From: an uncultured Lachnospiraceae bacterium
Lineage (GTDB): Bacteria > Bacillota > Clostridia > Lachnospirales > Lachnospiraceae
Direction of reading: 5' to 3'
Length of the DNA stretch: 64,000 bases
Assembly: GCA_947631505.1 (NCBI GenBank)
Contig: CANRLR010000003.1
Location: 1-64,000, forward strand
Under the pieces are notes generated by a model. The model was not told the DNA's origin. It ran no database searches and worked only from the letters and a program-made list of their open reading frames with translations. The position numbers and the translations under genes were made by a program. Below, piece after piece: positions 1 through 64,000 of the stretch (position 1 is the stretch's first letter; the number at the start of each line of letters is the position of its first letter).

Positions 1-118
1 ACGGAAACGCGCGGATTTCGAATGTTTGCAGGATTGCGGGAATTGCGAAGCAATGGAGCAATCCGTGGACATCAGTTGATATTATATAGAAAAATAAGGC
101 ATAATAGGAGGAAAAAAA

Positions 119-1816
119 GTGAAAAGTTCTGTAAAGGTACTATTGATTTTAGCTGCGGCAGTAATGCTGGGAAATCTGTCATCCACCGGGGCAGATGCAA
201 AAGCGAAAGTAAAAGTAAAAAAGGTCACGGTAAAGAGTAATTATGGAAAAATGGTACATGTTGCCGTCGGCAAGAAAGTAAAGCTGACAACGACGGTCAA
301 GGTATCGCCGAACAAATCGGCGAACAAAAAGGTAACCTACAAATCGTCCAATAAAAAAATTGCTACCGTTTCTTCCGGTGGCTATGTCAAAGGGAAAAAG
401 ACAGGAAGCTGTAAGATTACCGTTACATCTAAGAAAAATAAAAAGAAGAAAAAAACAATAAAAGTCAAGGTAGTTAAGAAAGTAACATCCATTGCCCTGT
501 CGGAAAGTTCACTGGCGATTCCGATCGGAAATTCGGAAAAATTGAAAAAGACGGTTCTTCCGTCAGCAGGAAGCTATAAGGCCGTGAAATGGACGACTTC
601 CAATAAGAAAGTAGCTACGGTATCAAGTGCAGGTGTCGTGAAGGGAGTTGCTGCCGGAACGGCAACGATTAAGGCGACATCGGTGGAAGGAAGCAGCAAG
701 AGTGCCAGCTGTAAGGTGAAAGTGCTGTCTGCGGATGCTGTCAGCATTGCAGAAGCCTCGGTATTGAGTGAAGATACGGTGCGCGTGACATTGGACCGTG
801 CAAAGACGTTGAATCCGAGCCAGATTGTTGTTCAGGGGAAAAGATATTCCTATGGAAAGTACAATACAAAATACACGATTCGCAAATTGCGCAATTATGA
901 TAATAAAACCTATGATATAACATTAAATACAGATTATTATAGTATTTCTAAAGATTCTTATGTAAAAATAACCATCAGTACGCTTCCGGGAAATGGCACA
1001 AAAACAATGGAAACACAGGCTGTCTTTGTTAAGAATGCAGCGCCTGTAAATCAGAAATGGATTGCACTTGTCGGTGACAGCTGTCAGAAGACAGTTGATT
1101 TAAGTGAGTATTGCATTGGTAATATTTCCTATAGACTGACCGGAAGTGTGCCGGGAATTGCGTGCAGGCAGAAGAACAATATGCTTGTGTTCTCCGGTAT
1201 TTACCAGTCTGTTGTTCCGGGGGCAACAATTACTGTAGAGGCTGCGGATGAGACAGGGAATGTTGTGAAGCAGCAAATTGAAATTGCCGTGGGAAATGAA
1301 ACGAATCTTGTGGGAACGGCTCCCGATCTTACCATACTTACCGGGGAACGTCTTGTACAGAAATCTTTTGCCAGTGCATTAGGCGGCAGTGGAAATTATA
1401 GTTTTTCTGCAGAAGGGATGCCGAGCGGACTGAAAGTATATGAAGACGGTACCATAACCGGAACAACGATTTCTGCCGGTACCAGTAAGGTAACGGTTAC
1501 GGCTGTTGACCGTGAAAATGCACAAAATAAGGCTGTATTTACGGCAACAATCCGAGTGGCTGACCAAAAGAAGGTGACGGGAACGGTTGTGAATACGGAT
1601 AACAAAGTAATTGCCGGAGCAAAAATTGTTTGTGAAGACATAGCAGATGGAACCTGTTTTGAAACGACAACAGATGAAAAAGGCAATTATACAGTAAATG
1701 TGGCAGAAGGTTCCTACAATATTTACGCAGAATTTGCAGAAAAGAAAGATTCCGTGTATAATATAGCTATTGCGACCGGCGGACGCCGGATTGATTTTGA
1801 ATTAGAATCAAATTAA
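119..1816 (+). CDS. Secreted Big_2 (Ig-like) repeat surface protein
   Basis: Predicted secreted or wall-associated protein of 565 residues. It starts at GTG 119, set by AGGAGG at 106-111. Residues 1-27 are a signal peptide (MKSSVKVLLILAAAVMLG, then ADA). Two lysine-rich Big_2 domains follow at about 30-118 and 120-203, each with the hallmark SSNKKIATV or TSNKKVATV strand and a GTATIKAT-type end. The middle (205-390) is beta-rich and unassigned. About 400-480 resembles a putative-Ig (He_PIG-like) domain (MPSGLKVYEDGTITGT), and 485-565 resembles a carboxypeptidase-regulatory-like fold (VTGTVVNTDNKVIAGAKI). No LPXTG motif or C-terminal membrane segment is visible, so the anchoring mode is unknown. 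Adhesion or wall scaffolding is inferred from the domain type only. glgP starts 19 nt downstream. Confidence 0.75.
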   Translation: MKSSVKVLLILAAAVMLGNLSSTGADAKAKVKVKKVTVKSNYGKMVHVAVGKKVKLTTTVKVSPNKSANKKVTYKSSNKKIATVSSGGYVKGKKTGSCKITVTSKKNKKKKKTIKVKVVKKVTSIALSESSLAIPIGNSEKLKKTVLPSAGSYKAVKWTTSNKKVATVSSAGVVKGVAAGTATIKATSVEGSSKSASCKVKVLSADAVSIAEASVLSEDTVRVTLDRAKTLNPSQIVVQGKRYSYGKYNTKYTIRKLRNYDNKTYDITLNTDYYSISKDSYVKITISTLPGNGTKTMETQAVFVKNAAPVNQKWIALVGDSCQKTVDLSEYCIGNISYRLTGSVPGIACRQKNNMLVFSGIYQSVVPGATITVEAADETGNVVKQQIEIAVGNETNLVGTAPDLTILTGERLVQKSFASALGGSGNYSFSAEGMPSGLKVYEDGTITGTTISAGTSKVTVTAVDRENAQNKAVFTATIRVADQKKVTGTVVNTDNKVIAGAKIVCEDIADGTCFETTTDEKGNYTVNVAEGSYNIYAEFAEKKDSVYNIAIATGGRRIDFELESN

Positions 1817-1835
1817 GAAAAGGAAGTAGGAAATT

Positions 1836-4085
1836 ATGTTAGAGGAAATTGTTTTAAGAGAGTATGGAAAAAATATCCGTAAGTGTAGTGTAGATGAGCT
1901 GTATCATGCCACGTTAAAGCTGGTACAGGATATGGCGGCCGAAAAAGAGATTACAGGAAAGAAAAAGAAGCTATATTACATTTCCGCAGAATTTTTGATT
2001 GGAAAACTGTTAAGCAACAACCTCATTAATTTAGGTATTTATGATACGGTTGCCGGAGAGTTAAAGGCAGCCGGAAAAGAAATTACGGAGTTAGAAGACA
2101 GAGAGCCGGAACCATCGTTGGGAAACGGTGGACTGGGACGTCTTGCTGCCTGCTTTTTGGACTCCATTGCCACACTGGGACTGCCGGGGGATGGCATTGG
2201 TCTGAACTACCACTACGGCTTATTCCGGCAGAAATTTAAAAAATGCAGACAGAAGGAAAAGCCAAATCCTTGGATAGAAAAGGAAGGCTGGTTGATTCGA
2301 AGCGAGAAATCTTATACGGTCTCCTTTGGGGATTTTGATGTGAAAGCATCCATGTATGATATTTTAGTAACGGGATATGATAACGGAACGAACCGTCTGC
2401 ATCTTTTTGACTTGGATTCGGTCGATGAATCCATCGTAAAAAAAGGAATTGATTTTGACAAAGAACAGATTCCGAAGAATCTTACCCTGTTCCTCTATCC
2501 GGATGACAGTGATGAGGAAGGACGGCTTCTTCGTGTATATCAGCAGTATTTTATGGTAAGCTGTGGTGCACAGCTGATTTTGGAGGAGGCAAAGGAACGG
2601 GGGAGCAATCTGTATGACCTTGCGGACTATGTGGCAGTCCAGATTAATGATACACATCCGTCGATGGTAATACCGGAGCTGATCCGTCTTTTGATGGCAG
2701 AGGGAATTCCGTGGAACGAGGCAGTGCAGATTGTTACGGATACCTGTGCTTATACCAATCATACGATTTTAGCAGAGGCATTGGAAAAATGGCCCGTTTC
2801 TTTTCTAGAGAAGGTTGCTCCGGCAATTGTGCCGATCATCCGCAGATTAGATGAAGAGATGAAGAAAAAGTATGCTGATCCGGCAGTGGCGATTATTGAC
2901 GAGGGAGACAGGGTACATATGGCTCATATGGATATGCACTTTGGACATAGTGTCAATGGAGTTGCTTTTCTTCATACGGAGATTTTGAAAAACAGTGAAT
3001 TAAATGAGTTTTACAAACTGTATCCGGAAAAGTTTAATAACAAGACCAATGGAATTACATTCCGCCGATGGCTTCTGCACTGTAATCACGGGCTGACGGA
3101 TTTTCTCACCGAAACAATCGGAGAAGAGTTTAAGAGGGACGCAGCAGCTTTGGAAAAATTGCTGGCATATAAAGAAGAGGATGCCGTTTTAAAACGCTTG
3201 GTTGAGATCAAGAAAGAAAATAAGCATGCTCTTGCCGTTTATTTGAAAGAAAATCAGAAGATTCATTTAGATGAGAACTCTATTTTTGATATTCAGATCA
3301 AACGGCTGCATGAGTATAAAAGGCAGCAGTTAAATGCCCTTTATGCCATTCATAAGTATAAGGAGATTAAGGCGGGTAAAAAACCAGAACGTCCGATTAC
3401 GCTTATCTTTGGAGCGAAAGCGGCACCGGCCTATGTGATTGCGAAGGATATTATTCATTTGATCCTCTGCCTGCAGAAATTAATTGCGAAGGATAAAAAG
3501 GTTTCTCCTTATCTGAATGTGGTCATGGTAGAAAATTATAATGTGACCAACGCAGAAAAATTAATTCCTGCCTGTGACATCAGTGAACAGATTTCTTTGG
3601 CTTCCAAGGAGGCAAGCGGGACCGGTAATATGAAATTTATGCTGAATGGTGCAGTGACATTGGGAACCGATGATGGTGCCAATGTAGAAATTCATGAGCT
3701 GGTCGGAGATGAAAATATTTATATCTTTGGTGAGAACAGCGATACAGTAATTGCCCGTTATGACAGAGGCGACTACTGTTCCAAAGATTATTATGACAAA
3801 AATCCGGACTTAAAAGAAGCGGTTGATTTTATCGTCAGTAAGAAAATGCTTCGTATCGGAAGTAAGAAAAAATTGAACCGCTTGTATGAGGAATTGCTCA
3901 ATAAAGACTGGTTCATGACGTTCCCGGATTTTCCGGCGTATGTGAAAGCCAAAGAGAAAGCATATCGGGATTATGAGGATAGCCGTGCATGGGCGCAGAA
4001 AATGCTTGTGAATATTGCGAAAGCAGGCTACTTCTCCTCAGACCGTACGATTAAGCAGTACAACGAAGAGATATGGCATTTATAA
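1836..4085 (+). CDS. glgP: Glycogen/maltodextrin phosphorylase
   Basis: Releases glucose-1-phosphate from alpha-1,4-glucans using phosphate and pyridoxal phosphate, in the cytoplasm. Family signatures are clear: [18 protein letters not shown] near residue 90 with GLNYHYGLF shortly after, and the PLP site [16 protein letters not shown], whose Lys near residue 600 carries the cofactor, followed by [10 protein letters not shown]. At 749 residues it is shorter than the usual 800-840; the N-terminal regulatory part is trimmed and the catalytic core looks intact. ATG 1836 follows AGGAAG with good spacing. No other glycogen genes are adjacent. The 3' end overlaps the convergent protease gene by 6 nt. 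Confidence 0.93.
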
Positions 4086-4973
4086 AAGTTTTTCAATATT
4101 AAGAAGTCCCCACCCTTGTTTTTCGTGGGGCAGGTTTAGATCCGTGCTGGAGTTCTTCAGCCGGATCTTTACTTCTCTTGGTGTCATAAAAGGGTAGTAG
4201 GACAGCAAAAGGGCAATGGCTCCGCTGACGATCGGAGTGGACATGGAGGTTCCGCTCTTGATCGAATAGTAGCTTCCCCGTCGGGCACGATTCAAAGAAG
4301 AACAACTGATAATGCGGAAACCGGGTGCCACAACATCCGGTTTTTTTATGCAGGAAAGAGTCGGCCCGGCACCGGAATGATTGCTCACGGAAGTATTGTC
4401 AGAGCGGGAGATGTCACTGCTTCCTACAGTAATAATTTTGCGTGAATTGCCGGGAGCACTAATGGTATGACGTTCCGGTCCTTTATTTCCGGCAGCAGCA
4501 ACAACAACAATCCCGTTGTCCCACAATTCATTTACTTTCTTCACAAAATCACAGGTTTCATCATAACTGTTCTGGTCATTGGCACCAATGGAAATATTGA
4601 CAATGCGGATGCCAAGACGGTCCTTATTTTTTAATATCCAGTTCAAACCTTTCATAATATCCGGGATGGTACCATTTCCCTTTTGATTGAGGACTTTGAC
4701 ACCAATCAGATTGGCAGAAGGAGCAATTCCGGTGTAGAGTCCTTTGGAACGGCTGCCGTTACCGGCAGCAATTCCGGCTACATGAGAACCATGCCCACTA
4801 TCGTCATAAGGGTGGGCACTTTTATGGATGGTATCGTACCATCCAATGATGCGGGAACGGTAGTCAGGATGAGGGGAGAGTCCGGTATCGACAATGGCAA
4901 TTCCGATTTCCTGCCCATAGATACCCTGTTTGTGGGCAAAGGCAGAATGAACAACAGTGCGGACATGATTCAT
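4080..4973 (-). CDS. Subtilisin-like (S8) serine protease, AprX-type
   Basis: Serine endopeptidase of 297 residues with the full catalytic triad: Asp29 in AIVDTGLS, His61 in [11 protein letters not shown], and Ser near 245 in [13 protein letters not shown]. The oxyanion Asn lies in AAAGNKGPE. There is no signal peptide and no obvious propeptide, which fits intracellular AprX/Isp-like or sporulation-related subtilases better than secreted ones. The start ATG at 4973 has GGAG about 9 nt upstream. It is transcribed against glgP, and their last codons overlap by 6 nt. A sigma-K/sigma-E-like promoter candidate lies upstream at 5003-5029. The physiological substrate is unknown. Confidence 0.9.
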
Positions 4974-5002
4974 GGGTAAAACTCCGAAAGAATTTATTAG
5001 TT

Positions 5003-5029
5003 TATTTTATGCCAGTGCAGACCGTCTGT
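5003..5029 (-). promoter_or_regulatory. Candidate mother-cell (sigma-K/E-like) promoter for the S8 protease
   Basis: On the minus strand an AC dinucleotide (5029-5028) is followed after 16 nt by CATAAAATA (5011-5003). This matches the published sigma-K pattern AC-N16/17-CATAnnnTA. The same nonamer CATAAAATA occurs before the dipicolinate synthase operon. A sigma-A reading is weaker because only 3 of 6 -35 bases match. Motif reading only. Confidence 0.3.
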
Positions 5030-5068
5030 TTCTTCTAAAAAAAAGGGTAAAAAAAGTAAAAACAAAGG

Positions 5069-5097
5069 TTGACTGTTGGTCATTTTTGTGATACACT
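5069..5097 (+). promoter_or_regulatory. Sigma-A promoter of the MMPL-YhgE-TetR operon
   Basis: TTGACT (5069-5074), a 17-nt spacer and TACACT (5092-5097). The -35 hexamer sits inside the first copy of a duplicated operator-like sequence, so a repressor bound there would block RNA polymerase. Confidence 0.6.
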
Positions 5098-5134
5098 GCA
5101 TATTGTATTAGAAAATGACTAATGTTCATTTTTG
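5069..5134 (+). promoter_or_regulatory. Duplicated TetR-type operator
   Basis: Two direct copies of a 20-nt site of consensus TGACTnnTGnTCATTTTTG start at 5070 and 5116, 46 bp apart. Each is imperfectly palindromic: TGAC-TGTTG-GTCA in copy 1 (5070-5082), and AAAATGA-N7-TCATTTT in copy 2 (5112-5132, a perfect 7-bp inverted repeat). One covers the -35 box and the other lies just after the predicted transcription start. The TetR gene at 9311 in the same operon is the likely ligand (inference). Confidence 0.55.
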
Positions 5135-5217
5135 AAAAAATGTATCAATATGGAACTGTTAAGAAATAAATTTTAAACAGTTCCTAAGGAAGGCACGGAG
5201 AAAAGGAGGCATACAAG

Positions 5218-7296
5218 GTGGTAATTAACTTCGGCAAATGGGTTGCCAAACACAAAGTTCTGATTATCATAATCGCAGTGTTGTTATTAATTCCGTCTGG
5301 AATCGGGTATATCTCAACAAGAATCAATTATGATGTGCTGAGTTACCTGCCAAGCTCATTGGAAACGGTATCCGGTCAGGACACTATGGTAGATGAGTTT
5401 GGAATGGGAGCATTCTCCATGGTTGTTGTGGAAGGAATGGAGAATAAAGATGTAGTAGCTCTGAAAGAGAAATTAAAAGAAGTCGAACATGTAGAAAAGA
5501 TTATCTGGTATGATGATGTAATGGATATCAGTGTTCCGACGGAGATGCTGCCGGACCAGTACCAGAAAGCATTATTCAATGGGGATGCCACGATGATGAT
5601 TGTTCTTTTTGATAATACGACATCATCCGATACGACAATGGATGCCATTACGGATATGCGTAAGGTGGTTGGTGAACAGGCATTTATCAGCGGTATGTCC
5701 GGTGTTGTCACCGATATTAAAAATCTGGCACTTTCGGAGATGCCGATTTATGTGGCAGTGGCAGCGATACTCGCTTTGGTTATTTTGCTGTTGACGATGG
5801 ATTCTCTCGTTACGCCATTTATTTTTCTGGCAGGTATCGGAACGGCTATTTTGTATAATCTGGGAAGTAATATTATCTTTGGAGAAATTTCTTATATTAC
5901 TCAGGCATTGACTGCGATTTTGCAGTTAGGAGTAACGATGGACTATTCCATTTTCCTTTTAGAAAGCTATGAGGCAAATAAGAAACGTTATGAGGGAGAT
6001 AAGAACCGTGCAATGGCACATGCCATATCGAATACTTTCAAATCTGTAACGGGAAGCTCGGTTACAACGATTGCCGGATTCGCCGCACTCTGCTTTATGA
6101 CATTTAAACTTGGTATGGATTTAGGATTAGTAATGGCAAAGGGAGTTATTCTTGGAGTTATTGTCTGTCTGACCTTCTTGCCGGCAATGATTCTTTGTCT
6201 GGATAAAGTTATTGACAAGACCAGTCATAAAAATCTTGTGCCAAATTTGGATGGATTGTCGAAACGGATTGTAAAAATGTGGCCGGCGGCACTTGCAATC
6301 TTTGTTGTTCTGATCGGACCGGCTTATTATGGAAATAAGAATTATGATATTTATTATGATATAGCCGGGGCTCTTCCGCAGGATTTGGATTCTGCGATCG
6401 CCAATAAGAAATTGGATGAAAAATTTGATATGAACAATATGCATGTGCTACTATTGAAAAATGGAATAGATACGAAGGATAAAAATGCCATGCAGTCAGA
6501 AATTGAGAAAGTAGATGGTGTAAAGTGGGTATTGGGAATCAATTCCTTCGTGGGAGCTGCTATCCCGGATGACATGATTCCGTCAGAGTATCGGGAGATG
6601 CTGCAAAGTGACAATTATGAGTTACAATTTGTCTGTTCCGATTATAAGACGGCAACGGATGAAGTGAATGCCCAGATCGCTTCCATTAATGACATTGTTA
6701 AAAAATATAGCAAGGAGTCTATGATTATTGGGGAAGCTCCGTTGACAAAGGATTTGGCAGATGTCACGGATGTTGATCTGGCAAATGTAAATACCGTTTC
6801 CATTATTGCTATATTTATTATTATCCTGCTGACGTTTAAATCGATCAGTATTCCGGTCATATTAGTATCGGTTATTGAATTTGCGATATTCCTGAATATG
6901 TGTATTCCTTATTATTCAGGAGAATCCTTACCGTTTGTAGCCGGTATTGTAATCGGTGCGATTCAGCTGGGAGCAACGGTGGATTATGCGATTCTTATGA
7001 CGAGCCGGTATCATAAGGAACGTACAGTGCGGAGGATGCCGAAAAAAGAGGCCATTGCGATTGCCCACAAGACATCCATAAAATCTATTATTATCAGCGG
7101 TATGTGTTTGTTTGCCTCAACCTTCGGTGTGACAATAACATCCAGCATCGATATGATTCAATCAATCTGTACGCTGCTGTTCCGTGGTGCGATTATAAGT
7201 ACCATTGTGGTAATTGTTATTCTTCCTGCGATGCTGACCTTGTTCGATAAGATTATCTGCAAAACAACGTGGGATATGAGAAAAATTGATTATTAA
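5218..7296 (+). CDS. MMPL/RND-superfamily membrane transporter
   Basis: Twelve-segment RND-type exporter of 692 residues with two homologous halves. Each half has one membrane helix (first at about 13-33), a large extracytoplasmic loop (about 35-180 and 375-515), then five clustered helices. The helix-4 region carries acidic-serine patches typical of MMPL proteins: TMDYSIFLLESYE in half 1 and TVDYAILMTSRYH in half 2, likely part of the proton relay. It starts at GTG 5218 behind AGGAGG (5204-5209). It heads an operon with a YhgE-like secreted protein, a TetR regulator and a teichoic-acid-type transferase, so lipid or envelope-polymer export is plausible. The substrate is not deducible. Confidence 0.85.
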   Translation: MVINFGKWVAKHKVLIIIIAVLLLIPSGIGYISTRINYDVLSYLPSSLETVSGQDTMVDEFGMGAFSMVVVEGMENKDVVALKEKLKEVEHVEKIIWYDDVMDISVPTEMLPDQYQKALFNGDATMMIVLFDNTTSSDTTMDAITDMRKVVGEQAFISGMSGVVTDIKNLALSEMPIYVAVAAILALVILLLTMDSLVTPFIFLAGIGTAILYNLGSNIIFGEISYITQALTAILQLGVTMDYSIFLLESYEANKKRYEGDKNRAMAHAISNTFKSVTGSSVTTIAGFAALCFMTFKLGMDLGLVMAKGVILGVIVCLTFLPAMILCLDKVIDKTSHKNLVPNLDGLSKRIVKMWPAALAIFVVLIGPAYYGNKNYDIYYDIAGALPQDLDSAIANKKLDEKFDMNNMHVLLLKNGIDTKDKNAMQSEIEKVDGVKWVLGINSFVGAAIPDDMIPSEYREMLQSDNYELQFVCSDYKTATDEVNAQIASINDIVKKYSKESMIIGEAPLTKDLADVTDVDLANVNTVSIIAIFIIILLTFKSISIPVILVSVIEFAIFLNMCIPYYSGESLPFVAGIVIGAIQLGATVDYAILMTSRYHKERTVRRMPKKEAIAIAHKTSIKSIIISGMCLFASTFGVTITSSIDMIQSICTLLFRGAIISTIVVIVILPAMLTLFDKIICKTTWDMRKIDY

Positions 7297-7317
7297 ATAG
7301 ATATAAGGAGGCATATT

Positions 7318-9318
7318 ATGAATAAGAAAGTGAAGAAAATCGGGAAAACTGCTGTTTGTGGGGCACTTGTATTGAGTATGATAGTATGCAACGGTTCCTT
7401 TGTGGAGGCAAAAAAAGTGTCCAAACAGGAATCTGTTTATGTCAATGCGGGAGCTGACGGAAGTGTATCACAGATTACGGTATCCAACTGGTTGAAGGAT
7501 TCGGGAGCGGTGTCTGGTCAATTAGAGGATAAAACGAATCTGACGGATATAAAAAATGTAAAAGGAAATGAGACTTTTACCCAGAATGGAAATTCGATTC
7601 GCTGGGATACGTCCGATAAGGATATTTATTATCAGGGAACGGCATCCAAGGATCTGCCTGTTTCTTTGAACATCACCTATACATTGGATGGAACAGAAAT
7701 AAAGGCAGAGGACTTGATTGGAAAAAGCGGAAAAGTTGAAATAAAAATATCTTATAAAAATAATTCCAAGACAACGAAAAAGATCAACGGAAAGAAAGTA
7801 GACATTTATACCCCGTTTGTTATGGTAACAGGTATGATCTTGGAAAATGATAAATTTTCCAATGTAAATATTGATAACGGACGGATTATCAATGAGGGAA
7901 CGAATAGTATTGTGGTTGGTGTAGGGTTACCGGGACTGGCAGACAGTCTTGACCTTGACAAAAAATATGCGGATGACATAAAAAGTGAATTTACGGTAAC
8001 AGCGGATGTAAAAGATTTCTCTTTGGGAAACACGTTTACCTATGGAAGCCCGAGCCTGTTAGATGAATTTAATATTGATGAGCTGGATGACCTGAATGAT
8101 CTGGAAGAAAAATTGAATGATCTGACAGATGCGGCTGCAAAGCTGGTTGACGGTTCTAAAACTCTTTCTAAGGGAGCATCTGCATTTGCGGATAAGATGG
8201 GTGATTTGAAATCTTCCATCAAGACTTATCAAAAGAATGGTGTAAAGAAGATCACATCCGGAATCAACACCTTGTCAAAAAATGGTCCGGCATTGAAAAA
8301 AGGAGTCAAGGCATATACAGACGGAGCGGATTCTCTGGCAGACGGAGCAACCGCCTATGTAACCGGAGCAACACAGATTGCAGATGGTAATATTGCCTTA
8401 TATGAGGCAGTGAAGAACCTTCCATCCCAGCTTACTGCTTTTGGCACCGGGCTGAAGAATTATACCGCGGCAGTAGATAAAATGGGAACGAAGGAAAATG
8501 CTGCAAAAATGAAGAATGGTGCCAGAGCGGTATCCGATGGTGTAACGACATTGAATACAACATTAGCTTCTTTAGAAGCATCTTATGAGAAAAATGAAGC
8601 AGCGCTGGAAGCATTGAAGCCGTTAAAGGAAACAAGTCCGGAAGTAAAAGCTGCACTGGAAGGACTGGAGCAGCTGACGGCTGCACAGAAAGCAACGATT
8701 GCCGCTTTAAAAGAAGGAACAGGGGCAGAAAGTGATTTGAAAAAGGGAGCAGAAGCTCTATCTACCGGTGTCAATACCGTAATGGACGGATTGAGTACAC
8801 TTTCCGGTAAGTCACAGGAGCTGACAGGAGCAACAGCACAGTTGAACAAAAATATTCCGGTACTTGTCAGCAATGTGAAGAAATTAAAGGATGGTTCGGA
8901 AACGCTGAAAAAGAATAACGGTACGTTAAAATCCGGTGCAAAGAAATTAAAGAAATCCAGCAAAAAACTGAATACCAGTGTGAAGAAATTAAACAAGGGA
9001 ATGAAAACCTTGCAAAAGGGCGGTAAAAGCCTGAATAAGGCAACGACCAAGTTAGTGAATGGTGTTATTAAATTAGAGGATGCCAGCACAACGCTGGATA
9101 ACGGAGCGGATAAGCTTTATAATAATCTGAATAAATTCAACAACGAAGGAATTGAAAAATTAAACAATGTGTATGAAGAAGATGTAAAAGAAATCATGGA
9201 CCGTTTGGATGCCGTGCTCTCTGTTGGAAAAGAGTATAAGAGTTACAGTGGAATCGGTAAAAATATGGACGGTGAAGTGAAATTTATAATCGAGACTGAG
9301 GCGGTTGAAAATGAGTAA
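7318..9318 (+). CDS. YhgE/Pip-like secreted coiled-coil protein
   Basis: Exported protein of 666 residues with a signal peptide at 1-31 (ends SFVEAKK). A beta-rich N-terminal region (40-235) precedes a long alpha-helical region (245-620) full of heptad-like repeats of the form L..GA..L..G...L, for example LVDGSKTLSKGASAFADKM and SLNKATTKLVNG. This repeat style is characteristic of the extracellular part of YhgE/Pip proteins, but the terminal membrane segments of canonical YhgE are not evident. It starts 21 nt after the MMPL gene and overlaps the TetR gene. A periplasm-like or wall-space partner of the MMPL pump is the simplest reading (inference). Confidence 0.75.
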   Translation: MNKKVKKIGKTAVCGALVLSMIVCNGSFVEAKKVSKQESVYVNAGADGSVSQITVSNWLKDSGAVSGQLEDKTNLTDIKNVKGNETFTQNGNSIRWDTSDKDIYYQGTASKDLPVSLNITYTLDGTEIKAEDLIGKSGKVEIKISYKNNSKTTKKINGKKVDIYTPFVMVTGMILENDKFSNVNIDNGRIINEGTNSIVVGVGLPGLADSLDLDKKYADDIKSEFTVTADVKDFSLGNTFTYGSPSLLDEFNIDELDDLNDLEEKLNDLTDAAAKLVDGSKTLSKGASAFADKMGDLKSSIKTYQKNGVKKITSGINTLSKNGPALKKGVKAYTDGADSLADGATAYVTGATQIADGNIALYEAVKNLPSQLTAFGTGLKNYTAAVDKMGTKENAAKMKNGARAVSDGVTTLNTTLASLEASYEKNEAALEALKPLKETSPEVKAALEGLEQLTAAQKATIAALKEGTGAESDLKKGAEALSTGVNTVMDGLSTLSGKSQELTGATAQLNKNIPVLVSNVKKLKDGSETLKKNNGTLKSGAKKLKKSSKKLNTSVKKLNKGMKTLQKGGKSLNKATTKLVNGVIKLEDASTTLDNGADKLYNNLNKFNNEGIEKLNNVYEEDVKEIMDRLDAVLSVGKEYKSYSGIGKNMDGEVKFIIETEAVENE

Positions 9319-9934
9319 ACTGGAACAAAAGAAAAAACAGAAGAGAGAGGCACTTCTGATAGCTGCCTTCTCCCTGTTTACTTCCAAAGGAATTCATGAA
9401 ACTTCAATTGCAGATATTGCAGCGGAAGCACATATGGCAAAAGGGACTTTTTATCTGTACTTCAAGGATAAGTATGATCTGCGGGACAAATTAATTGCGG
9501 AACATGCGAAAAACTTATTTGATAAGGCCTCCCTTGATTTAAGTAAGGAAGAGCTGAATACGTTGGAAGATAAAGTTATTTTTATTGCCGACCATGTGAT
9601 CAATGAATTAAACGAAAATAAAATTTTATTACGTTTTATCTCTAAGAACTTGAGTTGGGGCGTATTTCATGATATGCTTGTGACTGGTGGAGAAGATGAC
9701 AGTGGCTTTACGTTCTATGATGGCTATTGTGCCTTGCTGGAACAATCGGCACGGAAATTCCGAAATCCGGAACTGATGCTTTATATGATTGTAGAGCTGA
9801 TAAACTCCACCTGTCATAACGTAATCCTCATGCAGGAGCCGGTTGATCTGGAAGAATTAAAACTGGAGCTGTATGGAGTGATATGCGACATTATTCATCG
9901 ACAGGAGATTGAAACGGAATGGGAAACATCATAA
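9311..9934 (+). CDS. TetR-family transcriptional regulator
   Basis: Repressor-type regulator of about 207 residues. The N-terminal helix-turn-helix is clear (ALLIAAFSLFTSKGIHETS, IADIAAEAHMAKGTFYLYF). The ligand domain (70-205) has no diagnostic motif. ATG 9311 is preferred over an in-frame TTG six bases earlier because GAGG (9298-9301) lies 9 nt upstream of it. The start overlaps the stop of the YhgE-like gene, and the end overlaps the transferase by 16 nt, so the three are translationally coupled. It probably binds the paired operators at 5069-5134 and controls its own operon (inference). Confidence 0.9.
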   Translation: MSKLEQKKKQKREALLIAAFSLFTSKGIHETSIADIAAEAHMAKGTFYLYFKDKYDLRDKLIAEHAKNLFDKASLDLSKEELNTLEDKVIFIADHVINELNENKILLRFISKNLSWGVFHDMLVTGGEDDSGFTFYDGYCALLEQSARKFRNPELMLYMIVELINSTCHNVILMQEPVDLEELKLELYGVICDIIHRQEIETEWETS

Positions 9935-11079
9935 AAAAGATACTGGTTACTTTTTTCCGGGTGTTGCCTCTTCGGAATGATATCATTCTGGAGAGCCACC
10001 CGGATTTTTCAGATAATGCATGGGCCTTTTATCAATTTTTACTTTCTAAGAATTTCGAAAAGCGCCACCGGATCTACTGGGCGCTTCATTATAAGAATCA
10101 GAAAATTCCGAATCTGCCGGAGAATGTAGAACCCTTTTATCTGAATACAGACAATTTCCGGGATTTGTGGAAGAGGCTTCGGATTTTGTATGGTACCCGT
10201 TATATATTTGACAGTAATTCGTATATAAAGAAAAGAAGAACCGGGCAGGTACGCATTCATTTGGGACATGGTATGCTCATTAAGGTAACACCGGATTACC
10301 ATAATGCAAAGGAGATCGGTGAACTGGATGGGTATTTGGTGACGGGACGTTTCTGGAAAAAAATTTTGCCGGAGAAAATCGGTCTGAGGGAAGAACAGCT
10401 TCTTCCTCTTGGCTATCCGAGAGATGATGTACTGGGAATGGCAGAGAACCCTTGTGCACAACAGGAGGAGCCTTTTATTTTCTGGCTGCCAACCTACCGG
10501 CAGCATAAAAAGCATGTAGAAGATGGACTGGCACCGCGTTTTCCTTATGGTATGCCGGCAGTGGAAACAAGAGAGGACCTGCTTGCGATTGACCGGGCTC
10601 TGAAAGAGACGGGACGGACAATGTATTTCCGGCCTCATCCGGTGCAGGAACTGACGCTGATAAAACAGGAAGCTCTGGAACATATTAAAATAGCAGATGA
10701 TGATTTTCTGAGGGAGAAGGGTAGTTCTCTCTATGATTGGATGGCAAAGGCAGAGGCGGTTATTACAGACTATTCCTCCGTATATTATGATTTTCTGCTT
10801 TTGACGAGACCGATTGGTCTTACAATGGTGGACCGAGAGGAATATTTTCAGAAATATGATTGTGCTTTTGAACATGTAACGGAATATATCAAGGGCTGCT
10901 ATATAAATTCAACAGAGGATTTGATAAAGTTCATAAGAACGGTGGCAGCAGGTGAGAATCTCTGGCTGTCAGACCTCGTGCAGCAGAGGGAGCTGTTTCA
11001 TGACAAATGGGACGGTAAGGCATCGGAACGGCTTTATGGATATATGAAAGAAAAATGGAAATTCGATAGAAGGAATTGA
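9919..11079 (+). CDS. CDP-glycerol glycerophosphotransferase (TagB/TagF-like)
   Basis: Cytoplasmic-face transferase of 386 residues that in this family adds glycerol-phosphate from CDP-glycerol to teichoic acid linkers or polymers. Family motifs are visible: HLGHGMLIK near residue 113, a WLPTYRQH segment near 190, FRPHPVQE near 235, and the acceptor-end motif ITDYSSVYYDFLL near 280. It lacks the N-terminal GT2 domain of large TagF proteins, so it resembles the priming or short forms. Start ATG 9919 lies within the TetR gene. The polar C-terminus has no membrane anchor. Its location between a regulator and an ABC exporter suggests envelope polymer modification. Confidence 0.85.
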   Translation: MGNIIKKILVTFFRVLPLRNDIILESHPDFSDNAWAFYQFLLSKNFEKRHRIYWALHYKNQKIPNLPENVEPFYLNTDNFRDLWKRLRILYGTRYIFDSNSYIKKRRTGQVRIHLGHGMLIKVTPDYHNAKEIGELDGYLVTGRFWKKILPEKIGLREEQLLPLGYPRDDVLGMAENPCAQQEEPFIFWLPTYRQHKKHVEDGLAPRFPYGMPAVETREDLLAIDRALKETGRTMYFRPHPVQELTLIKQEALEHIKIADDDFLREKGSSLYDWMAKAEAVITDYSSVYYDFLLLTRPIGLTMVDREEYFQKYDCAFEHVTEYIKGCYINSTEDLIKFIRTVAAGENLWLSDLVQQRELFHDKWDGKASERLYGYMKEKWKFDRRN

Positions 11080-11083
11080 TAGT

Positions 11084-12805
11084 ATGAAAGAATTATTGCG
11101 ATATATGAAAGAATACCGAAAGGAGAGTGTGCTGGCACCTCTTTTCAAATTGTTAGAAGCAACATTTGAGCTTTTTGTACCTCTTGTCATGGCATCCATT
11201 ATTGATAAGGGAATTGTGAATGAGGATTACAGCCATATTGCCAAAATGGGCGGAATTCTTATTTTACTGGCAATTGTCGGGCTGGCTATGGCATTGACTG
11301 CCCAATACTTTGCTGCCAAGGCAGCAGTTGGCTTCTCGACAAAATTGAAGCATGAATTGTTTGGTCATATTCAGAAATTGTCATTTGGTGATATGGATAG
11401 AATCGGAACTTCAACGATGATTACCCGGATGACAAGTGATGTCAATCAGGTACAAAATGGAGTGAACCTTGTTCTCCGTCTGTTCCTCCGTTCGCCATTT
11501 ATCGTATTTGGAGCGATGGGGATGGCATTTACCATTGACGTGAAGGCTGCTCTTGTTTTTGTTGTGGCGATTCCCCTTTTGTCTGTCGTTGTATTTGGAG
11601 TTATGATTGCCAGTATACCATTATATAAAAAGGTGCAGGGGGCCTTGGATACGATACTGGGGCGGACAAGAGAGAATCTGACCGGCGCAAGAGTGTTGCG
11701 GGCATTTCATAAAGAGGAAGAGGAGCGGGAGAAATTTATTGCGGAGAATGATACGTTAAATCATGTTCAGATGGCAGTAGGAAGAATTTCTGCCCTTATG
11801 AATCCAATTACTTTTGTTATTATCAATGGAGCGGTGATTGCCTTGATCTGGCTCGGGGCCGTCCATGTGGATAATGGTATTCTGACGCAGGGTGAGGTAG
11901 TGGCACTGGTAAATTATATGTCCCAGATTCTTGTGGAACTTGTAAAGCTGGCAAATCTGATCGTCAGTGTCAATAAGGCAGTGGCATGTGGAAACCGTAT
12001 TCAGGAGCTGTTTGAGACGAAGCCGGGACTGATATCGGATGAAAGAGCAGAATCCGGTGCTTGTAATCTGACACCGGTTGTTTTTGATAAGGTGGGTCTG
12101 ACTTATCCGGGGGCAGCCGAGGAATCACTTACGGATATTTCATTTTGTGCGGACAAGGGAGAAATGGTAGGTGTGATTGGAGGCACCGGTTCCGGAAAGA
12201 CTTCTCTCGTGCATCTTATTCCCCGTTTTTACGATATTACAAAGGGAGCACTCACGTTAGGCGGTGAAGAGGTGTCAAAGTGGAATCTCCAGCAGTTAAG
12301 GGAGCGGGTCGGTGTTGTCCTGCAAAAGTCGGTTCTCTTTCAGGGGACCATTCGCTCGAATCTTCTTTGGGGAAAAGAAGATGCTACCGAAGAGGAGATG
12401 TGGGAGGCACTTCGTATTGCCCAAGCGGATGAAATTGTAAAGAAAAAGCAGAAGGGTCTGGATGAACCGGTTGAGCAGGAGGGACGGAATTTTTCCGGCG
12501 GACAGAGGCAGAGGCTGGCGATTGCGAGAGCACTCGTGGGGAAACCGGAAATTCTGATTTTGGATGACAGTGCTTCGGCACTGGATTATGCTACGGATGC
12601 CAGACTCCGTAAGGCAATACGGGAATCTCTGGATACAACGGTGTTCGTTGTATCCCAGCGGGCAGCGTCTGTGAGAAATGCAGATAAGATTGTCGTGTTA
12701 GAGGATGGCTGTGTTGCAGGAATCGGTACTCATGATGAACTGCTTGATACGTGCGGGGTTTACCGGGAAATTTATGAATCCCAGTATGGAAAGGGGGCGA
12801 GGTAG
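11084..12805 (+). CDS. ABC exporter half, degenerate-site subunit
   Basis: Half-transporter of 573 residues with an N-terminal six-helix exporter domain (about 15-300) and a C-terminal ATPase. Walker A is GGTGSGKTS near 370, the signature is FSGGQRQRL near 470, and Walker B reads LILDDSASALD near 490. The residue after the Walker B Asp is Asp where a catalytic Glu is normal. This matches the non-catalytic subunit of heterodimeric exporters such as BmrC and TM287. The H-loop position also differs (VVSQRAASV instead of an AHRLST type). The gene after it encodes the canonical partner. A 144-nt structured gap separates them. The substrate is unknown. Confidence 0.9.
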   Translation: MKELLRYMKEYRKESVLAPLFKLLEATFELFVPLVMASIIDKGIVNEDYSHIAKMGGILILLAIVGLAMALTAQYFAAKAAVGFSTKLKHELFGHIQKLSFGDMDRIGTSTMITRMTSDVNQVQNGVNLVLRLFLRSPFIVFGAMGMAFTIDVKAALVFVVAIPLLSVVVFGVMIASIPLYKKVQGALDTILGRTRENLTGARVLRAFHKEEEEREKFIAENDTLNHVQMAVGRISALMNPITFVIINGAVIALIWLGAVHVDNGILTQGEVVALVNYMSQILVELVKLANLIVSVNKAVACGNRIQELFETKPGLISDERAESGACNLTPVVFDKVGLTYPGAAEESLTDISFCADKGEMVGVIGGTGSGKTSLVHLIPRFYDITKGALTLGGEEVSKWNLQQLRERVGVVLQKSVLFQGTIRSNLLWGKEDATEEEMWEALRIAQADEIVKKKQKGLDEPVEQEGRNFSGGQRQRLAIARALVGKPEILILDDSASALDYATDARLRKAIRESLDTTVFVVSQRAASVRNADKIVVLEDGCVAGIGTHDELLDTCGVYREIYESQYGKGAR

Positions 12806-12840
12806 TGTGAAAAATATGCTCGATAGCATATTTTTCACAC
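12805..12840 (+). repeat. Perfect 16-bp hairpin after the first ABC gene
   Basis: An uninterrupted inverted repeat pairs 12805-12820 with 12825-12840 around a CGAT loop. It begins on the last base of the upstream stop codon. The stem is AT-rich and no T-run follows, so it is not a standard terminator. It could limit 3' decay or uncouple translation of the two ABC halves. It is absent from the second copy of the adjoining element at 49955. Confidence 0.8.
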
Positions 12841-12949
12841 GGCTATTTGTTTCTGAGCGAAAACAAATAGCTTTGATCCGACACGAGAAACTCTTCGAGA
12901 TTTCTCGTGCGGTTCTTCGCGATAAATCGCTCAGAAATGAGGAATTAAT
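12841..12949 (+). repeat. Structured 110-nt repeat element, copy 1
   Basis: A non-coding block between the two ABC genes, nearly identical to 49955-50064. It holds stem I (12842-12852 with 12861-12871), stem II (12882-12890 with 12901-12909) and stem III (12919-12922 with 12927-12930). The loop of stem I, CTGAGCGA, is also complementary to 12927-12934. Extended, 12850-12860 pairs perfectly with 12927-12937 over 11 bp, so an alternative long-range helix competes with stems I and III. The Shine-Dalgarno GAGG (12939-12942) lies one base past that helix, and the element ends at the ATG of the next gene. Confidence 0.85.
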
Positions 12950-14683
12950 ATGACACAAAAGGAAACTATTCAGAAAGTGCTCCGTTATATCAGGCGGTAT
13001 TGGTTCTATTTGATTTTATCGCTTTTACTGGCTGTTGTCACGGTGGCATTTACCTTGTATATACCGATTCTTACCGGAGATGCCATTGATCTGATTGTGG
13101 GAAAAGGACAAGTGGATTACAATGGTGTATTTGCTGTATTGAAAAAAATTGCTCTCGCCATTGGCATTACCATGATTGCACAGTGGATTATGAACGTGTG
13201 CAATAATATGATAACCTATGGTGTGGTACGGGATATTCGGACGGATGCTTTTATCAAAATTGAGCAGCTGCCATTACGTTATATTGACAGTCATTCCTAT
13301 GGGGAGGTCGTCAGCCGTGTGATTGCAGATGCAGATCAGTTTGCTGACGGACTCTTAATGGGATTTACCCAGTTGTTTACCGGCGTTATTACGATTCTTG
13401 GCACATTAGGATTTATGCTTCGTGTCAATGTTTCGATAACGGTCGTAGTCGTTATTATCACGCCGGTCTCGCTCTTTGTGGCCAGTTTTATTGCGAAGAG
13501 AACTTATCAGATGTTCCGCCTGCAATCGGAAACAAGGGGAGAACAGACAGCACTGGTGGAAGAAATGATAGGGAATCAGAAAGTAGTACAGGCTTTTGGA
13601 CAGGAAGAAAGGGTAATGGAGCGGTTCGATGAAATCAATGACCGCTTGCAGAAGTGTTCTTTGAGGGGTATTTTCTTTTCTTCTATTACGAATCCATCCA
13701 CCCGGTTCGTAAACAGTCTGGTATATGCCAGTGTAGGAATTTTCGGAGCAATCTATGCCGTACGCGGCGGCATTACGGTAGGACAGTTATCTTGTTTTTT
13801 AAGTTATGCGAATCAGTACACAAAACCATTTAATGAAATTTCCGGTGTGGTTACGGAACTGCAGAATGCTATCGCTTGTGCCGGACGGGTACTGGAATTA
13901 ATTGAGGAAGAACCGGAGCCGGAAGAGCCGGCGGATGCAGTGGAGCTGAAAGAGGTGGATGGAAGTGTTGTACTTCAGGATGTATCCTTTTCCTATGAGC
14001 CGGAGCAGAAGCTGATTGAACAATTCTCCCTGAACGTCAAGCCGGGACAGCGGGTGGCAATTGTCGGGCCGACAGGATGTGGAAAGACAACATTGATTAA
14101 TCTTTTGATGCGTTTTTATGATGTGAGAGAGGGCGCCATTCAAGTGACGGGACACGATATTCGCCACGTGACGCGGAAGAGCCTGCGGAAAAACTATGGT
14201 ATGGTATTACAGGAAACTTGGTTAAAGCGTGGAACGGTGCGGGACAATCTTGTGATGGGATATCCGCAGGCAACGGAGGAAGAGGTTATCCGGGCAGCAA
14301 AGGCAAGTCACGCACACAGTTTTATCAAGCGGCTGCCGAAGGGATATGATACGGTTATTGGTGAGGATGGCGGAAGTCTCTCCGCCGGACAGAAACAGCT
14401 GCTGTGCATAACGAGGGTAATGCTCTGCCTGCCGCCGATGCTGATTCTGGATGAGGCGACGTCCTCGATTGATACCCGTACAGAAATGCGGATTCAGAAA
14501 GCCTTTGCCACGATGATGAAGGGGAGAACCAGTTTTATTGTGGCACACAGGCTTTCGACGATTCAGGAGGCAGATGTGATTCTTGTTATGAAGGACGGAC
14601 ACATTGTGGAACAGGGGAATCATGACGAGCTGTTGGCAAAAGGTGGTTTTTATAAAATGCTGTTTGAGGCACAGTGGTCGTAG
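12950..14683 (+). CDS. ABC exporter half, catalytic subunit
   Basis: Partner half-transporter of 577 residues: exporter membrane domain at about 18-305, ATPase at about 335-577. It has a canonical Walker A (GPTGCGKTT, near 375), signature LSAGQKQLL near 478, Walker B LILDEATSSID with the catalytic Glu, and an H-loop in VAHRLST. Paired with the upstream subunit it forms a heterodimer with one functional and one degenerate ATP site, as in BmrCD-type multidrug exporters. Translation begins at ATG 12950, using the GAGG at the end of the structured repeat. It is probably part of the TetR-controlled operon. Confidence 0.92.
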   Translation: MTQKETIQKVLRYIRRYWFYLILSLLLAVVTVAFTLYIPILTGDAIDLIVGKGQVDYNGVFAVLKKIALAIGITMIAQWIMNVCNNMITYGVVRDIRTDAFIKIEQLPLRYIDSHSYGEVVSRVIADADQFADGLLMGFTQLFTGVITILGTLGFMLRVNVSITVVVVIITPVSLFVASFIAKRTYQMFRLQSETRGEQTALVEEMIGNQKVVQAFGQEERVMERFDEINDRLQKCSLRGIFFSSITNPSTRFVNSLVYASVGIFGAIYAVRGGITVGQLSCFLSYANQYTKPFNEISGVVTELQNAIACAGRVLELIEEEPEPEEPADAVELKEVDGSVVLQDVSFSYEPEQKLIEQFSLNVKPGQRVAIVGPTGCGKTTLINLLMRFYDVREGAIQVTGHDIRHVTRKSLRKNYGMVLQETWLKRGTVRDNLVMGYPQATEEEVIRAAKASHAHSFIKRLPKGYDTVIGEDGGSLSAGQKQLLCITRVMLCLPPMLILDEATSSIDTRTEMRIQKAFATMMKGRTSFIVAHRLSTIQEADVILVMKDGHIVEQGNHDELLAKGGFYKMLFEAQWS

Positions 14684-14733
14684 GGGATTGTGAAAAAGAT
14701 CTGTAAGGGTATTTTGAGTGGAGGTAGAAGTCA

Positions 14734-15813
14734 ATGAAATTAAATCGAATAAAGACCATAGTAATTTTTATGTGCTGTATTATACCAGTTGGTATGACTG
14801 CATGTCAAAACAAGGAAGATAAGGGGCAGACCACATCTATCATAACATCTACGCCGAAGTCGGAACATCAAAGTAAAGCGAATTCTGCATGGAAAGATAA
14901 TGGGACAGATGTTATTGTATATGGAGATACCGATATATCTGATATGGATTTTGATTCTCATTCCACAGAGGTTCTGGGAGTTGTTCCATGGTATGTGAAA
15001 TCTGGAAATGCTAAAAAGATGTTGATTAAAAAAGAGGTTCATCTTAAATGGGTGGAATCGGATTTGGAAAGTGAAGTATCACATTATAGTTCGAATGTTT
15101 CTGGCTGCCCATTACTTACTGAAATTCAGGTAGAGTCAGGCAATCAGACACTTTTCTCACAAGATGGAATTTTATATAAGTTCGGGAAACAGAAGAGAAA
15201 AGGATTGTATGCCTGTCCTCTCATGAAAAGCGGAGAAATTTTAATTCCAGAGGACACAACTCTGATATGGAGCTGTGCCTTCAATAGCTGTGCTGAGATT
15301 ACTTCTGTGCTGGTTCCAAAGTCCGTTCGTGGAATTGGCGATGCGGCTTTTGGAAATATGCAGAATTGTACGGAAATTAAAGTTTCGAAAAATAATCCAT
15401 ATTATGAATCGGAAGATGGTGTCTTGTATACGAAAGGCAAGAAAGTTCTGGTTGCTTATCCATCAGGAAAAAAGGATGAAACCTTTCAGGTGCCCGATGG
15501 TGTAAAGTATATAGCCAGTGGTGCGTTTATGTGTGCCAATAAATTAAAAAAGGTTGTTCTGCCAAAGAGTACGACTCAAATATGTGAGTCAGCATTCCGG
15601 CAGTGTACTAAGTTAAAAACAATTTATGCGAAAGGAAACATTCATTATGTGGACCGGTTTGCTTTTTACAAAACTACTGCTAAAAGAGAAAATTTTCCAC
15701 AATTTTCTGAACGTGGAGCGGATTCATGGAAAAACTGGAGAAAGGAAACAGATAAAGATTTTGTATCAGAAGATATAAACTGGATTTGTGGGTATCGGGG
15801 GCTGGGAATTTGA
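14734..15813 (+). CDS. BspA-type leucine-rich-repeat lipoprotein
   Basis: Surface lipoprotein of 359 residues. The signal peptide ends in a lipobox-like GMTAC with Cys24 as the lipidation site, followed by a polar linker. From about 125 onward there are LRR_5 (BspA/TpLRR) repeats with the typical pattern of IPEDTTLIWSCAFNSC, VPKSVRGIGDAAFGNM and LPKSTTQICESAFRQC. Such proteins mediate adhesion in other genera, but the role here is unknown. It begins 51 nt after the ABC gene with GGAGG upstream and ends before a hairpin at 15878. AT content is slightly higher than in its neighbours. Confidence 0.85.
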   Translation: MKLNRIKTIVIFMCCIIPVGMTACQNKEDKGQTTSIITSTPKSEHQSKANSAWKDNGTDVIVYGDTDISDMDFDSHSTEVLGVVPWYVKSGNAKKMLIKKEVHLKWVESDLESEVSHYSSNVSGCPLLTEIQVESGNQTLFSQDGILYKFGKQKRKGLYACPLMKSGEILIPEDTTLIWSCAFNSCAEITSVLVPKSVRGIGDAAFGNMQNCTEIKVSKNNPYYESEDGVLYTKGKKVLVAYPSGKKDETFQVPDGVKYIASGAFMCANKLKKVVLPKSTTQICESAFRQCTKLKTIYAKGNIHYVDRFAFYKTTAKRENFPQFSERGADSWKNWRKETDKDFVSEDINWICGYRGLGI

Positions 15814-15841
15814 AAATGCTGAAAAAATTTATCACTTTCTA

Positions 15842-15870
15842 TTTACCTTTTTTGTGAAATATGTTAAAAT
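15842..15870 (+). promoter_or_regulatory. Candidate promoter upstream of the hydrogenase operon
   Basis: TTTACC (15842-15847), a 17-nt spacer, TAAAAT (15865-15870). Transcription would start near 15877, directly at the foot of the hairpin at 15878-15911. Confidence 0.45.
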
Positions 15871-15877
15871 ATATCAA

Positions 15878-15914
15878 AATCCAGTACAATCTTTGTGGAT
15901 TGTGCTGGATTTTT
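15878..15914 (+). terminator. Hairpin with T-run before the hydrogenase operon
   Basis: A 14-bp stem (15878-15891 with 15898-15911, one G-U pair) has loop TTTGTG and is followed by a short T-run. It is placed to terminate the lipoprotein gene. It could also act as an attenuator, because a good promoter lies immediately upstream. Confidence 0.65.
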
Positions 15915-15970
15915 ATCGAATAGGAAAGTCCGGCATTTGCGGAGAAAAGAAATAATGTTTGGAGGTTACA

Positions 15971-16456
15971 ATGAAGGAACAGGAACAAATCAAATTGGAT
16001 GGTATTTTACAGGCACACAACTATGATAAAACTCTTGTAATTGCCATAATGCAGGAAGTGCAGAAAGAGTATCATTATCTTCCTGAAGAAGTGCTGTGCT
16101 ATATTGCCAGAAAGCTGAAAATGAGCGAGGCAAAAATATATGGCGTGGCTACTTTTTATGAGAATTTTTCCTTGGAGCCAAAGGGAAAATATGTGATAAA
16201 AATATGTGATGGAACAGCGTGTCATGTGCGGAAATCAGTGCCGATATTGGAAGAATTCCGCAATACTCTTGGAGTGACAGAGGACAAACCAACGACAGAG
16301 GACATGATATTTACGGTTGAGACCGTATCCTGTCTAGGGGCTTGTGGATTAGCACCGGTCTGTACGGTAAATGATGTTGTTCATCCGGCAATGACGCCGG
16401 AAAAGGCAAAGGCACTGATTGAACAGCTCAGAGAGGAGGCCGCCCATGAAAATTAA
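15971..16456 (+). CDS. hydC: NADH-linked [FeFe] hydrogenase, NuoE-like subunit (HydC/HndA)
   Basis: Thioredoxin-like [2Fe-2S] subunit of about 161 residues, homologous to NuoE. Cluster ligands are CDGTACH near 82-87 and CLGACG near 123-127. In trimeric electron-bifurcating hydrogenases it passes electrons between the flavin subunit and HydA. ATG 15971 is chosen over an in-frame TTG at 15959 because GGAGG (15961-15965) lies 5 nt before it. The next gene overlaps by 11 nt. Together 15971-20070 encode a complete three-subunit enzyme. Confidence 0.93.
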   Translation: MKEQEQIKLDGILQAHNYDKTLVIAIMQEVQKEYHYLPEEVLCYIARKLKMSEAKIYGVATFYENFSLEPKGKYVIKICDGTACHVRKSVPILEEFRNTLGVTEDKPTTEDMIFTVETVSCLGACGLAPVCTVNDVVHPAMTPEKAKALIEQLREEAAHEN

Positions 16457-18335
16457 GAACCGTGAAGAGTTGATAAAGAAACAGGAGAAATACAGAGCTT
16501 CTTTAAATAGTCAGAAAAAACAGATTTTGATCTGTGCCGGTACCGGTTGTGTGGCAGGCGGCTCCCTGAAAATTTATGATAAAATGAAAGAGATTATTGA
16601 GAGCAAGGGATTAAAGTGTGCTCTCAAGCTGGAAAAGGAGCCTCATGGTGACAGCATCGGACTGAAGAAAAGCGGATGTCACGGCTTTTGTGAAATGGGG
16701 CCGCTGCTTCGGATCGAACCGATGGGGTGGCTTTATTTGAAAGTAAAAGTAGAAGATTGTGAGGAAATTATAGAAAAATCAATTATCAATGATGAAGTCA
16801 TTGACCGTCTTGTCTACAAAGATGCCGAGGGAAATGCTTTTGTCAAACAGGAGGAAATTCCGTTCTACAAACAACAGACGCGTATTGCTTTGGAATACTG
16901 TGGAAGGATTAACGCAGAAAGTATTGCAGAATATATGGCGTTAGGCGGTTATAGTGCCGTGGCAAAAGCTCTGTTCGATATGAAACCGCAGGAGGTTGTA
17001 GATGAGATTACAGAATCCTGTCTCCGTGGCCGGGGAGGCGGTGGTTTCCCGGCAGGCCGGAAATGGCAGCAGGTGCTGGATCAGGATTGTGAAGAAAAGT
17101 ATATTGTATGTAACGGCGATGAAGGAGATCCGGGGGCATTTATGGACCGCTCCATGATGGAGGGAGAGCCTCACCGCGTTATTGAGGGTATGTTGATTGC
17201 AGGTATTGCCACAGGGGCACATTATGGTTACATCTATGTTCGGGCGGAGTATCCGCTGGCAGTGGAGAGATTGCAGAAGGCCATTGATAAGGCGAAAGAC
17301 CGTGGACTTCTTGGCAAAGATATTTTGGGCTCGGGATTTGATTTTGATTTACATATCAGTCAGGGAGCAGGAGCTTTTGTCTGCGGAGAGGGAAGTGCAT
17401 TGACCACCTCTATCGAGGGAAACCGCGGCATGCCCCGGGTAAAGCCGCCCCGGACGGTGGAACATGGCCTGTTTGACAAACCGACCGTATTAAATAATGT
17501 GGAGACATTTTGTAATGTTCCGCCGATTATATTAAATGGTGCCAAGTGGTATCAGGGCTATGGTCCGGCAAACAATCATGGAACAAAGGCCTTTGCTCTG
17601 ACGGGAAATGTTCAGAATACAGGTTTGATCGAAGTACCGATGGGTACAACATTGCGGGAAGTTATTTTCGATATTGGCGGTGGTGTCAAGGGCGGTGAGT
17701 TTAAAGCGGTGCAGATTGGCGGGCCGTCCGGCGGATGTCTGTGCATCAGTGCCACACAGGACCATTTGGATATGAAACTGGATTTTGACTCCCTGAAAAA
17801 AGTGGGAGCCATGATTGGCTCCGGCGGTCTTGTTGTCATGAATGACAAGAGCTGTATGGTAGAAGTGGCAAGATTTTTCATGAACTTTACCCAGAATGAA
17901 TCCTGTGGAAAGTGTGTGCCATGCCGTGAGGGAACAAAGCGGATGTTAGAGCTTCTTACGGATATTACTGAGGGAAGAGGGACGATGGAGCACATTGAAC
18001 TGTTGGAAAAGCTGGCGGATACAATTTCAGCAACCGCATTGTGCGGTCTTGGTAAGACGGCGGCATCACCGGTGGTTTCTACCCTGAAGTATTTCCGTGA
18101 TGAGTATATTGCTCATGTAGTAGATAAAAAATGTCCGGCAGGACAGTGTAAGGCATTGACCATCTTACAGATTAATCCGGAATTGTGCAAGGGCTGTACA
18201 AAATGTGCCCGTATGTGCCCGGTGGGGGCAATTTCCGGCGAGGTGAAGAAACCTCATGTAATTGATACGACAAAATGTATTAAGTGCGGTGCTTGTAAAG
18301 AGGGCTGTAACTTTAATGCGGTACAGGAGGTGTAA
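16446..18335 (+). CDS. hydB: NADH-linked [FeFe] hydrogenase, NuoF-like flavin subunit (HydB/HndC)
   Basis: Flavoprotein subunit of about 629 residues. An N-terminal thioredoxin-like [2Fe-2S] module (C..G near 30-90: CAGTGC, SGCHGFCEMG) precedes the NuoF core. The NADH/FMN site GRGGGGFPAGRKW is near 195 and GDEGDPGAFMDR near 225. The NuoF iron-sulfur ligands are in SCGKCVPCREG near 485. The C-terminus carries two ferredoxin-type clusters (CKGCTKCARMCPVGAI, CIKCGACKEGCNF). This is the HydB layout of bifurcating hydrogenases that couple NADH and reduced ferredoxin to H2. ATG 16446 follows GAGGAGG. Confidence 0.95.
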   Translation: MKIKNREELIKKQEKYRASLNSQKKQILICAGTGCVAGGSLKIYDKMKEIIESKGLKCALKLEKEPHGDSIGLKKSGCHGFCEMGPLLRIEPMGWLYLKVKVEDCEEIIEKSIINDEVIDRLVYKDAEGNAFVKQEEIPFYKQQTRIALEYCGRINAESIAEYMALGGYSAVAKALFDMKPQEVVDEITESCLRGRGGGGFPAGRKWQQVLDQDCEEKYIVCNGDEGDPGAFMDRSMMEGEPHRVIEGMLIAGIATGAHYGYIYVRAEYPLAVERLQKAIDKAKDRGLLGKDILGSGFDFDLHISQGAGAFVCGEGSALTTSIEGNRGMPRVKPPRTVEHGLFDKPTVLNNVETFCNVPPIILNGAKWYQGYGPANNHGTKAFALTGNVQNTGLIEVPMGTTLREVIFDIGGGVKGGEFKAVQIGGPSGGCLCISATQDHLDMKLDFDSLKKVGAMIGSGGLVVMNDKSCMVEVARFFMNFTQNESCGKCVPCREGTKRMLELLTDITEGRGTMEHIELLEKLADTISATALCGLGKTAASPVVSTLKYFRDEYIAHVVDKKCPAGQCKALTILQINPELCKGCTKCARMCPVGAISGEVKKPHVIDTTKCIKCGACKEGCNFNAVQEV

Positions 18336-18339
18336 GAAC

Positions 18340-20070
18340 ATGGCAAAGGATAGTAAATATATGGTGATAGATGGTATTCGTGCAGAATTTACCGATGAAA
18401 AAAATATTTTGCAGGTCATCCACAAAGTGGGAATCCATGTGCCGACCTTCTGCTATTATTCCGATATGTCTATTTACGGGGCATGCCGTATGTGTGTGGT
18501 GGAAGATGAGAGAGGAAATGTGATAGCATCTTGTTCTACTCCGCCTAAGGACAGAATGGTAATTCGTACGAATACCGGGAAATTGCATGATTACCGGAAA
18601 ATGATTTTGGAACTTTTGCTGGCATCTCATTGCAGAGACTGTACGACATGTGATAAAAACGGCAACTGCCGGCTGCAGATGCTGGCGGCAAGATTTCAGC
18701 TGACCGATGTCCGCTTTCCTAACACTCATCCGGAACGGATGATTGACGATTCCTCTAAATCCATTGTGAGAGATCCAAGCAAATGTATTCTTTGCGGTGA
18801 TTGCGTCCGTATGTGCAATGAAGTCCAGCACGTTGGTGCCATTGATTTTGCCAATCGTGGTGCAGATATGATTGTGACACCGGCATTTAATAAGAAAATT
18901 GCAGAGACAGATTGTGTGAATTGCGGTCAATGTGCCGCGGTATGTCCAACGGCGGCAATTACAATAAAAAAGGATTTAAAAGAGGTGTGGAAAGCTCTCT
19001 ATGAACCGAACAAACGGGTCGTAGTTCAGGTGGCACCGGCAGTCCGTGTGGCGATAGGAGAAGAGTTTGGTCTGGAACCGGGCAAAAACACGATTGGAAA
19101 AATATTTACCGCACTCCGTATGCTTGGATTTGACAATGTTTTTGATACGAGCGTAGGTGCTGATCTAACGATAGTGGAAGAAGCAGCAGAGCTGGTTCGT
19201 AAGCTGGAAAATGGTGATAAGACATATCCACAGGGTAATCAATATCCATTGTTTACATCCTGCTGTCCGGCATGGGTCCGCTATGTAGAAACGAAACATC
19301 CGGATATGATTCCTTATGTTTCCACCTGCAAATCTCCAATGGAAATGTTCGGAGCCGTATTAAAGGAGTATTATAAACCGGCAGACAAAGAGACGGGATT
19401 TGAAACGATATCGGTTGCAGTTATGCCTTGTGTGGCGAAAAAGTATGAGGCAGACCGGGAGGAGTTCAGACGAAATCATGTACCGGATGTGGACTATGTT
19501 ATTACAACAAAAGAGCTGATTAATATGATCAAGGAGCTCGGTATTCAGTTTACAGATATTGAGCCAAGTTCCCCGGATATGCCATTTAGTATTTATTCCG
19601 GAGCGGGTGTTATTTTTGGAGTAACAGGCGGTGTGACAGAGGCAGCACTTCGTCATGTGGCGGCACAGGACAATGAGACAATGCGCCAGCTGCAATACAC
19701 CGGAATCCGTGGCTTGGAGGGAGTAAAGGTGGCAGAAGTGGAAATCAGCGGGAGAGAACTTCGTATCGCAGTGGTGAATGGTCTTGGAAATGCTGATAAC
19801 CTCTTAGAAAAAATCCGTTCAGGTGAAGAGCATTTTGACTTTGTAGAAGTAATGGCATGTCCATATGGATGTATCGGCGGAGCCGGTCAGCCTTTCGGAT
19901 ATCAGACGATAAAGAATCAGCGTGCAAACGGTATGTATAAGGCAGATAGATCTGCTATTATCAAGCGCTCCGGTGAGAACCCGGTAGTCAGCCAGTTGTA
20001 CGAGAACGGTGTGCTGAAGGGAAGAAGTCATGAGCTTTTGCATGTGAATTATTTGAAAGAAGAAGCGTAA
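18340..20070 (+). CDS. hydA: [FeFe] hydrogenase catalytic subunit (HydA/HndD)
   Basis: Catalytic H2-forming subunit of 576 residues. The N-terminal [2Fe-2S] domain (CYYSDMSIYGACRMC) is followed by a His-ligated cluster (HCRDCTTCDKNGNC) and two [4Fe-4S] clusters (CILCGDCVRMCNEV, CVNCGQCAAVCPT). H-cluster motifs are L1 TSCCPAWVRY, L2 MPCVAKKYEADRE and L3 MACPYGCIGGAGQP. All cluster cysteines are present. This is the A3-type arrangement together with HydB and HydC. ATG 18340 lies just after the hydB stop, with AGGAGG overlapping the hydB end. The maturases HydE, F and G are not in this window. Confidence 0.96.
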   Translation: MAKDSKYMVIDGIRAEFTDEKNILQVIHKVGIHVPTFCYYSDMSIYGACRMCVVEDERGNVIASCSTPPKDRMVIRTNTGKLHDYRKMILELLLASHCRDCTTCDKNGNCRLQMLAARFQLTDVRFPNTHPERMIDDSSKSIVRDPSKCILCGDCVRMCNEVQHVGAIDFANRGADMIVTPAFNKKIAETDCVNCGQCAAVCPTAAITIKKDLKEVWKALYEPNKRVVVQVAPAVRVAIGEEFGLEPGKNTIGKIFTALRMLGFDNVFDTSVGADLTIVEEAAELVRKLENGDKTYPQGNQYPLFTSCCPAWVRYVETKHPDMIPYVSTCKSPMEMFGAVLKEYYKPADKETGFETISVAVMPCVAKKYEADREEFRRNHVPDVDYVITTKELINMIKELGIQFTDIEPSSPDMPFSIYSGAGVIFGVTGGVTEAALRHVAAQDNETMRQLQYTGIRGLEGVKVAEVEISGRELRIAVVNGLGNADNLLEKIRSGEEHFDFVEVMACPYGCIGGAGQPFGYQTIKNQRANGMYKADRSAIIKRSGENPVVSQLYENGVLKGRSHELLHVNYLKEEA

Positions 20071-20115
20071 AGAACTATTTTAATAACGAAAAAAGAATAC
20101 GGTTTATTAAATACT

Positions 20116-20150
20116 ATAATTGGCTGGGGTTTTTAACTCCAGCCAATTAT
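20116..20150 (+). terminator. Hairpin after the hydrogenase operon
   Basis: A perfect 12-bp stem (20116-20127 with 20139-20150) with loop GGTTTTTAACT. No T-run follows, so it may protect the 3' end or terminate weakly. Confidence 0.5.
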
Positions 20151-20178
20151 AATGGCACAAATATTATTTTGTGGAAAG

Positions 20179-20207
20179 TTGCATCCTTTGAGAATTTGTA
20201 GTATAAT
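20179..20207 (+). promoter_or_regulatory. Promoter of cysK
   Basis: TTGCAT (20179-20184), a 17-nt spacer, TATAAT (20202-20207). The start would be near 20214, giving a leader of about 55 nt. Confidence 0.6.
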
Positions 20208-20268
20208 TAGTTCGTTTTATGATATTGTATCATAGACTGTATAGAGAGAAGAAAAAGGGAAGTAAAGA

Positions 20269-21177
20269 ATGATGAATTATTATGAAAATGTAATTGATTT
20301 AATTGGAAATACACCATTAGTCAGCTTGAAGTCTACAACAGGACTTAATATTTTCGCAAAGGCAGAGTTTTTGAATCCCGGCGGCAGTATCAAAGACCGT
20401 GTGGCAAAGAACATGGTGGAACAGGCAGAAAGACAGGGATTGTTAAGACCAGGCATGACGATTGTAGAACCGACCTCCGGGAATACCGGAATTGGTCTTG
20501 CTTTTGTTGGTGTTCGGAAAGGATACCGTGTTATTATTGTAATGCCGGAAAATATGAGTGATGAACGCAAGAAGATTATTCGCTCTTTAGGGGCGGAGCT
20601 GGTGCTTACACCGCCGAAACTCAGCATTGGCGGTTCTGTGGCAAAGGCAGAGGAATTAGTGAAAGAACTGGGAAACTGCTATATGCCCCAGCAGTTTGAA
20701 AATCCGAATAATCCCGATATACATTATCAGACAACAGCAAGAGAACTCTATGAACAACTGGATGGCAAAGTCGATATATTTGTTTCCGGTCTGGGAAGTG
20801 GAGGAACCTTACAGGGCGTTGGTAAATATTTAAAGGAGAAAAATCCATATTTAAAAGTAGTTGCCGTAGAGCCTAAGAATGTGTCAGCACTTCTTGGACA
20901 CGAACCGGGGCTTCACAGTATTCAAGGAATCGGTGACGGATTTGTACCAGCTGTTCTGGACCGGGAATTAATTGATGATATAATCGAAGTGACCGACGAA
21001 GACGCGATTGCTACTACGAGGGAGCTGGCAAAAGTTCAGGGATTATTATGCGGGACCTCTTCCGGAGCAAATGTATGGGCAGCAAAGGAAATTGTGAAAA
21101 AATACGGAGAAGACAAAATTGTGGCTACGGTTCTGGCAGACCGCATGGAAAGATACTTCAGCACAGGACTTTTATAA
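20269..21177 (+). CDS. cysK: Cysteine synthase (O-acetylserine sulfhydrylase)
   Basis: PLP enzyme of 302 residues making cysteine from O-acetylserine and sulfide. The cofactor lysine is in NPGGSIKDRVAKNM near residue 44. TSGNTGIGLAF near 70, the phosphate loop GLGSGGTLQG near 178 and CGTSSGANVWA near 262 complete the fold. Two adjacent ATG codons (20269, 20272) are possible starts. It lies 45 nt upstream of the GHL10 gene; no cysE is nearby. The MetY gene at 47341 gives the strain another sulfide-assimilating enzyme. Confidence 0.95.
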   Translation: MMNYYENVIDLIGNTPLVSLKSTTGLNIFAKAEFLNPGGSIKDRVAKNMVEQAERQGLLRPGMTIVEPTSGNTGIGLAFVGVRKGYRVIIVMPENMSDERKKIIRSLGAELVLTPPKLSIGGSVAKAEELVKELGNCYMPQQFENPNNPDIHYQTTARELYEQLDGKVDIFVSGLGSGGTLQGVGKYLKEKNPYLKVVAVEPKNVSALLGHEPGLHSIQGIGDGFVPAVLDRELIDDIIEVTDEDAIATTRELAKVQGLLCGTSSGANVWAAKEIVKKYGEDKIVATVLADRMERYFSTGLL

Positions 21178-21222
21178 GGATAAGTGAAAACCCAAAGAAT
21201 GGAAAAAGGAGAGTATAATGGC

Positions 21223-22521
21223 ATGAAGTATAGAATCGCAGGATTTGTATTGTATTGTTTTTTGGCAGTAGGAGTTATGACAGCACAGAGTGAAGAAGTG
21301 AAGGCAGGAAGTTTAAGTACCCGCGGGGTCTGGGTGTCCTGCTTTGAATATGAGGATATTGGACTGGCAGGAAAAAGTGAGGCCGAATTTCGTAAAAATG
21401 CCAATCGATTGTTTTATAATATTAAGGCAAATGGATGTAACACCGTATATTTTCATGTGCGTTCCTATGATGATGCAATTTATCCATCGAAAGTGACGGG
21501 GTGGAGTAAAAGAATGACAAAAGGAACTGTGCCATCTTATGATCCTTTAAAAATACTGATTTCTTATGCTCACAAATATGGTCTTAAATTTCATGCATGG
21601 ATGAATCCTTACCGTGTGACTCAGAAAAAAGTTCTGAATCCGGGAGATGCCAAGACTACCGAACGGATTGTTTCACAGGTGAAGGAGATTATCTATCACT
21701 ATAAGGTGGATGGAATTCATTTTGACGATTATTTTTATCCGACCAATGAGAAAAAATATAACCGGGTCTCACAAGAAGAGAAAATGAAAAATGTCAATGC
21801 CATGGTGAAAAAGGTATATCAGACAGTGAAGAAGAAAAAGAAGAGCTTGAAATTCGGCATTAGTCCGGCCGGCAATATTGAATATTGTGAAAAAATCGGA
21901 GCGGACGTCACGACATGGATGTCTGTGAAGGGGTATGTAGATTATATTGTTCCTCAGATATATTGGTCAGACCAGTATATTCAGGAGGGCAAAAAAACGG
22001 CTCTGTTCAAAGATACTTTGGCAGAATGGCGTTCCCTGAACAAAAGAGATGTTCCTATGTATATCGGACTGGCAGCGTACAAGGCCGGGGAGAAAATAAA
22101 GGAGGACCCGGGCTGGAAGAAAAAATCGAACAATCTTGCCAATCAGTTAAAGCAGATCCGGAAAGGAAATTCAGAAGGTTATGTGCTGTTTCAGTATTCC
22201 GATCTGTACCGGAGCAATGCATGGAAAGAAATAAAAAATGTACTGGCTTCCATTAGCACAATTCGGCTCAACAAGACGAAAAAGACTCTCCGGGCCGGGA
22301 AAAAGTATAAATTGAAGGTGGTATCGGCAACACCTTCCCGAATAGTAAAAGGAATACGGTTTAAATCCGGAAATAAAAAAATTGCCACAGTGACGGCAAA
22401 AGGGACTGTGAAAGCGAAGAAGAAGGGAACCGTGAAAATTACGGCCTATTATGGTTCGAGAAAGAAGATATGTAAAATTAAGGTAATACCGAAAAAATCA
22501 TCTAAGAAAAGAGGAAAGTAA
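21223..22521 (+). CDS. Secreted GHL10 (DUF187-like) glycoside hydrolase with Big_2 tail
   Basis: Exported protein of about 432 residues. ATG 21223 is preferred over upstream GTG 21184 because AAAGGAGAG (21205-21213) fits it and residues 1-28 then form a clean signal peptide (ends EEVKA). The TIM-barrel catalytic region (about 30-345) shows GHL10 features: RGVWVSCFEYEDI, NTVYFHVRSYDDAIYPS, FHAWMNPYRV, DGIHFDDYFYPT and the late IVPQIYWSD. The DD of HFDDY and the E of GWVS-equivalent positions are the likely active-site acids. Residues 355-430 form a Big_2 domain (FKSGNKKIATVTAKGTVKAK). It probably acts on peptidoglycan or a surface glycan, as GHL10 relatives do; the substrate is uncertain. Confidence 0.85.
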   Translation: MKYRIAGFVLYCFLAVGVMTAQSEEVKAGSLSTRGVWVSCFEYEDIGLAGKSEAEFRKNANRLFYNIKANGCNTVYFHVRSYDDAIYPSKVTGWSKRMTKGTVPSYDPLKILISYAHKYGLKFHAWMNPYRVTQKKVLNPGDAKTTERIVSQVKEIIYHYKVDGIHFDDYFYPTNEKKYNRVSQEEKMKNVNAMVKKVYQTVKKKKKSLKFGISPAGNIEYCEKIGADVTTWMSVKGYVDYIVPQIYWSDQYIQEGKKTALFKDTLAEWRSLNKRDVPMYIGLAAYKAGEKIKEDPGWKKKSNNLANQLKQIRKGNSEGYVLFQYSDLYRSNAWKEIKNVLASISTIRLNKTKKTLRAGKKYKLKVVSATPSRIVKGIRFKSGNKKIATVTAKGTVKAKKKGTVKITAYYGSRKKICKIKVIPKKSSKKRGK

Positions 22522-22533
22522 GGAGAACATTCA

Positions 22534-23079
22534 TTGATTGAGTGGTTTGATTATAGAATTTTAGACTGGTTTCAGACGATTCATACACCAGTGCTGTCTC
22601 ATATATTCCATTGGTTCACGATGATGGGAGAAGCCGGAATTGTATGGATCGCGATTGGGATCTTATTGTTGTTTCCAAAGCATACGCGAAAGACAGGAAT
22701 AGTTGTTCTTTTGGCATTACTGTTCTGTCTGATTACCGGAAATGCATTGTTAAAGAATATTGTGGCAAGACCAAGACCTTGCTGGAGACATCCTGAAGTG
22801 GAATTGCTTATTTCCGTTCCAAGGGACTATTCTTTTCCCTCGGGACATACCATGTCTTCTTTTGCTGCCGCCGTGAGCATTTTTCTGTGGGACAAAAGAT
22901 GGGGGATTCCGGCATTATCAGGAGCTGTCCTTATTTCGTTATCAAGGTTGTATTTTTATGTACATTATCCAACGGATGTGGCGGCCGGATTTGTGATTGG
23001 TGTTTTACTGGCTTTTGTGGCACGGGGAATTGTTGAGGGGTTTTTCGTAAGGCAAAAGGGAAAACAGAGGAAGGATTAG
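22534..23079 (+). CDS. PAP2-family membrane phosphatase
   Basis: Integral membrane lipid phosphatase of 181 residues. All three PAP2 motifs are present: KNIVARPRPC (KX6RP), FPSGHTMSS (PSGH) and SRLYFYVHYPTDV (SRX5HX3D). Five to six hydrophobic segments are visible. Undecaprenyl-diphosphate or phosphatidylglycerophosphate dephosphorylation is the usual role. Translation starts at TTG 22534, 7 nt after AGGAGA. It lies 12 nt from the GHL10 gene and 4 nt before the next gene, so it is probably in the same transcript. Confidence 0.9.
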   Translation: MIEWFDYRILDWFQTIHTPVLSHIFHWFTMMGEAGIVWIAIGILLLFPKHTRKTGIVVLLALLFCLITGNALLKNIVARPRPCWRHPEVELLISVPRDYSFPSGHTMSSFAAAVSIFLWDKRWGIPALSGAVLISLSRLYFYVHYPTDVAAGFVIGVLLAFVARGIVEGFFVRQKGKQRKD

Positions 23080-23083
23080 AGAG

Positions 23084-24556
23084 ATGAACAAGAAAGGATT
23101 ACGGGGGGCAATTCTGCTGGGACTGCTGGCAGTTGTTTTTGTAGTGGCAGGAGTTTGGAAAGTGACTGGTTTTTTCAAAAATCCGGAAGCGGAAGCAATG
23201 GCTCTTTTGGCTCAATTGCCGGATAAAGTATCAAAGTCTTATGAGGATGAATTTTTAGGATTGAGAGCATTAGAAAAAAATAGTCAGGAAAAAGGCAGTG
23301 CAGCCAGTATCAAAATCTCAGATATAAAAGTGAATAAAGAAGCATCCGACCGTATCAGCAGTATCGTCCCATCTTTGCGAAATGCCTTCATGGCTCTGAA
23401 AGCAACGGAGGAATGTACCTGTTCCATTGATATTGCTTCGGATGAACAGCAGGATATTCGCAAGGTAACAGGTTCTTTATCAAAGGGTAATGTGAAACTT
23501 TGTGCAGATGCCTATATAGAGGGGGATACCGTTCAATATGTTCTGCCGGAGATTCTGCCGGGAAAAGTGATTGTGCAGGAAAGACACATTTTTGCAAATA
23601 TGAGCCGGAAACAGCGGCAAAAGAAAATTACGGAGTTTCTTTTAAGTGAATACGAAAAAACAAAGGATGATATATCATGTAAAAAATCAAGAGAGACAGC
23701 AGAGACTTATAAATTTATTCTTTCCTCGAAGACACTGTCGATATGGATCAATGATTTTGCAGGATTTGTGAAGAAAGAGCCGGAGTTTTCCGGCATTATC
23801 AATTACATTGGAAAATTGGACGGTCAGACAGGGGAAAAGGATGGTCTATCTGTGCTGACTGCTCTGGCAGATCAGCTTTCGAAAGAGACAGCAGAGTATC
23901 AATTTTGTGTGAAGGGTTCGGAGGGAGAGCTGACTTCTGTATCCTTTGGCACATCGTCAGAAGAGGTAGTGCTTCCGGTCATGCTGACAGTATCTGTGTC
24001 AGAAAAAGAAAATGATAATACAGTTAAATTCACATATGAGAGAGCAGAAAATGAAGGAAGCAGTAAGTGGGAAATAACGGAACAGAATAAAAAATCAGAT
24101 GTATATGAAAAAACATTGGATATAGTAATTCAGACAGCTAAGACATCGCTGGCAGTAAATACGATACAGGTCATTGACTCAAATGATCATAGTTATAATT
24201 TGGAAACATCCATTAAGTGGCATGGAACAAAGGTGGCACAGCTTGTGATGGACGGTTCGGTGAAGGATATTGTGGAAGGGGAATCCATTCATTATATTTT
24301 GGATGACATTTCTGTTAATATAGGTGATGAAGTGGTTCTTACCATGGCTGCAGATGTACAAAAAAGGGTGTTGGATTACAAGTGGGAGAAACCGGAGGGG
24401 GAAGAGATCAGAGCCGCAGAAATAACAGATGAACTGAGAATGGAAATGCTGTTTCATGCGACAGCAAAGTTCTGGGAGCTTGGATTTGACAAATTGTTGA
24501 CAGAGGATATAATAAAAAAAGGAGATTTTGGAAAAAGCCATGATAACGAATTGTGA
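23084..24556 (+). CDS. Membrane-anchored extracytoplasmic protein of unknown function
   Basis: Not recognised. It has 490 residues with one N-terminal hydrophobic helix (about 7-27, GAILLGLLAVVFVVAGVW) and a basic start, so it is most likely anchored with the bulk outside. The exterior part is acidic, rich in Ser, Lys and Glu, and alternates helix and beta strands. A single CTCS pair (near 110) and a C near 205 are the only cysteines noticed. It starts 4 nt after the PAP2 gene. Its tail overlaps the DUF6472 gene by 17 nt, which argues for co-translation. No catalytic motif is visible. Confidence 0.75.
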   Translation: MNKKGLRGAILLGLLAVVFVVAGVWKVTGFFKNPEAEAMALLAQLPDKVSKSYEDEFLGLRALEKNSQEKGSAASIKISDIKVNKEASDRISSIVPSLRNAFMALKATEECTCSIDIASDEQQDIRKVTGSLSKGNVKLCADAYIEGDTVQYVLPEILPGKVIVQERHIFANMSRKQRQKKITEFLLSEYEKTKDDISCKKSRETAETYKFILSSKTLSIWINDFAGFVKKEPEFSGIINYIGKLDGQTGEKDGLSVLTALADQLSKETAEYQFCVKGSEGELTSVSFGTSSEEVVLPVMLTVSVSEKENDNTVKFTYERAENEGSSKWEITEQNKKSDVYEKTLDIVIQTAKTSLAVNTIQVIDSNDHSYNLETSIKWHGTKVAQLVMDGSVKDIVEGESIHYILDDISVNIGDEVVLTMAADVQKRVLDYKWEKPEGEEIRAAEITDELRMEMLFHATAKFWELGFDKLLTEDIIKKGDFGKSHDNEL

Positions 24557-24713
24557 GTTCTGTTCATTTTATGTTTATGATGAAGATGGGTACGCAGAAT
24601 GTGAAGTAAATTTGGATGAAGATGAAATGGCAAGATTTTTAAGCAGTTCTTATCAGGCGTGTCCCTATTATCAGACAGATGATGAATACAAAATTGTGAG
24701 GAAACAAAATTAA
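24540..24713 (+). CDS. DUF6472-type mini-protein, four-Cys
   Basis: Small acidic protein of 57 residues with a conserved layout: CEFCSFYVYDEDGYAEC, VNLDEDEMARFL, then ACPYYQ and DEYKIVRKQ. Four cysteines (CxxC, a further C near 21, and CP near 42) could bind zinc. The pattern matches what I remember of the DUF6472 family common in Lachnospiraceae; no function is known. ATG 24540 is preferred over TTG 24528, which lies only 3 nt from GGAG. The start falls inside the preceding gene. Confidence 0.75.
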   Translation: MITNCEFCSFYVYDEDGYAECEVNLDEDEMARFLSSSYQACPYYQTDDEYKIVRKQN

Positions 24714-24733
24714 AAGAAAAGAGGCGTGTCGAT

Positions 24734-26059
24734 ATGGTTAAAAATCTGACAGAAGGGAAAGTAAGTTCTGTTCTGTGGCAATTTACCATGCCGATGTTTG
24801 TCAGTGTGATATTTCAGCAGATGTACAATATTTCTGACAGTGCAATTGCAGGAATTTTCGCTGGTGAAAATGCTTTAGCAGCAGTGGGAGCATCCTATCC
24901 GATTACAATGATCTTTATGGCGATTGCCGTGGGAAGTAATGTAGGGTGCTCTGTTGTTATTTCCCGGCTTTTTGGCAGCGGGATGGTTCGGAAAATGAAA
25001 ACGGCCATCTCCACCACGTTGATTTCCAGTGGTGTGCTCGCTCTTGTGCTGACGGTGCTGGGGTTATTGTCTTCGGCACCGCTCATGCGGCTGTTGAATA
25101 CACCGGATAGTATTTTCACGCAGGGAGATTATTATCTGAAAGTCTATATAGCCGGACTTCTGTTTTTGTTTCTGTACAATGTGTCAACAGGAATATTTAC
25201 ATCATTAGGAGATTCTAAAACACCACTTTATTTTCTTATCGGTTCTTCCCTTGGCAATATATTTTTGGACTGGCTCTTTGTCGCAGTCTTCCGGTGGGGG
25301 GTAGGCGGTGTTGCATGGGCAACCTTTATTGCTCAGGGAATTGCCTGTGTATTTGTACTGATTGCATTATATAAAAGAGTGAGGGAGATTCCGGTATCCG
25401 GCGGAAAGATTTCACTTTATTCTCAGGATATGTTTTTGAAGATCTGCCGGATAGCAGTTCCGAGTATTTTACAGCAGAGTTTTGTGTCAGTGGGAAATCT
25501 GTTTATTCAAGGTCTGGTGAACAGTTATGGTTCCGGTGTGTTGGCGGGATATTCAGCAGCAGTCAAATTAAATAATTTTGCGATAACATCTTTCTCGACG
25601 ATGAGTAACGGTATTTCAAACTTTACCGCACAGAATTTGGGAGCGGATAAGCCGGAACGTGTAAAAGCAGGATTCCGTTCCGGCTGCCGCATGGTATGGT
25701 GCATTGCGGTTCCGTTTCTGGTTGCGTATTTCTTTTTTGGCTCTTTGGTCATGCGGTTATTTTTAACGAATCCAGAGGGAGAGGCGATGGCAACCGGAAT
25801 TTTGTATTTAAAAATACTGTCACCGTTCTATTTGGCAATTCCGATTAAACTGATTGCCGATGGCGTGCTCCGGGGCGGTTCTGCGATGAAGAGCTTTATG
25901 GCAACAACCTTTTCTGATCTGATATTACGTGTGGTTCTTGCATTTGCTTTTTCTGCTCTGTGGGGGAGCGTGGGAATATGGATCGCGTGGCCGGTAGGAT
26001 GGATAATTTCCATGATACTTTCCCTTATATTTTATTACCGGGGAAATTGGGACGGATAA
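24734..26059 (+). CDS. MATE-family efflux transporter
   Basis: Twelve-helix membrane exporter of 441 residues in two MATE domains (about 10-215 and 235-435). The N-terminal helix carries LWQFTMPMFVSVIFQQMYNISDS, a common MATE opening, and the second domain repeats PSILQQSFVSVGNLFIQGLVN. Such proteins expel cationic drugs or metabolites using Na+ or H+. The substrate is unknown. It starts 20 nt after the DUF6472 gene, and its last 35 nt overlap the convergent carbamate kinase gene. Confidence 0.92.
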   Translation: MVKNLTEGKVSSVLWQFTMPMFVSVIFQQMYNISDSAIAGIFAGENALAAVGASYPITMIFMAIAVGSNVGCSVVISRLFGSGMVRKMKTAISTTLISSGVLALVLTVLGLLSSAPLMRLLNTPDSIFTQGDYYLKVYIAGLLFLFLYNVSTGIFTSLGDSKTPLYFLIGSSLGNIFLDWLFVAVFRWGVGGVAWATFIAQGIACVFVLIALYKRVREIPVSGGKISLYSQDMFLKICRIAVPSILQQSFVSVGNLFIQGLVNSYGSGVLAGYSAAVKLNNFAITSFSTMSNGISNFTAQNLGADKPERVKAGFRSGCRMVWCIAVPFLVAYFFFGSLVMRLFLTNPEGEAMATGILYLKILSPFYLAIPIKLIADGVLRGGSAMKSFMATTFSDLILRVVLAFAFSALWGSVGIWIAWPVGWIISMILSLIFYYRGNWDG

Positions 26060-26969
26060 TGGTTCCGGTTCGTCCTTTCATTCCTTGGTAAGCATTTTCC
26101 AATTTGGTTATAATAGCAGTTCTTCCCTCACCGGACGAAACAAAAGATACGCAGGCATCTATTTTTGGGAGAGTGGTAATTGGTTCAAAATGTCCTTCCT
26201 CTATCAACTGAATTGCCTCTTCTACCGTAAGTGTTCCCAAAGGTGTTGCTCCGTTATCAATTGTCAAATGTTCTTTCGAGGTCAGAATCAGGAGATGGGA
26301 GGCCTCTATCATATCGGCCAGCTTTGCGGCTGTATAATCTTTTTCGATGACGGCACTGGCTCCCTTTAATTTAGTTCCCTGCTCCATAACAGGAATACCG
26401 CCGCCTCCGGCAGCGATTACAAGCTGACCGGCATCTAATAGAGCGGTAATGGCATCAATTTCATAAATATCAACCGGATGAGGGGAAGCGATGATTCGGC
26501 GATAACCGCCGTTTTCTTCCACTACATAATTTCCCTTGTCCTCTTCTTTTTCTGCTTCTTCTTTCGTCATTACACGTCCGATGACTTTGGTCGGATGATG
26601 AAAGGCCTTGTCGAAAGGGTCTACCCGTACTTGTGTAATAATAGTAGAAACTGGTTTGAAAATGCCGCGGTTCAACAGTTCTGTCCGGATGGCATTCTGC
26701 AGATCATATCCAATGTATCCCTGACTCATCGCACCGCACAGGGACATGGGTGCTACGGTGTACCGGTGGTCCAAACGGGCAAATTCGGTCATGGCAGTCT
26801 GAATCATACCGACCTGTGGTCCATTGCTGTGAGTGATTACGATCTGATATTTCTGTTCTACTAAATCGGCAATGGATTCTGCTGCTTTTTTTACATTTTT
26901 CTGCTGCTCGGGAAACGTTTCGCCAAAGGCATTACGACCGAGGGCAACAACAATTCGTTCCTTATTCAT
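26025..26969 (-). CDS. arcC: Carbamate kinase with altered N-terminal motif
   Basis: Makes ATP and carbamate (then ammonia and CO2) from carbamoyl phosphate and ADP. It has 314 residues of the amino acid kinase fold: THSNGPQVG near 47, AMSQGYIGYDLQNA near 83, GGGGIPV near 207 and EKDYTAAKLA near 230. The opening motif reads VVALGRNAFG, where most family members have ALGGNA. ATG 26969 has GGAGG 8 nt upstream; an in-frame ATG 12 nt earlier overlaps that site. No arginine deiminase or ornithine transcarbamoylase is adjacent. Its 3' end overlaps the MATE gene by 35 nt. Confidence 0.9.
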   Translation of the reverse strand: MNKERIVVALGRNAFGETFPEQQKNVKKAAESIADLVEQKYQIVITHSNGPQVGMIQTAMTEFARLDHRYTVAPMSLCGAMSQGYIGYDLQNAIRTELLNRGIFKPVSTIITQVRVDPFDKAFHHPTKVIGRVMTKEEAEKEEDKGNYVVEENGGYRRIIASPHPVDIYEIDAITALLDAGQLVIAAGGGGIPVMEQGTKLKGASAVIEKDYTAAKLADMIEASHLLILTSKEHLTIDNGATPLGTLTVEEAIQLIEEGHFEPITTLPKIDACVSFVSSGEGRTAIITKLENAYQGMKGRTGTIIRPNFPGNKI

Positions 26970-27032
26970 AATAACCTCCATTCTTCCTTTTATCGAAATA
27001 AGAGATATTCCTTACTGTACTTGAATAATTCC

Positions 27033-27061
27033 ATTATAGCAAAAGAAAGTGGCAGATTCAA
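27033..27061 (-). promoter_or_regulatory. Promoter of the carbamate kinase gene
   Basis: On the minus strand TTGAAT (27061-27056), a 17-nt spacer, TATAAT (27038-27033), with an extended TGC before the -10. It is back to back with the promoter at 27074. Confidence 0.7.
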
Positions 27062-27073
27062 CAGGGAAATTTA

Positions 27074-27102
27074 TTGACGGAGAAGGGGAAATACAGTATA
27101 AT
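27074..27102 (+). promoter_or_regulatory. Promoter of the beta-CASP nuclease gene
   Basis: TTGACG (27074-27079), a 17-nt spacer, TATAAT (27097-27102): a strong sigma-A match. The leader to ATG 27177 is about 70 nt. Confidence 0.75.
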
Positions 27103-27176
27103 AAAAGATACGTGATGAGTGCTTACATGAAGAGAAAAATGGGGTTATGCGGTTGTTGCGGGATTGGAGGAACAGT

Positions 27177-28787
27177 ATGAAGCTGGAGTTTATTGGGGCA
27201 GACCATGAAGTGACAGGAAGCTGTCATTTCATGGAGGTGGGAAATCAGAGATTCTGTATTGATATCGGTATGGAGCAGGGACAGAATCTGTTTGAAAAAC
27301 AGGAGATCCCGGTGAATCCATCGGAAATTGATTTTATTTTACTGACTCATGCCCATATTGATCATACAGGATTACTTCCTATGTTGTATGCAAGAGGTTT
27401 TCGTGGTCAGGTGTATGCCACAAAGGCTACGGTACAATTAAGTCAGATTATGCTGCGGGACAGTGCACATATTCAGCAATTTGAGGCAGAGTGGCGGAAT
27501 CGTAAAGCAAAACGCTCTGGAGGACAGATTTATGAGCCATTATATACGATGGAGGATGCATTAGGGGCAATTCGTCTTTTGGTGCCATGTGTCTATAATA
27601 CGAAAATACATATTTGTGATGAAGTGACGGTTCGATTTACGGATGTAGGACATCTGCTGGGCTCTTCATCCATAGAAGTATTTGCCACAGAGGATGGACA
27701 GGAGAGGACGGTTGTATTTTCCGGTGATCTGGGAAATGAAAATAAGCCGATCCTGCGAAATCCTATTTATACAAAAGCAGCCGATTACGTTGTGATGGAA
27801 TCTACTTACGGAGACCGGATTCACGGAGACAGTATACCGGATTATACCGGAGAATTAGCGGCGATTATTCAGGATACGTTCTCAAGGGGCGGAAATGTCG
27901 TTGTGCCATGTTTTGCTGTGGGAAGAACACAGGAGATGCTCTATTTTTTACGGCAGATCAAAGAGCAGAAATTAGTTACGATTCACCCTGATTTTGAGGT
28001 ATATGTAGACAGCCCGCTCGCTGTAGAAGCAACCAATATATTCGGCAGAAATGTACAGGAGTGTTTTGATGAGGAAGCCCGTGCTTTAGTAGAACGGGGA
28101 GTGAATCCCATTGGATTTCCGGGATTAAAGCTTTCTATTACAAGCGATGACAGTAAAGCGATTAACTTTGATATGCAGCCAAAAGTTATTCTGTCCGCTT
28201 CCGGTATGTGTGAGGCAGGACGAATCCGCCATCATTTAAAACATAATCTTTGGCGGCCGGAGAGCACGATTGTATTTGTGGGATACCAGACGAGGGGAAC
28301 TTTGGGACGCTCTCTTTTGGAAGGGGCAGAAGAGGTCAGGTTATTCGGTGAGACAATTGAGGTAAAGGCGAAGATCGTTAAAATTTCCGGTATCAGCGGC
28401 CATGCAGACAAAAAGGGGTTATTAAAATGGATCAATAGTTTTACAGAGAAACCGCCGAAGAGAGTATTTGTCGTGCACGGTGATGACAGAGTGTGTGATG
28501 AATTTGCCAGAACATTAACGGATTCCGGTTATATTGCTTCAGCACCATATAGCGGAACGGTATTTGATGTGATCCGTGGTGAATTTCTGACGCAGGCAGA
28601 ACCAGTGGCATTGAAGAAAAAGACGGCGGCGAAGAAACGTGCGGATGATATGTTCCAGCGTCTGATAACGGCAGGACAGCGGCTCATAGGGGTAATTCGC
28701 AAGAATGAGGGATTAAGCAATAAGGATACGGCGAAATTTACAGCCCAGATACACGCACTTTGTGATAAATGGGACAGGGATAAATAG
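27177..28787 (+). CDS. MBL-fold beta-CASP RNA nuclease (CPSF/TTHA0252-like)
   Basis: Zinc-dependent RNA-processing nuclease of about 536 residues. Metal-binding motif HAHIDHTG is near 58, DVGHLLGSSS and FSGDLGN supply further ligands, and the beta-CASP part (about 215-380) leads to SASGMCEAGRIRHHL and GTLGRSLL. ISGISGHADKKGL gives the last His. The C-terminal 80 residues are basic (KKKTAAKKRADD), perhaps for RNA contact. ATG 27177 follows GGAGG with 7 nt spacing. It differs from RNase J in lacking that family's C-terminal domain. Targets are unknown. Confidence 0.88.
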   Translation: MKLEFIGADHEVTGSCHFMEVGNQRFCIDIGMEQGQNLFEKQEIPVNPSEIDFILLTHAHIDHTGLLPMLYARGFRGQVYATKATVQLSQIMLRDSAHIQQFEAEWRNRKAKRSGGQIYEPLYTMEDALGAIRLLVPCVYNTKIHICDEVTVRFTDVGHLLGSSSIEVFATEDGQERTVVFSGDLGNENKPILRNPIYTKAADYVVMESTYGDRIHGDSIPDYTGELAAIIQDTFSRGGNVVVPCFAVGRTQEMLYFLRQIKEQKLVTIHPDFEVYVDSPLAVEATNIFGRNVQECFDEEARALVERGVNPIGFPGLKLSITSDDSKAINFDMQPKVILSASGMCEAGRIRHHLKHNLWRPESTIVFVGYQTRGTLGRSLLEGAEEVRLFGETIEVKAKIVKISGISGHADKKGLLKWINSFTEKPPKRVFVVHGDDRVCDEFARTLTDSGYIASAPYSGTVFDVIRGEFLTQAEPVALKKKTAAKKRADDMFQRLITAGQRLIGVIRKNEGLSNKDTAKFTAQIHALCDKWDRDK

Positions 28788-28813
28788 TACAAAGGAATGT
28801 GGAGGAAAAAAGA

Positions 28814-30580
28814 TTGCAACAGAAGACATCAGTGGATGAAATGACAAAAGAACGGCTAAAAGAGATTGTAGTGCATCATTTTTATTCTTTCTATGTTCAG
28901 AGGAATATGACCGATATGCTTGACCACGTGGATCCGGATGTTCGCTGGATTGGTTCTAAGGAGCATTTTATTGCCCGCAATAAAGAGGGTTTTCGCTCTG
29001 TTCTGAAAAAAGAACTGGAATATGTTCCGGTGGGATGTGCCATGAAGGTAGTGTCAGCAGAGACTGTACAGGTAGATGAACAGAGTTATTCCGTAAATGG
29101 AATATTGGAACTACGCATTCCGCAGGAAAAAGAAGTACAATATGCGTTTCTCTGTTTTACCATGGTAATTGTGTCGGAAGAAGAACAATATTCTATTGTT
29201 TCCATACATACTTCTTATCACGGCGTGAATCCTATTGGGAATACAGTGTCGGATAAGGGAAAATCCGTTTACTTTATGGCAGAGGATATCTATAATCAGA
29301 ATCAGCATGATACCCTGACCGGACTTTATACGATTGATTACTTTAAAAAAGAAGTAAAGAAAGTTCTGGAAGAGAATGACAGCCAGCACTTTGCATTGAT
29401 CTGTACGAATGTCAGCCATTTTGAACGGGTAAATAACATGTACGGTCTGAAGAGGGCGGACCAGATCTTGTCCGATCTTGCAAATATGATTACGTCCTGC
29501 AGCCTGCAGGTAAAAGTCAGCTGCCGCAGTGTGGCAGACCATTTTCTGGCTCTGGTATCATATGACAGTGAATCGGAATTAAAAGAGACCTTGGCAAGGC
29601 TCTGTGATGATTTTGGGCATAAAATGAAAATCCGATATCCAGATGCAAGACCGAGACTGGGAATAGGGGTATACCGTATTGTGGATAAAACGGGTGAAGT
29701 AGAGCGGATGGTTGAGTGTGCCAATATTGCAAGAAAGAGTCTTCGGTTTCAAAAGAAGGAAAATGTTGCGATGTATGATGCCGATGTGTTCCTTCGCATG
29801 GAGAGAGTCAAAGAAATTGAGAACTCCATGAGATATGCAATGGGAAACCGGGAATTTAAAGTATATCTTCAGCCGAAGTACAATTTGGAATCCGGGGAAA
29901 TCGTTGGGGCAGAAGCGTTGAGCCGCTGGATTCATGATGACGGAACCATGGAATATCCGGACGAATTTATACCGATTTTTGAGAAAAACGGGTTTATTGT
30001 GGATTTAGATTTTTATATGCTGGAAAATGTCTGTGAAATGTTAAGAAGGCGGCTGCAGGCAGAGAAGAAATGTGTTCCGATTTCCATAAATCAGTCCCGT
30101 GTTCTTTTAAATGATGAAGACTACCCGAAACGGTTTGCTAAAACGCTTCAACAATTTGCAATTCCGGCTGAATATATTGAATTAGAGCTGACCGAGAGGA
30201 TATTCAAAGAGGATTTATCTGAGATGGCGCGGATCATGGGGAAATTGAAAGAACTGGGGATTCAGTGGTCCATTGATGATTTCGGAACCGGATATTCTTC
30301 TCTGAACCTGCTGAAAGAACTGCCCGTTGATATTATTAAGCTGGACAAGTCCTTTTTGGATGAGACAGAAACTTCAGAGACAAGTAAGATTATCATACGC
30401 AAGACCGTGGAATTGACGCAGGAACTTTCCAAAAGCGTAGTCTGCGAGGGAGTGGAGACCGAATCTCAGGCGGACTATCTGCGAGGAATTCAATGTGATG
30501 TAGCACAGGGGTATCTTTATGCCAGACCAATGCCTATGTGCGAATTTGAAAAGCTGCTAGATGAGGAGATGGGAACGTGA
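28814..30580 (+). CDS. c-di-GMP phosphodiesterase: NTF2-like + degenerate GGDEF + EAL
   Basis: Cytoplasmic signalling protein of about 588 residues. Residues 1-140 resemble an NTF2/SnoaL-like sensor (HHFYSFYVQRNMTDMLDHV, SIHTSYHG). The GGDEF region (about 155-315) keeps HDTLTGLYTI, but the signature is replaced by SVADHF, so cyclase activity is unlikely. The EAL domain (about 330-580) is complete: GAEALSRW, INQSRVLL, ELTER, DDFGTGYSSL, KLDKSF, EGVET and QGYLYARPMP. It is predicted to hydrolyse c-di-GMP. TTG 28814, 8 nt after GGAGG, is preferred to GTG 28799. The stop overlaps the next start as GTGA. Confidence 0.88.
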   Translation: MQQKTSVDEMTKERLKEIVVHHFYSFYVQRNMTDMLDHVDPDVRWIGSKEHFIARNKEGFRSVLKKELEYVPVGCAMKVVSAETVQVDEQSYSVNGILELRIPQEKEVQYAFLCFTMVIVSEEEQYSIVSIHTSYHGVNPIGNTVSDKGKSVYFMAEDIYNQNQHDTLTGLYTIDYFKKEVKKVLEENDSQHFALICTNVSHFERVNNMYGLKRADQILSDLANMITSCSLQVKVSCRSVADHFLALVSYDSESELKETLARLCDDFGHKMKIRYPDARPRLGIGVYRIVDKTGEVERMVECANIARKSLRFQKKENVAMYDADVFLRMERVKEIENSMRYAMGNREFKVYLQPKYNLESGEIVGAEALSRWIHDDGTMEYPDEFIPIFEKNGFIVDLDFYMLENVCEMLRRRLQAEKKCVPISINQSRVLLNDEDYPKRFAKTLQQFAIPAEYIELELTERIFKEDLSEMARIMGKLKELGIQWSIDDFGTGYSSLNLLKELPVDIIKLDKSFLDETETSETSKIIIRKTVELTQELSKSVVCEGVETESQADYLRGIQCDVAQGYLYARPMPMCEFEKLLDEEMGT

Positions 30581-32124
30581 AGAAAATACGAAAGCCAGTA
30601 ATCCTGACATTAATGCTTATGACCGGTTTGACAGCAGCAGGATACTTTTTGCTGACAAAGGGCAGCGGTACAGAAGGAAGCCTGACGACACAGATACAAC
30701 AGCAACAAAGTGACTTGTTAATGGATAAAGCCTATCAGATTGATTTGGAACAAAGTGCCGTGGAGTTAAAAACAACAGGTGCGGGAAAAAATGTGTCAGA
30801 TTTTAAGACCCAAAATGCCTATCAGGCAAATACCCCGGCGGAGGCAAAAGGACGGCTGGAACATTTGATTCAGCGGACCAGTCCGTCTTTGAATGAACCT
30901 GTGATTGTATTGAATCCTTTTGGAACCTGTGAGGGGGCTATGTTTTTTTCTTTCCAAACTGCAAAGGCCGGAATGATCCGTTACACGATAACCGTTGCTG
31001 ACAGCTCCGTACCGGATTTTGTCCGTTATGTAAATAATGGAAAAGAAAATAATATGTCAAAGAAACATGAATTTGCAGTAAGCGGTTTTGTTCCGGGAAT
31101 GGAAAACTATTTGATTCTTGAGGTTCTAGATAAAAAAGGGAGGTCTCTTGAAAAAAAGGTCTACAAATATAATGCCCCGGCTTCTCAGGCTGCTAAAGCA
31201 GTTCTGCACGAGGAAACAAAAAATTCTGAGGAGCCAAAGAACGGATTGTTTGTTGTAATGCCATCGGGAGATAAAAAAATATATCTTTATGATAATTCCG
31301 GAGTGCTGCGGAGTACAATTCAGACAGAATCCGCACATGGAAGCCGTTTTTATCAGGTGGGAAATTCGGTGCTGTACCAAGTGTCCGGGACAAAGGTGGC
31401 AAAAGTATCAGGAACCGGACAGGTGATGGCGCTGGCACAGGTAAATGGCTATGGTAATATCATGGATTTTAGTTATGATGGCTATGATAACATATATTCT
31501 CTCGGCAGGAAAAAGGGAATTTACTATTTGCTTGGAACATCCTTTCAGACGGGAAAGACAACAGCGCTCTATCAATTTCCAAAGGGAATTGTCCCGGCCT
31601 CGCTTACGACACCATCCGGCGGCAGCGTTTATGTGTCATGTTCTTCTCCTTCTGGAATTGTGAAACTGGAGTCTTTGACGAGCAAAAAGCCAAAGGTATC
31701 CTTTGTTCTCGGAAAGGATACGGATTGGAAAAAAACAAAATGGAAGAAAAAAGTTTCCAAGGACAGTACAGTACCCCGCTGGAATTTGGCAGGAGCTGTA
31801 TTATATACGGATGAACGGGGGACAAAAGACAATCAGGATTCCATATCTGCTTATGTTCTGGATGGCAAAAAGGGAACCGGTGTTCAATTTACTGTAGACA
31901 GCAGGAAAAAATCGGTCGAGATCGTGAATGCTTATCCGGTCGGAGAGAATGGCAGATGTACCGGTGAGGTCTACAAGGGACATTTTATTATTACGAACCG
32001 GGAGGAAGGAGTGTATACCGAGTATGATATTGGCGGACTGGTGACGAGACGTTTTAAATTCGGAAAAACACTGGACAGTGTAACAAAGGTTTCATTAGAG
32101 GGAATCTGTTTTTATGCCGGTTAG
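30577..32124 (+). CDS. Extracytoplasmic arylsulfotransferase-like propeller, probably non-catalytic
   Basis: Exported or anchored protein of 515 residues with a basic N-terminus and hydrophobic helix at about 8-28. Residues 85-195 resemble the arylsulfotransferase N-terminal beta-sandwich (LNPFGTCEGAMFFSFQTAKA). Residues 210-510 show repeated beta blades typical of the ASST propeller, with a C-terminal SAYVLDGKKGTGVQF and YTEYDIGGLVTRRFKF similar to that family. The histidine-containing catalytic segments of ASST are not seen: the expected places read MDFSYDGYDNIYSLG and WNLAGAVLYTDERG. A binding rather than sulfotransfer role is inferred. The GTG start overlaps the phosphodiesterase stop, so the pair is translationally coupled. 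Confidence 0.6.
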   Translation: MKKIRKPVILTLMLMTGLTAAGYFLLTKGSGTEGSLTTQIQQQQSDLLMDKAYQIDLEQSAVELKTTGAGKNVSDFKTQNAYQANTPAEAKGRLEHLIQRTSPSLNEPVIVLNPFGTCEGAMFFSFQTAKAGMIRYTITVADSSVPDFVRYVNNGKENNMSKKHEFAVSGFVPGMENYLILEVLDKKGRSLEKKVYKYNAPASQAAKAVLHEETKNSEEPKNGLFVVMPSGDKKIYLYDNSGVLRSTIQTESAHGSRFYQVGNSVLYQVSGTKVAKVSGTGQVMALAQVNGYGNIMDFSYDGYDNIYSLGRKKGIYYLLGTSFQTGKTTALYQFPKGIVPASLTTPSGGSVYVSCSSPSGIVKLESLTSKKPKVSFVLGKDTDWKKTKWKKKVSKDSTVPRWNLAGAVLYTDERGTKDNQDSISAYVLDGKKGTGVQFTVDSRKKSVEIVNAYPVGENGRCTGEVYKGHFIITNREEGVYTEYDIGGLVTRRFKFGKTLDSVTKVSLEGICFYAG

Positions 32125-32196
32125 ATGATTTTTTGGTAATTTTCAATAAAAAACTTAAAAAAAATACAAATTATTTGTCATTTTTCAAAAAAACAG

Positions 32197-32226
32197 TTGA
32201 GATTCTATACAATAAAGTTGTATAAT
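32197..32226 (+). promoter_or_regulatory. Promoter of the transaldolase-transketolase operon
   Basis: TTGAGA (32197-32202), an 18-nt spacer, TATAAT (32221-32226), 40 nt upstream of the start codon. The flanking DNA is very AT-rich. Confidence 0.65.
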
Positions 32227-32266
32227 AAGCATATGATATAAATTAATTTTTAGGAGGGTATAAACA

Positions 32267-32923
32267 ATGAAATTTTTTGTCGACACAGCGAAAATTGAGG
32301 ACATTAAAAAAGCAAATGAAATGGGGGTAATTTGTGGAGTTACAACAAACCCATCCCTTATCGCAAAAGAAGGTGGCAGAAGTCAGGAAGATGTACTGAA
32401 AGAAATCGCATCCATTGTAGACGGACCGATCAGTGGTGAGGTTAAGGCTACAACAGTTGACGCAGAAGGAATGATTGCAGAGGGTAGAGAAATTGCGAAA
32501 CTTCATGAAAATATGGTTGTTAAAATTCCTATGACCGTTGAGGGATTAAAAGCAACCAAGGTACTTGCTTCCGAGGGAATTAAATGTAATGTAACATTAA
32601 TCTTCAGTGCGAATCAGGCACTTCTTGCAGCAAGAGCAGGAGCAGCATTTGTATCTCCATTCCTGGGACGTCTGGATGATATTTCCCAGCCGGGTATTGA
32701 TTTGATTCGTGATATTGCGGAAATCTTCTCTATTCATGGCATTGAAACTGAGATTATTGCAGCAAGTGTCCGCAATCCGATCCATGTAACGGACTGTGCA
32801 TTGGCAGGAGCTGACATTGCAACCGTACCATACGGTGTCATTGAGCAGATGACAAAACATCCGTTGACGGATATTGGTATTGAGAAATTCCAGAAAGATT
32901 ATATTGCTGTATTCGGAAACTAA
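32267..32923 (+). CDS. tal: Transaldolase (TalC/Fsa-like)
   Basis: Compact class I transaldolase of 218 residues, pentose phosphate pathway. [14 protein letters not shown] opens the barrel, [13 protein letters not shown] is near 26-38, and the Schiff-base lysine is in [13 protein letters not shown] near 85. The length matches the small TalC/fructose-6-phosphate aldolase group; activity cannot be separated between the two by eye. GGAGG sits upstream of ATG 32267. Two transketolase subunit genes follow, which supports the transaldolase reading. Confidence 0.93.
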
Positions 32924-32973
32924 TGCAGTAAGTACAGGGAATTATATTAAAAGAATATAAGGAGAATATTTTT

Positions 32974-33810
32974 ATGAATGAATTAGAGCTTCAGAAAATG
33001 GCTGTTGAAGTTCGTAAAGGTGTTGTGACCGCTGTACATAGTGCGAAGTCAGGACATCCGGGCGGCTCATTGTCAGCAGCTGACATTTATACTTATCTTT
33101 TCTTCGAGGAACTGAATATTGATCCGGAAAATCCGGACAAGGCAGACCGTGACCGTTTTGTTCTGAGTAAAGGACATACCGCACCGGGATATTACTCGGT
33201 TCTCGCTAACCGGGGATTTTTCCCGGTGGAAGATCTGCCTACATTACGTCATGTAGGTTCTTATCTTCAGGGACATCCGGACAGAAAGCATATTCCGGGC
33301 GTTGACATGTCCAGTGGTTCTTTGGGACAGGGAATTTCTGCCGCAGTCGGCATGGCTCTTTCTGCCAAATTGAGTAATGATTCTTACCGTGTATATACAT
33401 TACTTGGTGATGGTGAAATTCAGGAAGGTCAGGTCTGGGAGGCTGCTATGTTTGCCGGACATAGAAAATTGGATAACTTTGTTGCCATTGTGGACAACAA
33501 CGGATTACAGATTGACGGCCCGGTAGATGAAGTCTGTTCCCCATATCCAATTGATGAGAAGTTTGAAGCGTTCGGATTCCATGTCATCAATGTGGATGGA
33601 CATGACTTCCAAGCATTAAAAGCTGCTTTTGATGAAGCAAAAGCAACCAAAGGTCAGCCGACCGCAATTATTGCCAAGACGCTGAAAGGAAAAGGTGTTT
33701 CCTTTATGGAAGGTCAGGCAAGCTGGCATGGTACCGCTCCAAATGATGAGCAGTACGCACAGGCCATGGAAGATTTGAAGAAAGCAGGTGAGTCTTTATG
33801 TCAGAAGTAA
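32974..33810 (+). CDS. tktN: Transketolase, N-terminal (thiamine-binding) subunit
   Basis: Thiamine-diphosphate-binding half of a split transketolase, 278 residues. HSAKSGHPGGSLSAADIYTYLFF near 22, LSKGHTAPGYYSVLA near 66, and the TPP/Mg motif GDGEIQEGQVWEAAMFAGHRKLDN near 145 are typical. The split two-gene form is common in Clostridia. It overlaps the C-terminal subunit gene by 13 nt, which favours equal synthesis. Confidence 0.95.
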   Translation: MNELELQKMAVEVRKGVVTAVHSAKSGHPGGSLSAADIYTYLFFEELNIDPENPDKADRDRFVLSKGHTAPGYYSVLANRGFFPVEDLPTLRHVGSYLQGHPDRKHIPGVDMSSGSLGQGISAAVGMALSAKLSNDSYRVYTLLGDGEIQEGQVWEAAMFAGHRKLDNFVAIVDNNGLQIDGPVDEVCSPYPIDEKFEAFGFHVINVDGHDFQALKAAFDEAKATKGQPTAIIAKTLKGKGVSFMEGQASWHGTAPNDEQYAQAMEDLKKAGESLCQK

Positions 33811-34739
33811 AAAAGATAGCTACTCGTGAAAGCTATGGTAATGCTCTTGCAGAACTTGGTGCAGAATTTGAAAACCTTGTCGTACTGGATGCAGACCTTG
33901 CAGCTGCCACAAAGACTGGCACTTTCAAGAAAGCTTTTCCAGAGCGGCACATTGACTGCGGTATTGCGGAGTGTAACATGATGGGAATTGCAGCAGGAAT
34001 CGCGACAACAGGAAAAGTTCCATTTGCCAGTTCTTTTGCTATGTTTGCAGCAGGACGTGCGTTCGAACAGGTTCGTAACTCCATTGCATATCCACAGTTA
34101 AATGTAAAGATTGGTGCTACCCATGCAGGTATCTCTGTTGGTGAAGATGGTGCTACTCATCAGTGTAATGAAGATATTGCCCTGATGCGTGCCATTCCGG
34201 GAATGACGGTAATCGTTCCTTCGGATGATGTAGAAGCAAAAGCTGCTGTTCGCGCAGCCTATCTCCATGAGGGTCCTTGTTATCTTCGTTTTGGAAGATT
34301 AGCGGTTCCGGTTATCAATGACAAGCCGGATTATAAATTTGAACTTGGAAAAGGTGTTGTACTTCGTGATGGTAAGGATGTGACAATTGTTGCTTCCGGG
34401 CTTCCGGTATCTAACTGTTTGGAAGCTGCTGAAAAGCTGGCGGCAGATGGAATTGATGCAAAAGTAATCAATATCCATACAATTAAACCTCTTGATGAGG
34501 AATTGATTTTGGCAGCAGCCAAAGAGACAGGAAGAGTTGTAACAGTAGAAGAACATTCCGTAATTGGCGGATTGGGAAGTGCTGTTTGTGACTTACTTTC
34601 TGAGAAAGCACCTACACCAGTTTGCAAAATTGGTGTAAATGATGTTTTCGGTGAATCTGGACCGGCAGTAGAGCTGGTTAAGAAATACGGTTTGGATGCG
34701 GACAGCATTTATGCAAAAGTAAAAGAATTTGCTAAATAA
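33798..34739 (+). CDS. tktC: Transketolase, C-terminal subunit
   Basis: Pyrimidine-binding and C-terminal half of transketolase, 313 residues. ECNMMGIAAGIATTGKVPFASSFAMFAAGRAFEQVR around 60-95 holds the catalytic Glu region; GATHAGISVGEDGATHQ follows. The C-terminal domain has VEEHSVIGGLGSAV. ATG 33798 lies inside the upstream gene, preceded by an AGGTGAG ribosome site. A GNRA-loop hairpin at 34770 follows the gene. Confidence 0.95.
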   Translation: MSEVKKIATRESYGNALAELGAEFENLVVLDADLAAATKTGTFKKAFPERHIDCGIAECNMMGIAAGIATTGKVPFASSFAMFAAGRAFEQVRNSIAYPQLNVKIGATHAGISVGEDGATHQCNEDIALMRAIPGMTVIVPSDDVEAKAAVRAAYLHEGPCYLRFGRLAVPVINDKPDYKFELGKGVVLRDGKDVTIVASGLPVSNCLEAAEKLAADGIDAKVINIHTIKPLDEELILAAAKETGRVVTVEEHSVIGGLGSAVCDLLSEKAPTPVCKIGVNDVFGESGPAVELVKKYGLDADSIYAKVKEFAK

Positions 34740-34769
34740 TGCAGCGGCCCTTTGAAGCAATTTATCTGT

Positions 34770-34791
34770 GCCCCGTACGAAAGTGCGGGGC
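34770..34791 (+). terminator. GC-rich hairpin between tktC and aroA
   Basis: A 9-bp stem (34770-34778 with 34783-34791, one T-G pair) closes a GAAA tetraloop. Only a weak T-rich tail (ATCTTGTAT) follows, so termination may be partial. Confidence 0.45.
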
Positions 34792-34820
34792 ATCTTGTAT
34801 ATCAGACGGAGGATTTATCA

Positions 34821-36143
34821 ATGAAACAATTTCACTTGAAACCCTTTTCAGACAAACCAAAATTGTTTGTCTGTGTACCCGGTTCAAAGAGCATGACGAA
34901 CCGTGCTCTTTTGCTGGCGGCACTGGCGGATGGAGTCAGCCGGTTAAAAGGTGTACTGTTCAGCGATGATTCACGGGTGTTTATGAAAGCGTTACAGACA
35001 GTGGGATTTGATGTGAAAATAGAAGAGGAGAAAAAGGAAGTACAGATTCACGGGTGGAATGGAGAAGTTCCCCAAAAGAGCGGGAGTGTCTATGTGGGAA
35101 GTGCCGGAACAGCAGCACGCTTTCTTACGGCGATGCTTGCCCTGTCCGGTGGAACTTATGAGATGACATCTTCAGAGCAGATGAAGAAAAGACCAATGCG
35201 TCCTCTCTTGGAGGCATTGGAGCAATTAGGTGTAATGTTTGAATATAAGGAGGAGCCTTACGCATTTCCTTTTGTTATCAAAGGTAGAAAATCAGTGGCG
35301 TGTCAGAAGATTCCTCTTAATATAGATAAAAGCAGCCAGTTCTTGAGTGCCCTTTTGCTTAGCGGGGTAATGGTGAAAGAGGGATTTATCATTGAGCTGA
35401 CGGGGGAACGGGATGCGAAAGCTTATGTGGAAATATCAATGAAAATGATGAAACAATTTGGTACCTATGTACGCCGGCTCAGTGAGCAGGAATATGAAAT
35501 ATCAGCGGGGTCCCATTATCAGGCAAGAGAATATCAGATTGAACCGGATGTTTCCGCCGCCTGCTATTTTTATGCTATGGCAGCGATAAACGGTGGAAGT
35601 GCCGTTGTAAAAAATGTTGATTTTTCAATTAGTCAGGGAGATATCCAGTTTTTGCGCGCATTAGAGAAAATGGGCTGCCGTTTGAAAGAAACAGCGGATG
35701 GAGTGCTTTTAGAAGCACCGGAACGTGGAAAATTAAGAGGAATTACGATAAATATGAGCAATTTTTCTGACCAGACAATGACATTAGCGGTGACGGCGAT
35801 TTTTGCAGAGGGCGAGACCGTGATAGAGGGAGTGGGACATATCCGTGGACAGGAATCTGACCGTATCCACGGCATTGCAACAGAATTGAACCGTATGGGG
35901 ATAATTTGTGAGGAAAGAGAGGAGGGATTACGTATTGTTCCGGATGAAAAGGTGCTTACTGAATATGAAGAGGGAAAAAGAACCGTAACCTTTGAGACTT
36001 ATGATGACCATCGTATGGCTATGGCATTTTCTGTCATTGGTTCAAAACTATGGGGGATTACCATTGATAATCCTCTATGCTGTCGGAAAACCTTTGAAAA
36101 TTATTTTGAAGTGTTGACAAATCTAGATTTAAGTTTAGAATGA
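34821..36143 (+). CDS. aroA: EPSP synthase
   Basis: 5-enolpyruvylshikimate-3-phosphate synthase of about 440 residues, joining shikimate-3-phosphate and PEP. PGSKSMTNRALLLAAL near 20, the YVGSAGTAARFLTAM loop near 93, IDKSSQFLSALLLS near 170 and DDHRMAMAFSV near 398 identify it. ATG 34821 is set by GGAGG at 34808-34812; an earlier in-frame start at 34752 has no ribosome site and would overlap the hairpin. The loop corresponding to GNAGTAMRP in class I enzymes is altered (GSAGTAARF). Other shikimate genes are not adjacent, but an aroD-aroK fusion lies 7.4 kb downstream. Confidence 0.93.
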   Translation: MKQFHLKPFSDKPKLFVCVPGSKSMTNRALLLAALADGVSRLKGVLFSDDSRVFMKALQTVGFDVKIEEEKKEVQIHGWNGEVPQKSGSVYVGSAGTAARFLTAMLALSGGTYEMTSSEQMKKRPMRPLLEALEQLGVMFEYKEEPYAFPFVIKGRKSVACQKIPLNIDKSSQFLSALLLSGVMVKEGFIIELTGERDAKAYVEISMKMMKQFGTYVRRLSEQEYEISAGSHYQAREYQIEPDVSAACYFYAMAAINGGSAVVKNVDFSISQGDIQFLRALEKMGCRLKETADGVLLEAPERGKLRGITINMSNFSDQTMTLAVTAIFAEGETVIEGVGHIRGQESDRIHGIATELNRMGIICEEREEGLRIVPDEKVLTEYEEGKRTVTFETYDDHRMAMAFSVIGSKLWGITIDNPLCCRKTFENYFEVLTNLDLSLE

Positions 36144-36186
36144 TAGATAGAAAAAGTTGTCACTACGTTATGGAGGAAATGACAAG

Positions 36187-37953
36187 ATGAAAAAGATAAT
36201 GGATATTTTGAAAGAAAAAATGACAGAGGGATTTGCGGCGGCAGGATATGATGCCAAATACGGTATGATTTCAGTTTCCAATCGCCCTGATTTATGTCAA
36301 TATCAGTGCAACGGTGCCATGGCAGCGGCAAAGGAATACAAAAAAGCTCCGATTATGATTGCCGGTGACGTGACGGAAAAATTGGCGGGAGATGAAGTTT
36401 TTGAGAAGATCGAAGCTGTCAATCCCGGATTTATCAATATTACCGTAAGCGGTGCGTTTTTAGCAGGATATGTCGAAAAAATGATAACGGAAAAGCATTT
36501 TGGGGTCGAAGAGCTGCCGAAGAAGACAATCGTGATTGATTACGGCGGACCAAATGTTGCGAAACCGCTTCATGTCGGTCATTTGCGTTCCGCAATAATC
36601 GGGGAGAGCATAAAAAGAATCTGCCGTTTTATGGGAAATGAGGTAATCGGTGATGCACATCTTGGTGACTGGGGGCTGCAGATTGGCCTGATTATTACAG
36701 AGTTAAAGAAACGTCAGCCTGAGCTTGTTTATTTTGATGAAAACTATGAGGGAGAATATCCGAAGGAAGCACCTTTTACGATTAGTGATCTGGAGGAGAT
36801 CTATCCTTATGCCAGCAGTTATTCCAAGGAGCATGAAGATTATCGAAAGGAAGCACAGGAAGCCACTGCCAAATTACAGAGCGGTGTTCGCGGCTATCGT
36901 GCTCTGTGGGAACATATTCTCAAAGTATCCATTGCTGATTTAAAGAAAAATTATGATAAGTTAAACGTAGAATTTGATCTGTGGAAAAAGGAAAGTGATG
37001 TGCAGGCTTATATTCCGGAAATGGTAGACGAATTGAAGAGGGCCGGATTTGCTCATGAGAGTGAAGGTGCTCTTGTGGTAGATGTGGCAGAGGAAACAGA
37101 TAAAAAGGAAATGCCGCCGTGTATCATTGTAAAGTCAAATGGAGCTACCCTGTATGCCACAACAGATCTGGCAACAATTGTAGAACGGGAAAAATTATTT
37201 CATCCGGCACAGATTATCTATCTGGCAGATAAGAGACAGTCTTTGCATTTTACCCAGATCTTCCGTGTGATTAAAAAGACCGGAATTGCCAGCCGTGACA
37301 TTTCATTGGATTTTATTGGCTTCGGTACCATGAATGGAAAGGATGGAAAGCCGTTTAAAACAAGAGATGGCGGTGTGCTCCGTTTACAGGTATTGCGTGA
37401 GAAAATTAATGAAGAGGTCTATAAAAGAATTCGGGAGAACCGGGATTATAGTGACGAAGAGGCGAGGGAAATTGCGGAGAAGGTAGGACTTGCTGCATTA
37501 AAGTATGGAGATTTGTCGAATCAGGCTTCCAAGGATTATATTTTTGATGTTGAGCGCTTTTCATCCTTTGAAGGAAATACCGGTCCGTATATTCTGTATA
37601 CGATTGTCCGTATAAAATCCTTATTACAAAAATACAGGGAGAATGGCGGGCAGTTTTCCGGAGAGAATTTGCTGCTGGCACCGATCAGCACCAGTGAGAC
37701 AGAGGTTTTTCTGACATTAAGCAAATTTGCGGATATGATGGAAAATGCGTATCAGGAATTGGCACCACATAAGATCTGTCAGTATGTGTATGAATTATCG
37801 GAAGCGTTTAACCATTTTTATCATGAGACCAAAATATTAACAGAGGAAAATGAAGAGAGAAAAATTTCCTATCTTACATTGATTGGACTGGTTCAAAAGA
37901 TTTTAGAGCAGTGCATTGAACTTCTTGGATTTGAAGCACCGGATAAGATGTAG
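36187..37953 (+). CDS. argS: Arginyl-tRNA synthetase
   Basis: Class I synthetase of 588 residues charging tRNA-Arg. The N-terminal Arg-S additional domain covers about 1-95. The HIGH-type motif is AKPLHVGHLRSAIIGE near 123, and a KMSK-like loop is replaced by NGKDGKPFKTRDGG near 385, normal for ArgRS. The DALR anticodon domain closes the protein. ATG 36187 is chosen for GGAGG at 36172-36176. It starts 43 nt after aroA. Confidence 0.96.
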   Translation: MKKIMDILKEKMTEGFAAAGYDAKYGMISVSNRPDLCQYQCNGAMAAAKEYKKAPIMIAGDVTEKLAGDEVFEKIEAVNPGFINITVSGAFLAGYVEKMITEKHFGVEELPKKTIVIDYGGPNVAKPLHVGHLRSAIIGESIKRICRFMGNEVIGDAHLGDWGLQIGLIITELKKRQPELVYFDENYEGEYPKEAPFTISDLEEIYPYASSYSKEHEDYRKEAQEATAKLQSGVRGYRALWEHILKVSIADLKKNYDKLNVEFDLWKKESDVQAYIPEMVDELKRAGFAHESEGALVVDVAEETDKKEMPPCIIVKSNGATLYATTDLATIVEREKLFHPAQIIYLADKRQSLHFTQIFRVIKKTGIASRDISLDFIGFGTMNGKDGKPFKTRDGGVLRLQVLREKINEEVYKRIRENRDYSDEEAREIAEKVGLAALKYGDLSNQASKDYIFDVERFSSFEGNTGPYILYTIVRIKSLLQKYRENGGQFSGENLLLAPISTSETEVFLTLSKFADMMENAYQELAPHKICQYVYELSEAFNHFYHETKILTEENEERKISYLTLIGLVQKILEQCIELLGFEAPDKM

Positions 37954-37971
37954 TTGAAAGGTTGTGATTGC

Positions 37972-39291
37972 GTGTTCGTGGGTCGTGAAAAAGAATTAGC
38001 TATGATGAGACAGCAGTACCAGCTGCCTGAAAATGGTATTGTTATACTATATGGCAGAGAGGGAATCGGAAAAACTTCTTTCATTAAAAGATTTGTTGAG
38101 GATAAGCCCTTTGTTTACTATCAGGCAAGGGAGTGGTCCGAGGCAGAACAGAACCGCTGTTTTGCTGAGAAGAAAGAAGAACTCCTGACAGAACTGGCAC
38201 AGACAGACAAGAAAGTCTGCTTTATTGTAGATGAATTTGATTTGATGCAGAAGGGATACAAAAACTTTTTTGCGGATTTTACGCAATATGTAAAAAGCTT
38301 TCAAAAAGGAAGAGTGTTTTTGATTTTGAGCAGTTCCTCCGTGCAATGGGTAGAAAATACCATGGTGGAAGATATGGGAGAGCTTGCTGCCAATATAAAC
38401 GCTTTTATCAAATTAAAAGAATTTACTTTTATGGAAATGGTGGACCGTTTTCCCAATAGTTCAACGGAAGAATGCATTATCATTTATGGAATCTTCGGTG
38501 GCGTGCCGGCATACCTTGATTTGTGGAATCCGAAAGAAACGGTTCGCAAAAATATCATCCGCAACATCTTGGATAAGCGGGGGGCTATGTACAAAGAGGC
38601 AGGGCGTTTCCTCAGAACGTCACTTCGTGAACTGCCGTATTATAATACAATATTGTCTGTGCTGGCAGAAGATGAGCCGAAACTGAATTATTTGTATAAC
38701 CGTACCGGATTCAGCCGGGCGAAAATTTCGGTCTATATTAAAAACTTGATTCAGATTGACGTGGCAGCGAAAATTTTTTCCTACGAAACAGCGAAAAAGG
38801 CAAATATTCAGAAAGGACTGTATGGTATTACAGATGCCTTTTTACAGTTTTATTATAAACTGATCTATCCGTATCTGTCAGAACTTCAAATAATGGAACC
38901 GGAAGAATTTTATGCGAAATATATGAAAAAGCAGTTAGATGAGGTCATGGAAAAAGCCTATATAAAAGTATGCAAAGAGTTTATGGAGTTAATGAACCGG
39001 TTTGACCGGCTGCCTTCCAAATTCGGTAATTTTGGCAGCCTGTATGGAAAGAGCGGATTTATTCCGCTGATTGCGGGGAATGACAAAGGTGAGTTATTGA
39101 TAGGCAGCTGCAAATGGAGCAATAGACCAATGGGGATGCAGGAATTTGAACAGCTGCTAAAAGATATGGAGCAGACGGGAAAAGAAGCAGATTATTACTA
39201 TCTGTTCTCAAAAGAGGGATTTACAACGGAACTTGCAGCGATGGCACAGAATATGAATAATATACAGTGCATTGATATGGAGCAGATGTAA
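37972..39291 (+). CDS. P-loop ATPase with degenerate DUF234-type nuclease domain
   Basis: STAND/archaeal-type ATPase of about 439 residues. It begins at GTG 37972 (MFVGREKEL), 10 nt after AAAGG. Walker A is YGREGIGKTSF near 32, Walker B CFIVDEFD near 88, followed by a helical winged-helix region (YNRTGFSRAKISVYIKNL). The C-terminus is DUF234-like. In that family a restriction-nuclease fold normally shows ID.VA followed by ECKW; here the places read PLIAGNDKGELLIGSCKW, so both key acids appear lost and the nuclease is probably dead. It starts 18 nt after argS. The cellular role is unknown. Confidence 0.75.
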   Translation: MFVGREKELAMMRQQYQLPENGIVILYGREGIGKTSFIKRFVEDKPFVYYQAREWSEAEQNRCFAEKKEELLTELAQTDKKVCFIVDEFDLMQKGYKNFFADFTQYVKSFQKGRVFLILSSSSVQWVENTMVEDMGELAANINAFIKLKEFTFMEMVDRFPNSSTEECIIIYGIFGGVPAYLDLWNPKETVRKNIIRNILDKRGAMYKEAGRFLRTSLRELPYYNTILSVLAEDEPKLNYLYNRTGFSRAKISVYIKNLIQIDVAAKIFSYETAKKANIQKGLYGITDAFLQFYYKLIYPYLSELQIMEPEEFYAKYMKKQLDEVMEKAYIKVCKEFMELMNRFDRLPSKFGNFGSLYGKSGFIPLIAGNDKGELLIGSCKWSNRPMGMQEFEQLLKDMEQTGKEADYYYLFSKEGFTTELAAMAQNMNNIQCIDMEQM

Positions 39292-39307
39292 AGGAGATGC
39301 ATTCGCA

Positions 39308-40612
<1,305 letters not shown>

Positions 40613-40636
40613 AATTGATAGAAAGGGAAAACTCTG

Positions 40637-41197
40637 ATGTTTGAACGTTTTTTTCCAGATACGACTGTGACCTCAACATATGCAATTGATTATAAGAAAT
40701 TATATGAGGATGGCTACCGTGGTATTTTATTTGATATTGATAATACATTAGTGGAACATGGCATGGAGGCAAATCAAAAGGCAAAAGAGCTTTTTGCCTA
40801 TCTTAAAAAACTTGGTTTTGAGTGCTGCCTCATTTCTAATAATAAAAAGAAACGAGTGCATACATTTAATGAAGCAATTGGCGTTCATACTGTTTTTAAT
40901 GCTCACAAGCCGGCAAAGAAAGGGTATTATTATGCTATGGAACTGATGAATACCAGACCGGAGACGACAGTGTTTGTTGGTGACCAGTTATTTACCGACA
41001 TATTCGGAGCAAAAAGAATCGGATTGAAAAATTTTCTTGTCAAACCGATTAATGAACGTGAGGAAATACAGATTGTATTGAAAAGGAAACTGGAGCGTAT
41101 TGTGTTAAAAGAGTATCGCATGAAAAAGCGGAAAGAAAAGAGGAATCTGAAATGGGAAAAGAAAAAGGACAAGAAATACTTCACGCCAGCTCCGTAG
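40637..41197 (+). CDS. yqeG: YqeG-family HAD phosphatase
   Basis: HAD subclass IIIA phosphatase of 186 residues. Motif I is FDIDNTLVEHG near 35 (nucleophile and general acid Asp), motif II ISNNKK near 70, motif III/IV VGDQLFTDIFGAKR near 115. Distant relatives (Gep4) dephosphorylate phosphatidylglycerophosphate, but the substrate of bacterial YqeG is not settled. The very basic C-terminal 40 residues (RMKKRKEKRNLKWEKKKDKK) overlap the pepP gene by 46 nt. Confidence 0.9.
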   Translation: MFERFFPDTTVTSTYAIDYKKLYEDGYRGILFDIDNTLVEHGMEANQKAKELFAYLKKLGFECCLISNNKKKRVHTFNEAIGVHTVFNAHKPAKKGYYYAMELMNTRPETTVFVGDQLFTDIFGAKRIGLKNFLVKPINEREEIQIVLKRKLERIVLKEYRMKKRKEKRNLKWEKKKDKKYFTPAP

Positions 41198-42225
41198 AAG
41201 CGTTTCTTTTAACAGGTGCTGCTAATATGCGGTACTTGGCAGGCTTTACCGGTGAGGGATATGTTTATCTGTCAGAGCAGAGTGCTGTTGTGGTGACGGA
41301 TTCCCGGTACACAATTGCAGCCAGAGCAGAGTGTAAGGGTTTTACCATAGAGGTCTGGAATGGAAAGCCATATTACGAAATACTGAAGAGGTATGCAGAA
41401 AAGGATAAAATAGAAACACTTGGCTTTGAAGAGGAGGAAATGACGGTATCCGAACTTCATAAGCTTCAGGAAATGCTGCCATCACATTTAATGACATTGG
41501 AACCATTAGGGGAACAGATAACAAAATGGCGTTCTGTAAAATCGCGGGAAGAAATTGATAAAATCCGCACGGCAGAAGCAATCGGTGACCGTGCTTATGC
41601 CAGATTACTGCCGCAATTAAGGGCCGGTATGACAGAAAAGCAGGTGGCAGCAAGATTGGAATTTTACATGAAAGAAGAGGGGGCTGACGGATTAAGTTTT
41701 GATACGATTGCAGCCTCCGGTATTCATTCGGCAATGCCTCATGCAGTTCCGACGGATAAGAAGCTGGAAGCCGGTGATTTTCTTACGATGGATTTTGGCT
41801 GTCTGTACGAGGGATATTGTTCGGATATGACGAGAACAGTTATAATTGACAGAGCAAATCAAAAGCAGCATGAGATTTATTATACGGTACTTGTAGCCCA
41901 AAAGCAGGCAATGGCAGGAATCCGGCCTGGTGTGAGAGGGTGTGAAATTGATTCTCTGGCAAGACAGGTGATTGAAGAAGCTGGTTATGGAAACTATTTT
42001 GTACATTCTCTTGGACATTCCGTAGGATTATGTATTCACGAAAAACCCTGTTTTGCACCGAAGGATGAAACCGTACTTCAGCCGGGGATGGTGATAACAG
42101 TAGAACCGGGTATTTATGTGGAAGGGTTTGGCGGTGTCCGGATTGAAGATGTAGTGGTAGTAACAGAAGATGGCTGTGAGAATATGACGCAGTCACCAAA
42201 GCGATTAATCGAAATTGGAGGATAA
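41152..42225 (+). CDS. pepP: Xaa-Pro aminopeptidase (M24)
   Basis: Dinuclear-metal aminopeptidase of 357 residues removing N-terminal residues before proline. The pita-bread domain holds all metal ligands: MDFGCLYEGYCSDMTRT (two Asp, near 215-226), HSLGHSVGLCIHE (His near 290), VEPGIYVEGFGG (Glu) and GGVRIEDVV (Glu). The N-terminal creatinase-like domain covers 1-125. ATG 41152 lies inside yqeG. The order pepP, aro gene, efp resembles the pepP-efp pairing of other Firmicutes. Confidence 0.94.
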   Translation: MGKEKGQEILHASSVEAFLLTGAANMRYLAGFTGEGYVYLSEQSAVVVTDSRYTIAARAECKGFTIEVWNGKPYYEILKRYAEKDKIETLGFEEEEMTVSELHKLQEMLPSHLMTLEPLGEQITKWRSVKSREEIDKIRTAEAIGDRAYARLLPQLRAGMTEKQVAARLEFYMKEEGADGLSFDTIAASGIHSAMPHAVPTDKKLEAGDFLTMDFGCLYEGYCSDMTRTVIIDRANQKQHEIYYTVLVAQKQAMAGIRPGVRGCEIDSLARQVIEEAGYGNYFVHSLGHSVGLCIHEKPCFAPKDETVLQPGMVITVEPGIYVEGFGGVRIEDVVVVTEDGCENMTQSPKRLIEIGG

Positions 42226-42236
42226 TGGGGATTACG

Positions 42237-43436
42237 ATGAACAGACCAAAGATATGTGTACCAATTATTGCACCAATGCGGGACAGTATTCTGAATCAAG
42301 CGAGAGAGTATGCGGGACTTTCTGCAGATATGGTAGAATGGCGTGTGGATTTTTATGCTGGTTATGAAAAAGAGCTGCCAAGCATTGTGGAAGAGTTAAA
42401 GGTATTGTTGAAAGACAAAGAACTGCTTGTGACGCTCCGTTCGGAAGCAGAGGGCGGTGAACCGAATGGAGGACGTTTTCATTATGAAAAATTGTTAGGC
42501 ACTCTGCTGGAGCAGGATGTGGCAGATTATATTGACGTAGAGCTTGATCGGATGCCTGAACTGGTGCAGCAGAAGAGGCATACGAAACTCATTGGTTCCT
42601 ATCATAATTTTCAGGCAACTCCAAAAGAAGATGAAATCATTGCCAAGCTGACAGAGGCAAAGGAAAGGGGCTGTGATATCGGAAAACTGGCATGTATGCC
42701 ATCGGCGGAGGAAGAGGTGGATATTCTGTTGCGTGCTACTGCCAAAATGAAGGAGATGTATCCCCAGTATCCGATTATTACAATGTCCATGGGAAAATTA
42801 GGCGAGAAATCAAGATTATATGGCGGTCTGTATGGTTCCGGGGTATCTTTCGGATGTGTGGGAGAAGGCTCGGCACCGGGGCAGATTCCTTTTGAAAAGC
42901 TCAAAGAAACCTTCGATAAAATATACAGCGGAAAACGTCACATTGCATTGATAGGCTTTATGGGGGTGGGAAAATCTACGATTTCCAAAGAATTGAAGTA
43001 CCTTTCCAATCGCCCGGAGGTAGATACCGATGCATGGATTGAAGAAAAGGAAGGACGAAGGATATCCGATATATTTGCAGCAGAGGGAGAAGAATATTTC
43101 CGGCAGCAGGAAACAGCAATGATTGATGAGCTGGGAACAATGAAAGCTTCGATTGTTTCCTGTGGTGGAGGAATGGCACTCCGGGAGATGAATGTTCGCA
43201 AATTACAGGCACTCGGTGAGGTGGTATTACTTACGGCAAGACCGGAAACAATATTTGAGCGGGTTCGGTACAGCACCAACCGACCGATTTTGAATGGCAA
43301 TATGAACGTGGAATTTATCTCCGAATTGATGGAGAAACGAAGACCATTTTATGAAAAGGCAGCAACCGTGACGATCCGTACCGACGGCAGAAGAGTAGAT
43401 GAGATTGCAAAAGAAATACTTGAAAAATGCTGTTAA
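42237..43436 (+). CDS. aroDK: Bifunctional 3-dehydroquinate dehydratase / shikimate kinase
   Basis: Fusion of about 399 residues for two non-consecutive shikimate steps. Residues 1-225 are type I dehydroquinase: VEWRVDFY (Glu), SYHNFQATP (His) and GKLACMPSAEEEVD with the Schiff-base Lys. Residues 232-399 are shikimate kinase: GFMGVGKSTISKEL (P-loop), DTDAWIEEKEGR, FRQQE and SCGGGMAL. ATG 42237 (MNRPKICVP) is preferred; ATG 42225 overlaps the pepP stop but sits only 3 nt from GGAGG. The intermediate enzyme AroE is not in this window. Confidence 0.92.
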   Translation: MNRPKICVPIIAPMRDSILNQAREYAGLSADMVEWRVDFYAGYEKELPSIVEELKVLLKDKELLVTLRSEAEGGEPNGGRFHYEKLLGTLLEQDVADYIDVELDRMPELVQQKRHTKLIGSYHNFQATPKEDEIIAKLTEAKERGCDIGKLACMPSAEEEVDILLRATAKMKEMYPQYPIITMSMGKLGEKSRLYGGLYGSGVSFGCVGEGSAPGQIPFEKLKETFDKIYSGKRHIALIGFMGVGKSTISKELKYLSNRPEVDTDAWIEEKEGRRISDIFAAEGEEYFRQQETAMIDELGTMKASIVSCGGGMALREMNVRKLQALGEVVLLTARPETIFERVRYSTNRPILNGNMNVEFISELMEKRRPFYEKAATVTIRTDGRRVDEIAKEILEKCC

Positions 43437-43502
43437 ATATAATAAAATAAAAAAAGATGTGTACGAATTTAATGTCGCACAGCGACGGAAAGAGAGGAAA
43501 TT

Positions 43503-44060
43503 ATGGTATCAGCAGGAGATTTTAGAAACGGTCTTACAGTGGAAATCGAAGGAACCGTTTATCAGATTATTGAATTTCAGCACGTTAAGCCTGGTAAGGG
43601 AGCTGCATTTGTGCGTACAAAATTAAAAAATGTAGTTGATGGTGGTGTGGTAGAGAAAACCTTCCGTCCGACCGAGAAATATCCGCAGGCACATATTGAT
43701 AAAAAGGAAATGCAGTATCTTTACAACGATGGGGAGATGTATAATTTCATGGATAATGAAACCTATGAGCAGATTGCTCTGACTGAGGAAGCAGTGGGTG
43801 ATTCTATGAAGTTTGTAAAAGAGAATGATAATGTTAAGATGGTCTCCTATAAGGGAAACATTTTTGCAATCGAGCCGCCGATGTTTGCCGAGCTGGAAGT
43901 TACAGAAACAGAGCCAGGTGTAAAAGGCGATACAGCGACGAACGTAACAAAACCGGCTATTGTGGAAACCGGAGCACAGGTTGCTGTGCCGATTTTTGTA
44001 AATCAGGGTGATAAAATTCAGATTGATACAAGAACAGGTGAGTACTTAAAGAGATTATAA
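43503..44060 (+). CDS. efp: Elongation factor P
   Basis: Translation factor of 185 residues that relieves ribosome stalling at polyproline. Three beta-barrel domains are evident; the modified-loop region is [17 protein letters not shown] near 30 with the Lys in PGKG at the loop tip, and the C-terminal [16 protein letters not shown] is typical. AGAGAGG precedes ATG 43503. No EpmA/B or rhamnosyltransferase modifier is adjacent. A terminator follows at 44087. Confidence 0.97.
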
Positions 44061-44086
44061 GAAAGAGAAGATTCTTATTGTATAAA

Positions 44087-44134
44087 AAGGACTGTGTGAC
44101 ATATGCTAACAATATGCTGCATGGTCTTTTTTTT
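44087..44134 (+). terminator. Terminator of efp
   Basis: Stem 44087-44096 with 44120-44129 (three G-U pairs), an inner CATAT/ATATG stem, then eight T residues. It separates efp from the copper promoter. Confidence 0.65.
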
Positions 44135-44158
44135 GCGAAAATTTTTCTTGAACAGCAC

Positions 44159-44187
44159 TTGCATTATACCCCATGGGGGTATATAAT
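44159..44187 (+). promoter_or_regulatory. Copper-responsive csoR-copA promoter with operator in the spacer
   Basis: TTGCAT (44159-44164), a 17-nt spacer, TATAAT (44182-44187). The spacer begins with a perfect 19-bp palindrome (44165-44183: TATACCCC, ATG, GGGGTATA), the G/C-tract type known for CsoR operators. A bound repressor would cover the region between -35 and -10. Confidence 0.8.
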
Positions 44188-44221
44188 AAAGTTGTCACGA
44201 GCAAAAGAAAGGAGGTTTTCT

Positions 44222-44554
44222 GTGGAAAGAAATAAGGACGAAAATCATGTCGGAGACGAGCTGACAATGTGCTGTCACCGGAAAAAGGAGCGTTCCGAAA
44301 AAGAGTATAAGGACTTGATTCACCGACTGAACCGTATAGAAGGACAAATCCGGGGAATCCGCGGTATGGTAGAAAAGGATAGTTATTGCCCGGATATTTT
44401 AGTGCAGGTCGCGGCAGTAAATGCGGCATTAAACAGTTTTAATAAGGTCTTGCTGGCAAATCATATCAAAACCTGTGTGACAAAGGATATTCGGGAGGGA
44501 AGAGAGGAGGCAGTGGACGAATTGGTAACAATTTTACAGAAGCTGATGAAATAA
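44222..44554 (+). CDS. csoR: CsoR-family copper-sensing repressor
   Basis: All-helical DUF156 repressor of about 110 residues that leaves DNA when bound to Cu(I). The family core is visible: HRLNRIEGQIRGIRGMVEKDSYC, and HIKTC later. The Cys of SYCPD plus His and Cys of HIKTC make the C-H-C copper site. An extra CCH near the N-terminus (TMCCHRKK) could add ligands. GTG 44222 follows AAAGGAGG with 6 nt spacing; the in-frame reading upstream of it runs through the promoter and is discarded. It precedes copA by 51 nt. Confidence 0.93.
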   Translation: MERNKDENHVGDELTMCCHRKKERSEKEYKDLIHRLNRIEGQIRGIRGMVEKDSYCPDILVQVAAVNAALNSFNKVLLANHIKTCVTKDIREGREEAVDELVTILQKLMK

Positions 44555-44605
44555 AATGGAGGCAACGCGAGCCATTTCGCATAAACCTTTGGAAAGGAGG
44601 TCTGT

Positions 44606-47158
44606 ATGAAACAATATCGCGTAACGGGCATGAGCTGTGCTGCCTGTAGTGCCCGGGTGGAAAAGGCGGTAAGCAGGGTAGAGGGTGTCACCTCTTGTTC
44701 GGTTAGTCTATTAACAAATTCTATGGGCGTAGAGGGAACGGCATCGGATTCGGATATTATAAAGGCTGTGGAGGATGCCGGTTACAGTGCTGTTACAAAA
44801 GAAGAGAACCGTGCGGCTCTGAGCCAGAGCAGAGATTTTGGCGGAGAGGAGGCACTGAGGGATAAAGATACACCGGTTCTAAAAAAACGGCTCCTTACTT
44901 CCCTTGTTTTTCTCTTCGTCCTGATGTATTTTTCGATGGGACATATGATGTGGAACTGGCCGCTTCCTGCGGTCATGGCAGACAATCATGTGGCAATGGG
45001 ACTGCTGCAGTTACTTCTCACGATTATAATTATGGTAATCAACCAGAAGTTCTTTATCAGCGGTTTTAAGAGCCTGTGGCATCGTGCTCCCAATATGGAT
45101 ACTCTTGTTGCCTTAGGGGCGAGTGCAGCGTTTGTCTATAGTACCTATGCACTGTTTGCTATGACCGATGCACAGATGCGGGGGGATTCCATGGCAAGTA
45201 TGGCGTATATGCATGAATTCTACTTTGAGTCGGCAGCCATGATACTGACCTTAATAACGCTCGGCAAAATGCTGGAAGCCCGCTCGAAAGGAAGGACGAC
45301 GGATGCCCTCAAGGGACTTATGAAGCTATCGCCAAAGACAGCCGTTCTATTGCGTCAGGGAGAAGAAGTGACGGTATCGATAGAAGAGGTGAGGAAAGGG
45401 GACATATTCGTTGTGCGTCCCGGAGAACATATTCCGGTCGATGGTGTCGTTGTAGAGGGCAATAGTGCCGTGAACGAAGCAGCCCTGACTGGTGAGAGTA
45501 TTCCGGTAGATAAGGAGCAGGGAGATAAGGTTTCGGCTGCTACGGTAAATCAGTCCGGGTTTTTGACCTGTGAGGCAACGAGAGTCGGTGAAGACACTAC
45601 TTTGTCACAGATTATTCGTATGGTCAGTGATGCTGCCGCAACGAAGGCACCGATTGCCAAAGTGGCAGATAAGGTTTCGGGAGTTTTTGTTCCTGCGGTA
45701 ATCGGTATTGCCGTTATTACGATGATAATCTGGCTTTTGACAGGAAATGGTGTGGGATATGCACTGGCAAGGGCCATCTCTGTTCTGGTTATCAGCTGCC
45801 CATGTGCCCTTGGTCTGGCAACACCAGTAGCAATTATGGTAGGAAACGGTGTGGGCGCGAAAAACGGAATTATGTTTAAGACGGCAGTTTCTTTGGAAGA
45901 AACGGGGAAAATGGATATCATTGCATTCGATAAAACAGGCACAATTACAACGGGAGAACCGAAGGTAACGGATGTGCTGCCGGCAGAAAACGTGAGTGAA
46001 GAAGAACTGCTCACCCTTGCGTATAGTCTGGAACAGAAAAGTGAGCACCCGCTGGCAAAAGCAGTGCTGCTGTATGGGGAAGAACGGGGAGTAACAGCAA
46101 AAGAAGTCGAGGAATTTCAAGCATTGCCGGGGAATGGGCTGAAGGCGGTGTATGAAGGTGACTTAATTCTCGGTGGTAGTTTCCGTTATACGAGTGAACA
46201 GGCAGAAGTAACCGGACCATGGAAGGAATGTTCGGAAAAGCTTTCGGAACAGGGGAAAACGCCGCTGTTTTTTGCAAGAAAGGGAAAGCTTCTTGGGATT
46301 ATTGCGGTGGCGGATGGAATCAAGGAAGACAGTCCGCGGGCAGTAAAGGAGTTACAGAACATGGGAATCCGTGTTGTTATGCTGACAGGAGATAATGAGC
46401 GGACGGCAAAGGCAATCGGAGCACAGGCAGGAGTTGATGAAGTCATTGCCGGTGTGCTGCCGGAGGGGAAAGAGCAGGTTATTTCACAGCTGAAGCAAAG
46501 TGGAAAAGTAGCGATGGTTGGTGACGGTATTAACGATGCTCCGGCATTGACAAGGGCAGATATCGGAATTGCGATAGGTGCAGGAACCGATATTGCCATT
46601 GATGCGGCGGATGTTGTGCTGATGAAGAGTAAGCTCAGCGATGTACCGGCAGCTCTGAGACTGAGCCGTGGCACACTTAAAAATATTCATGAGAATTTAT
46701 TTTGGGCATTTATTTATAATGTCATAGGAATTCCGCTGGCGGCAGGAATATGGATACCGATATTTGGGTGGCAGCTGAACCCGATGTTCGGTGCAGCCGC
46801 AATGAGTTTATCCAGCTTTTGCGTCGTAACGAATGCTCTCCGGTTGAATTTTCTGAAGATTCATGATGCGGGCCGGGATAAGAAAAAAAAGAACAGAGCA
46901 GGAAATGTGAAAAAGGAAAGATTAAAAAAGGAAAGTGAGGAAATGAAAATGAATAAAGTAATGAAAATCGAGGGAATGATGTGCGGACATTGTGAGGCAA
47001 CGGTAAAGAAGGCACTGGAGAGTCTGGAACAGGTGAAAGAGGCAGAGGTAAGCCACAAGGATGGAACCGCAGTTATAACACTCAATGCCGAGATATCCGA
47101 TGAGGAATTAAAAAAGGCAGTAGAGGAGAAAGATTATACTGTAGTTTCAGTGGAATAG
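44606..47158 (+). CDS. copA: Copper-exporting P1B ATPase with C-terminal CopZ-like domain
   Basis: Cu(I) efflux ATPase of 850 residues in the membrane. It has an N-terminal HMA domain with GMSCAACS (1-68), eight helices, CPC in [14 protein letters not shown] near 398, phosphorylation site [12 protein letters not shown] near 441, and [16 protein letters not shown] near 640. After the last helices a charged linker (about 755-780) leads to a second HMA domain with [15 protein letters not shown] (782-850). Most CopA proteins have all HMA domains at the N-terminus. The linker contains a ribosome-site-like AGTGAGGAA followed by ATG codons. GGAGG precedes ATG 44606. Confidence 0.95.
46949..47158 (+). 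CDS. Possible internally initiated CopZ-like copper chaperone
   Basis: In-frame internal start within copA. AAAAGGAAAGTGAGGAA (46926-46942) is followed by ATG 46943 and ATG 46949; the latter gives a 69-residue product beginning [15 protein letters not shown], which looks exactly like a free-standing CopZ. If used, one mRNA gives both pump and chaperone. The alternative is that it is only the C-terminal domain of CopA. Sequence-based proposal only. Confidence 0.4.
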
Positions 47159-47195
47159 ATGTTTTTTAAGAGAAATCTTTTGAGAATAATTATAA

Positions 47196-47241
47196 AAGAA
47201 CTGGTTATAGGGAAAACTTATAACCAGTTCTTATTATTTTT
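47196..47241 (+). terminator. Terminator after copA
   Basis: A perfect 14-bp stem (47196-47209 with 47219-47232), loop GGGAAAACT, then an AT-rich tail with TTTTT. Confidence 0.8.
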
Positions 47242-47244
47242 CAC

Positions 47245-47273
47245 TTTACAATTTCATAGTAATATGATAGGAT
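47245..47273 (+). promoter_or_regulatory. Candidate promoter of metY
   Basis: TTTACA (47245-47250), a 17-nt spacer, TAGGAT (47268-47273). The -10 is mediocre. No S-box or T-box features were seen in the 68-nt leader. Confidence 0.4.
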
Positions 47274-47340
47274 TAGTATACAAAAAGGACAGCACGAAAA
47301 TTGCAGGTGTGCGTGAAAGGAAGAAAGAGAGGTAGAAATT

Positions 47341-48648
47341 ATGAGTAAGAAGAATTATGCAGATAGAAAATTAAAGTTTGAGACATTGCAGCTGCATGTC
47401 GGACAAGAACAGGCCGATGCAGTTACGGATGCAAGGGCAGTACCGATTTATGCAACTTCCTCTTATGTTTTTCATAATAGTGAGCATGCCGCAGCAAGAT
47501 TCGGTCTGACGGATGCGGGAAATATTTATGGCCGTCTTACCAATCCGACCGAGGATGTGTTTGAACAGAGAATTGCGGCATTAGAAGGCGGTGCTGCTGC
47601 TTTGGCAGTAGCTTCCGGAGCGGCTGCCATTTCTTACACGATTCAAAATCTGGCACAGGCAGGGGACCATATTGTGGCGGCAAAAAATATATATGGAGGA
47701 ACATATAATCTGCTGGCACATACGTTAGTTGACTATGGTATTACAACAACCTTTGTCAATCCATTTGATTATGAAGAAGTGGAACATGCGATTCAGGACA
47801 ATACCAAGGCGGTCTATGTGGAAACGCTTGGAAATCCGAATTCCGATGTGGCAGATATTGAAAGACTGGCAGAGATTGCCCATAAGCACAAGATTCCGCT
47901 TGTCATTGACAATACTTTTGCGACACCTTATCTTGTCCGTCCGATTGAATACGGTGCGGATCTTGTGGTTCACTCGGCAACGAAGTTTATCGGAGGACAT
48001 GGAACTGCCATTGGCGGTGTCATTGTAGACAGTGGCAAATTTGACTGGGAGGCGAGCGGTAAATTTGATTCCCTTACAAAGCCAAATCCAAGTTATCATG
48101 GCATCAGTTTCACGAAGGCGGTAGGGGCAGCCGCTTTTGTTACGAAAATTCGTGCGATTCTGCTGCGTGATACCGGAGCGACTCTTTCCCCTTTTCATGC
48201 GTTTCTATTTTTGCAGGGCTTAGAAACGTTATCGCTCCGGGTAGAGCGGCATGTAGAGAATGCATTGAAAGTAGTAAAATATCTAAATGACCATCCGCAG
48301 GTAGAGAAAGTAAATCATCCGGCGGTGACAGAGGACTCGGGACAACAGGCACTTTATGCCAAATATTTTCCGAACGGAGGAGGTTCTATTTTCACCTTTG
48401 AAATAAAAGGAGATGCTAAAAAAGCAAAAGAATTTATTGATCATTTGGAATTGTTCTCTCTGCTTGCCAATGTGGCAGATGTGAAATCTCTTGTGATTCA
48501 TCCGGCATCCACGACCCATTCACAGTTGAGTGAGGAGGAACTGAGTGAGCAGGGAATTAAGCCGAACACGATTCGCCTTTCGATTGGAACGGAAAATATA
48601 GACGATATCATTGAGGATCTGGATGAGGCATTTCAGGCGGTACGGTAA
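47341..48648 (+). CDS. metY: O-acetylhomoserine sulfhydrylase
   Basis: PLP enzyme of 435 residues making homocysteine from O-acetylhomoserine and sulfide. The opening FETLQLHVGQEQADAVTDARAVPIY..SY.F is typical of MetY. YGRLTNPTEDVFEQRIAALEGG binds the cofactor phosphate, and the PLP Lys is in VHSATKFIGGHGTAIGG near 210. Length fits MetY (about 430) rather than MetB/MetC (about 380). It is a single-gene unit flanked by terminators at 47196 and 48678. Confidence 0.94.
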   Translation: MSKKNYADRKLKFETLQLHVGQEQADAVTDARAVPIYATSSYVFHNSEHAAARFGLTDAGNIYGRLTNPTEDVFEQRIAALEGGAAALAVASGAAAISYTIQNLAQAGDHIVAAKNIYGGTYNLLAHTLVDYGITTTFVNPFDYEEVEHAIQDNTKAVYVETLGNPNSDVADIERLAEIAHKHKIPLVIDNTFATPYLVRPIEYGADLVVHSATKFIGGHGTAIGGVIVDSGKFDWEASGKFDSLTKPNPSYHGISFTKAVGAAAFVTKIRAILLRDTGATLSPFHAFLFLQGLETLSLRVERHVENALKVVKYLNDHPQVEKVNHPAVTEDSGQQALYAKYFPNGGGSIFTFEIKGDAKKAKEFIDHLELFSLLANVADVKSLVIHPASTTHSQLSEEELSEQGIKPNTIRLSIGTENIDDIIEDLDEAFQAVR

Positions 48649-48677
48649 TGTAGGGCAAACGTATAAAATTAAATTAT

Positions 48678-48713
48678 AAGGGACAACCGCGAAAATTTTG
48701 GCGGTTGTCCCTT
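48678..48713 (+). terminator. Terminator after metY
   Basis: A perfect 13-bp stem (48678-48690 with 48701-48713) with loop GAAAATTTTG, followed by ATTAAATTTT. Confidence 0.8.
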
Positions 48714-48993
48714 ATTAAATTTTAAGCGATTGCCTTAACAGTAACGGGAAGAAGGTTTGTGTCTGGAAAAGTAGGCACATCTGAAATTTATGCCTTTTTG
48801 GTAAGCCTGACATTGGCGAAAGCGAAAATAGAAGCAGGGATTACGGAAGGGCTGTCACGGCTGTATGCATAGAAGAATTAAATACGCGGTAACAGGACCG
48901 CAGAAAGCGGAAGCGTGTACGAATCGGCACAGTCTGCGCCCCCGCCTTCGGTGAAAATGTTTACAGCGAAATTTATTCGCCAACGTTCACTGT
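48714..48993 (+). other. Intergenic stretch with a possible relic reading frame
   Basis: About 280 nt without an assignable gene. The only coding-like trace is a stop-free frame of 48 codons (48726-48869, stop 48870) without ATG that reads like a real protein tail (SEIYAFLVSLTLAKAKIEAG). GTG 48759 could start a 37-residue peptide but is only 3 nt from AAGAAGG. The second half is locally GC-rich with small inverted repeats (for example CGGT..ACCG near 48885) and ends at the promoter at 48994. Nothing else was recognised. Confidence 0.4.
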
Positions 48994-49022
48994 TTACAGG
49001 GAAAAACGGATATGATATACTA
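48994..49022 (+). promoter_or_regulatory. Promoter of the E1-like gene cluster
   Basis: TTTACA (48994-48999), a 17-nt spacer, TATACT (49017-49022). The predicted start near 49029 is only a few bases before the terminator hairpin at 49032. Confidence 0.6.
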
Positions 49023-49031
49023 TGTTTTTAG

Positions 49032-49055
49032 AGCGGTGTTTTTACACCGCTTTTT
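49032..49055 (+). terminator. Promoter-proximal terminator/attenuator hairpin
   Basis: A perfect 8-bp stem AGCGGTGT/ACACCGCT (49032-49039 with 49044-49051), TTTT loop and a T-run. It lies between a promoter and its gene. Its stem sequence recurs in the hairpin array at 57115 and 57204. Confidence 0.75.
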
Positions 49056-49096
49056 ACTCTCAACGGATACAAGAAGGATAGGAAAAGAGGATTCAT

Positions 49097-49924
49097 ATGG
49101 CATTATCGGCAGAAGAACTGGAACGTTATTCCAGACATATTATATTGCAGGGAGTAGGGCTTGCCGGACAAAAGAAACTGGCAGCCGGAAAAGTATTAGT
49201 AATTGGAGCCGGTGGGCTAGGTTCACCAGTTCTTATGTATCTTGCAGCCTCCGGTGTGGGTACGATTGGTATTATGGATGATGATGTGGTGGATAAATCG
49301 AATCTACAGCGGCAGATCATTCACAGTACGGGGCAGGTTGGTTTTTCCAAAGCAGAATCGGCGGCAGGGCGGATAGAGAAAATAAATCCTTACATAAAAA
49401 CAGTAATATATAAGGAGCGTGCTGCGGCGGAAAATCTGCTGGAGATAATCAGTCAATATGATTTTATTGTAGATGGAGTCGATAATTTTTCTTCCAAGTT
49501 TTTAATTAATGATGCCTGTGTACTGGCTCAGAAACCGTTTTCTCACGGAGGAATCCGGGAGTTTTCCGGTCAGCTTATGACATATGTGCCGGGAGAGGGG
49601 CCGTGTTACCGCTGCATTTTTGAAGAAATTCCACCGGACGGTGAGGTGGACAGCTGTTCTCAGGCGGGGGTGTTAGGTACGCTGCCGGGAATTATCGGAA
49701 GTCTGCAGGCATTGGAGGTGCAGAAATATCTCATCGGGACAGGAGAACTCCTGACGGGACATATGCTGACTTTTGATGGTCTTACGATGCAATTTCGGAA
49801 GATACCGTTTTCCGGTAAATCCCCTCATTGCCGTGTTTGCGGTGAACGGGCAGATATTATGGAATTAAAAGAAGAAAATTACAGACCAAAGCAGGCGTGC
49901 ACGGTTTTGCCAAAAGATTCATAA
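49097..49924 (+). CDS. MoeB/ThiF-type E1-like adenylyltransferase
   Basis: ATP-dependent adenylyltransferase of 275 residues that activates the C-terminus of a ubiquitin-like sulfur carrier (MoaD or ThiS type). ERYSRHIILQGVGLAGQKKL at the start, nucleotide loop VIGAGGLGSPVLMYLA near 36, and DKSNLQRQIIHS near 65 are diagnostic. Zinc ligands are CYRC near 172 and CRVCGE near 250. There is no C-terminal rhodanese domain, and no sulfur carrier gene is adjacent, so MoeB, ThiF or another carrier cannot be told apart. AAGAGG lies upstream of ATG 49097. The structured repeat follows it. Confidence 0.88.
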   Translation: MALSAEELERYSRHIILQGVGLAGQKKLAAGKVLVIGAGGLGSPVLMYLAASGVGTIGIMDDDVVDKSNLQRQIIHSTGQVGFSKAESAAGRIEKINPYIKTVIYKERAAAENLLEIISQYDFIVDGVDNFSSKFLINDACVLAQKPFSHGGIREFSGQLMTYVPGEGPCYRCIFEEIPPDGEVDSCSQAGVLGTLPGIIGSLQALEVQKYLIGTGELLTGHMLTFDGLTMQFRKIPFSGKSPHCRVCGERADIMELKEENYRPKQACTVLPKDS

Positions 49925-49954
49925 ATGGTAAGGAGAGAAAAATTTATTCACGTT

Positions 49955-50064
49955 GGCTATTTTGTTTCTGAGCGAAAACAAATAGCTTTGATCCGACACG
50001 AGAAACTCTTCGAGATTTTTCGTGCGGTTCTTCACGATAAATCGCTCAGAAATGAGGGATTAAA
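49955..50064 (+). repeat. Structured 110-nt repeat element, copy 2
   Basis: Nearly identical to 12841-12949: one inserted T and four substitutions in 110 nt. The C-to-T change in the right arm of stem II turns a G-C into a G-U pair, so the fold survives. TTTCTGAGCGA (49965-49975) again pairs with TCGCTCAGAAA (50042-50052), and GAGGG (50054-50058) sits just beyond as the ribosome site for ATG 50065. The G-to-A change weakens stem III. Confidence 0.85.
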
Positions 50065-50754
50065 ATGAAAGAGCAATTTTTAAGAACTGAACTTATCTTG
50101 GGGGAAGAGGCCATAAATAAATTAAAAAATGCTCATGTTGCGGTCTTTGGCATTGGCGGAGTCGGTGGTTATGCAGTGGAAGCTCTTGTGCGGAGCGGGG
50201 TGGGTGCCATTGATCTGATTGACAATGACACAGTTGCCCTCAGTAATCTTAACCGGCAGATTATTGCACTGCACAGTACAATTGGCAGATATAAAACCGA
50301 TGTGATGCGGGAGCGCATATTAGATATTAATCCAGAATGCAAAGTAGAAGTATATCATTGCTTTTTTTTGCCCGAAACAAAAGAGGTGTTTGATTTCTCA
50401 CGCTATTCCTATGTAGTGGATGCCGTGGATACGGTGACAGCAAAAATTGAACTGGTCATGCAGGCAGAGAAGTCCCACACACCGATTATCAGCAGTATGG
50501 GAGCGGGAAATAAACTAAATCCGGCGGAATTTGAAGTGGCGGATATTTATCAGACCTCTGTATGCCCGCTGGCAAAGGTGATGCGGCGGGAACTGAAAAA
50601 AAGAGGAATAAAAAAATTAAAGGTTGTTTATTCCAAAGAACAGCCAATACAGCCTAAAACGGATGAGGGGCGAAGTACACCGGGTTCTACGGCATTTGTT
50701 CCGTCGGTGGCAGGATTAATCATCGCTTCGGAAGTGATAAAGGATATCATTTAA
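50065..50754 (+). CDS. tcdA: tRNA threonylcarbamoyladenosine dehydratase
   Basis: E1-like enzyme of 229 residues that cyclises t6A37 to ct6A in tRNAs. VAVFGIGGVGGYAVEALVRSGVG near 28 binds ATP, DTVALSNLNRQI near 58 and DAVDTVTAK near 112 follow, with the catalytic Cys candidate in SVCPLAKVMRREL near 170. The C-terminal GSTAFVPSVAGLIIASEVI is typical of TcdA/CsdL. Its ribosome site is supplied by the structured repeat. The sulfur relay partner CsdE is absent. Confidence 0.93.
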   Translation: MKEQFLRTELILGEEAINKLKNAHVAVFGIGGVGGYAVEALVRSGVGAIDLIDNDTVALSNLNRQIIALHSTIGRYKTDVMRERILDINPECKVEVYHCFFLPETKEVFDFSRYSYVVDAVDTVTAKIELVMQAEKSHTPIISSMGAGNKLNPAEFEVADIYQTSVCPLAKVMRRELKKRGIKKLKVVYSKEQPIQPKTDEGRSTPGSTAFVPSVAGLIIASEVIKDII

Positions 50755-50757
50755 GTT

Positions 50758-50774
50758 AGAAATGAGGGATTTAA
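50758..50774 (+). repeat. Short third copy of the repeat-derived leader
   Basis: Seventeen nucleotides before ATG 50775 match the end of the structured repeat at 50048-50064 with one mismatch, including the GAGGG ribosome site. The stems are absent. Confidence 0.7.
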
Positions 50775-51653
50775 ATGAGCAAAAAGAAAGAATTAACAAG
50801 GCAGCAGGAAGTAGAGCGGAGTATTGTAAAAAAATACCGCAAAGAAATCTGGTGCAAGTTTACAAAAGCAATCAATGAATATGAGTTAATACAGGACGGT
50901 GACAAAATTGCCGTGTGCATTTCCGGGGGAAAAGATTCTATGCTGATGGCAAAACTTTTTCAGGAGTTACATCGTCATGGACAGAAGAACTTTGAAACCG
51001 TATTTCTTGTTATGAATCCGGGATACAATGAGGCTAATTATGAGAGGATTGCAGAAAATGCTTCGATGTTGGGAGTACCAATTGAGGTTTTTGAATCCCA
51101 GATTTTTGATGCAGTGGCAAACGATGTGGATTCGCCCTGCTATCTCTGTGCCAGAATGCGGCGCGGATATTTGTACAGCAGGGCAAAGGAACTCGGCTGC
51201 AATAAAATTGCGTTGGGACATCATTTTGATGATGTGATTGAAACGATTCTGATGGGAATGTTATATGGGGCACAGATTCAGACGATGATGCCGAAGCTTC
51301 ACAGCTCAAATTTTGAGGGAATGGAGCTGATTCGTCCGATGTATCTGATTCGGGAAGAGGATATTATACACTGGTGCCATTATAACGAGCTGGAATTTAT
51401 CCGGTGCGCCTGCCGGTTTACCGAAAAATACGAAACAGGACTGGAGCAGGGAGAGTCTCGTGAACAGGGGGCCAAACGATATGAAGTAAAAGAACTGATT
51501 CGTGAATTAAGAAAAAAAAGTCCCTATATCGAAAAAAATATTTTCCGAAGTGTGGAAAATGTTAATCTGAGCACGATTATTGCCTACAAACAAAATGGTG
51601 TGAAGCATCATTTCCTAGATACGTATGAGGAGGAAAGGGGGAAGGCAGAGTAA
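50775..51653 (+). CDS. TtcA-like tRNA 2-thiolation enzyme
   Basis: PP-loop ATPase of 292 residues of the TtcA/TtuA family, which inserts sulfur into tRNA (s2C32 or s2U54). CISGGKDSMLMAKLF near 48 is the PP-loop, CYLCARMRRGYLY near 118 supplies CxxC, and GHHFDDVIETILM follows near 145. A further Cys pair (FIRCACRF near 212) could complete an iron-sulfur site. The C-terminus is a basic helix. It follows tcdA by 20 nt, so two tRNA-modification genes and an E1 enzyme form one transcript. Confidence 0.88.
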   Translation: MSKKKELTRQQEVERSIVKKYRKEIWCKFTKAINEYELIQDGDKIAVCISGGKDSMLMAKLFQELHRHGQKNFETVFLVMNPGYNEANYERIAENASMLGVPIEVFESQIFDAVANDVDSPCYLCARMRRGYLYSRAKELGCNKIALGHHFDDVIETILMGMLYGAQIQTMMPKLHSSNFEGMELIRPMYLIREEDIIHWCHYNELEFIRCACRFTEKYETGLEQGESREQGAKRYEVKELIRELRKKSPYIEKNIFRSVENVNLSTIIAYKQNGVKHHFLDTYEEERGKAE

Positions 51654-51680
51654 CAGCAGGAGGTAATTTGTCATAAAATA
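51653..51680 (+). promoter_or_regulatory. Candidate sigma-K promoter of dpaAB
   Basis: AC at 51653-51654, 17 nt, then CATAAAATA (51672-51680). This fits the sigma-K pattern expected for dipicolinate synthesis in the mother cell. The implied start (about 51687) would leave a very short leader before ATG 51700. Confidence 0.35.
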
Positions 51681-51699
51681 GGGCAAAGGAGGTAGTCAG

Positions 51700-52470
51700 A
51701 TGAATTTGTATCATTTTCTTGTGCTTGGCACGGAGCCGAGACAACAGTATTTGGCAGAATTTTTGAAAGAGGCAGGACACGAAGTTATGGTGGCAGAGGA
51801 ATACCTGCCGGGCTACCATGATGCCGTACTCCTGCCGGTTCCGCAGACAGCCCTTTATTTGGAACGGAATATCGGAAAGCTGCAGAAGGGACAGGTCGTT
51901 TACGGGTGCAACTTTCCGGCGGAATCAGTAGAACTGGGAGAGGCGAAGGGAATCCGTTTTGTAGATTATATGAAAGTGGATGGAGTGGCAAGTAAAAATG
52001 CCGTTGCAACGGCAGAAGGAGCGATTGCGGAAGCGATTCAAGAGAGCAAAGTGAATTTACAGGGGAATGACACGTTAGTTGTCGGATATGGACGGTGCGG
52101 GGAAGTTTTAGCAGAAAAATTACTTGCCATGAATTCAAAAGTAACGGTAATGGACCGAAAAGAGGAAAAGCGCTGCCGTGCCGTGGCAATGGGAAGCCGC
52201 GGTATTTCTTTTGACGAGGGAATGACGGAGATGGAGAAGTATGATGTTATCTTTAATACCGTTCCGGCACCCGTTATAACAAAGGAATATTTATCACGGA
52301 CCAAAAAGGGAGTTACGATTATTGATATAGCATCCAGACCTGGCGGTGTAGATTTTGACTATTGTCAGAAAAAAGAGATATGTGCAAAATTATGTCTCGG
52401 ATTGCCGGGAAAATATGCACCAAAATCTTCGGCCGGAATACTCATGGAAGTAATAGAAAAAACATTATAG
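51700..52470 (+). CDS. dpaA: Dipicolinate synthase subunit A
   Basis: Oxidoreductase-like subunit of about 256 residues of dipicolinate synthase (SpoVFA). With DpaB it makes the spore-core chelator dipicolinic acid from the dihydrodipicolinate pathway intermediate. A Rossmann motif VVGYGRCGEVLAEKLL near 128, FNTVPAPVI near 188 and IIDIASRPGGVDFDYCQ near 210 identify the family. AAAGGAGG precedes ATG 51700. It directly precedes dpaB (15 nt gap). In Bacillus spoVF is a sigma-K target. Confidence 0.93.
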   Translation: MNLYHFLVLGTEPRQQYLAEFLKEAGHEVMVAEEYLPGYHDAVLLPVPQTALYLERNIGKLQKGQVVYGCNFPAESVELGEAKGIRFVDYMKVDGVASKNAVATAEGAIAEAIQESKVNLQGNDTLVVGYGRCGEVLAEKLLAMNSKVTVMDRKEEKRCRAVAMGSRGISFDEGMTEMEKYDVIFNTVPAPVITKEYLSRTKKGVTIIDIASRPGGVDFDYCQKKEICAKLCLGLPGKYAPKSSAGILMEVIEKTL

Positions 52471-52485
52471 GGAGAAAAACAGACC

Positions 52486-53088
52486 ATGGGCAACAAAAAT
52501 AAGCGAACCGTTGGCTTTGCCATAACCGGTTCATTTTGTACCTATGAGAAAATGAAAGGGGTAGTACGTGGACTGGTAGAAGATAACAACCGGGTAATAC
52601 CGATTTTCTCCCAAGCTGCCCAAACAATTAACTGTCGATTTGGAAATGCAAGAGATTTTATAATAGATATACAGGAGATAACAGGTGAACGGGGAATTTT
52701 TTCGATTCAGGAGGCAGAACCCATTGGACCGAAGGCTTTTCTCGATGTTCTTGTCATAGCACCCTGTACCGGAAATACAATGGCAAAGCTGTGTGCCGGT
52801 ATTACAGATTCGCCCGTATTGATGGCAGCAAAAGCACACATGAGGAACGAAAAGCCGGTCGTAATTTCTGTTTCCACCAATGATGCACTCGGTGCAAATT
52901 TGAAAAATATAGGGGAATTGATGAATATGAAGAATATTTATTTTGTTCCGTTCGGGCAGGATGACCATGTGAAGAAACCAAAGTCAATGATTGCCCATGT
53001 AGAAAAGATACCGGAAACGATGGAAGAGGCAATAAAAGGGCGTCAATTACAGCCAGTAATTCAATCGCCCTTTCCGATACAATCTTAA
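52486..53088 (+). CDS. dpaB: Dipicolinate synthase subunit B
   Basis: Flavoprotein-fold subunit of 200 residues (SpoVFB). GFAITGSFCTYEKM near 10, the central IAPCTGNTMAKLCAGITDSPVLMAAKAHMR around 90-118 (flavoprotein family), and FVPFGQDDHVKKPKSM near 150 are characteristic. It works with DpaA in the sporulation mother cell. Its stop is 28 nt from the convergent asnB end, and no clear terminator separates them. Confidence 0.94.
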   Translation: MGNKNKRTVGFAITGSFCTYEKMKGVVRGLVEDNNRVIPIFSQAAQTINCRFGNARDFIIDIQEITGERGIFSIQEAEPIGPKAFLDVLVIAPCTGNTMAKLCAGITDSPVLMAAKAHMRNEKPVVISVSTNDALGANLKNIGELMNMKNIYFVPFGQDDHVKKPKSMIAHVEKIPETMEEAIKGRQLQPVIQSPFPIQS

Positions 53089-53116
53089 ATTTTAGTAATA
53101 CAGCGATAGAACTGTA

Positions 53117-54967
53117 CTATAGTGAAATGGTTACCTGATATTTTCGGAGAAAATAATCAATCTGCAAGAGATAAGCAATCATCTGTGGGCCCGCCATCAA
53201 CTGGCCATACCAGGGAGCACCGTAATTTTTGGGACGGTCTAAGAATGGCTGCAGGGCAGCGAGATTCAGAAGCGGTTTAAGCGGACTTTCATTATTGAGT
53301 ATTTCTCTCAGCCGTTTGGCGAGAAGATTTTCATAATAGGGATTATAGGTTTTTGGGTAAGGACTTTTCCGGCGAAAGAGAATTTCGTCTGGTAAAAGTC
53401 CTTTCGACGCTTGTCGCAAAATGTTCTTTACAACACCGCCTCTTGCTTTCATTTCCCAAGGAATATTAAAAACATAATCCACTAATGCCCGGTCGGCAAA
53501 TGGGACACGTGCTTCCAGTCCGGTGTGCATACTGGTACGGTCCATGCGGTTCAAAAGGGTCTGCATGAAATAGCGGATATTGAGATATCCGATTCGGCGG
53601 CGGTTTGTTTCGATTTCATTCTCTTCCGGCAGAACATTAATTTCACTGATGGAATGATGATAACTATTTTGAACATAATCTTCCATATGAAGTTCGGATA
53701 CCAGTTCTTTGGAAAGTAGTTTTTTTCTCGGCTCCAGAGATGGTGTCCAGGGAAAGGTCTCGGATTTCAGCATATCTTCCCGGTGGAACCATGGATATCC
53801 GCCAAAGACTTCATCTGCACATTCTCCGGTCAGCACCACCTTATGGGAATGGCTCACTTCCTGACAGAAATATTGGAGCGAGGAGTCAATGTCTGCCATA
53901 CAAGGGAAATCATGGGCATCTACCGAACGGGTGAGCAGATCTGCCTGAACCGTATTGCTGCATTCCAGATATTGGTGTTCTGAATGTAGAAATTGGACCA
54001 TTTTATCTACAAAAGGGCGGTCTTGGGAAGGCTGGAAGGCATTTGCTTTGAAATATTTGTCATTTTCCGTAAAATCAAAGGAGAAAGTCGTGAGCTGTTC
54101 TCCTTTTTTTTGTAATTCGCGGGCACAGACTGCAGAAACCACACTGGAGTCAATACCACCGGACAAAAAGGTACAGATGGGAACATCGGAGACCATTTGC
54201 CGCCGGATGGCATCCTGAACAAGAAACGAAGTCTTTTCTACTGTTGTATCGTATGAATCAAAATGTGGGCGGCTCTCTAAATGATAATAATTCGTTACGT
54301 GATTCCCATGGCGGCTGCAAGTCATATATGTGCCGGGGAGCAATTCGTGAAAGCCTTTGAAAATTCCGTTTCCCGGTGTCCTTGCCGGGCCAAGGGCAAG
54401 AATTTCATTCAGTCCGTTCCGGTCAAGAACTGCTTTTATTCCCGGAAAGCAGAAAATTCCCTTAGGTTCTGAAGAGAATACAATTGTATTATGAATTTCC
54501 GTATAAAAAAGCGGCTTGACACCGAAGGAATCGCGGAACAGTGTTAGGGTACGGTGTCTCTCATCATAAATGGCAAAAGCAAAAATTCCGTCTACCTCCT
54601 TTACAAAATCGGCACCGAACGTAAGAAAGGAAAGGAGTAGAAGCTCTGTGTCAGAATGAGTTTTCGGAATGACCTTGTGAGCTTTAAGATTTTCCCGCAG
54701 TGTATCGGAATTGTATATCTCACCGTTGTAGACAATGTGATAACCATATGAATCATAATAGCGGGACATCGGCTGGCTGCCGCCGGCTAAATCAATAATA
54801 GAAAGACGGGTATGTGCCAGTCCACAATTGTCGAATAGTAGTGTTCCGTTCCCATCTGGTCCTCTGTGGTGAAGTTTTTTTCTCATGTTGTCTAAAATAT
54901 GGTTATAATAACCCGCATTTTTGCTGAATTGTGCAGTGGAATCATAAAAACCGGAAATGCCGCACAT
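53117..54967 (-). CDS. asnB: Asparagine synthetase, glutamine-hydrolysing
   Basis: Amidotransferase of about 616 residues converting aspartate, glutamine and ATP to asparagine. The true start is ATG 54967, because the protein must begin Met-Cys: MCGISGFYD puts the nucleophile Cys at position 2. The glutaminase domain has RLSIIDLAGGSQP and YNGEIYN. The synthetase domain shows the PP-loop FLSGGIDSSVVSAV near 265 and GECADEVFGGYPWF near 385. GGAGG lies 3 to 8 nt upstream of the start. It is convergent with dpaB. Confidence 0.95.
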   Translation of the reverse strand: MCGISGFYDSTAQFSKNAGYYNHILDNMRKKLHHRGPDGNGTLLFDNCGLAHTRLSIIDLAGGSQPMSRYYDSYGYHIVYNGEIYNSDTLRENLKAHKVIPKTHSDTELLLLSFLTFGADFVKEVDGIFAFAIYDERHRTLTLFRDSFGVKPLFYTEIHNTIVFSSEPKGIFCFPGIKAVLDRNGLNEILALGPARTPGNGIFKGFHELLPGTYMTCSRHGNHVTNYYHLESRPHFDSYDTTVEKTSFLVQDAIRRQMVSDVPICTFLSGGIDSSVVSAVCARELQKKGEQLTTFSFDFTENDKYFKANAFQPSQDRPFVDKMVQFLHSEHQYLECSNTVQADLLTRSVDAHDFPCMADIDSSLQYFCQEVSHSHKVVLTGECADEVFGGYPWFHREDMLKSETFPWTPSLEPRKKLLSKELVSELHMEDYVQNSYHHSISEINVLPEENEIETNRRRIGYLNIRYFMQTLLNRMDRTSMHTGLEARVPFADRALVDYVFNIPWEMKARGGVVKNILRQASKGLLPDEILFRRKSPYPKTYNPYYENLLAKRLREILNNESPLKPLLNLAALQPFLDRPKNYGAPWYGQLMAGPQMIAYLLQIDYFLRKYQVTISL

Positions 54968-55004
54968 AAAAACCTCCATTCCGGAGTGTTAGCGGGATTT
55001 TCAC
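54942..55004 (-). CDS. Possible 20-residue leader peptide overlapping asnB start
   Basis: On the minus strand GTG 55004 follows AGGAGG (55015-55010) by 5 nt and opens a 20-codon frame (MKIPLTLRNGGF...) ending inside asnB at 54942. The strong ribosome site suggests a translated leader that could modulate asnB initiation. Nothing more supports it. Confidence 0.25.
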   Translation of the reverse strand: MKIPLTLRNGGFYVRHFRFL

Positions 55005-55098
55005 ACTAACCTCCTGCATATGCATAGTAATATCATTGATATACTTTATGATGCAGCAGAAAGAAATATACGGGTAAAATGGGAGGAGGAAAAAGAGG

Positions 55099-55127
55099 TT
55101 GCTTCTTGCTGGAAATTAGAGTATAAT
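55099..55127 (+). promoter_or_regulatory. Promoter of the GH43 gene
   Basis: TTGCTT (55099-55104), a 17-nt spacer, TATAAT (55122-55127), 35 nt upstream of the start codon. Confidence 0.6.
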
Positions 55128-55161
55128 TATGTGTCAGTAGGAAAAATTAAGGAGGTAACTT

Positions 55162-56832
55162 ATGAACAAAAGGGTAAAACAGGTTGTAGCAATGACTACG
55201 GCGGCAGTATTACTGGTTGGGTGCGGTTCCAAAAGTGCTGCAGACATTGCAAAGGAAGCTGAGGCAGAGCGTTCAAAATTAAAAACGGATTTTAGTGTGA
55301 ACTATGATGGTATAAAGTCGAAAATGATTCAGGCAGGTGTTAGTGTACATGATCCGTCTATTTTACAGGTAGACGATACGTATTATATTTATGGCTCCCA
55401 TATGTCTGCTGCGAAATCAACGGACTTGCGGTCATGGGAATATGTGAGTACCATTGACGAGGGTGCTGCAAATGGTTACACGGAGGAAAATCCGGTGTAT
55501 GGAAAGATCTATCAGAGCGAAGATGGTGCGTTAAAATATACAGGAAGCGATGACAGTATTATTCCGACAGACAAGAGCGGTGGAACCCGTATTTGGGCAC
55601 CGGACGTAAAATACAGTAAAAAAGCAGGAGTGTATTATATGTACTTCTGTACAACGTCATCCTTTAATGCGTCTACACTCTGCTATGCAACGTCAGATAA
55701 TCCGGAGGGACCATTTGAATGGAAAGGAAATCTATTGTATTCCGGTCTGGGCGTAGATGATTACAAAGACACGGATGTACTTGATTATGTAGATGAAGAT
55801 TATGTGAAAGAGCATTATCTGACTGCAGGCGGAACGTATAATTATAAAGAATATCCGAATGCTCTTGACCCGACCATTTTTTGGGATAAGGACGGCAGGA
55901 TGTGGATGGTATACGGCTCATGGTCCGGTGGAATTTTCCTGCTTGAAATTGATGAGAGTACCGGTAAGGTCATTCATCCGAAAGCAGACGGCAGTGACCC
56001 GAATGTGGATCCTTATTATGGAAAGCGTCTGATCGGCGGCGGGCATACTTCGATTGAGGGACCATATATCTTATATGATAAAGCGAGCGATTATTATTAT
56101 CTGTATATTTCTGATGGCGGTCTGGAAAGAACCGGAGGATATCAGATTCGTGTTTACCGCTCTAAGACGGTAGACGGTGATTATGTAGATATGAATGGCA
56201 AGAAGCCGGAACTGGGTTCTGGTAATCCGGCTTATTTCGGATTAAAAATGTCAGGGAACTATATGCTGCCGAGTCTGACGCAGGCATATATGGCGACAGG
56301 ACATAATTCGGCATTTATCTCTTCTGACAATAAAAGATACATTGTTGAGCATACCCGTTTTGAAAACCGCGGGGAGGTTCATGAGCCGCGTGTCCACCAG
56401 TATTTCCTGAATGAAGAGGGCTGGCCTTGTATGCTTCCGTATGCCACCGATGGGGAAACGATTTCGGAAAAAGGATATGAGAAATCTATGATTGCCGGTG
56501 AGTATTATGTAGTAAACCAAGGTACCAAAATTGATGCCAATATTGCAGAGCCGGAGAAATGGGTATTTACAGAAAACGGTTATGTGTTAGGGAAGAAAGT
56601 AACCGGAACATGGGAGCAGAAGGAAAATAGTTATTATGTGCATCTGACATTTGGCATTGATGAACAGGGAAGTGAAGATGAGTCATCGGATGATGAAAAG
56701 AACACCGAAAAGGATAAAGATAGTTTCAGCGGTGTGTTCTGTGAAATGAATGACGAGGCGGGAACAAAAGTTATGACATTTTCTGCTGTTGGAAAGAATC
56801 AGAGTATCTGGGGTGTAAAATATAATGAGTAA
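55162..56832 (+). CDS. GH43 arabinanase-like lipoprotein
   Basis: Surface lipoprotein glycoside hydrolase of 556 residues. The lipobox LLVGC puts the anchor at Cys21. The five-bladed GH43 propeller (about 58-390) has the three acids in place: Asp64 in VHDPSILQ (base), Asp near 235 in NALDPTIFW, and Glu near 298 in TSIEGPYIL (acid). TRIWAPDVKY and MWMVYGSWSGGIFL resemble endo-1,5-alpha-L-arabinanases. The C-terminal beta domain (about 440-556) carries a charged insert (EDESSDDEKNTEKDKD). It probably releases arabino-oligosaccharides for the ABC system downstream (inference). The next gene overlaps by 8 nt. Confidence 0.9.
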   Translation: MNKRVKQVVAMTTAAVLLVGCGSKSAADIAKEAEAERSKLKTDFSVNYDGIKSKMIQAGVSVHDPSILQVDDTYYIYGSHMSAAKSTDLRSWEYVSTIDEGAANGYTEENPVYGKIYQSEDGALKYTGSDDSIIPTDKSGGTRIWAPDVKYSKKAGVYYMYFCTTSSFNASTLCYATSDNPEGPFEWKGNLLYSGLGVDDYKDTDVLDYVDEDYVKEHYLTAGGTYNYKEYPNALDPTIFWDKDGRMWMVYGSWSGGIFLLEIDESTGKVIHPKADGSDPNVDPYYGKRLIGGGHTSIEGPYILYDKASDYYYLYISDGGLERTGGYQIRVYRSKTVDGDYVDMNGKKPELGSGNPAYFGLKMSGNYMLPSLTQAYMATGHNSAFISSDNKRYIVEHTRFENRGEVHEPRVHQYFLNEEGWPCMLPYATDGETISEKGYEKSMIAGEYYVVNQGTKIDANIAEPEKWVFTENGYVLGKKVTGTWEQKENSYYVHLTFGIDEQGSEDESSDDEKNTEKDKDSFSGVFCEMNDEAGTKVMTFSAVGKNQSIWGVKYNE

Positions 56833-57085
56833 AATAAGAGATTTTTTCTATAATAAAGAGAACCAGCATACCGTGGACATTATAAAAGATGTCGTGTCAT
56901 GGGTGGTGGTAACAGGATTGTCCTATGTTTACTGGGTGGCGATGCTGCTGCTTATTTCACTGTTTTTATTAAATGTATGGCATGTGACATGGGAGCAGAT
57001 CGTTCGCTATTCCATCGGACTGATGATTGTGACATCCGTTGTATATATGATTACGATTTTTCGCAGACGATGGAAGGAAAAGTAG
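56825..57085 (+). CDS. Small two-helix membrane protein
   Basis: Not recognised. It has 86 residues with two hydrophobic helices (about 27-52 and 58-78: WVAMLLLISLFLLNVW, IGLMIVTSVVYMITIF) and a basic tail (RRRWKEK), so both ends are probably cytoplasmic. The start overlaps the GH43 gene by 8 nt, which suggests coupled translation and a role near the lipoprotein or the membrane transporter. Confidence 0.7.
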   Translation: MSKIRDFFYNKENQHTVDIIKDVVSWVVVTGLSYVYWVAMLLLISLFLLNVWHVTWEQIVRYSIGLMIVTSVVYMITIFRRRWKEK

Positions 57086-57203
57086 TAAAGTCGTGGTAAT
57101 TATGCAATTCTTGGGAGCGGTGTATTACACACCGCTCTATGAAACGGCAGGGTTACAGCCTTGTGCGGAGCAAGAATTGCATGGTAATCATGCAATTCTT
57201 GAG

Positions 57204-57230
57204 AGCGGTGGTATCTCACACCGCTTTTTT
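57204..57230 (+). terminator. Terminator 1 of the array
   Basis: Stem AGCGGTG (57204-57210) with CACCGCT (57219-57225), then six T residues. Confidence 0.75.
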
Positions 57231-57259
57231 GATTGTATAGGAAAGTTCTTGTTTTGCAG

Positions 57260-57287
57260 AGCGTCGGCTTCTCACGACGCTTTTTTT
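57260..57287 (+). terminator. Terminator 2 of the array
   Basis: Stem AGCGTCG (57260-57266) with CGACGCT (57275-57281), then seven T residues. Confidence 0.8.
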
Positions 57288-57346
57288 GACTGTATACGAA
57301 AGTTCTTCATTTGCGGAGCAAAAGTTTGCCAGAGGCAAACTTTGAG

Positions 57347-57375
57347 AGCGTCGGCTTCTCACGACGCTTTTTTTT
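57347..57375 (+). terminator. Terminator 3 of the array
   Basis: Stem AGCGTCG (57347-57353) with CGACGCT (57362-57368), then eight T residues. Stem and loop match terminator 2 exactly. Confidence 0.8.
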
Positions 57376-57461
57376 GTTCAATATGCATAATTTTTACTAA
57401 AACTTTTCAAAAAAAGAGGCTTTTTATTATAAAAAATGACAATAAAAGTAGGGAAATCATA

Positions 57462-57490
57462 TTGACTTTTAGGCATAATCATAGTAAAAT
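57462..57490 (+). promoter_or_regulatory. Promoter of the ABC sugar-uptake operon
   Basis: TTGACT (57462-57467), a 17-nt spacer, TAAAAT (57485-57490). It is 72 nt upstream of the binding-protein start. Confidence 0.7.
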
Positions 57491-57562
57491 TATATGTGCT
57501 AAAGTCTTTTATTTTGCCCGAAGCAGGACAAAATTGATGAAATAAATGGTTAGGAGGATGTT

Positions 57563-60562
57563 ATGCGGCGTAAAAAAATGACAGAAAAAGTCAAAAAAAC
57601 AGTTGTACTCGGATTAGCAGCGGCGCTGATTGTTGGTTGTGTCGGTCAGCGTGCAGTTTCTAATGCAGACACCGAGACGACAGATGGAAATGCGGCGGCT
57701 GCCAGCGAAGCGGCTTCAGCATCGAGTGGTACACAAGAGTATTCCAGTGAACGTATTGGAACGAACTACACTGTGACCAGTGCGAAGTATACGTTGAAAG
57801 ATTACACGGGCAAAGAAGTATCTTTTGAGGCAGGGAATATGGCCCAGAGTGATACGAAAAGTAAACTGACAACGGATACGAAGGAGTACGAAAAGAGTGA
57901 CAAAGTATTAAAACTGGTTACGGGAGACAAGGCGGAGCTTAAAATTGATGTCCCACAGGATGGTCTCTATTATATGAATCTGGATTACTATTCCTATGAT
58001 GAATCCATTCTTCCGGTTTCTTTGGAAATGAAAGTGGATGGGAAATATCCGTTTTATGAAACTCGTAATCTTGAGTTCGAGACTACCTGGAAGCTCAGTG
58101 ATGAACCGAACAAGGACCGTTATGATAAAGAAGTGGTAGCGATTCCAGAAAAGGTCTATCAGTGGGAAACAAAAGCAGTCGGGGACTCCAGTTACCGAAA
58201 TTCCGATCCACTGAAGTTTGAACTGAAAAAGGGTGTACATACAATATCCTTGGAAATTCAAGAGGGATACTTCCTTTTGGGAAATATTTCTTTGAGCGGA
58301 CAGAAAGCTCTGGCGGCATATACCGGTTCGGAAAAAGCGGATGGCAGTGAGATAATTGAAGTGCAGGGTGAACATTTCGACACGACCAATGACTCTGCAA
58401 TTCATGGTATAACAGAATATGATGCGGACGTAGAGCCTTATGAGGTAGGGGAGACTGTTCTGAATACGCTGGATTCAGATTCCTTTAACTCTGCGGGACA
58501 AAGGGTAACTTACAAATTTAAAGTGGAAAAAGAGGGTAATTACAAAATCGGAATGAATTACCGCCAGTCTGAAAAGACAGACTTCCCGGTGTTTGTGGAC
58601 ATAGCAGTAGACGGCCAGATTCCGAACGAAGCATTCCGCTCCTATTCCATGGCATACGGTACGGGCTATCAGAGACATACATTGACCGATACGAGCGGCA
58701 ATGCGATGACGGTACATCTCACACCGGGAGAACACACAGTAAGTTATACGATCAGCATGGATAATATCCGGTATATTTTTGAGAAATTGGATGTTATCAT
58801 GTCAGATGTGAACGATCTGTCTCTTGAGATCACGAAAGTAGCAGGAACGAATGCAGACAAATACCGTGATTTGAAACTGACACGATATATTCCGAATCTG
58901 GAAGAAAAATTAAGAGGATATGCAAAAGAGTTAAGAGAGTTAGAGAAGAGTGCGGTTAAATGGAGTGACAGTGATGAGCGTGTTGCAGTAATGTCATCTA
59001 TGCTGATTGCTGCAAATCAGTTGGAGAGTCTGGCTAATAATACGGATGAGATTCCGTATCGTATTGCTGAGCTGTCTACCAGTACGAACTCTGTCAATCA
59101 TTATCTGGCACAGACGATCGACGACCTTTTGGTGAATGATCTGGCAATTGACCGTTTGTGGATTTATCAGGACGGAGCAGAGCTTCCGGAAGAGGGAGGA
59201 TTCTTTGAAGGAATGGCGAAGAATGTCAAACGTTTCATTTCTTCCTTTACGGATAAGTCCTACTCTACAAAATCAGGAGATAAAGAGCATCTTCAGGTCT
59301 GGGTAAACCGTTCCAATCAGTATATTCAGACAATGCAGAAACTGATTGATGAAAAGTTTACTCCAAAGACCGGTATCACAGTAGATATCAGTGTCATGCC
59401 GGACCAGAATAAACTGGTATTGGCAAATTCGGCAAACAATGCACCGGATGTTGCTCTCAGCCTGAACTACACGGTTCCGTATGAGCTTGGTATTCGTGGT
59501 GCTTTAGTGGATATGGCACAATTTGATGATTTCAAAGAAGTGGCAGCTCCGTATGAACCGGGATTCTTCCTGACAGGAACAATCGGTGATAAGGTTTATT
59601 CCATGCCGGAGACAATGAACTTCTGGGTAATGTTCTATCGTACCGATGTGATGGAAAAGCTTAATATTCCGGTTCCTCAGACACAGCAGGATGTGATTGA
59701 TATGCTTCCTACCCTGCAGATGCGCGGATTGAATTACTATTATCCGACAGCTGGTATGCTGCTTATGAGAAACTTCCATGGTACGACACCTTTGATTGTG
59801 CAGAACGGTGGTTCCCTTTATAATCCGACAGCTGCAGAAGGCACAAATTTCGGCTCAGAGGAAACGGTGAAAGGTTTTACCGAGCTGACGGACTTGTTTA
59901 CTGTTTATAATCTGCCGGTAAATATTGATAACTTCTATCAGCATTTCAGAAATGGTGATATGCCAATTGGAGTTGCCGATTTTGCAACTTATAATATGTT
60001 GAAGAATGCTGCTCCTGAGCTGGATGGTTCATGGCAGATTGCTCTTGCACCTGGTACAAAGAAGGAAGATGGAACGATTGACCGTACAGTATGTGGTCAG
60101 GCAGAAGCAAGTGTTATCTTTAAGAGCGATTCAGAACGAGAGAAAAAAGCATGGGAATTCATTAAATGGTGGGCATCGACCGAAACTCAGGCAGAGTACG
60201 GACAGACACTTCAGACTTCCTATGGTAATGATTACATTTGGCCGACTGCAAATATGGCTGCTCTTGACCAGCTGCCATTGGATTCTGCAGACAAGAAAGT
60301 AATTGAAGCAACTGCAAAAAATGTTGTGGATGTTCCTCGTGTTCCGGGAACTTATATGCTGGAGCGTGAAGTAAGTAATGCTTTCAATGAAATCGTACAG
60401 GGTGTTGATGTTCAGAGCCGTGTGGATAAGGCGGTGAAGAGTATCAACCATGAGTTTGACCGCAAGCTGGAGGAGTTCGGTTATAACGATAGTGACGGTT
60501 CGGTGAAAGAAGAATATAATATCCCGACAATTGAATCTGTTAAAAAGATACTCGGCAAATAA
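57563..60562 (+). CDS. Oversized ABC substrate-binding lipoprotein with CBM-like modules
   Basis: Lipoprotein of 999 residues. The lipobox LIVGC puts the anchor at Cys26. Two beta-sandwich, carbohydrate-binding-like modules follow at about 65-250 and 260-425; each ends in a GVHTISLEI or GEHTVSYTI strand. A helical linker (about 425-560) leads to a family 1 extracellular binding domain (about 573-985: ITVDISVMPDQNKLVLA, APDVALSLNYTVPYELG, FWVMFYRTDVMEKL, AWEFIKWWAS). Ordinary family 1 binding proteins have about 430 residues. AGGAGG precedes ATG 57563. With the two permeases it forms a sugar importer; no ATPase is in view, so a shared MsmK-type ATPase is likely. Confidence 0.85.
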   Translation: MRRKKMTEKVKKTVVLGLAAALIVGCVGQRAVSNADTETTDGNAAAASEAASASSGTQEYSSERIGTNYTVTSAKYTLKDYTGKEVSFEAGNMAQSDTKSKLTTDTKEYEKSDKVLKLVTGDKAELKIDVPQDGLYYMNLDYYSYDESILPVSLEMKVDGKYPFYETRNLEFETTWKLSDEPNKDRYDKEVVAIPEKVYQWETKAVGDSSYRNSDPLKFELKKGVHTISLEIQEGYFLLGNISLSGQKALAAYTGSEKADGSEIIEVQGEHFDTTNDSAIHGITEYDADVEPYEVGETVLNTLDSDSFNSAGQRVTYKFKVEKEGNYKIGMNYRQSEKTDFPVFVDIAVDGQIPNEAFRSYSMAYGTGYQRHTLTDTSGNAMTVHLTPGEHTVSYTISMDNIRYIFEKLDVIMSDVNDLSLEITKVAGTNADKYRDLKLTRYIPNLEEKLRGYAKELRELEKSAVKWSDSDERVAVMSSMLIAANQLESLANNTDEIPYRIAELSTSTNSVNHYLAQTIDDLLVNDLAIDRLWIYQDGAELPEEGGFFEGMAKNVKRFISSFTDKSYSTKSGDKEHLQVWVNRSNQYIQTMQKLIDEKFTPKTGITVDISVMPDQNKLVLANSANNAPDVALSLNYTVPYELGIRGALVDMAQFDDFKEVAAPYEPGFFLTGTIGDKVYSMPETMNFWVMFYRTDVMEKLNIPVPQTQQDVIDMLPTLQMRGLNYYYPTAGMLLMRNFHGTTPLIVQNGGSLYNPTAAEGTNFGSEETVKGFTELTDLFTVYNLPVNIDNFYQHFRNGDMPIGVADFATYNMLKNAAPELDGSWQIALAPGTKKEDGTIDRTVCGQAEASVIFKSDSEREKKAWEFIKWWASTETQAEYGQTLQTSYGNDYIWPTANMAALDQLPLDSADKKVIEATAKNVVDVPRVPGTYMLEREVSNAFNEIVQGVDVQSRVDKAVKSINHEFDRKLEEFGYNDSDGSVKEEYNIPTIESVKKILGK

Positions 60563-60580
60563 GATTGGATGGAGTGGAAT

Positions 60581-61534
60581 ATGGCAAAAAACAAAGATAA
60601 TATTGTACGGGCGAATAGTACAAAGAAAAAGAATACCAATATTCGCAAGCGAGAGAATTCAAATCCAAATGGATATATCTTTATGGCACCATACGCACTT
60701 GTTTTTATCGTATTTATTTTAGTGCCGGTAGCCTTGGCAGTGATTCTGTCATTTACAAACTTTAATGCAGTTCAGATGCCTTCCTTTACGGGTTTTCTTA
60801 ACTACATTACCCTGATAACAAGTGATGAGGTGTTCATGCAGCATGTATTGCCGAATACGGTAGTGTATGCAGTAGTAGTAGGTATTGGAGGATATGTTCT
60901 CGCGTTTATCCTCGCATGGGCACTTTGTAACCTTACTAAATTACCAAGAACAATATTTGCATTGATTTTATATTCCCCAAGTATGACGATCGGTGTTGCG
61001 ATGACGGTATTGTGGAAGACGATTTTTTCCGGTGACCAGACAGGACTTCTGAACAGCTGGTTAATGAGCTTGGGAGTAATCAATGAGCCGATTCTTTGGT
61101 TGATTAGTACAGACTATCTGCTGGCAATTGTAATTATCGTAGGATTGTGGTCCTCTATGGGTGTAGGTTTCCTCTCTATGATATCCGGTATTCTGAACTC
61201 GGATGAAGAACTGTATGAGGCAGCTGCCATAGACGGTGTAAAGAACCGTTTTCAGGAAATGATCTATATTACAATTCCACAGATGAAACCGCAGATGTTG
61301 TTTGCGGCGGTTATGGCTGTTGTAAACGCATTCCAGAATGGTATGATTTCCACCTGGCTGACTGGTAACCCGTCACCGAACTATGCAGCACAGTTGATCG
61401 TGAACCACATTGAGGATTATGGTTTCCTCCGGTTCGAAATGGGTTATGCAGCGGCGGTATCCGTAGTGTTACTGTTAATTGTACAATTATTCTCAAAAGT
61501 ATGTAATACACTGCTTACAGAGAAAGATGAATAA
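60581..61534 (+). CDS. ABC sugar permease, MalF/UgpA-type
   Basis: Membrane subunit of 317 residues with six helices after a basic N-terminus. The EAA loop, where the ATPase docks, reads [26 protein letters not shown] near 215. ATG 60581 is 18 nt after the binding-protein stop with GGAG upstream. It pairs with the next gene to form the channel for an oligosaccharide taken up by the large lipoprotein. Confidence 0.92.
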
Positions 61535-61552
61535 CGAAAAGGAGGGTGAATC

Positions 61553-62422
61553 ATGGCTTATAAAGGAAAGCGTATGAATCCGCAGAAGTTTGAAAGAGGT
61601 CAGATTAAAATCATGATTATCTTACTTCCTCTGCTGATATTCATGGCGATGCCATTGGTATATATTGCAAATCATGCTTTTAAGCCGATGGATGAGTTGT
61701 TTGCATTCCCACCTACATTCTTTGTAAAGAATGCAACATTTGAAAACTTTGAAAAACTGGCAAAATTCAGTAGATCATCTGGTGTGCCGATGAGCCGTTA
61801 CATATTTAACAGTATTGTTGTAACGGTGGCAACAGTAGGATTTTCATTATTGTTTACAACAATGTCTGCCTTTGCACTTTCAAAACTGAAGTTCAAAGGC
61901 CGGAACATGATGATGTCCATTAACCAGTTCGCACTGATGTTTGTGCCGACGGCGGTGTTGATTCCGAGATATCTGGTAATTGCAACAACTGGTATGATTG
62001 ATACTTTGTGGGCGCATATCTTACCGCTTGTAGCATATCCGGTTGCATTGTTCCTTGTCAAGCAGTTCGTGGATCAGGTGCCGGATGCACTGATTGAAGC
62101 AGCATATATTGATGGCGCGACCGATTTTAAGGTGTATATCAAGCTGATAATACCGATGATAAAACCGGCGATTGCCACAGCGACAATTTTGACGTTCCAG
62201 CAGGTTTGGACGAATGTGGAAACTTCGAACTTCTTTGTAAATGAAGATAGTATGAAGACTCTGACATTTTATATGAACTCTATGATTAACGTAAATAATG
62301 CTGTGTCCGGACAGGGTATGTCTGCAGCGGCAACGTTGATTCTGTTTGTACCAAACCTTGTATTGTTCATTTTCTGTCAGAACGGAGTAATGAACACAAT
62401 GGCACATTCTGGTATCAAGTAA
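61553..62422 (+). CDS. ABC sugar permease, MalG/UgpE-type
   Basis: Second membrane subunit of 289 residues with six helices. The EAA loop is ALIEAAYIDGATDFKVYIKLIIPM near 180. GGAGG precedes ATG 61553. It follows the first permease by 18 nt and precedes the NHL/TPR gene by 32 nt, all on one transcript. Confidence 0.92.
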   Translation: MAYKGKRMNPQKFERGQIKIMIILLPLLIFMAMPLVYIANHAFKPMDELFAFPPTFFVKNATFENFEKLAKFSRSSGVPMSRYIFNSIVVTVATVGFSLLFTTMSAFALSKLKFKGRNMMMSINQFALMFVPTAVLIPRYLVIATTGMIDTLWAHILPLVAYPVALFLVKQFVDQVPDALIEAAYIDGATDFKVYIKLIIPMIKPAIATATILTFQQVWTNVETSNFFVNEDSMKTLTFYMNSMINVNNAVSGQGMSAAATLILFVPNLVLFIFCQNGVMNTMAHSGIK

Positions 62423-62454
62423 ACTATTGCAAAAAAGTGAAGGATAGAGGCATT

Positions 62455-64000
62455 ATGAAGAGAAAAAGAAAAATTTTAAGTCTGATAGCTGTACTTCTGT
62501 TTGCAATCGGAATTACTTCAGAAGTCCGTACCGTAACCGTTTCAGCGGCATCTCCGTATAAGACATATACAATCGACGGATACGGACAGTATATGGTTGA
62601 AACCCAGACAGCATATCTGGCAAAAAAGACAATTATTAAATTCGGGAGTGAATTCCTGAAAAATCCAAACGACATGGTCGTGAGAGATGATGGAACCATC
62701 TATGTTGCGGACACGGGAAACAGCAGAGTGATTGTCGGTGACATAAATGGAAAGCTGACCCGTAAAATTGGTGAGGGCGTATTAAAGACACCAATGGGAA
62801 TTTTTGTAACAGATAATAATCATGTATACGTGGCAGACCGTGGTGCAGAAGCTGTATTTGAATTTGATGAGAACGGCACTGTGCTAAATCAATATGGTAA
62901 ACCGGATAATCCATTATATGGGGACGGCTTGAGCTTTCTTCCATTAAAAGTGGTGGTAAACGATGCCGGAATTATGTTTATTGTATGTGAGTCCAATACA
63001 AATGGTATTGTGGAGATTTCTCCTTCGGAGGGCGGAACATTTCTTGGTTACTTCGGTACAAACTATGCTTCCACCAGTTTACAGACAATTATATACCGTG
63101 CAATTCTGACAAAAGAGCAGAGAGCAAAAATGGTAAGTAATATTCCGTCTACCCCGGATAATCTGGCAATTGATGAAAAGGGATTGATATACACGGTAAC
63201 ACGTGGTGATGATGATACCAGTTTGAAACGTCTGAATATTGCTGGTGCCAATATGATTGCCAGTGGTAAGACACAGGGAGTTTATGATGAAGCACCGGCC
63301 GCTGTAGCAGTTGGAAATCATGATAATATTTATGTGGCTTCGCAGATGGGTTACATCTATGAGTATAATAACACGGGCGAGCCGCTCTATGTATTTGGCG
63401 GACAGGATGACGGTACGCAGCGTGAGGGTCTTTCAACATTGGTATCTTCCATTCAGGTAGATAAGAATGATAATATTTACGTGTTGGACGCAGACCGTTG
63501 TCAGATTCAGGTCTATGAGCCATCGGAGTTTACCCAAAAGCTCCATAACGCTCTGTATCTCTATTCCAAGGGTAGATATACAGAAAGCCGTGAACCGCTG
63601 ACAGAGGTTCTGAAAATGAACAGTATGTTTGATTATGCGAATAAGGCAATGGGACGTGCGTATTTTCAGGAAGAGAATTATGAGCAGGCATTAAAATATT
63701 CCCGTCTTGCCAAAGACAAAGAAGGATACTCCGATGCCTTCTGGGAAATGCGAAATGTATGGCTGAAAAACAATATTGTCATGGGACTGGGACTTATTGT
63801 CCTGCTATATATTATTTGCAAAGTAATTGGTATTTTAGACCGCAAGAAGGGTATTCTGAATGGACCGAGAAAAGTAAAAGAAAGAATCGGACAGAATAAA
63901 GTGATGTCGAATCTTGCATATGCGAAGTATTTTATGAAGCATCCGATTGACGGTTCCTATGGAATTGCCCGTGAGGGAAGAGCATCTTGGGCTTCCGCAT
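62455..64000 (+). CDS. NHL-repeat/TPR/membrane protein, partial (possible YIP1 tail)
   Basis: Runs off the right edge; 515 codons are visible and no stop is reached. ATG 62455 follows AGGATAGAGG. Residues 1-31 are a signal peptide. NHL-type blades fill about 55-365 (NDMVVRDDGTIYVADTGNSRV, VDKNDNIYVLDADRCQIQV). A TPR-like stretch lies at about 363-432 (YSKGRYTESREPLTEVL, YFQEENYEQALKYSRLAK). A membrane helix spans about 438-460 (MGLGLIVLLYIICKVIGIL). The last segment (FMKHPIDGSYGIAREGRASW) resembles the opening of a YIP1 domain. It probably spans the membrane beside the importer, sensing or docking sugar (inference). Confidence 0.8.
   Translation, partial: MKRKRKILSLIAVLLFAIGITSEVRTVTVSAASPYKTYTIDGYGQYMVETQTAYLAKKTIIKFGSEFLKNPNDMVVRDDGTIYVADTGNSRVIVGDINGKLTRKIGEGVLKTPMGIFVTDNNHVYVADRGAEAVFEFDENGTVLNQYGKPDNPLYGDGLSFLPLKVVVNDAGIMFIVCESNTNGIVEISPSEGGTFLGYFGTNYASTSLQTIIYRAILTKEQRAKMVSNIPSTPDNLAIDEKGLIYTVTRGDDDTSLKRLNIAGANMIASGKTQGVYDEAPAAVAVGNHDNIYVASQMGYIYEYNNTGEPLYVFGGQDDGTQREGLSTLVSSIQVDKNDNIYVLDADRCQIQVYEPSEFTQKLHNALYLYSKGRYTESREPLTEVLKMNSMFDYANKAMGRAYFQEENYEQALKYSRLAKDKEGYSDAFWEMRNVWLKNNIVMGLGLIVLLYIICKVIGILDRKKGILNGPRKVKERIGQNKVMSNLAYAKYFMKHPIDGSYGIAREGRASWASA

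Follow-up and report, generated by a model that had tools for sequence, protein, structure and literature searches.

REPs are usually located after genes, and REP/BIME systems with RAYT (TnpA-REP) proteins have a Y1 transposase as their defining part; IS110/IS1111 elements encode a DEDD transposase and have their target selected by a non-coding RNA. Pneumococcal BOX, RUP and SPRITE repeats, the Correia repeats of Neisseria and MITEs are presented (PMC3049150) as short, base-paired, intergenic repeats with many copies, and mobile group II introns (PMC2882425) as mobile RNAs that fold and increase in number inside a genome. Here we describe a family of ~140 nt that very probably represents a non-coding mobile element integrating in sense between the Shine-Dalgarno sequence (SD) and the start codon of a gene. 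Two copies lie in the stretch of DNA that we analysed (the window: 64,000 nt, positions 1-64,000 of contig CANRLR010000003.1, assembly GCA_947631505.1, from an uncultured Lachnospiraceae bacterium); the window's genome, 2.74 Mb in 49 contigs with an assembly that is 99.7% complete, is called G000 below.

Copy 1 separates the two halves of an ABC exporter (Table 1). The initial annotation had let it begin at 12841 and had seen the same block near 49955. While the repeat is real (~96% identity between 12841-12952 and 49955-50067), the 5' limit was set too short and missed a 36-nt palindrome (GTGTGAAAAAT...ATTTTTCACAC; 12805-12840) that is part of the element, the true span of copy 1 being 12805 to ~12947. 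With a covariance model built on the entire unit (R2), the match of copy 1 spans 12805-12952 and that of copy 2 spans 49933-50067. The three local stems of the initial annotation (hairpins 1 to 3) are present, and its perfect 11-bp long-range pairing as well as the GAGG one base further on are both exact. Predicted folding is strong for 12841-12962 (z -5.0) and for 12806-12962 (z -7.1), with none of 200 shuffles equally stable in either case, and in the minimum free energy fold of copy 1 the long helix continues into the SD. By inspection there are no terminal inverted repeats: GTGTGAAAAAT at the 5' end has no inverted counterpart at the 3' end, and the sole inverted repeat, 11 bp long, is internal.

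Table 1. Features of the two copies, their neighbouring genes and candidate relics in the window. A3 is the alignment of 129 copies described in the text.
Feature	Position	Strand	Remark
5' flank GCGAGGTA	12797..12804	+	native SD/spacer and end of upstream ABC half
TAG stop of upstream ABC half	12803-12805	+	
Hairpin 0, GTGTGAAAAATATGC/GCATATTTTTCACAC palindrome, 5' end of element	12805..12840	+	
Hairpin 1, GCTATTTGTTT/AAACAAATAGC, 8-nt loop	12842..12871	+	8/9 counted pairs changed on both sides (A3)
Hairpin-1 loop CTGAGCGA, 5' strand of loop-tail (pseudoknot-type) pairing	12853..12860	+	
Hairpin 2, CCG-A-CACGAGAAA...TTTCTCGTG-CGG, variable	12878..12912	+	missing from repeated short versions
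Hairpin 3, GCGA-TAAA-TCGC	12919..12930	+	rival of loop-tail pairing for 12927-12930
Tail TCGCTCAG, partner of loop 12853-12860	12927..12934	+	11 bp when extended, 12850-12860 with 12927-12937
Shine-Dalgarno GAGG, positioned for downstream gene	12939..12942	+	
Second ABC exporter half (ABC_membrane and ABC_tran), downstream gene of copy 1	12950..14683	+	
ThiF family gene upstream of copy 2	49097-49924		
Copy 2, hairpin 0 truncated (most of palindrome gone)	49933..50064	+	loop 49968-49975, tail 50042-50049, SD 50054-50057
ThiF family gene downstream of copy 2	50065..50754	+	
Doubtful relic before start codon at 44606	~44560..44600	+	R2 E 0.28, match 44568-44608
Likely internally deleted relic of another subfamily, before start codon	~54968..55006	-	R2 E 0.01, match 54965-54999

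In the likely relic on the minus strand the 5' end GTGTGAAAATC is joined to ...ACACTCCGGAATGGAGG (a 3' end of the CTCCGGAATGGAGG type), so both ends are kept and the middle is lost. A hairpin of the hairpin-0 type occurs in 133 of the 193 parsed copies with sufficient upstream sequence, and short versions without hairpin 2 recur in two genomes (G102, G043), which makes hairpin 2 seemingly dispensable for spread. Six copies (L180, L190, L191, L200, L313, L314) carry an extra AGCGAACATAGTTCGCT-like module or a hairpin inside the hairpin-0 loop; apparently the element grows as small palindromes are added. Hairpin 0 also stands by itself at two places in G000 (L378, C10:19812; L380, C16:57830), possibly as a remnant or as a separate small palindrome.

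A covariance-model search across the genome and its relatives, proposed in the initial annotation, turned up a family. In G000, R2 gave 49 matches at E up to 0.1, 17 of them strong (E below 1e-15); some of the weaker ones are hairpin 0 on the reverse strand or partial remnants, and several matches lie at contig ends, a pattern typical of repeats. The strong copies fall into at least two subfamilies. The second (L372, L375-L377; G000 contigs C14, C6, C7, C10) matches the first in hairpin 0 and in the outer hairpin-1 arms, but has a loop and tail of its own (CCGAAGCAC/GTGCTTCGG) and a different hairpin 2, and stands before trpS and other genes. Beyond G000 the distribution is patchy: a plain DNA search found the element in 13 of 61 genomes (G000 among them; at this threshold the window's genus has 13 carriers out of 37 genomes searched), model R1 in 15 of 150 (a sample of about one genome per genus of the family) and R2 in 16 of 295 genomes of the order, spread over two families, five of the 16 carriers having at least 10 scored candidates each; most genomes searched had no match. 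A scan for the SD pattern gave at least 115 matches, some by chance in unrelated taxa, and the organism labels of its MAG contigs are possibly mis-binned. The initial annotation did not recognise the family, and in Rfam 15 no family reached its gathering threshold; the best match below threshold scored 23.8 bits against a cut-off of 76, and the weak matches belong to unrelated families. We likewise found no published description of such an element in the literature searched, most subscription papers being outside reach. The plasmids searched held no copy, nor did the viral contigs, searched with two exact 20-mer tails. Two unannotated 'phage' records match over 47 and 45 nt only; one of these two, MT836788.1 (L363, labelled Bacteriophage sp.), has a related element before a gene that we take to be enolase-like, and this unverified record may be a bacterial contig.

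The element is thus short, non-coding and multi-copy, and no reading frame is conserved across the copies. Copy 1 does have a frame (12807-12953, plus strand; GTG AAA AAT ATG...) that stays open until a TGA which overlaps the start codon (ATG at 12950), as would be expected of a mobile small reading frame in which the native SD drives a GTG-started leader peptide through the element to the next start codon. This we consider highly improbable: differences in hairpin length shift the end of the frame or fuse it to the gene, and among 67 copies that were read many have an early stop or no start codon at that place. Given a frame that is open in copy 1 but not conserved elsewhere, the leader-peptide reading was rejected.

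As to where the copies settle, 195 full-length matches yielded 194 parsed copies, all distinct, and 182 of these show a normally spaced SD and a start (ATG or GTG) with an open frame that either spans 50 codons or more or continues past the end of the retrieved sequence, the spacing being 6 nt in 159 of the 182. Random stretches of similar size had the same arrangement in 733 of 5160 cases. Among the 129 copies from outside the SD-pattern scan, 121 lie directly before a start codon, in sense and with SD, start and ORF (at least 50 codons long in 119), a proportion that is biased upward since the BLAST query, R1 and R2 all include the SD and start region and copies without these score lower. 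In G000, 13 of the 16 strong copies that could be judged are directly before a start codon; the 17th is at a contig end. The gene behind L392 begins 18 nt further downstream with an SD of its own, and two strong copies (L381, C1:123192; L394, C6:95229) have no start codon at their 3' end, possibly because they have decayed or were inserted elsewhere. Copies lying away from start codons, which the initial annotation had named as an argument against its own reading, are thus the exception.

What follows the element is diverse. In the window it is an ABC exporter half (copy 1) and a ThiF-family gene (copy 2). In G000, N-terminal pieces downstream resemble an electron-transfer-flavoprotein-type subunit, enoyl-CoA hydratase, NAD synthase and a PBP1A-type protein, with further matches to TrpS, AtpD, Lgt and RbfA and, behind a fragment at a contig end, RNase R; GatC follows the element in a relative. 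These pieces are short and, except for RbfA and GatC, all score below curated whole-protein cut-offs. The genes behind the element are functionally unrelated and do not look like a regulon.

Sequence comparison with relatives establishes orthologous sites that lack the element. For copy 1, none of 28 other orthologous loci has it within 170 nt upstream, and in the close orthologues (e.g. L147, L150, L153, L162) the second ABC half begins at, or a few bases past, the stop of the first; copy 1 occupies exactly that gap, and element-free orthologous sites (e.g. GGAAAGGGGGCGCGGTGATATG) support the reading of its 5' flank as native SD/spacer. For copy 2, apparently the same upstream gene (judged by eye) ends immediately where the second gene begins in one relative (L357). 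Two pairs of filled and empty sites are the cleanest. At a gene that we take to be AMP-ligase-like, the filled site of G017 reads CAGATACAGGGAGGTATA followed by GTTTG...AAATGAGGTATA-CA-ATG and the empty site of G004 reads CAGATACAGGGAGGTATA-CG-ATG; at gatC, G017 is filled (TTTAGGGAGGATTA followed by GTGTG...AAAAGAGGATTA-TT-ATG) and G025 empty (TTTAGGAGGATTA-TT-ATG). Here, GAGGTATA (AMP-ligase-like) and GAGGATTA (gatC) flank the element on both sides, and the repeat ends 2 bases before the start codon. Element-free orthologues also exist for rbfA and for two genes that are presumably S4-like (a small gene) and flavin-reductase-like. The element-free sites put the insertion point between the native SD and the start codon.

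In both cleanest cases, ~8 bp that include the SD (GAGGnnTA) thus stand on either side of the element, and the new SD may be viewed as duplicating that of the host. Other junctions differ. At the S4-like gene (L177) the 3' side is the host's GAGGATA-AT and the 5' spacer, ATTA, fits the consensus of the element rather than the host, so a clean 8-bp duplication cannot account for every junction; recombination at the SD, rather than clean target duplication, could have produced this one. At copy 1 the spacers differ between the two sides (GAGGTA versus GAGGAATTA) and its new SD looks element-borne. Among the roles suggested in the initial annotation, that of a mobile leader donating a ribosome site is well supported by these element-free orthologous sites, by the SD on both sides, by the many copies and by their placement at start codons.

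Flanks were also compared across the collection. An SD-like tetramer lies within 16 nt upstream of hairpin 0 in 117 of 133 copies, compared to 19% at random positions on the same strands, and the profile directly before the element is roughly G-G-A/G-G-N-N-T-A. The insertion point reads TA in 85 of 133 copies, compared to 48 of 337 ordinary gene starts when read at the corresponding position. In 13 of 122 copies the two flanks match each other exactly over at least 10 bp (10-14 bp), where ~1.5 such copies would be expected with flanks shuffled among copies, and in 84 of the 122 the match is 3 bp or shorter; age, conversion between copies, selection on the SD in use or an inconstant duplication may explain why long duplications are scarce. 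In five of 133 copies, a tail and SD from another copy precede the element. In G000, a copy before atpD (F1 ATPase beta; L391, C42:5820-5981) stands behind the apparent tail of another copy.

Could the same picture arise without any targeting of the SD, from an ordinary MITE-like repeat that inserts widely (e.g. at TA) and survives selection mainly where it lands between SD and start? The TA at the insertion point, the lack of long flank matches in most copies and the few G000 copies away from start codons would fit, as would the expectation that gene-damaging insertions are purged. We nevertheless regard this as rather unlikely, for selection has little cause to keep the SD-like tetramer of the 5' flank once the 3' SD is used, and harmless intergenic sites should be filled as well, yet 121 of 129 copies (a count that the search biases upward) are in sense at start codons. 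Nor does the element have the terminal inverted repeats of a MITE.

Whether the fold is maintained was judged from an alignment (A3) of 129 rows, namely the window copy and 128 of the 194 parsed copies (non-redundant, one contig-end copy dropped), built with MAFFT and hence blind to structure; pair counts exclude hairpin 2, as MAFFT sets the subfamilies out of register there. In hairpin 1 and the loop-tail helix together, 94.5% of cells are paired versus 26-40% after the partners are shifted by 1-3 columns, and 11 of 16 pairs show two-sided change against 5.4 in shuffles. Compensatory changes, the lack of which would in the initial annotation have pointed to an inert remnant, are therefore present. 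The loop-tail helix by itself is 92.1% paired, with 46 two-sided cells compared to 16 in shuffles; three of its pairs show two-sided change, a number not above shuffles (137 of 500 reach 3). Its loop and tail differ by subfamily and match within each: CTGAGCGA/TCGCTCAG, CCGGAGCGT/ACGCTCCGG, CCGAAGCAC/GTGCTTCGG, CCGCAGGCG/CGCCTGCGG, TCAGAGC/GCTCTGA and TGCTGAGC/GCTCAGCA. At least six exactly complementary bases between loop and tail are seen in 159 of 190 copies, as opposed to 223 of 1250 combinations with tails swapped between different cores. Hairpin 3, whose 3' strand is common to the tail, is 88.5% paired and has two pairs with two-sided change, again not above shuffles (424 of 500 reach 2); in a few copies the hairpin-1 loop, hairpin 3 and the tail change together. 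Covariation thereby shows that the strand is able to form hairpin 1, with its loop pairing to the tail just before the new SD.

It is this geometry that had led the initial annotation to propose a translational switch or a thermometer-like element. A cis-regulatory RNA switch (riboswitch, r-protein site or thermometer), spread as useful copies, would have the tail pair with the hairpin-1 loop or else with hairpin 3 and the SD. The tail does keep two pairings that exclude each other, some positions in loop, hairpin 3 and tail change jointly, the element is almost always in a leader, and the long helix that enters the SD in the minimum free energy fold of copy 1 is widely possible: this extension is 89.4% pairable in A3 (56-71% when slid) with 30 two-sided cells versus 11.3 in shuffles. 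Of these cells, however, 26 belong to a single pair adjoining the loop, and the four pairs closest to the SD account for only 2, so that the covariation is mainly outside the SD; hiding of the SD is possible but its conservation is unsupported. The tail-SD pairing has no two-sided change in A3, and the tail/SD hairpin of the first consensus fold found no support in this larger alignment. Moreover, in 60 of 178 copies folded with a pseudoknot-free model, the mean unpaired probability of the SD is 0.328 versus 0.301 with shuffled upstream sequence, and 0.325 with loop and tail withdrawn. Computed accessibility thus being about that of shuffled upstream sequence, with the SD neither more hidden nor more exposed, no clear off switch is seen, and neither the translational switch nor the thermometer is upheld. 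Unrelated downstream genes provide no regulon, and recent mobility is suggested by near-identical copies in one genome and by the lack of the element in most genomes. Hence we consider a switch unlikely.

Our preferred reading is that the element moves, and that it does so into one kind of site. Its usual position is directly 3' of SD-NNTA, with ~2 bases from the repeated SD-NNTA to the start codon; since the best-preserved cases have the SD stretch on both sides, the start codon retains a normally spaced SD while the old one is displaced upstream. An enzyme supplied in trans might recognise the folded ends of the element and a target of the GAGGnnTA type, and copying of the SD would render an insertion nearly harmless, so that the spacer between SD and start could serve as a safe harbour even in trpS or atpD. 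On the mRNA the element would form a folded spacer by which translation of the gene is uncoupled from that of its upstream neighbour, translation presumably starting from the gene-adjacent SD, and the loop-tail pairing may serve either movement (as single-stranded DNA or RNA) or translation. A yet more specific version has the integration machinery read the SD itself, move the element as a folded single strand of RNA or DNA that the loop-tail pairing keeps together, duplicate the SD, colonise starts, including those of essential genes, without silencing them, and rewire operon coupling; we put it forward as a tentative proposal, more doubtful than not in its entirety.

Two candidates for the enzyme were looked for. 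No Y1 transposase was found in the G000 assembly, with 8 of 17 carriers having one, and no reverse transcriptase either, this being present in 9 of the 17 and missing from eight, including a genome of 2 contigs. Neither was found in all carriers and both were rejected as a common mobiliser. Among 32 truncated copies, judged by eye, no obvious parent element emerged. These data also bear on a SINE-like retroelement, whose folded RNA a reverse transcriptase would copy in trans, with target duplications of variable length. Its strong fold, the absence of terminal repeats and the clearest flank matches, which range from ~8 to 14 bp, would agree with such an origin, as would the excess of G-U over A-C on the sense strand of hairpin 1 (49:11). 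This excess is weak, though, in the loop-tail helix (44:34) and reversed in hairpin 3 (11:30), and reverse transcriptase is missing from the G000 assembly, 99.7% complete, and from eight carriers. A retroelement appears quite unlikely.

Integration behind the SD would have consequences beyond the family itself. The SD is among the most widespread landmarks of bacterial genes, and an element that settles behind it and copies it would have a neat way to spread without killing its host. Operon expression would change, too: at copy 1, a folded spacer with its own SD parts the two ABC halves. The family may so be looked upon as a set of natural, repeatedly copied translation-start modules, and it raises the question of an enzyme that recognises an SD in DNA.

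How, then, does the element compare with known systems? With preQ1-type pseudoknotted translational riboswitches it shares an H-type-like pairing beside the SD, yet it differs by its unrelated downstream genes, many near-identical copies, no SD-hiding signal and no known ligand. Like IS110/IS1111 elements it is specific in its choice of target, which in their case involves a non-coding RNA; unlike these, it has no conserved frame, and its flanks can be duplicated. REP/BIME sequences resemble it as palindromic extragenic repeats with many copies, but the Y1 transposase was not found in the G000 assembly nor in 9 of 17 carriers. Like mobile group II introns (PMC2882425), the element is folded and multiplies inside a genome, whereas it measures only ~140 nt, reaches no Rfam family at threshold and comes from an assembly in which reverse transcriptase was not found. 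Also comparable are MITEs, BOX/RUP/SPRITE and Correia repeats (PMC3049150), which are similarly short, non-coding and base-paired, with many intergenic copies, some flank duplications and, presumably, movement in trans; what distinguishes the element is that it has no terminal inverted repeats, lies in sense at SD/start junctions and has a loop-tail pairing that is co-changed between subfamilies. As it lacks the terminal-repeat hallmark of MITEs, and neither REP/RAYT nor retroelement proteins were found, we class it more broadly: the element behaves as a small non-autonomous mobile repeat and is grouped with the small mobile repeats, among which settling at SDs is its unusual property.
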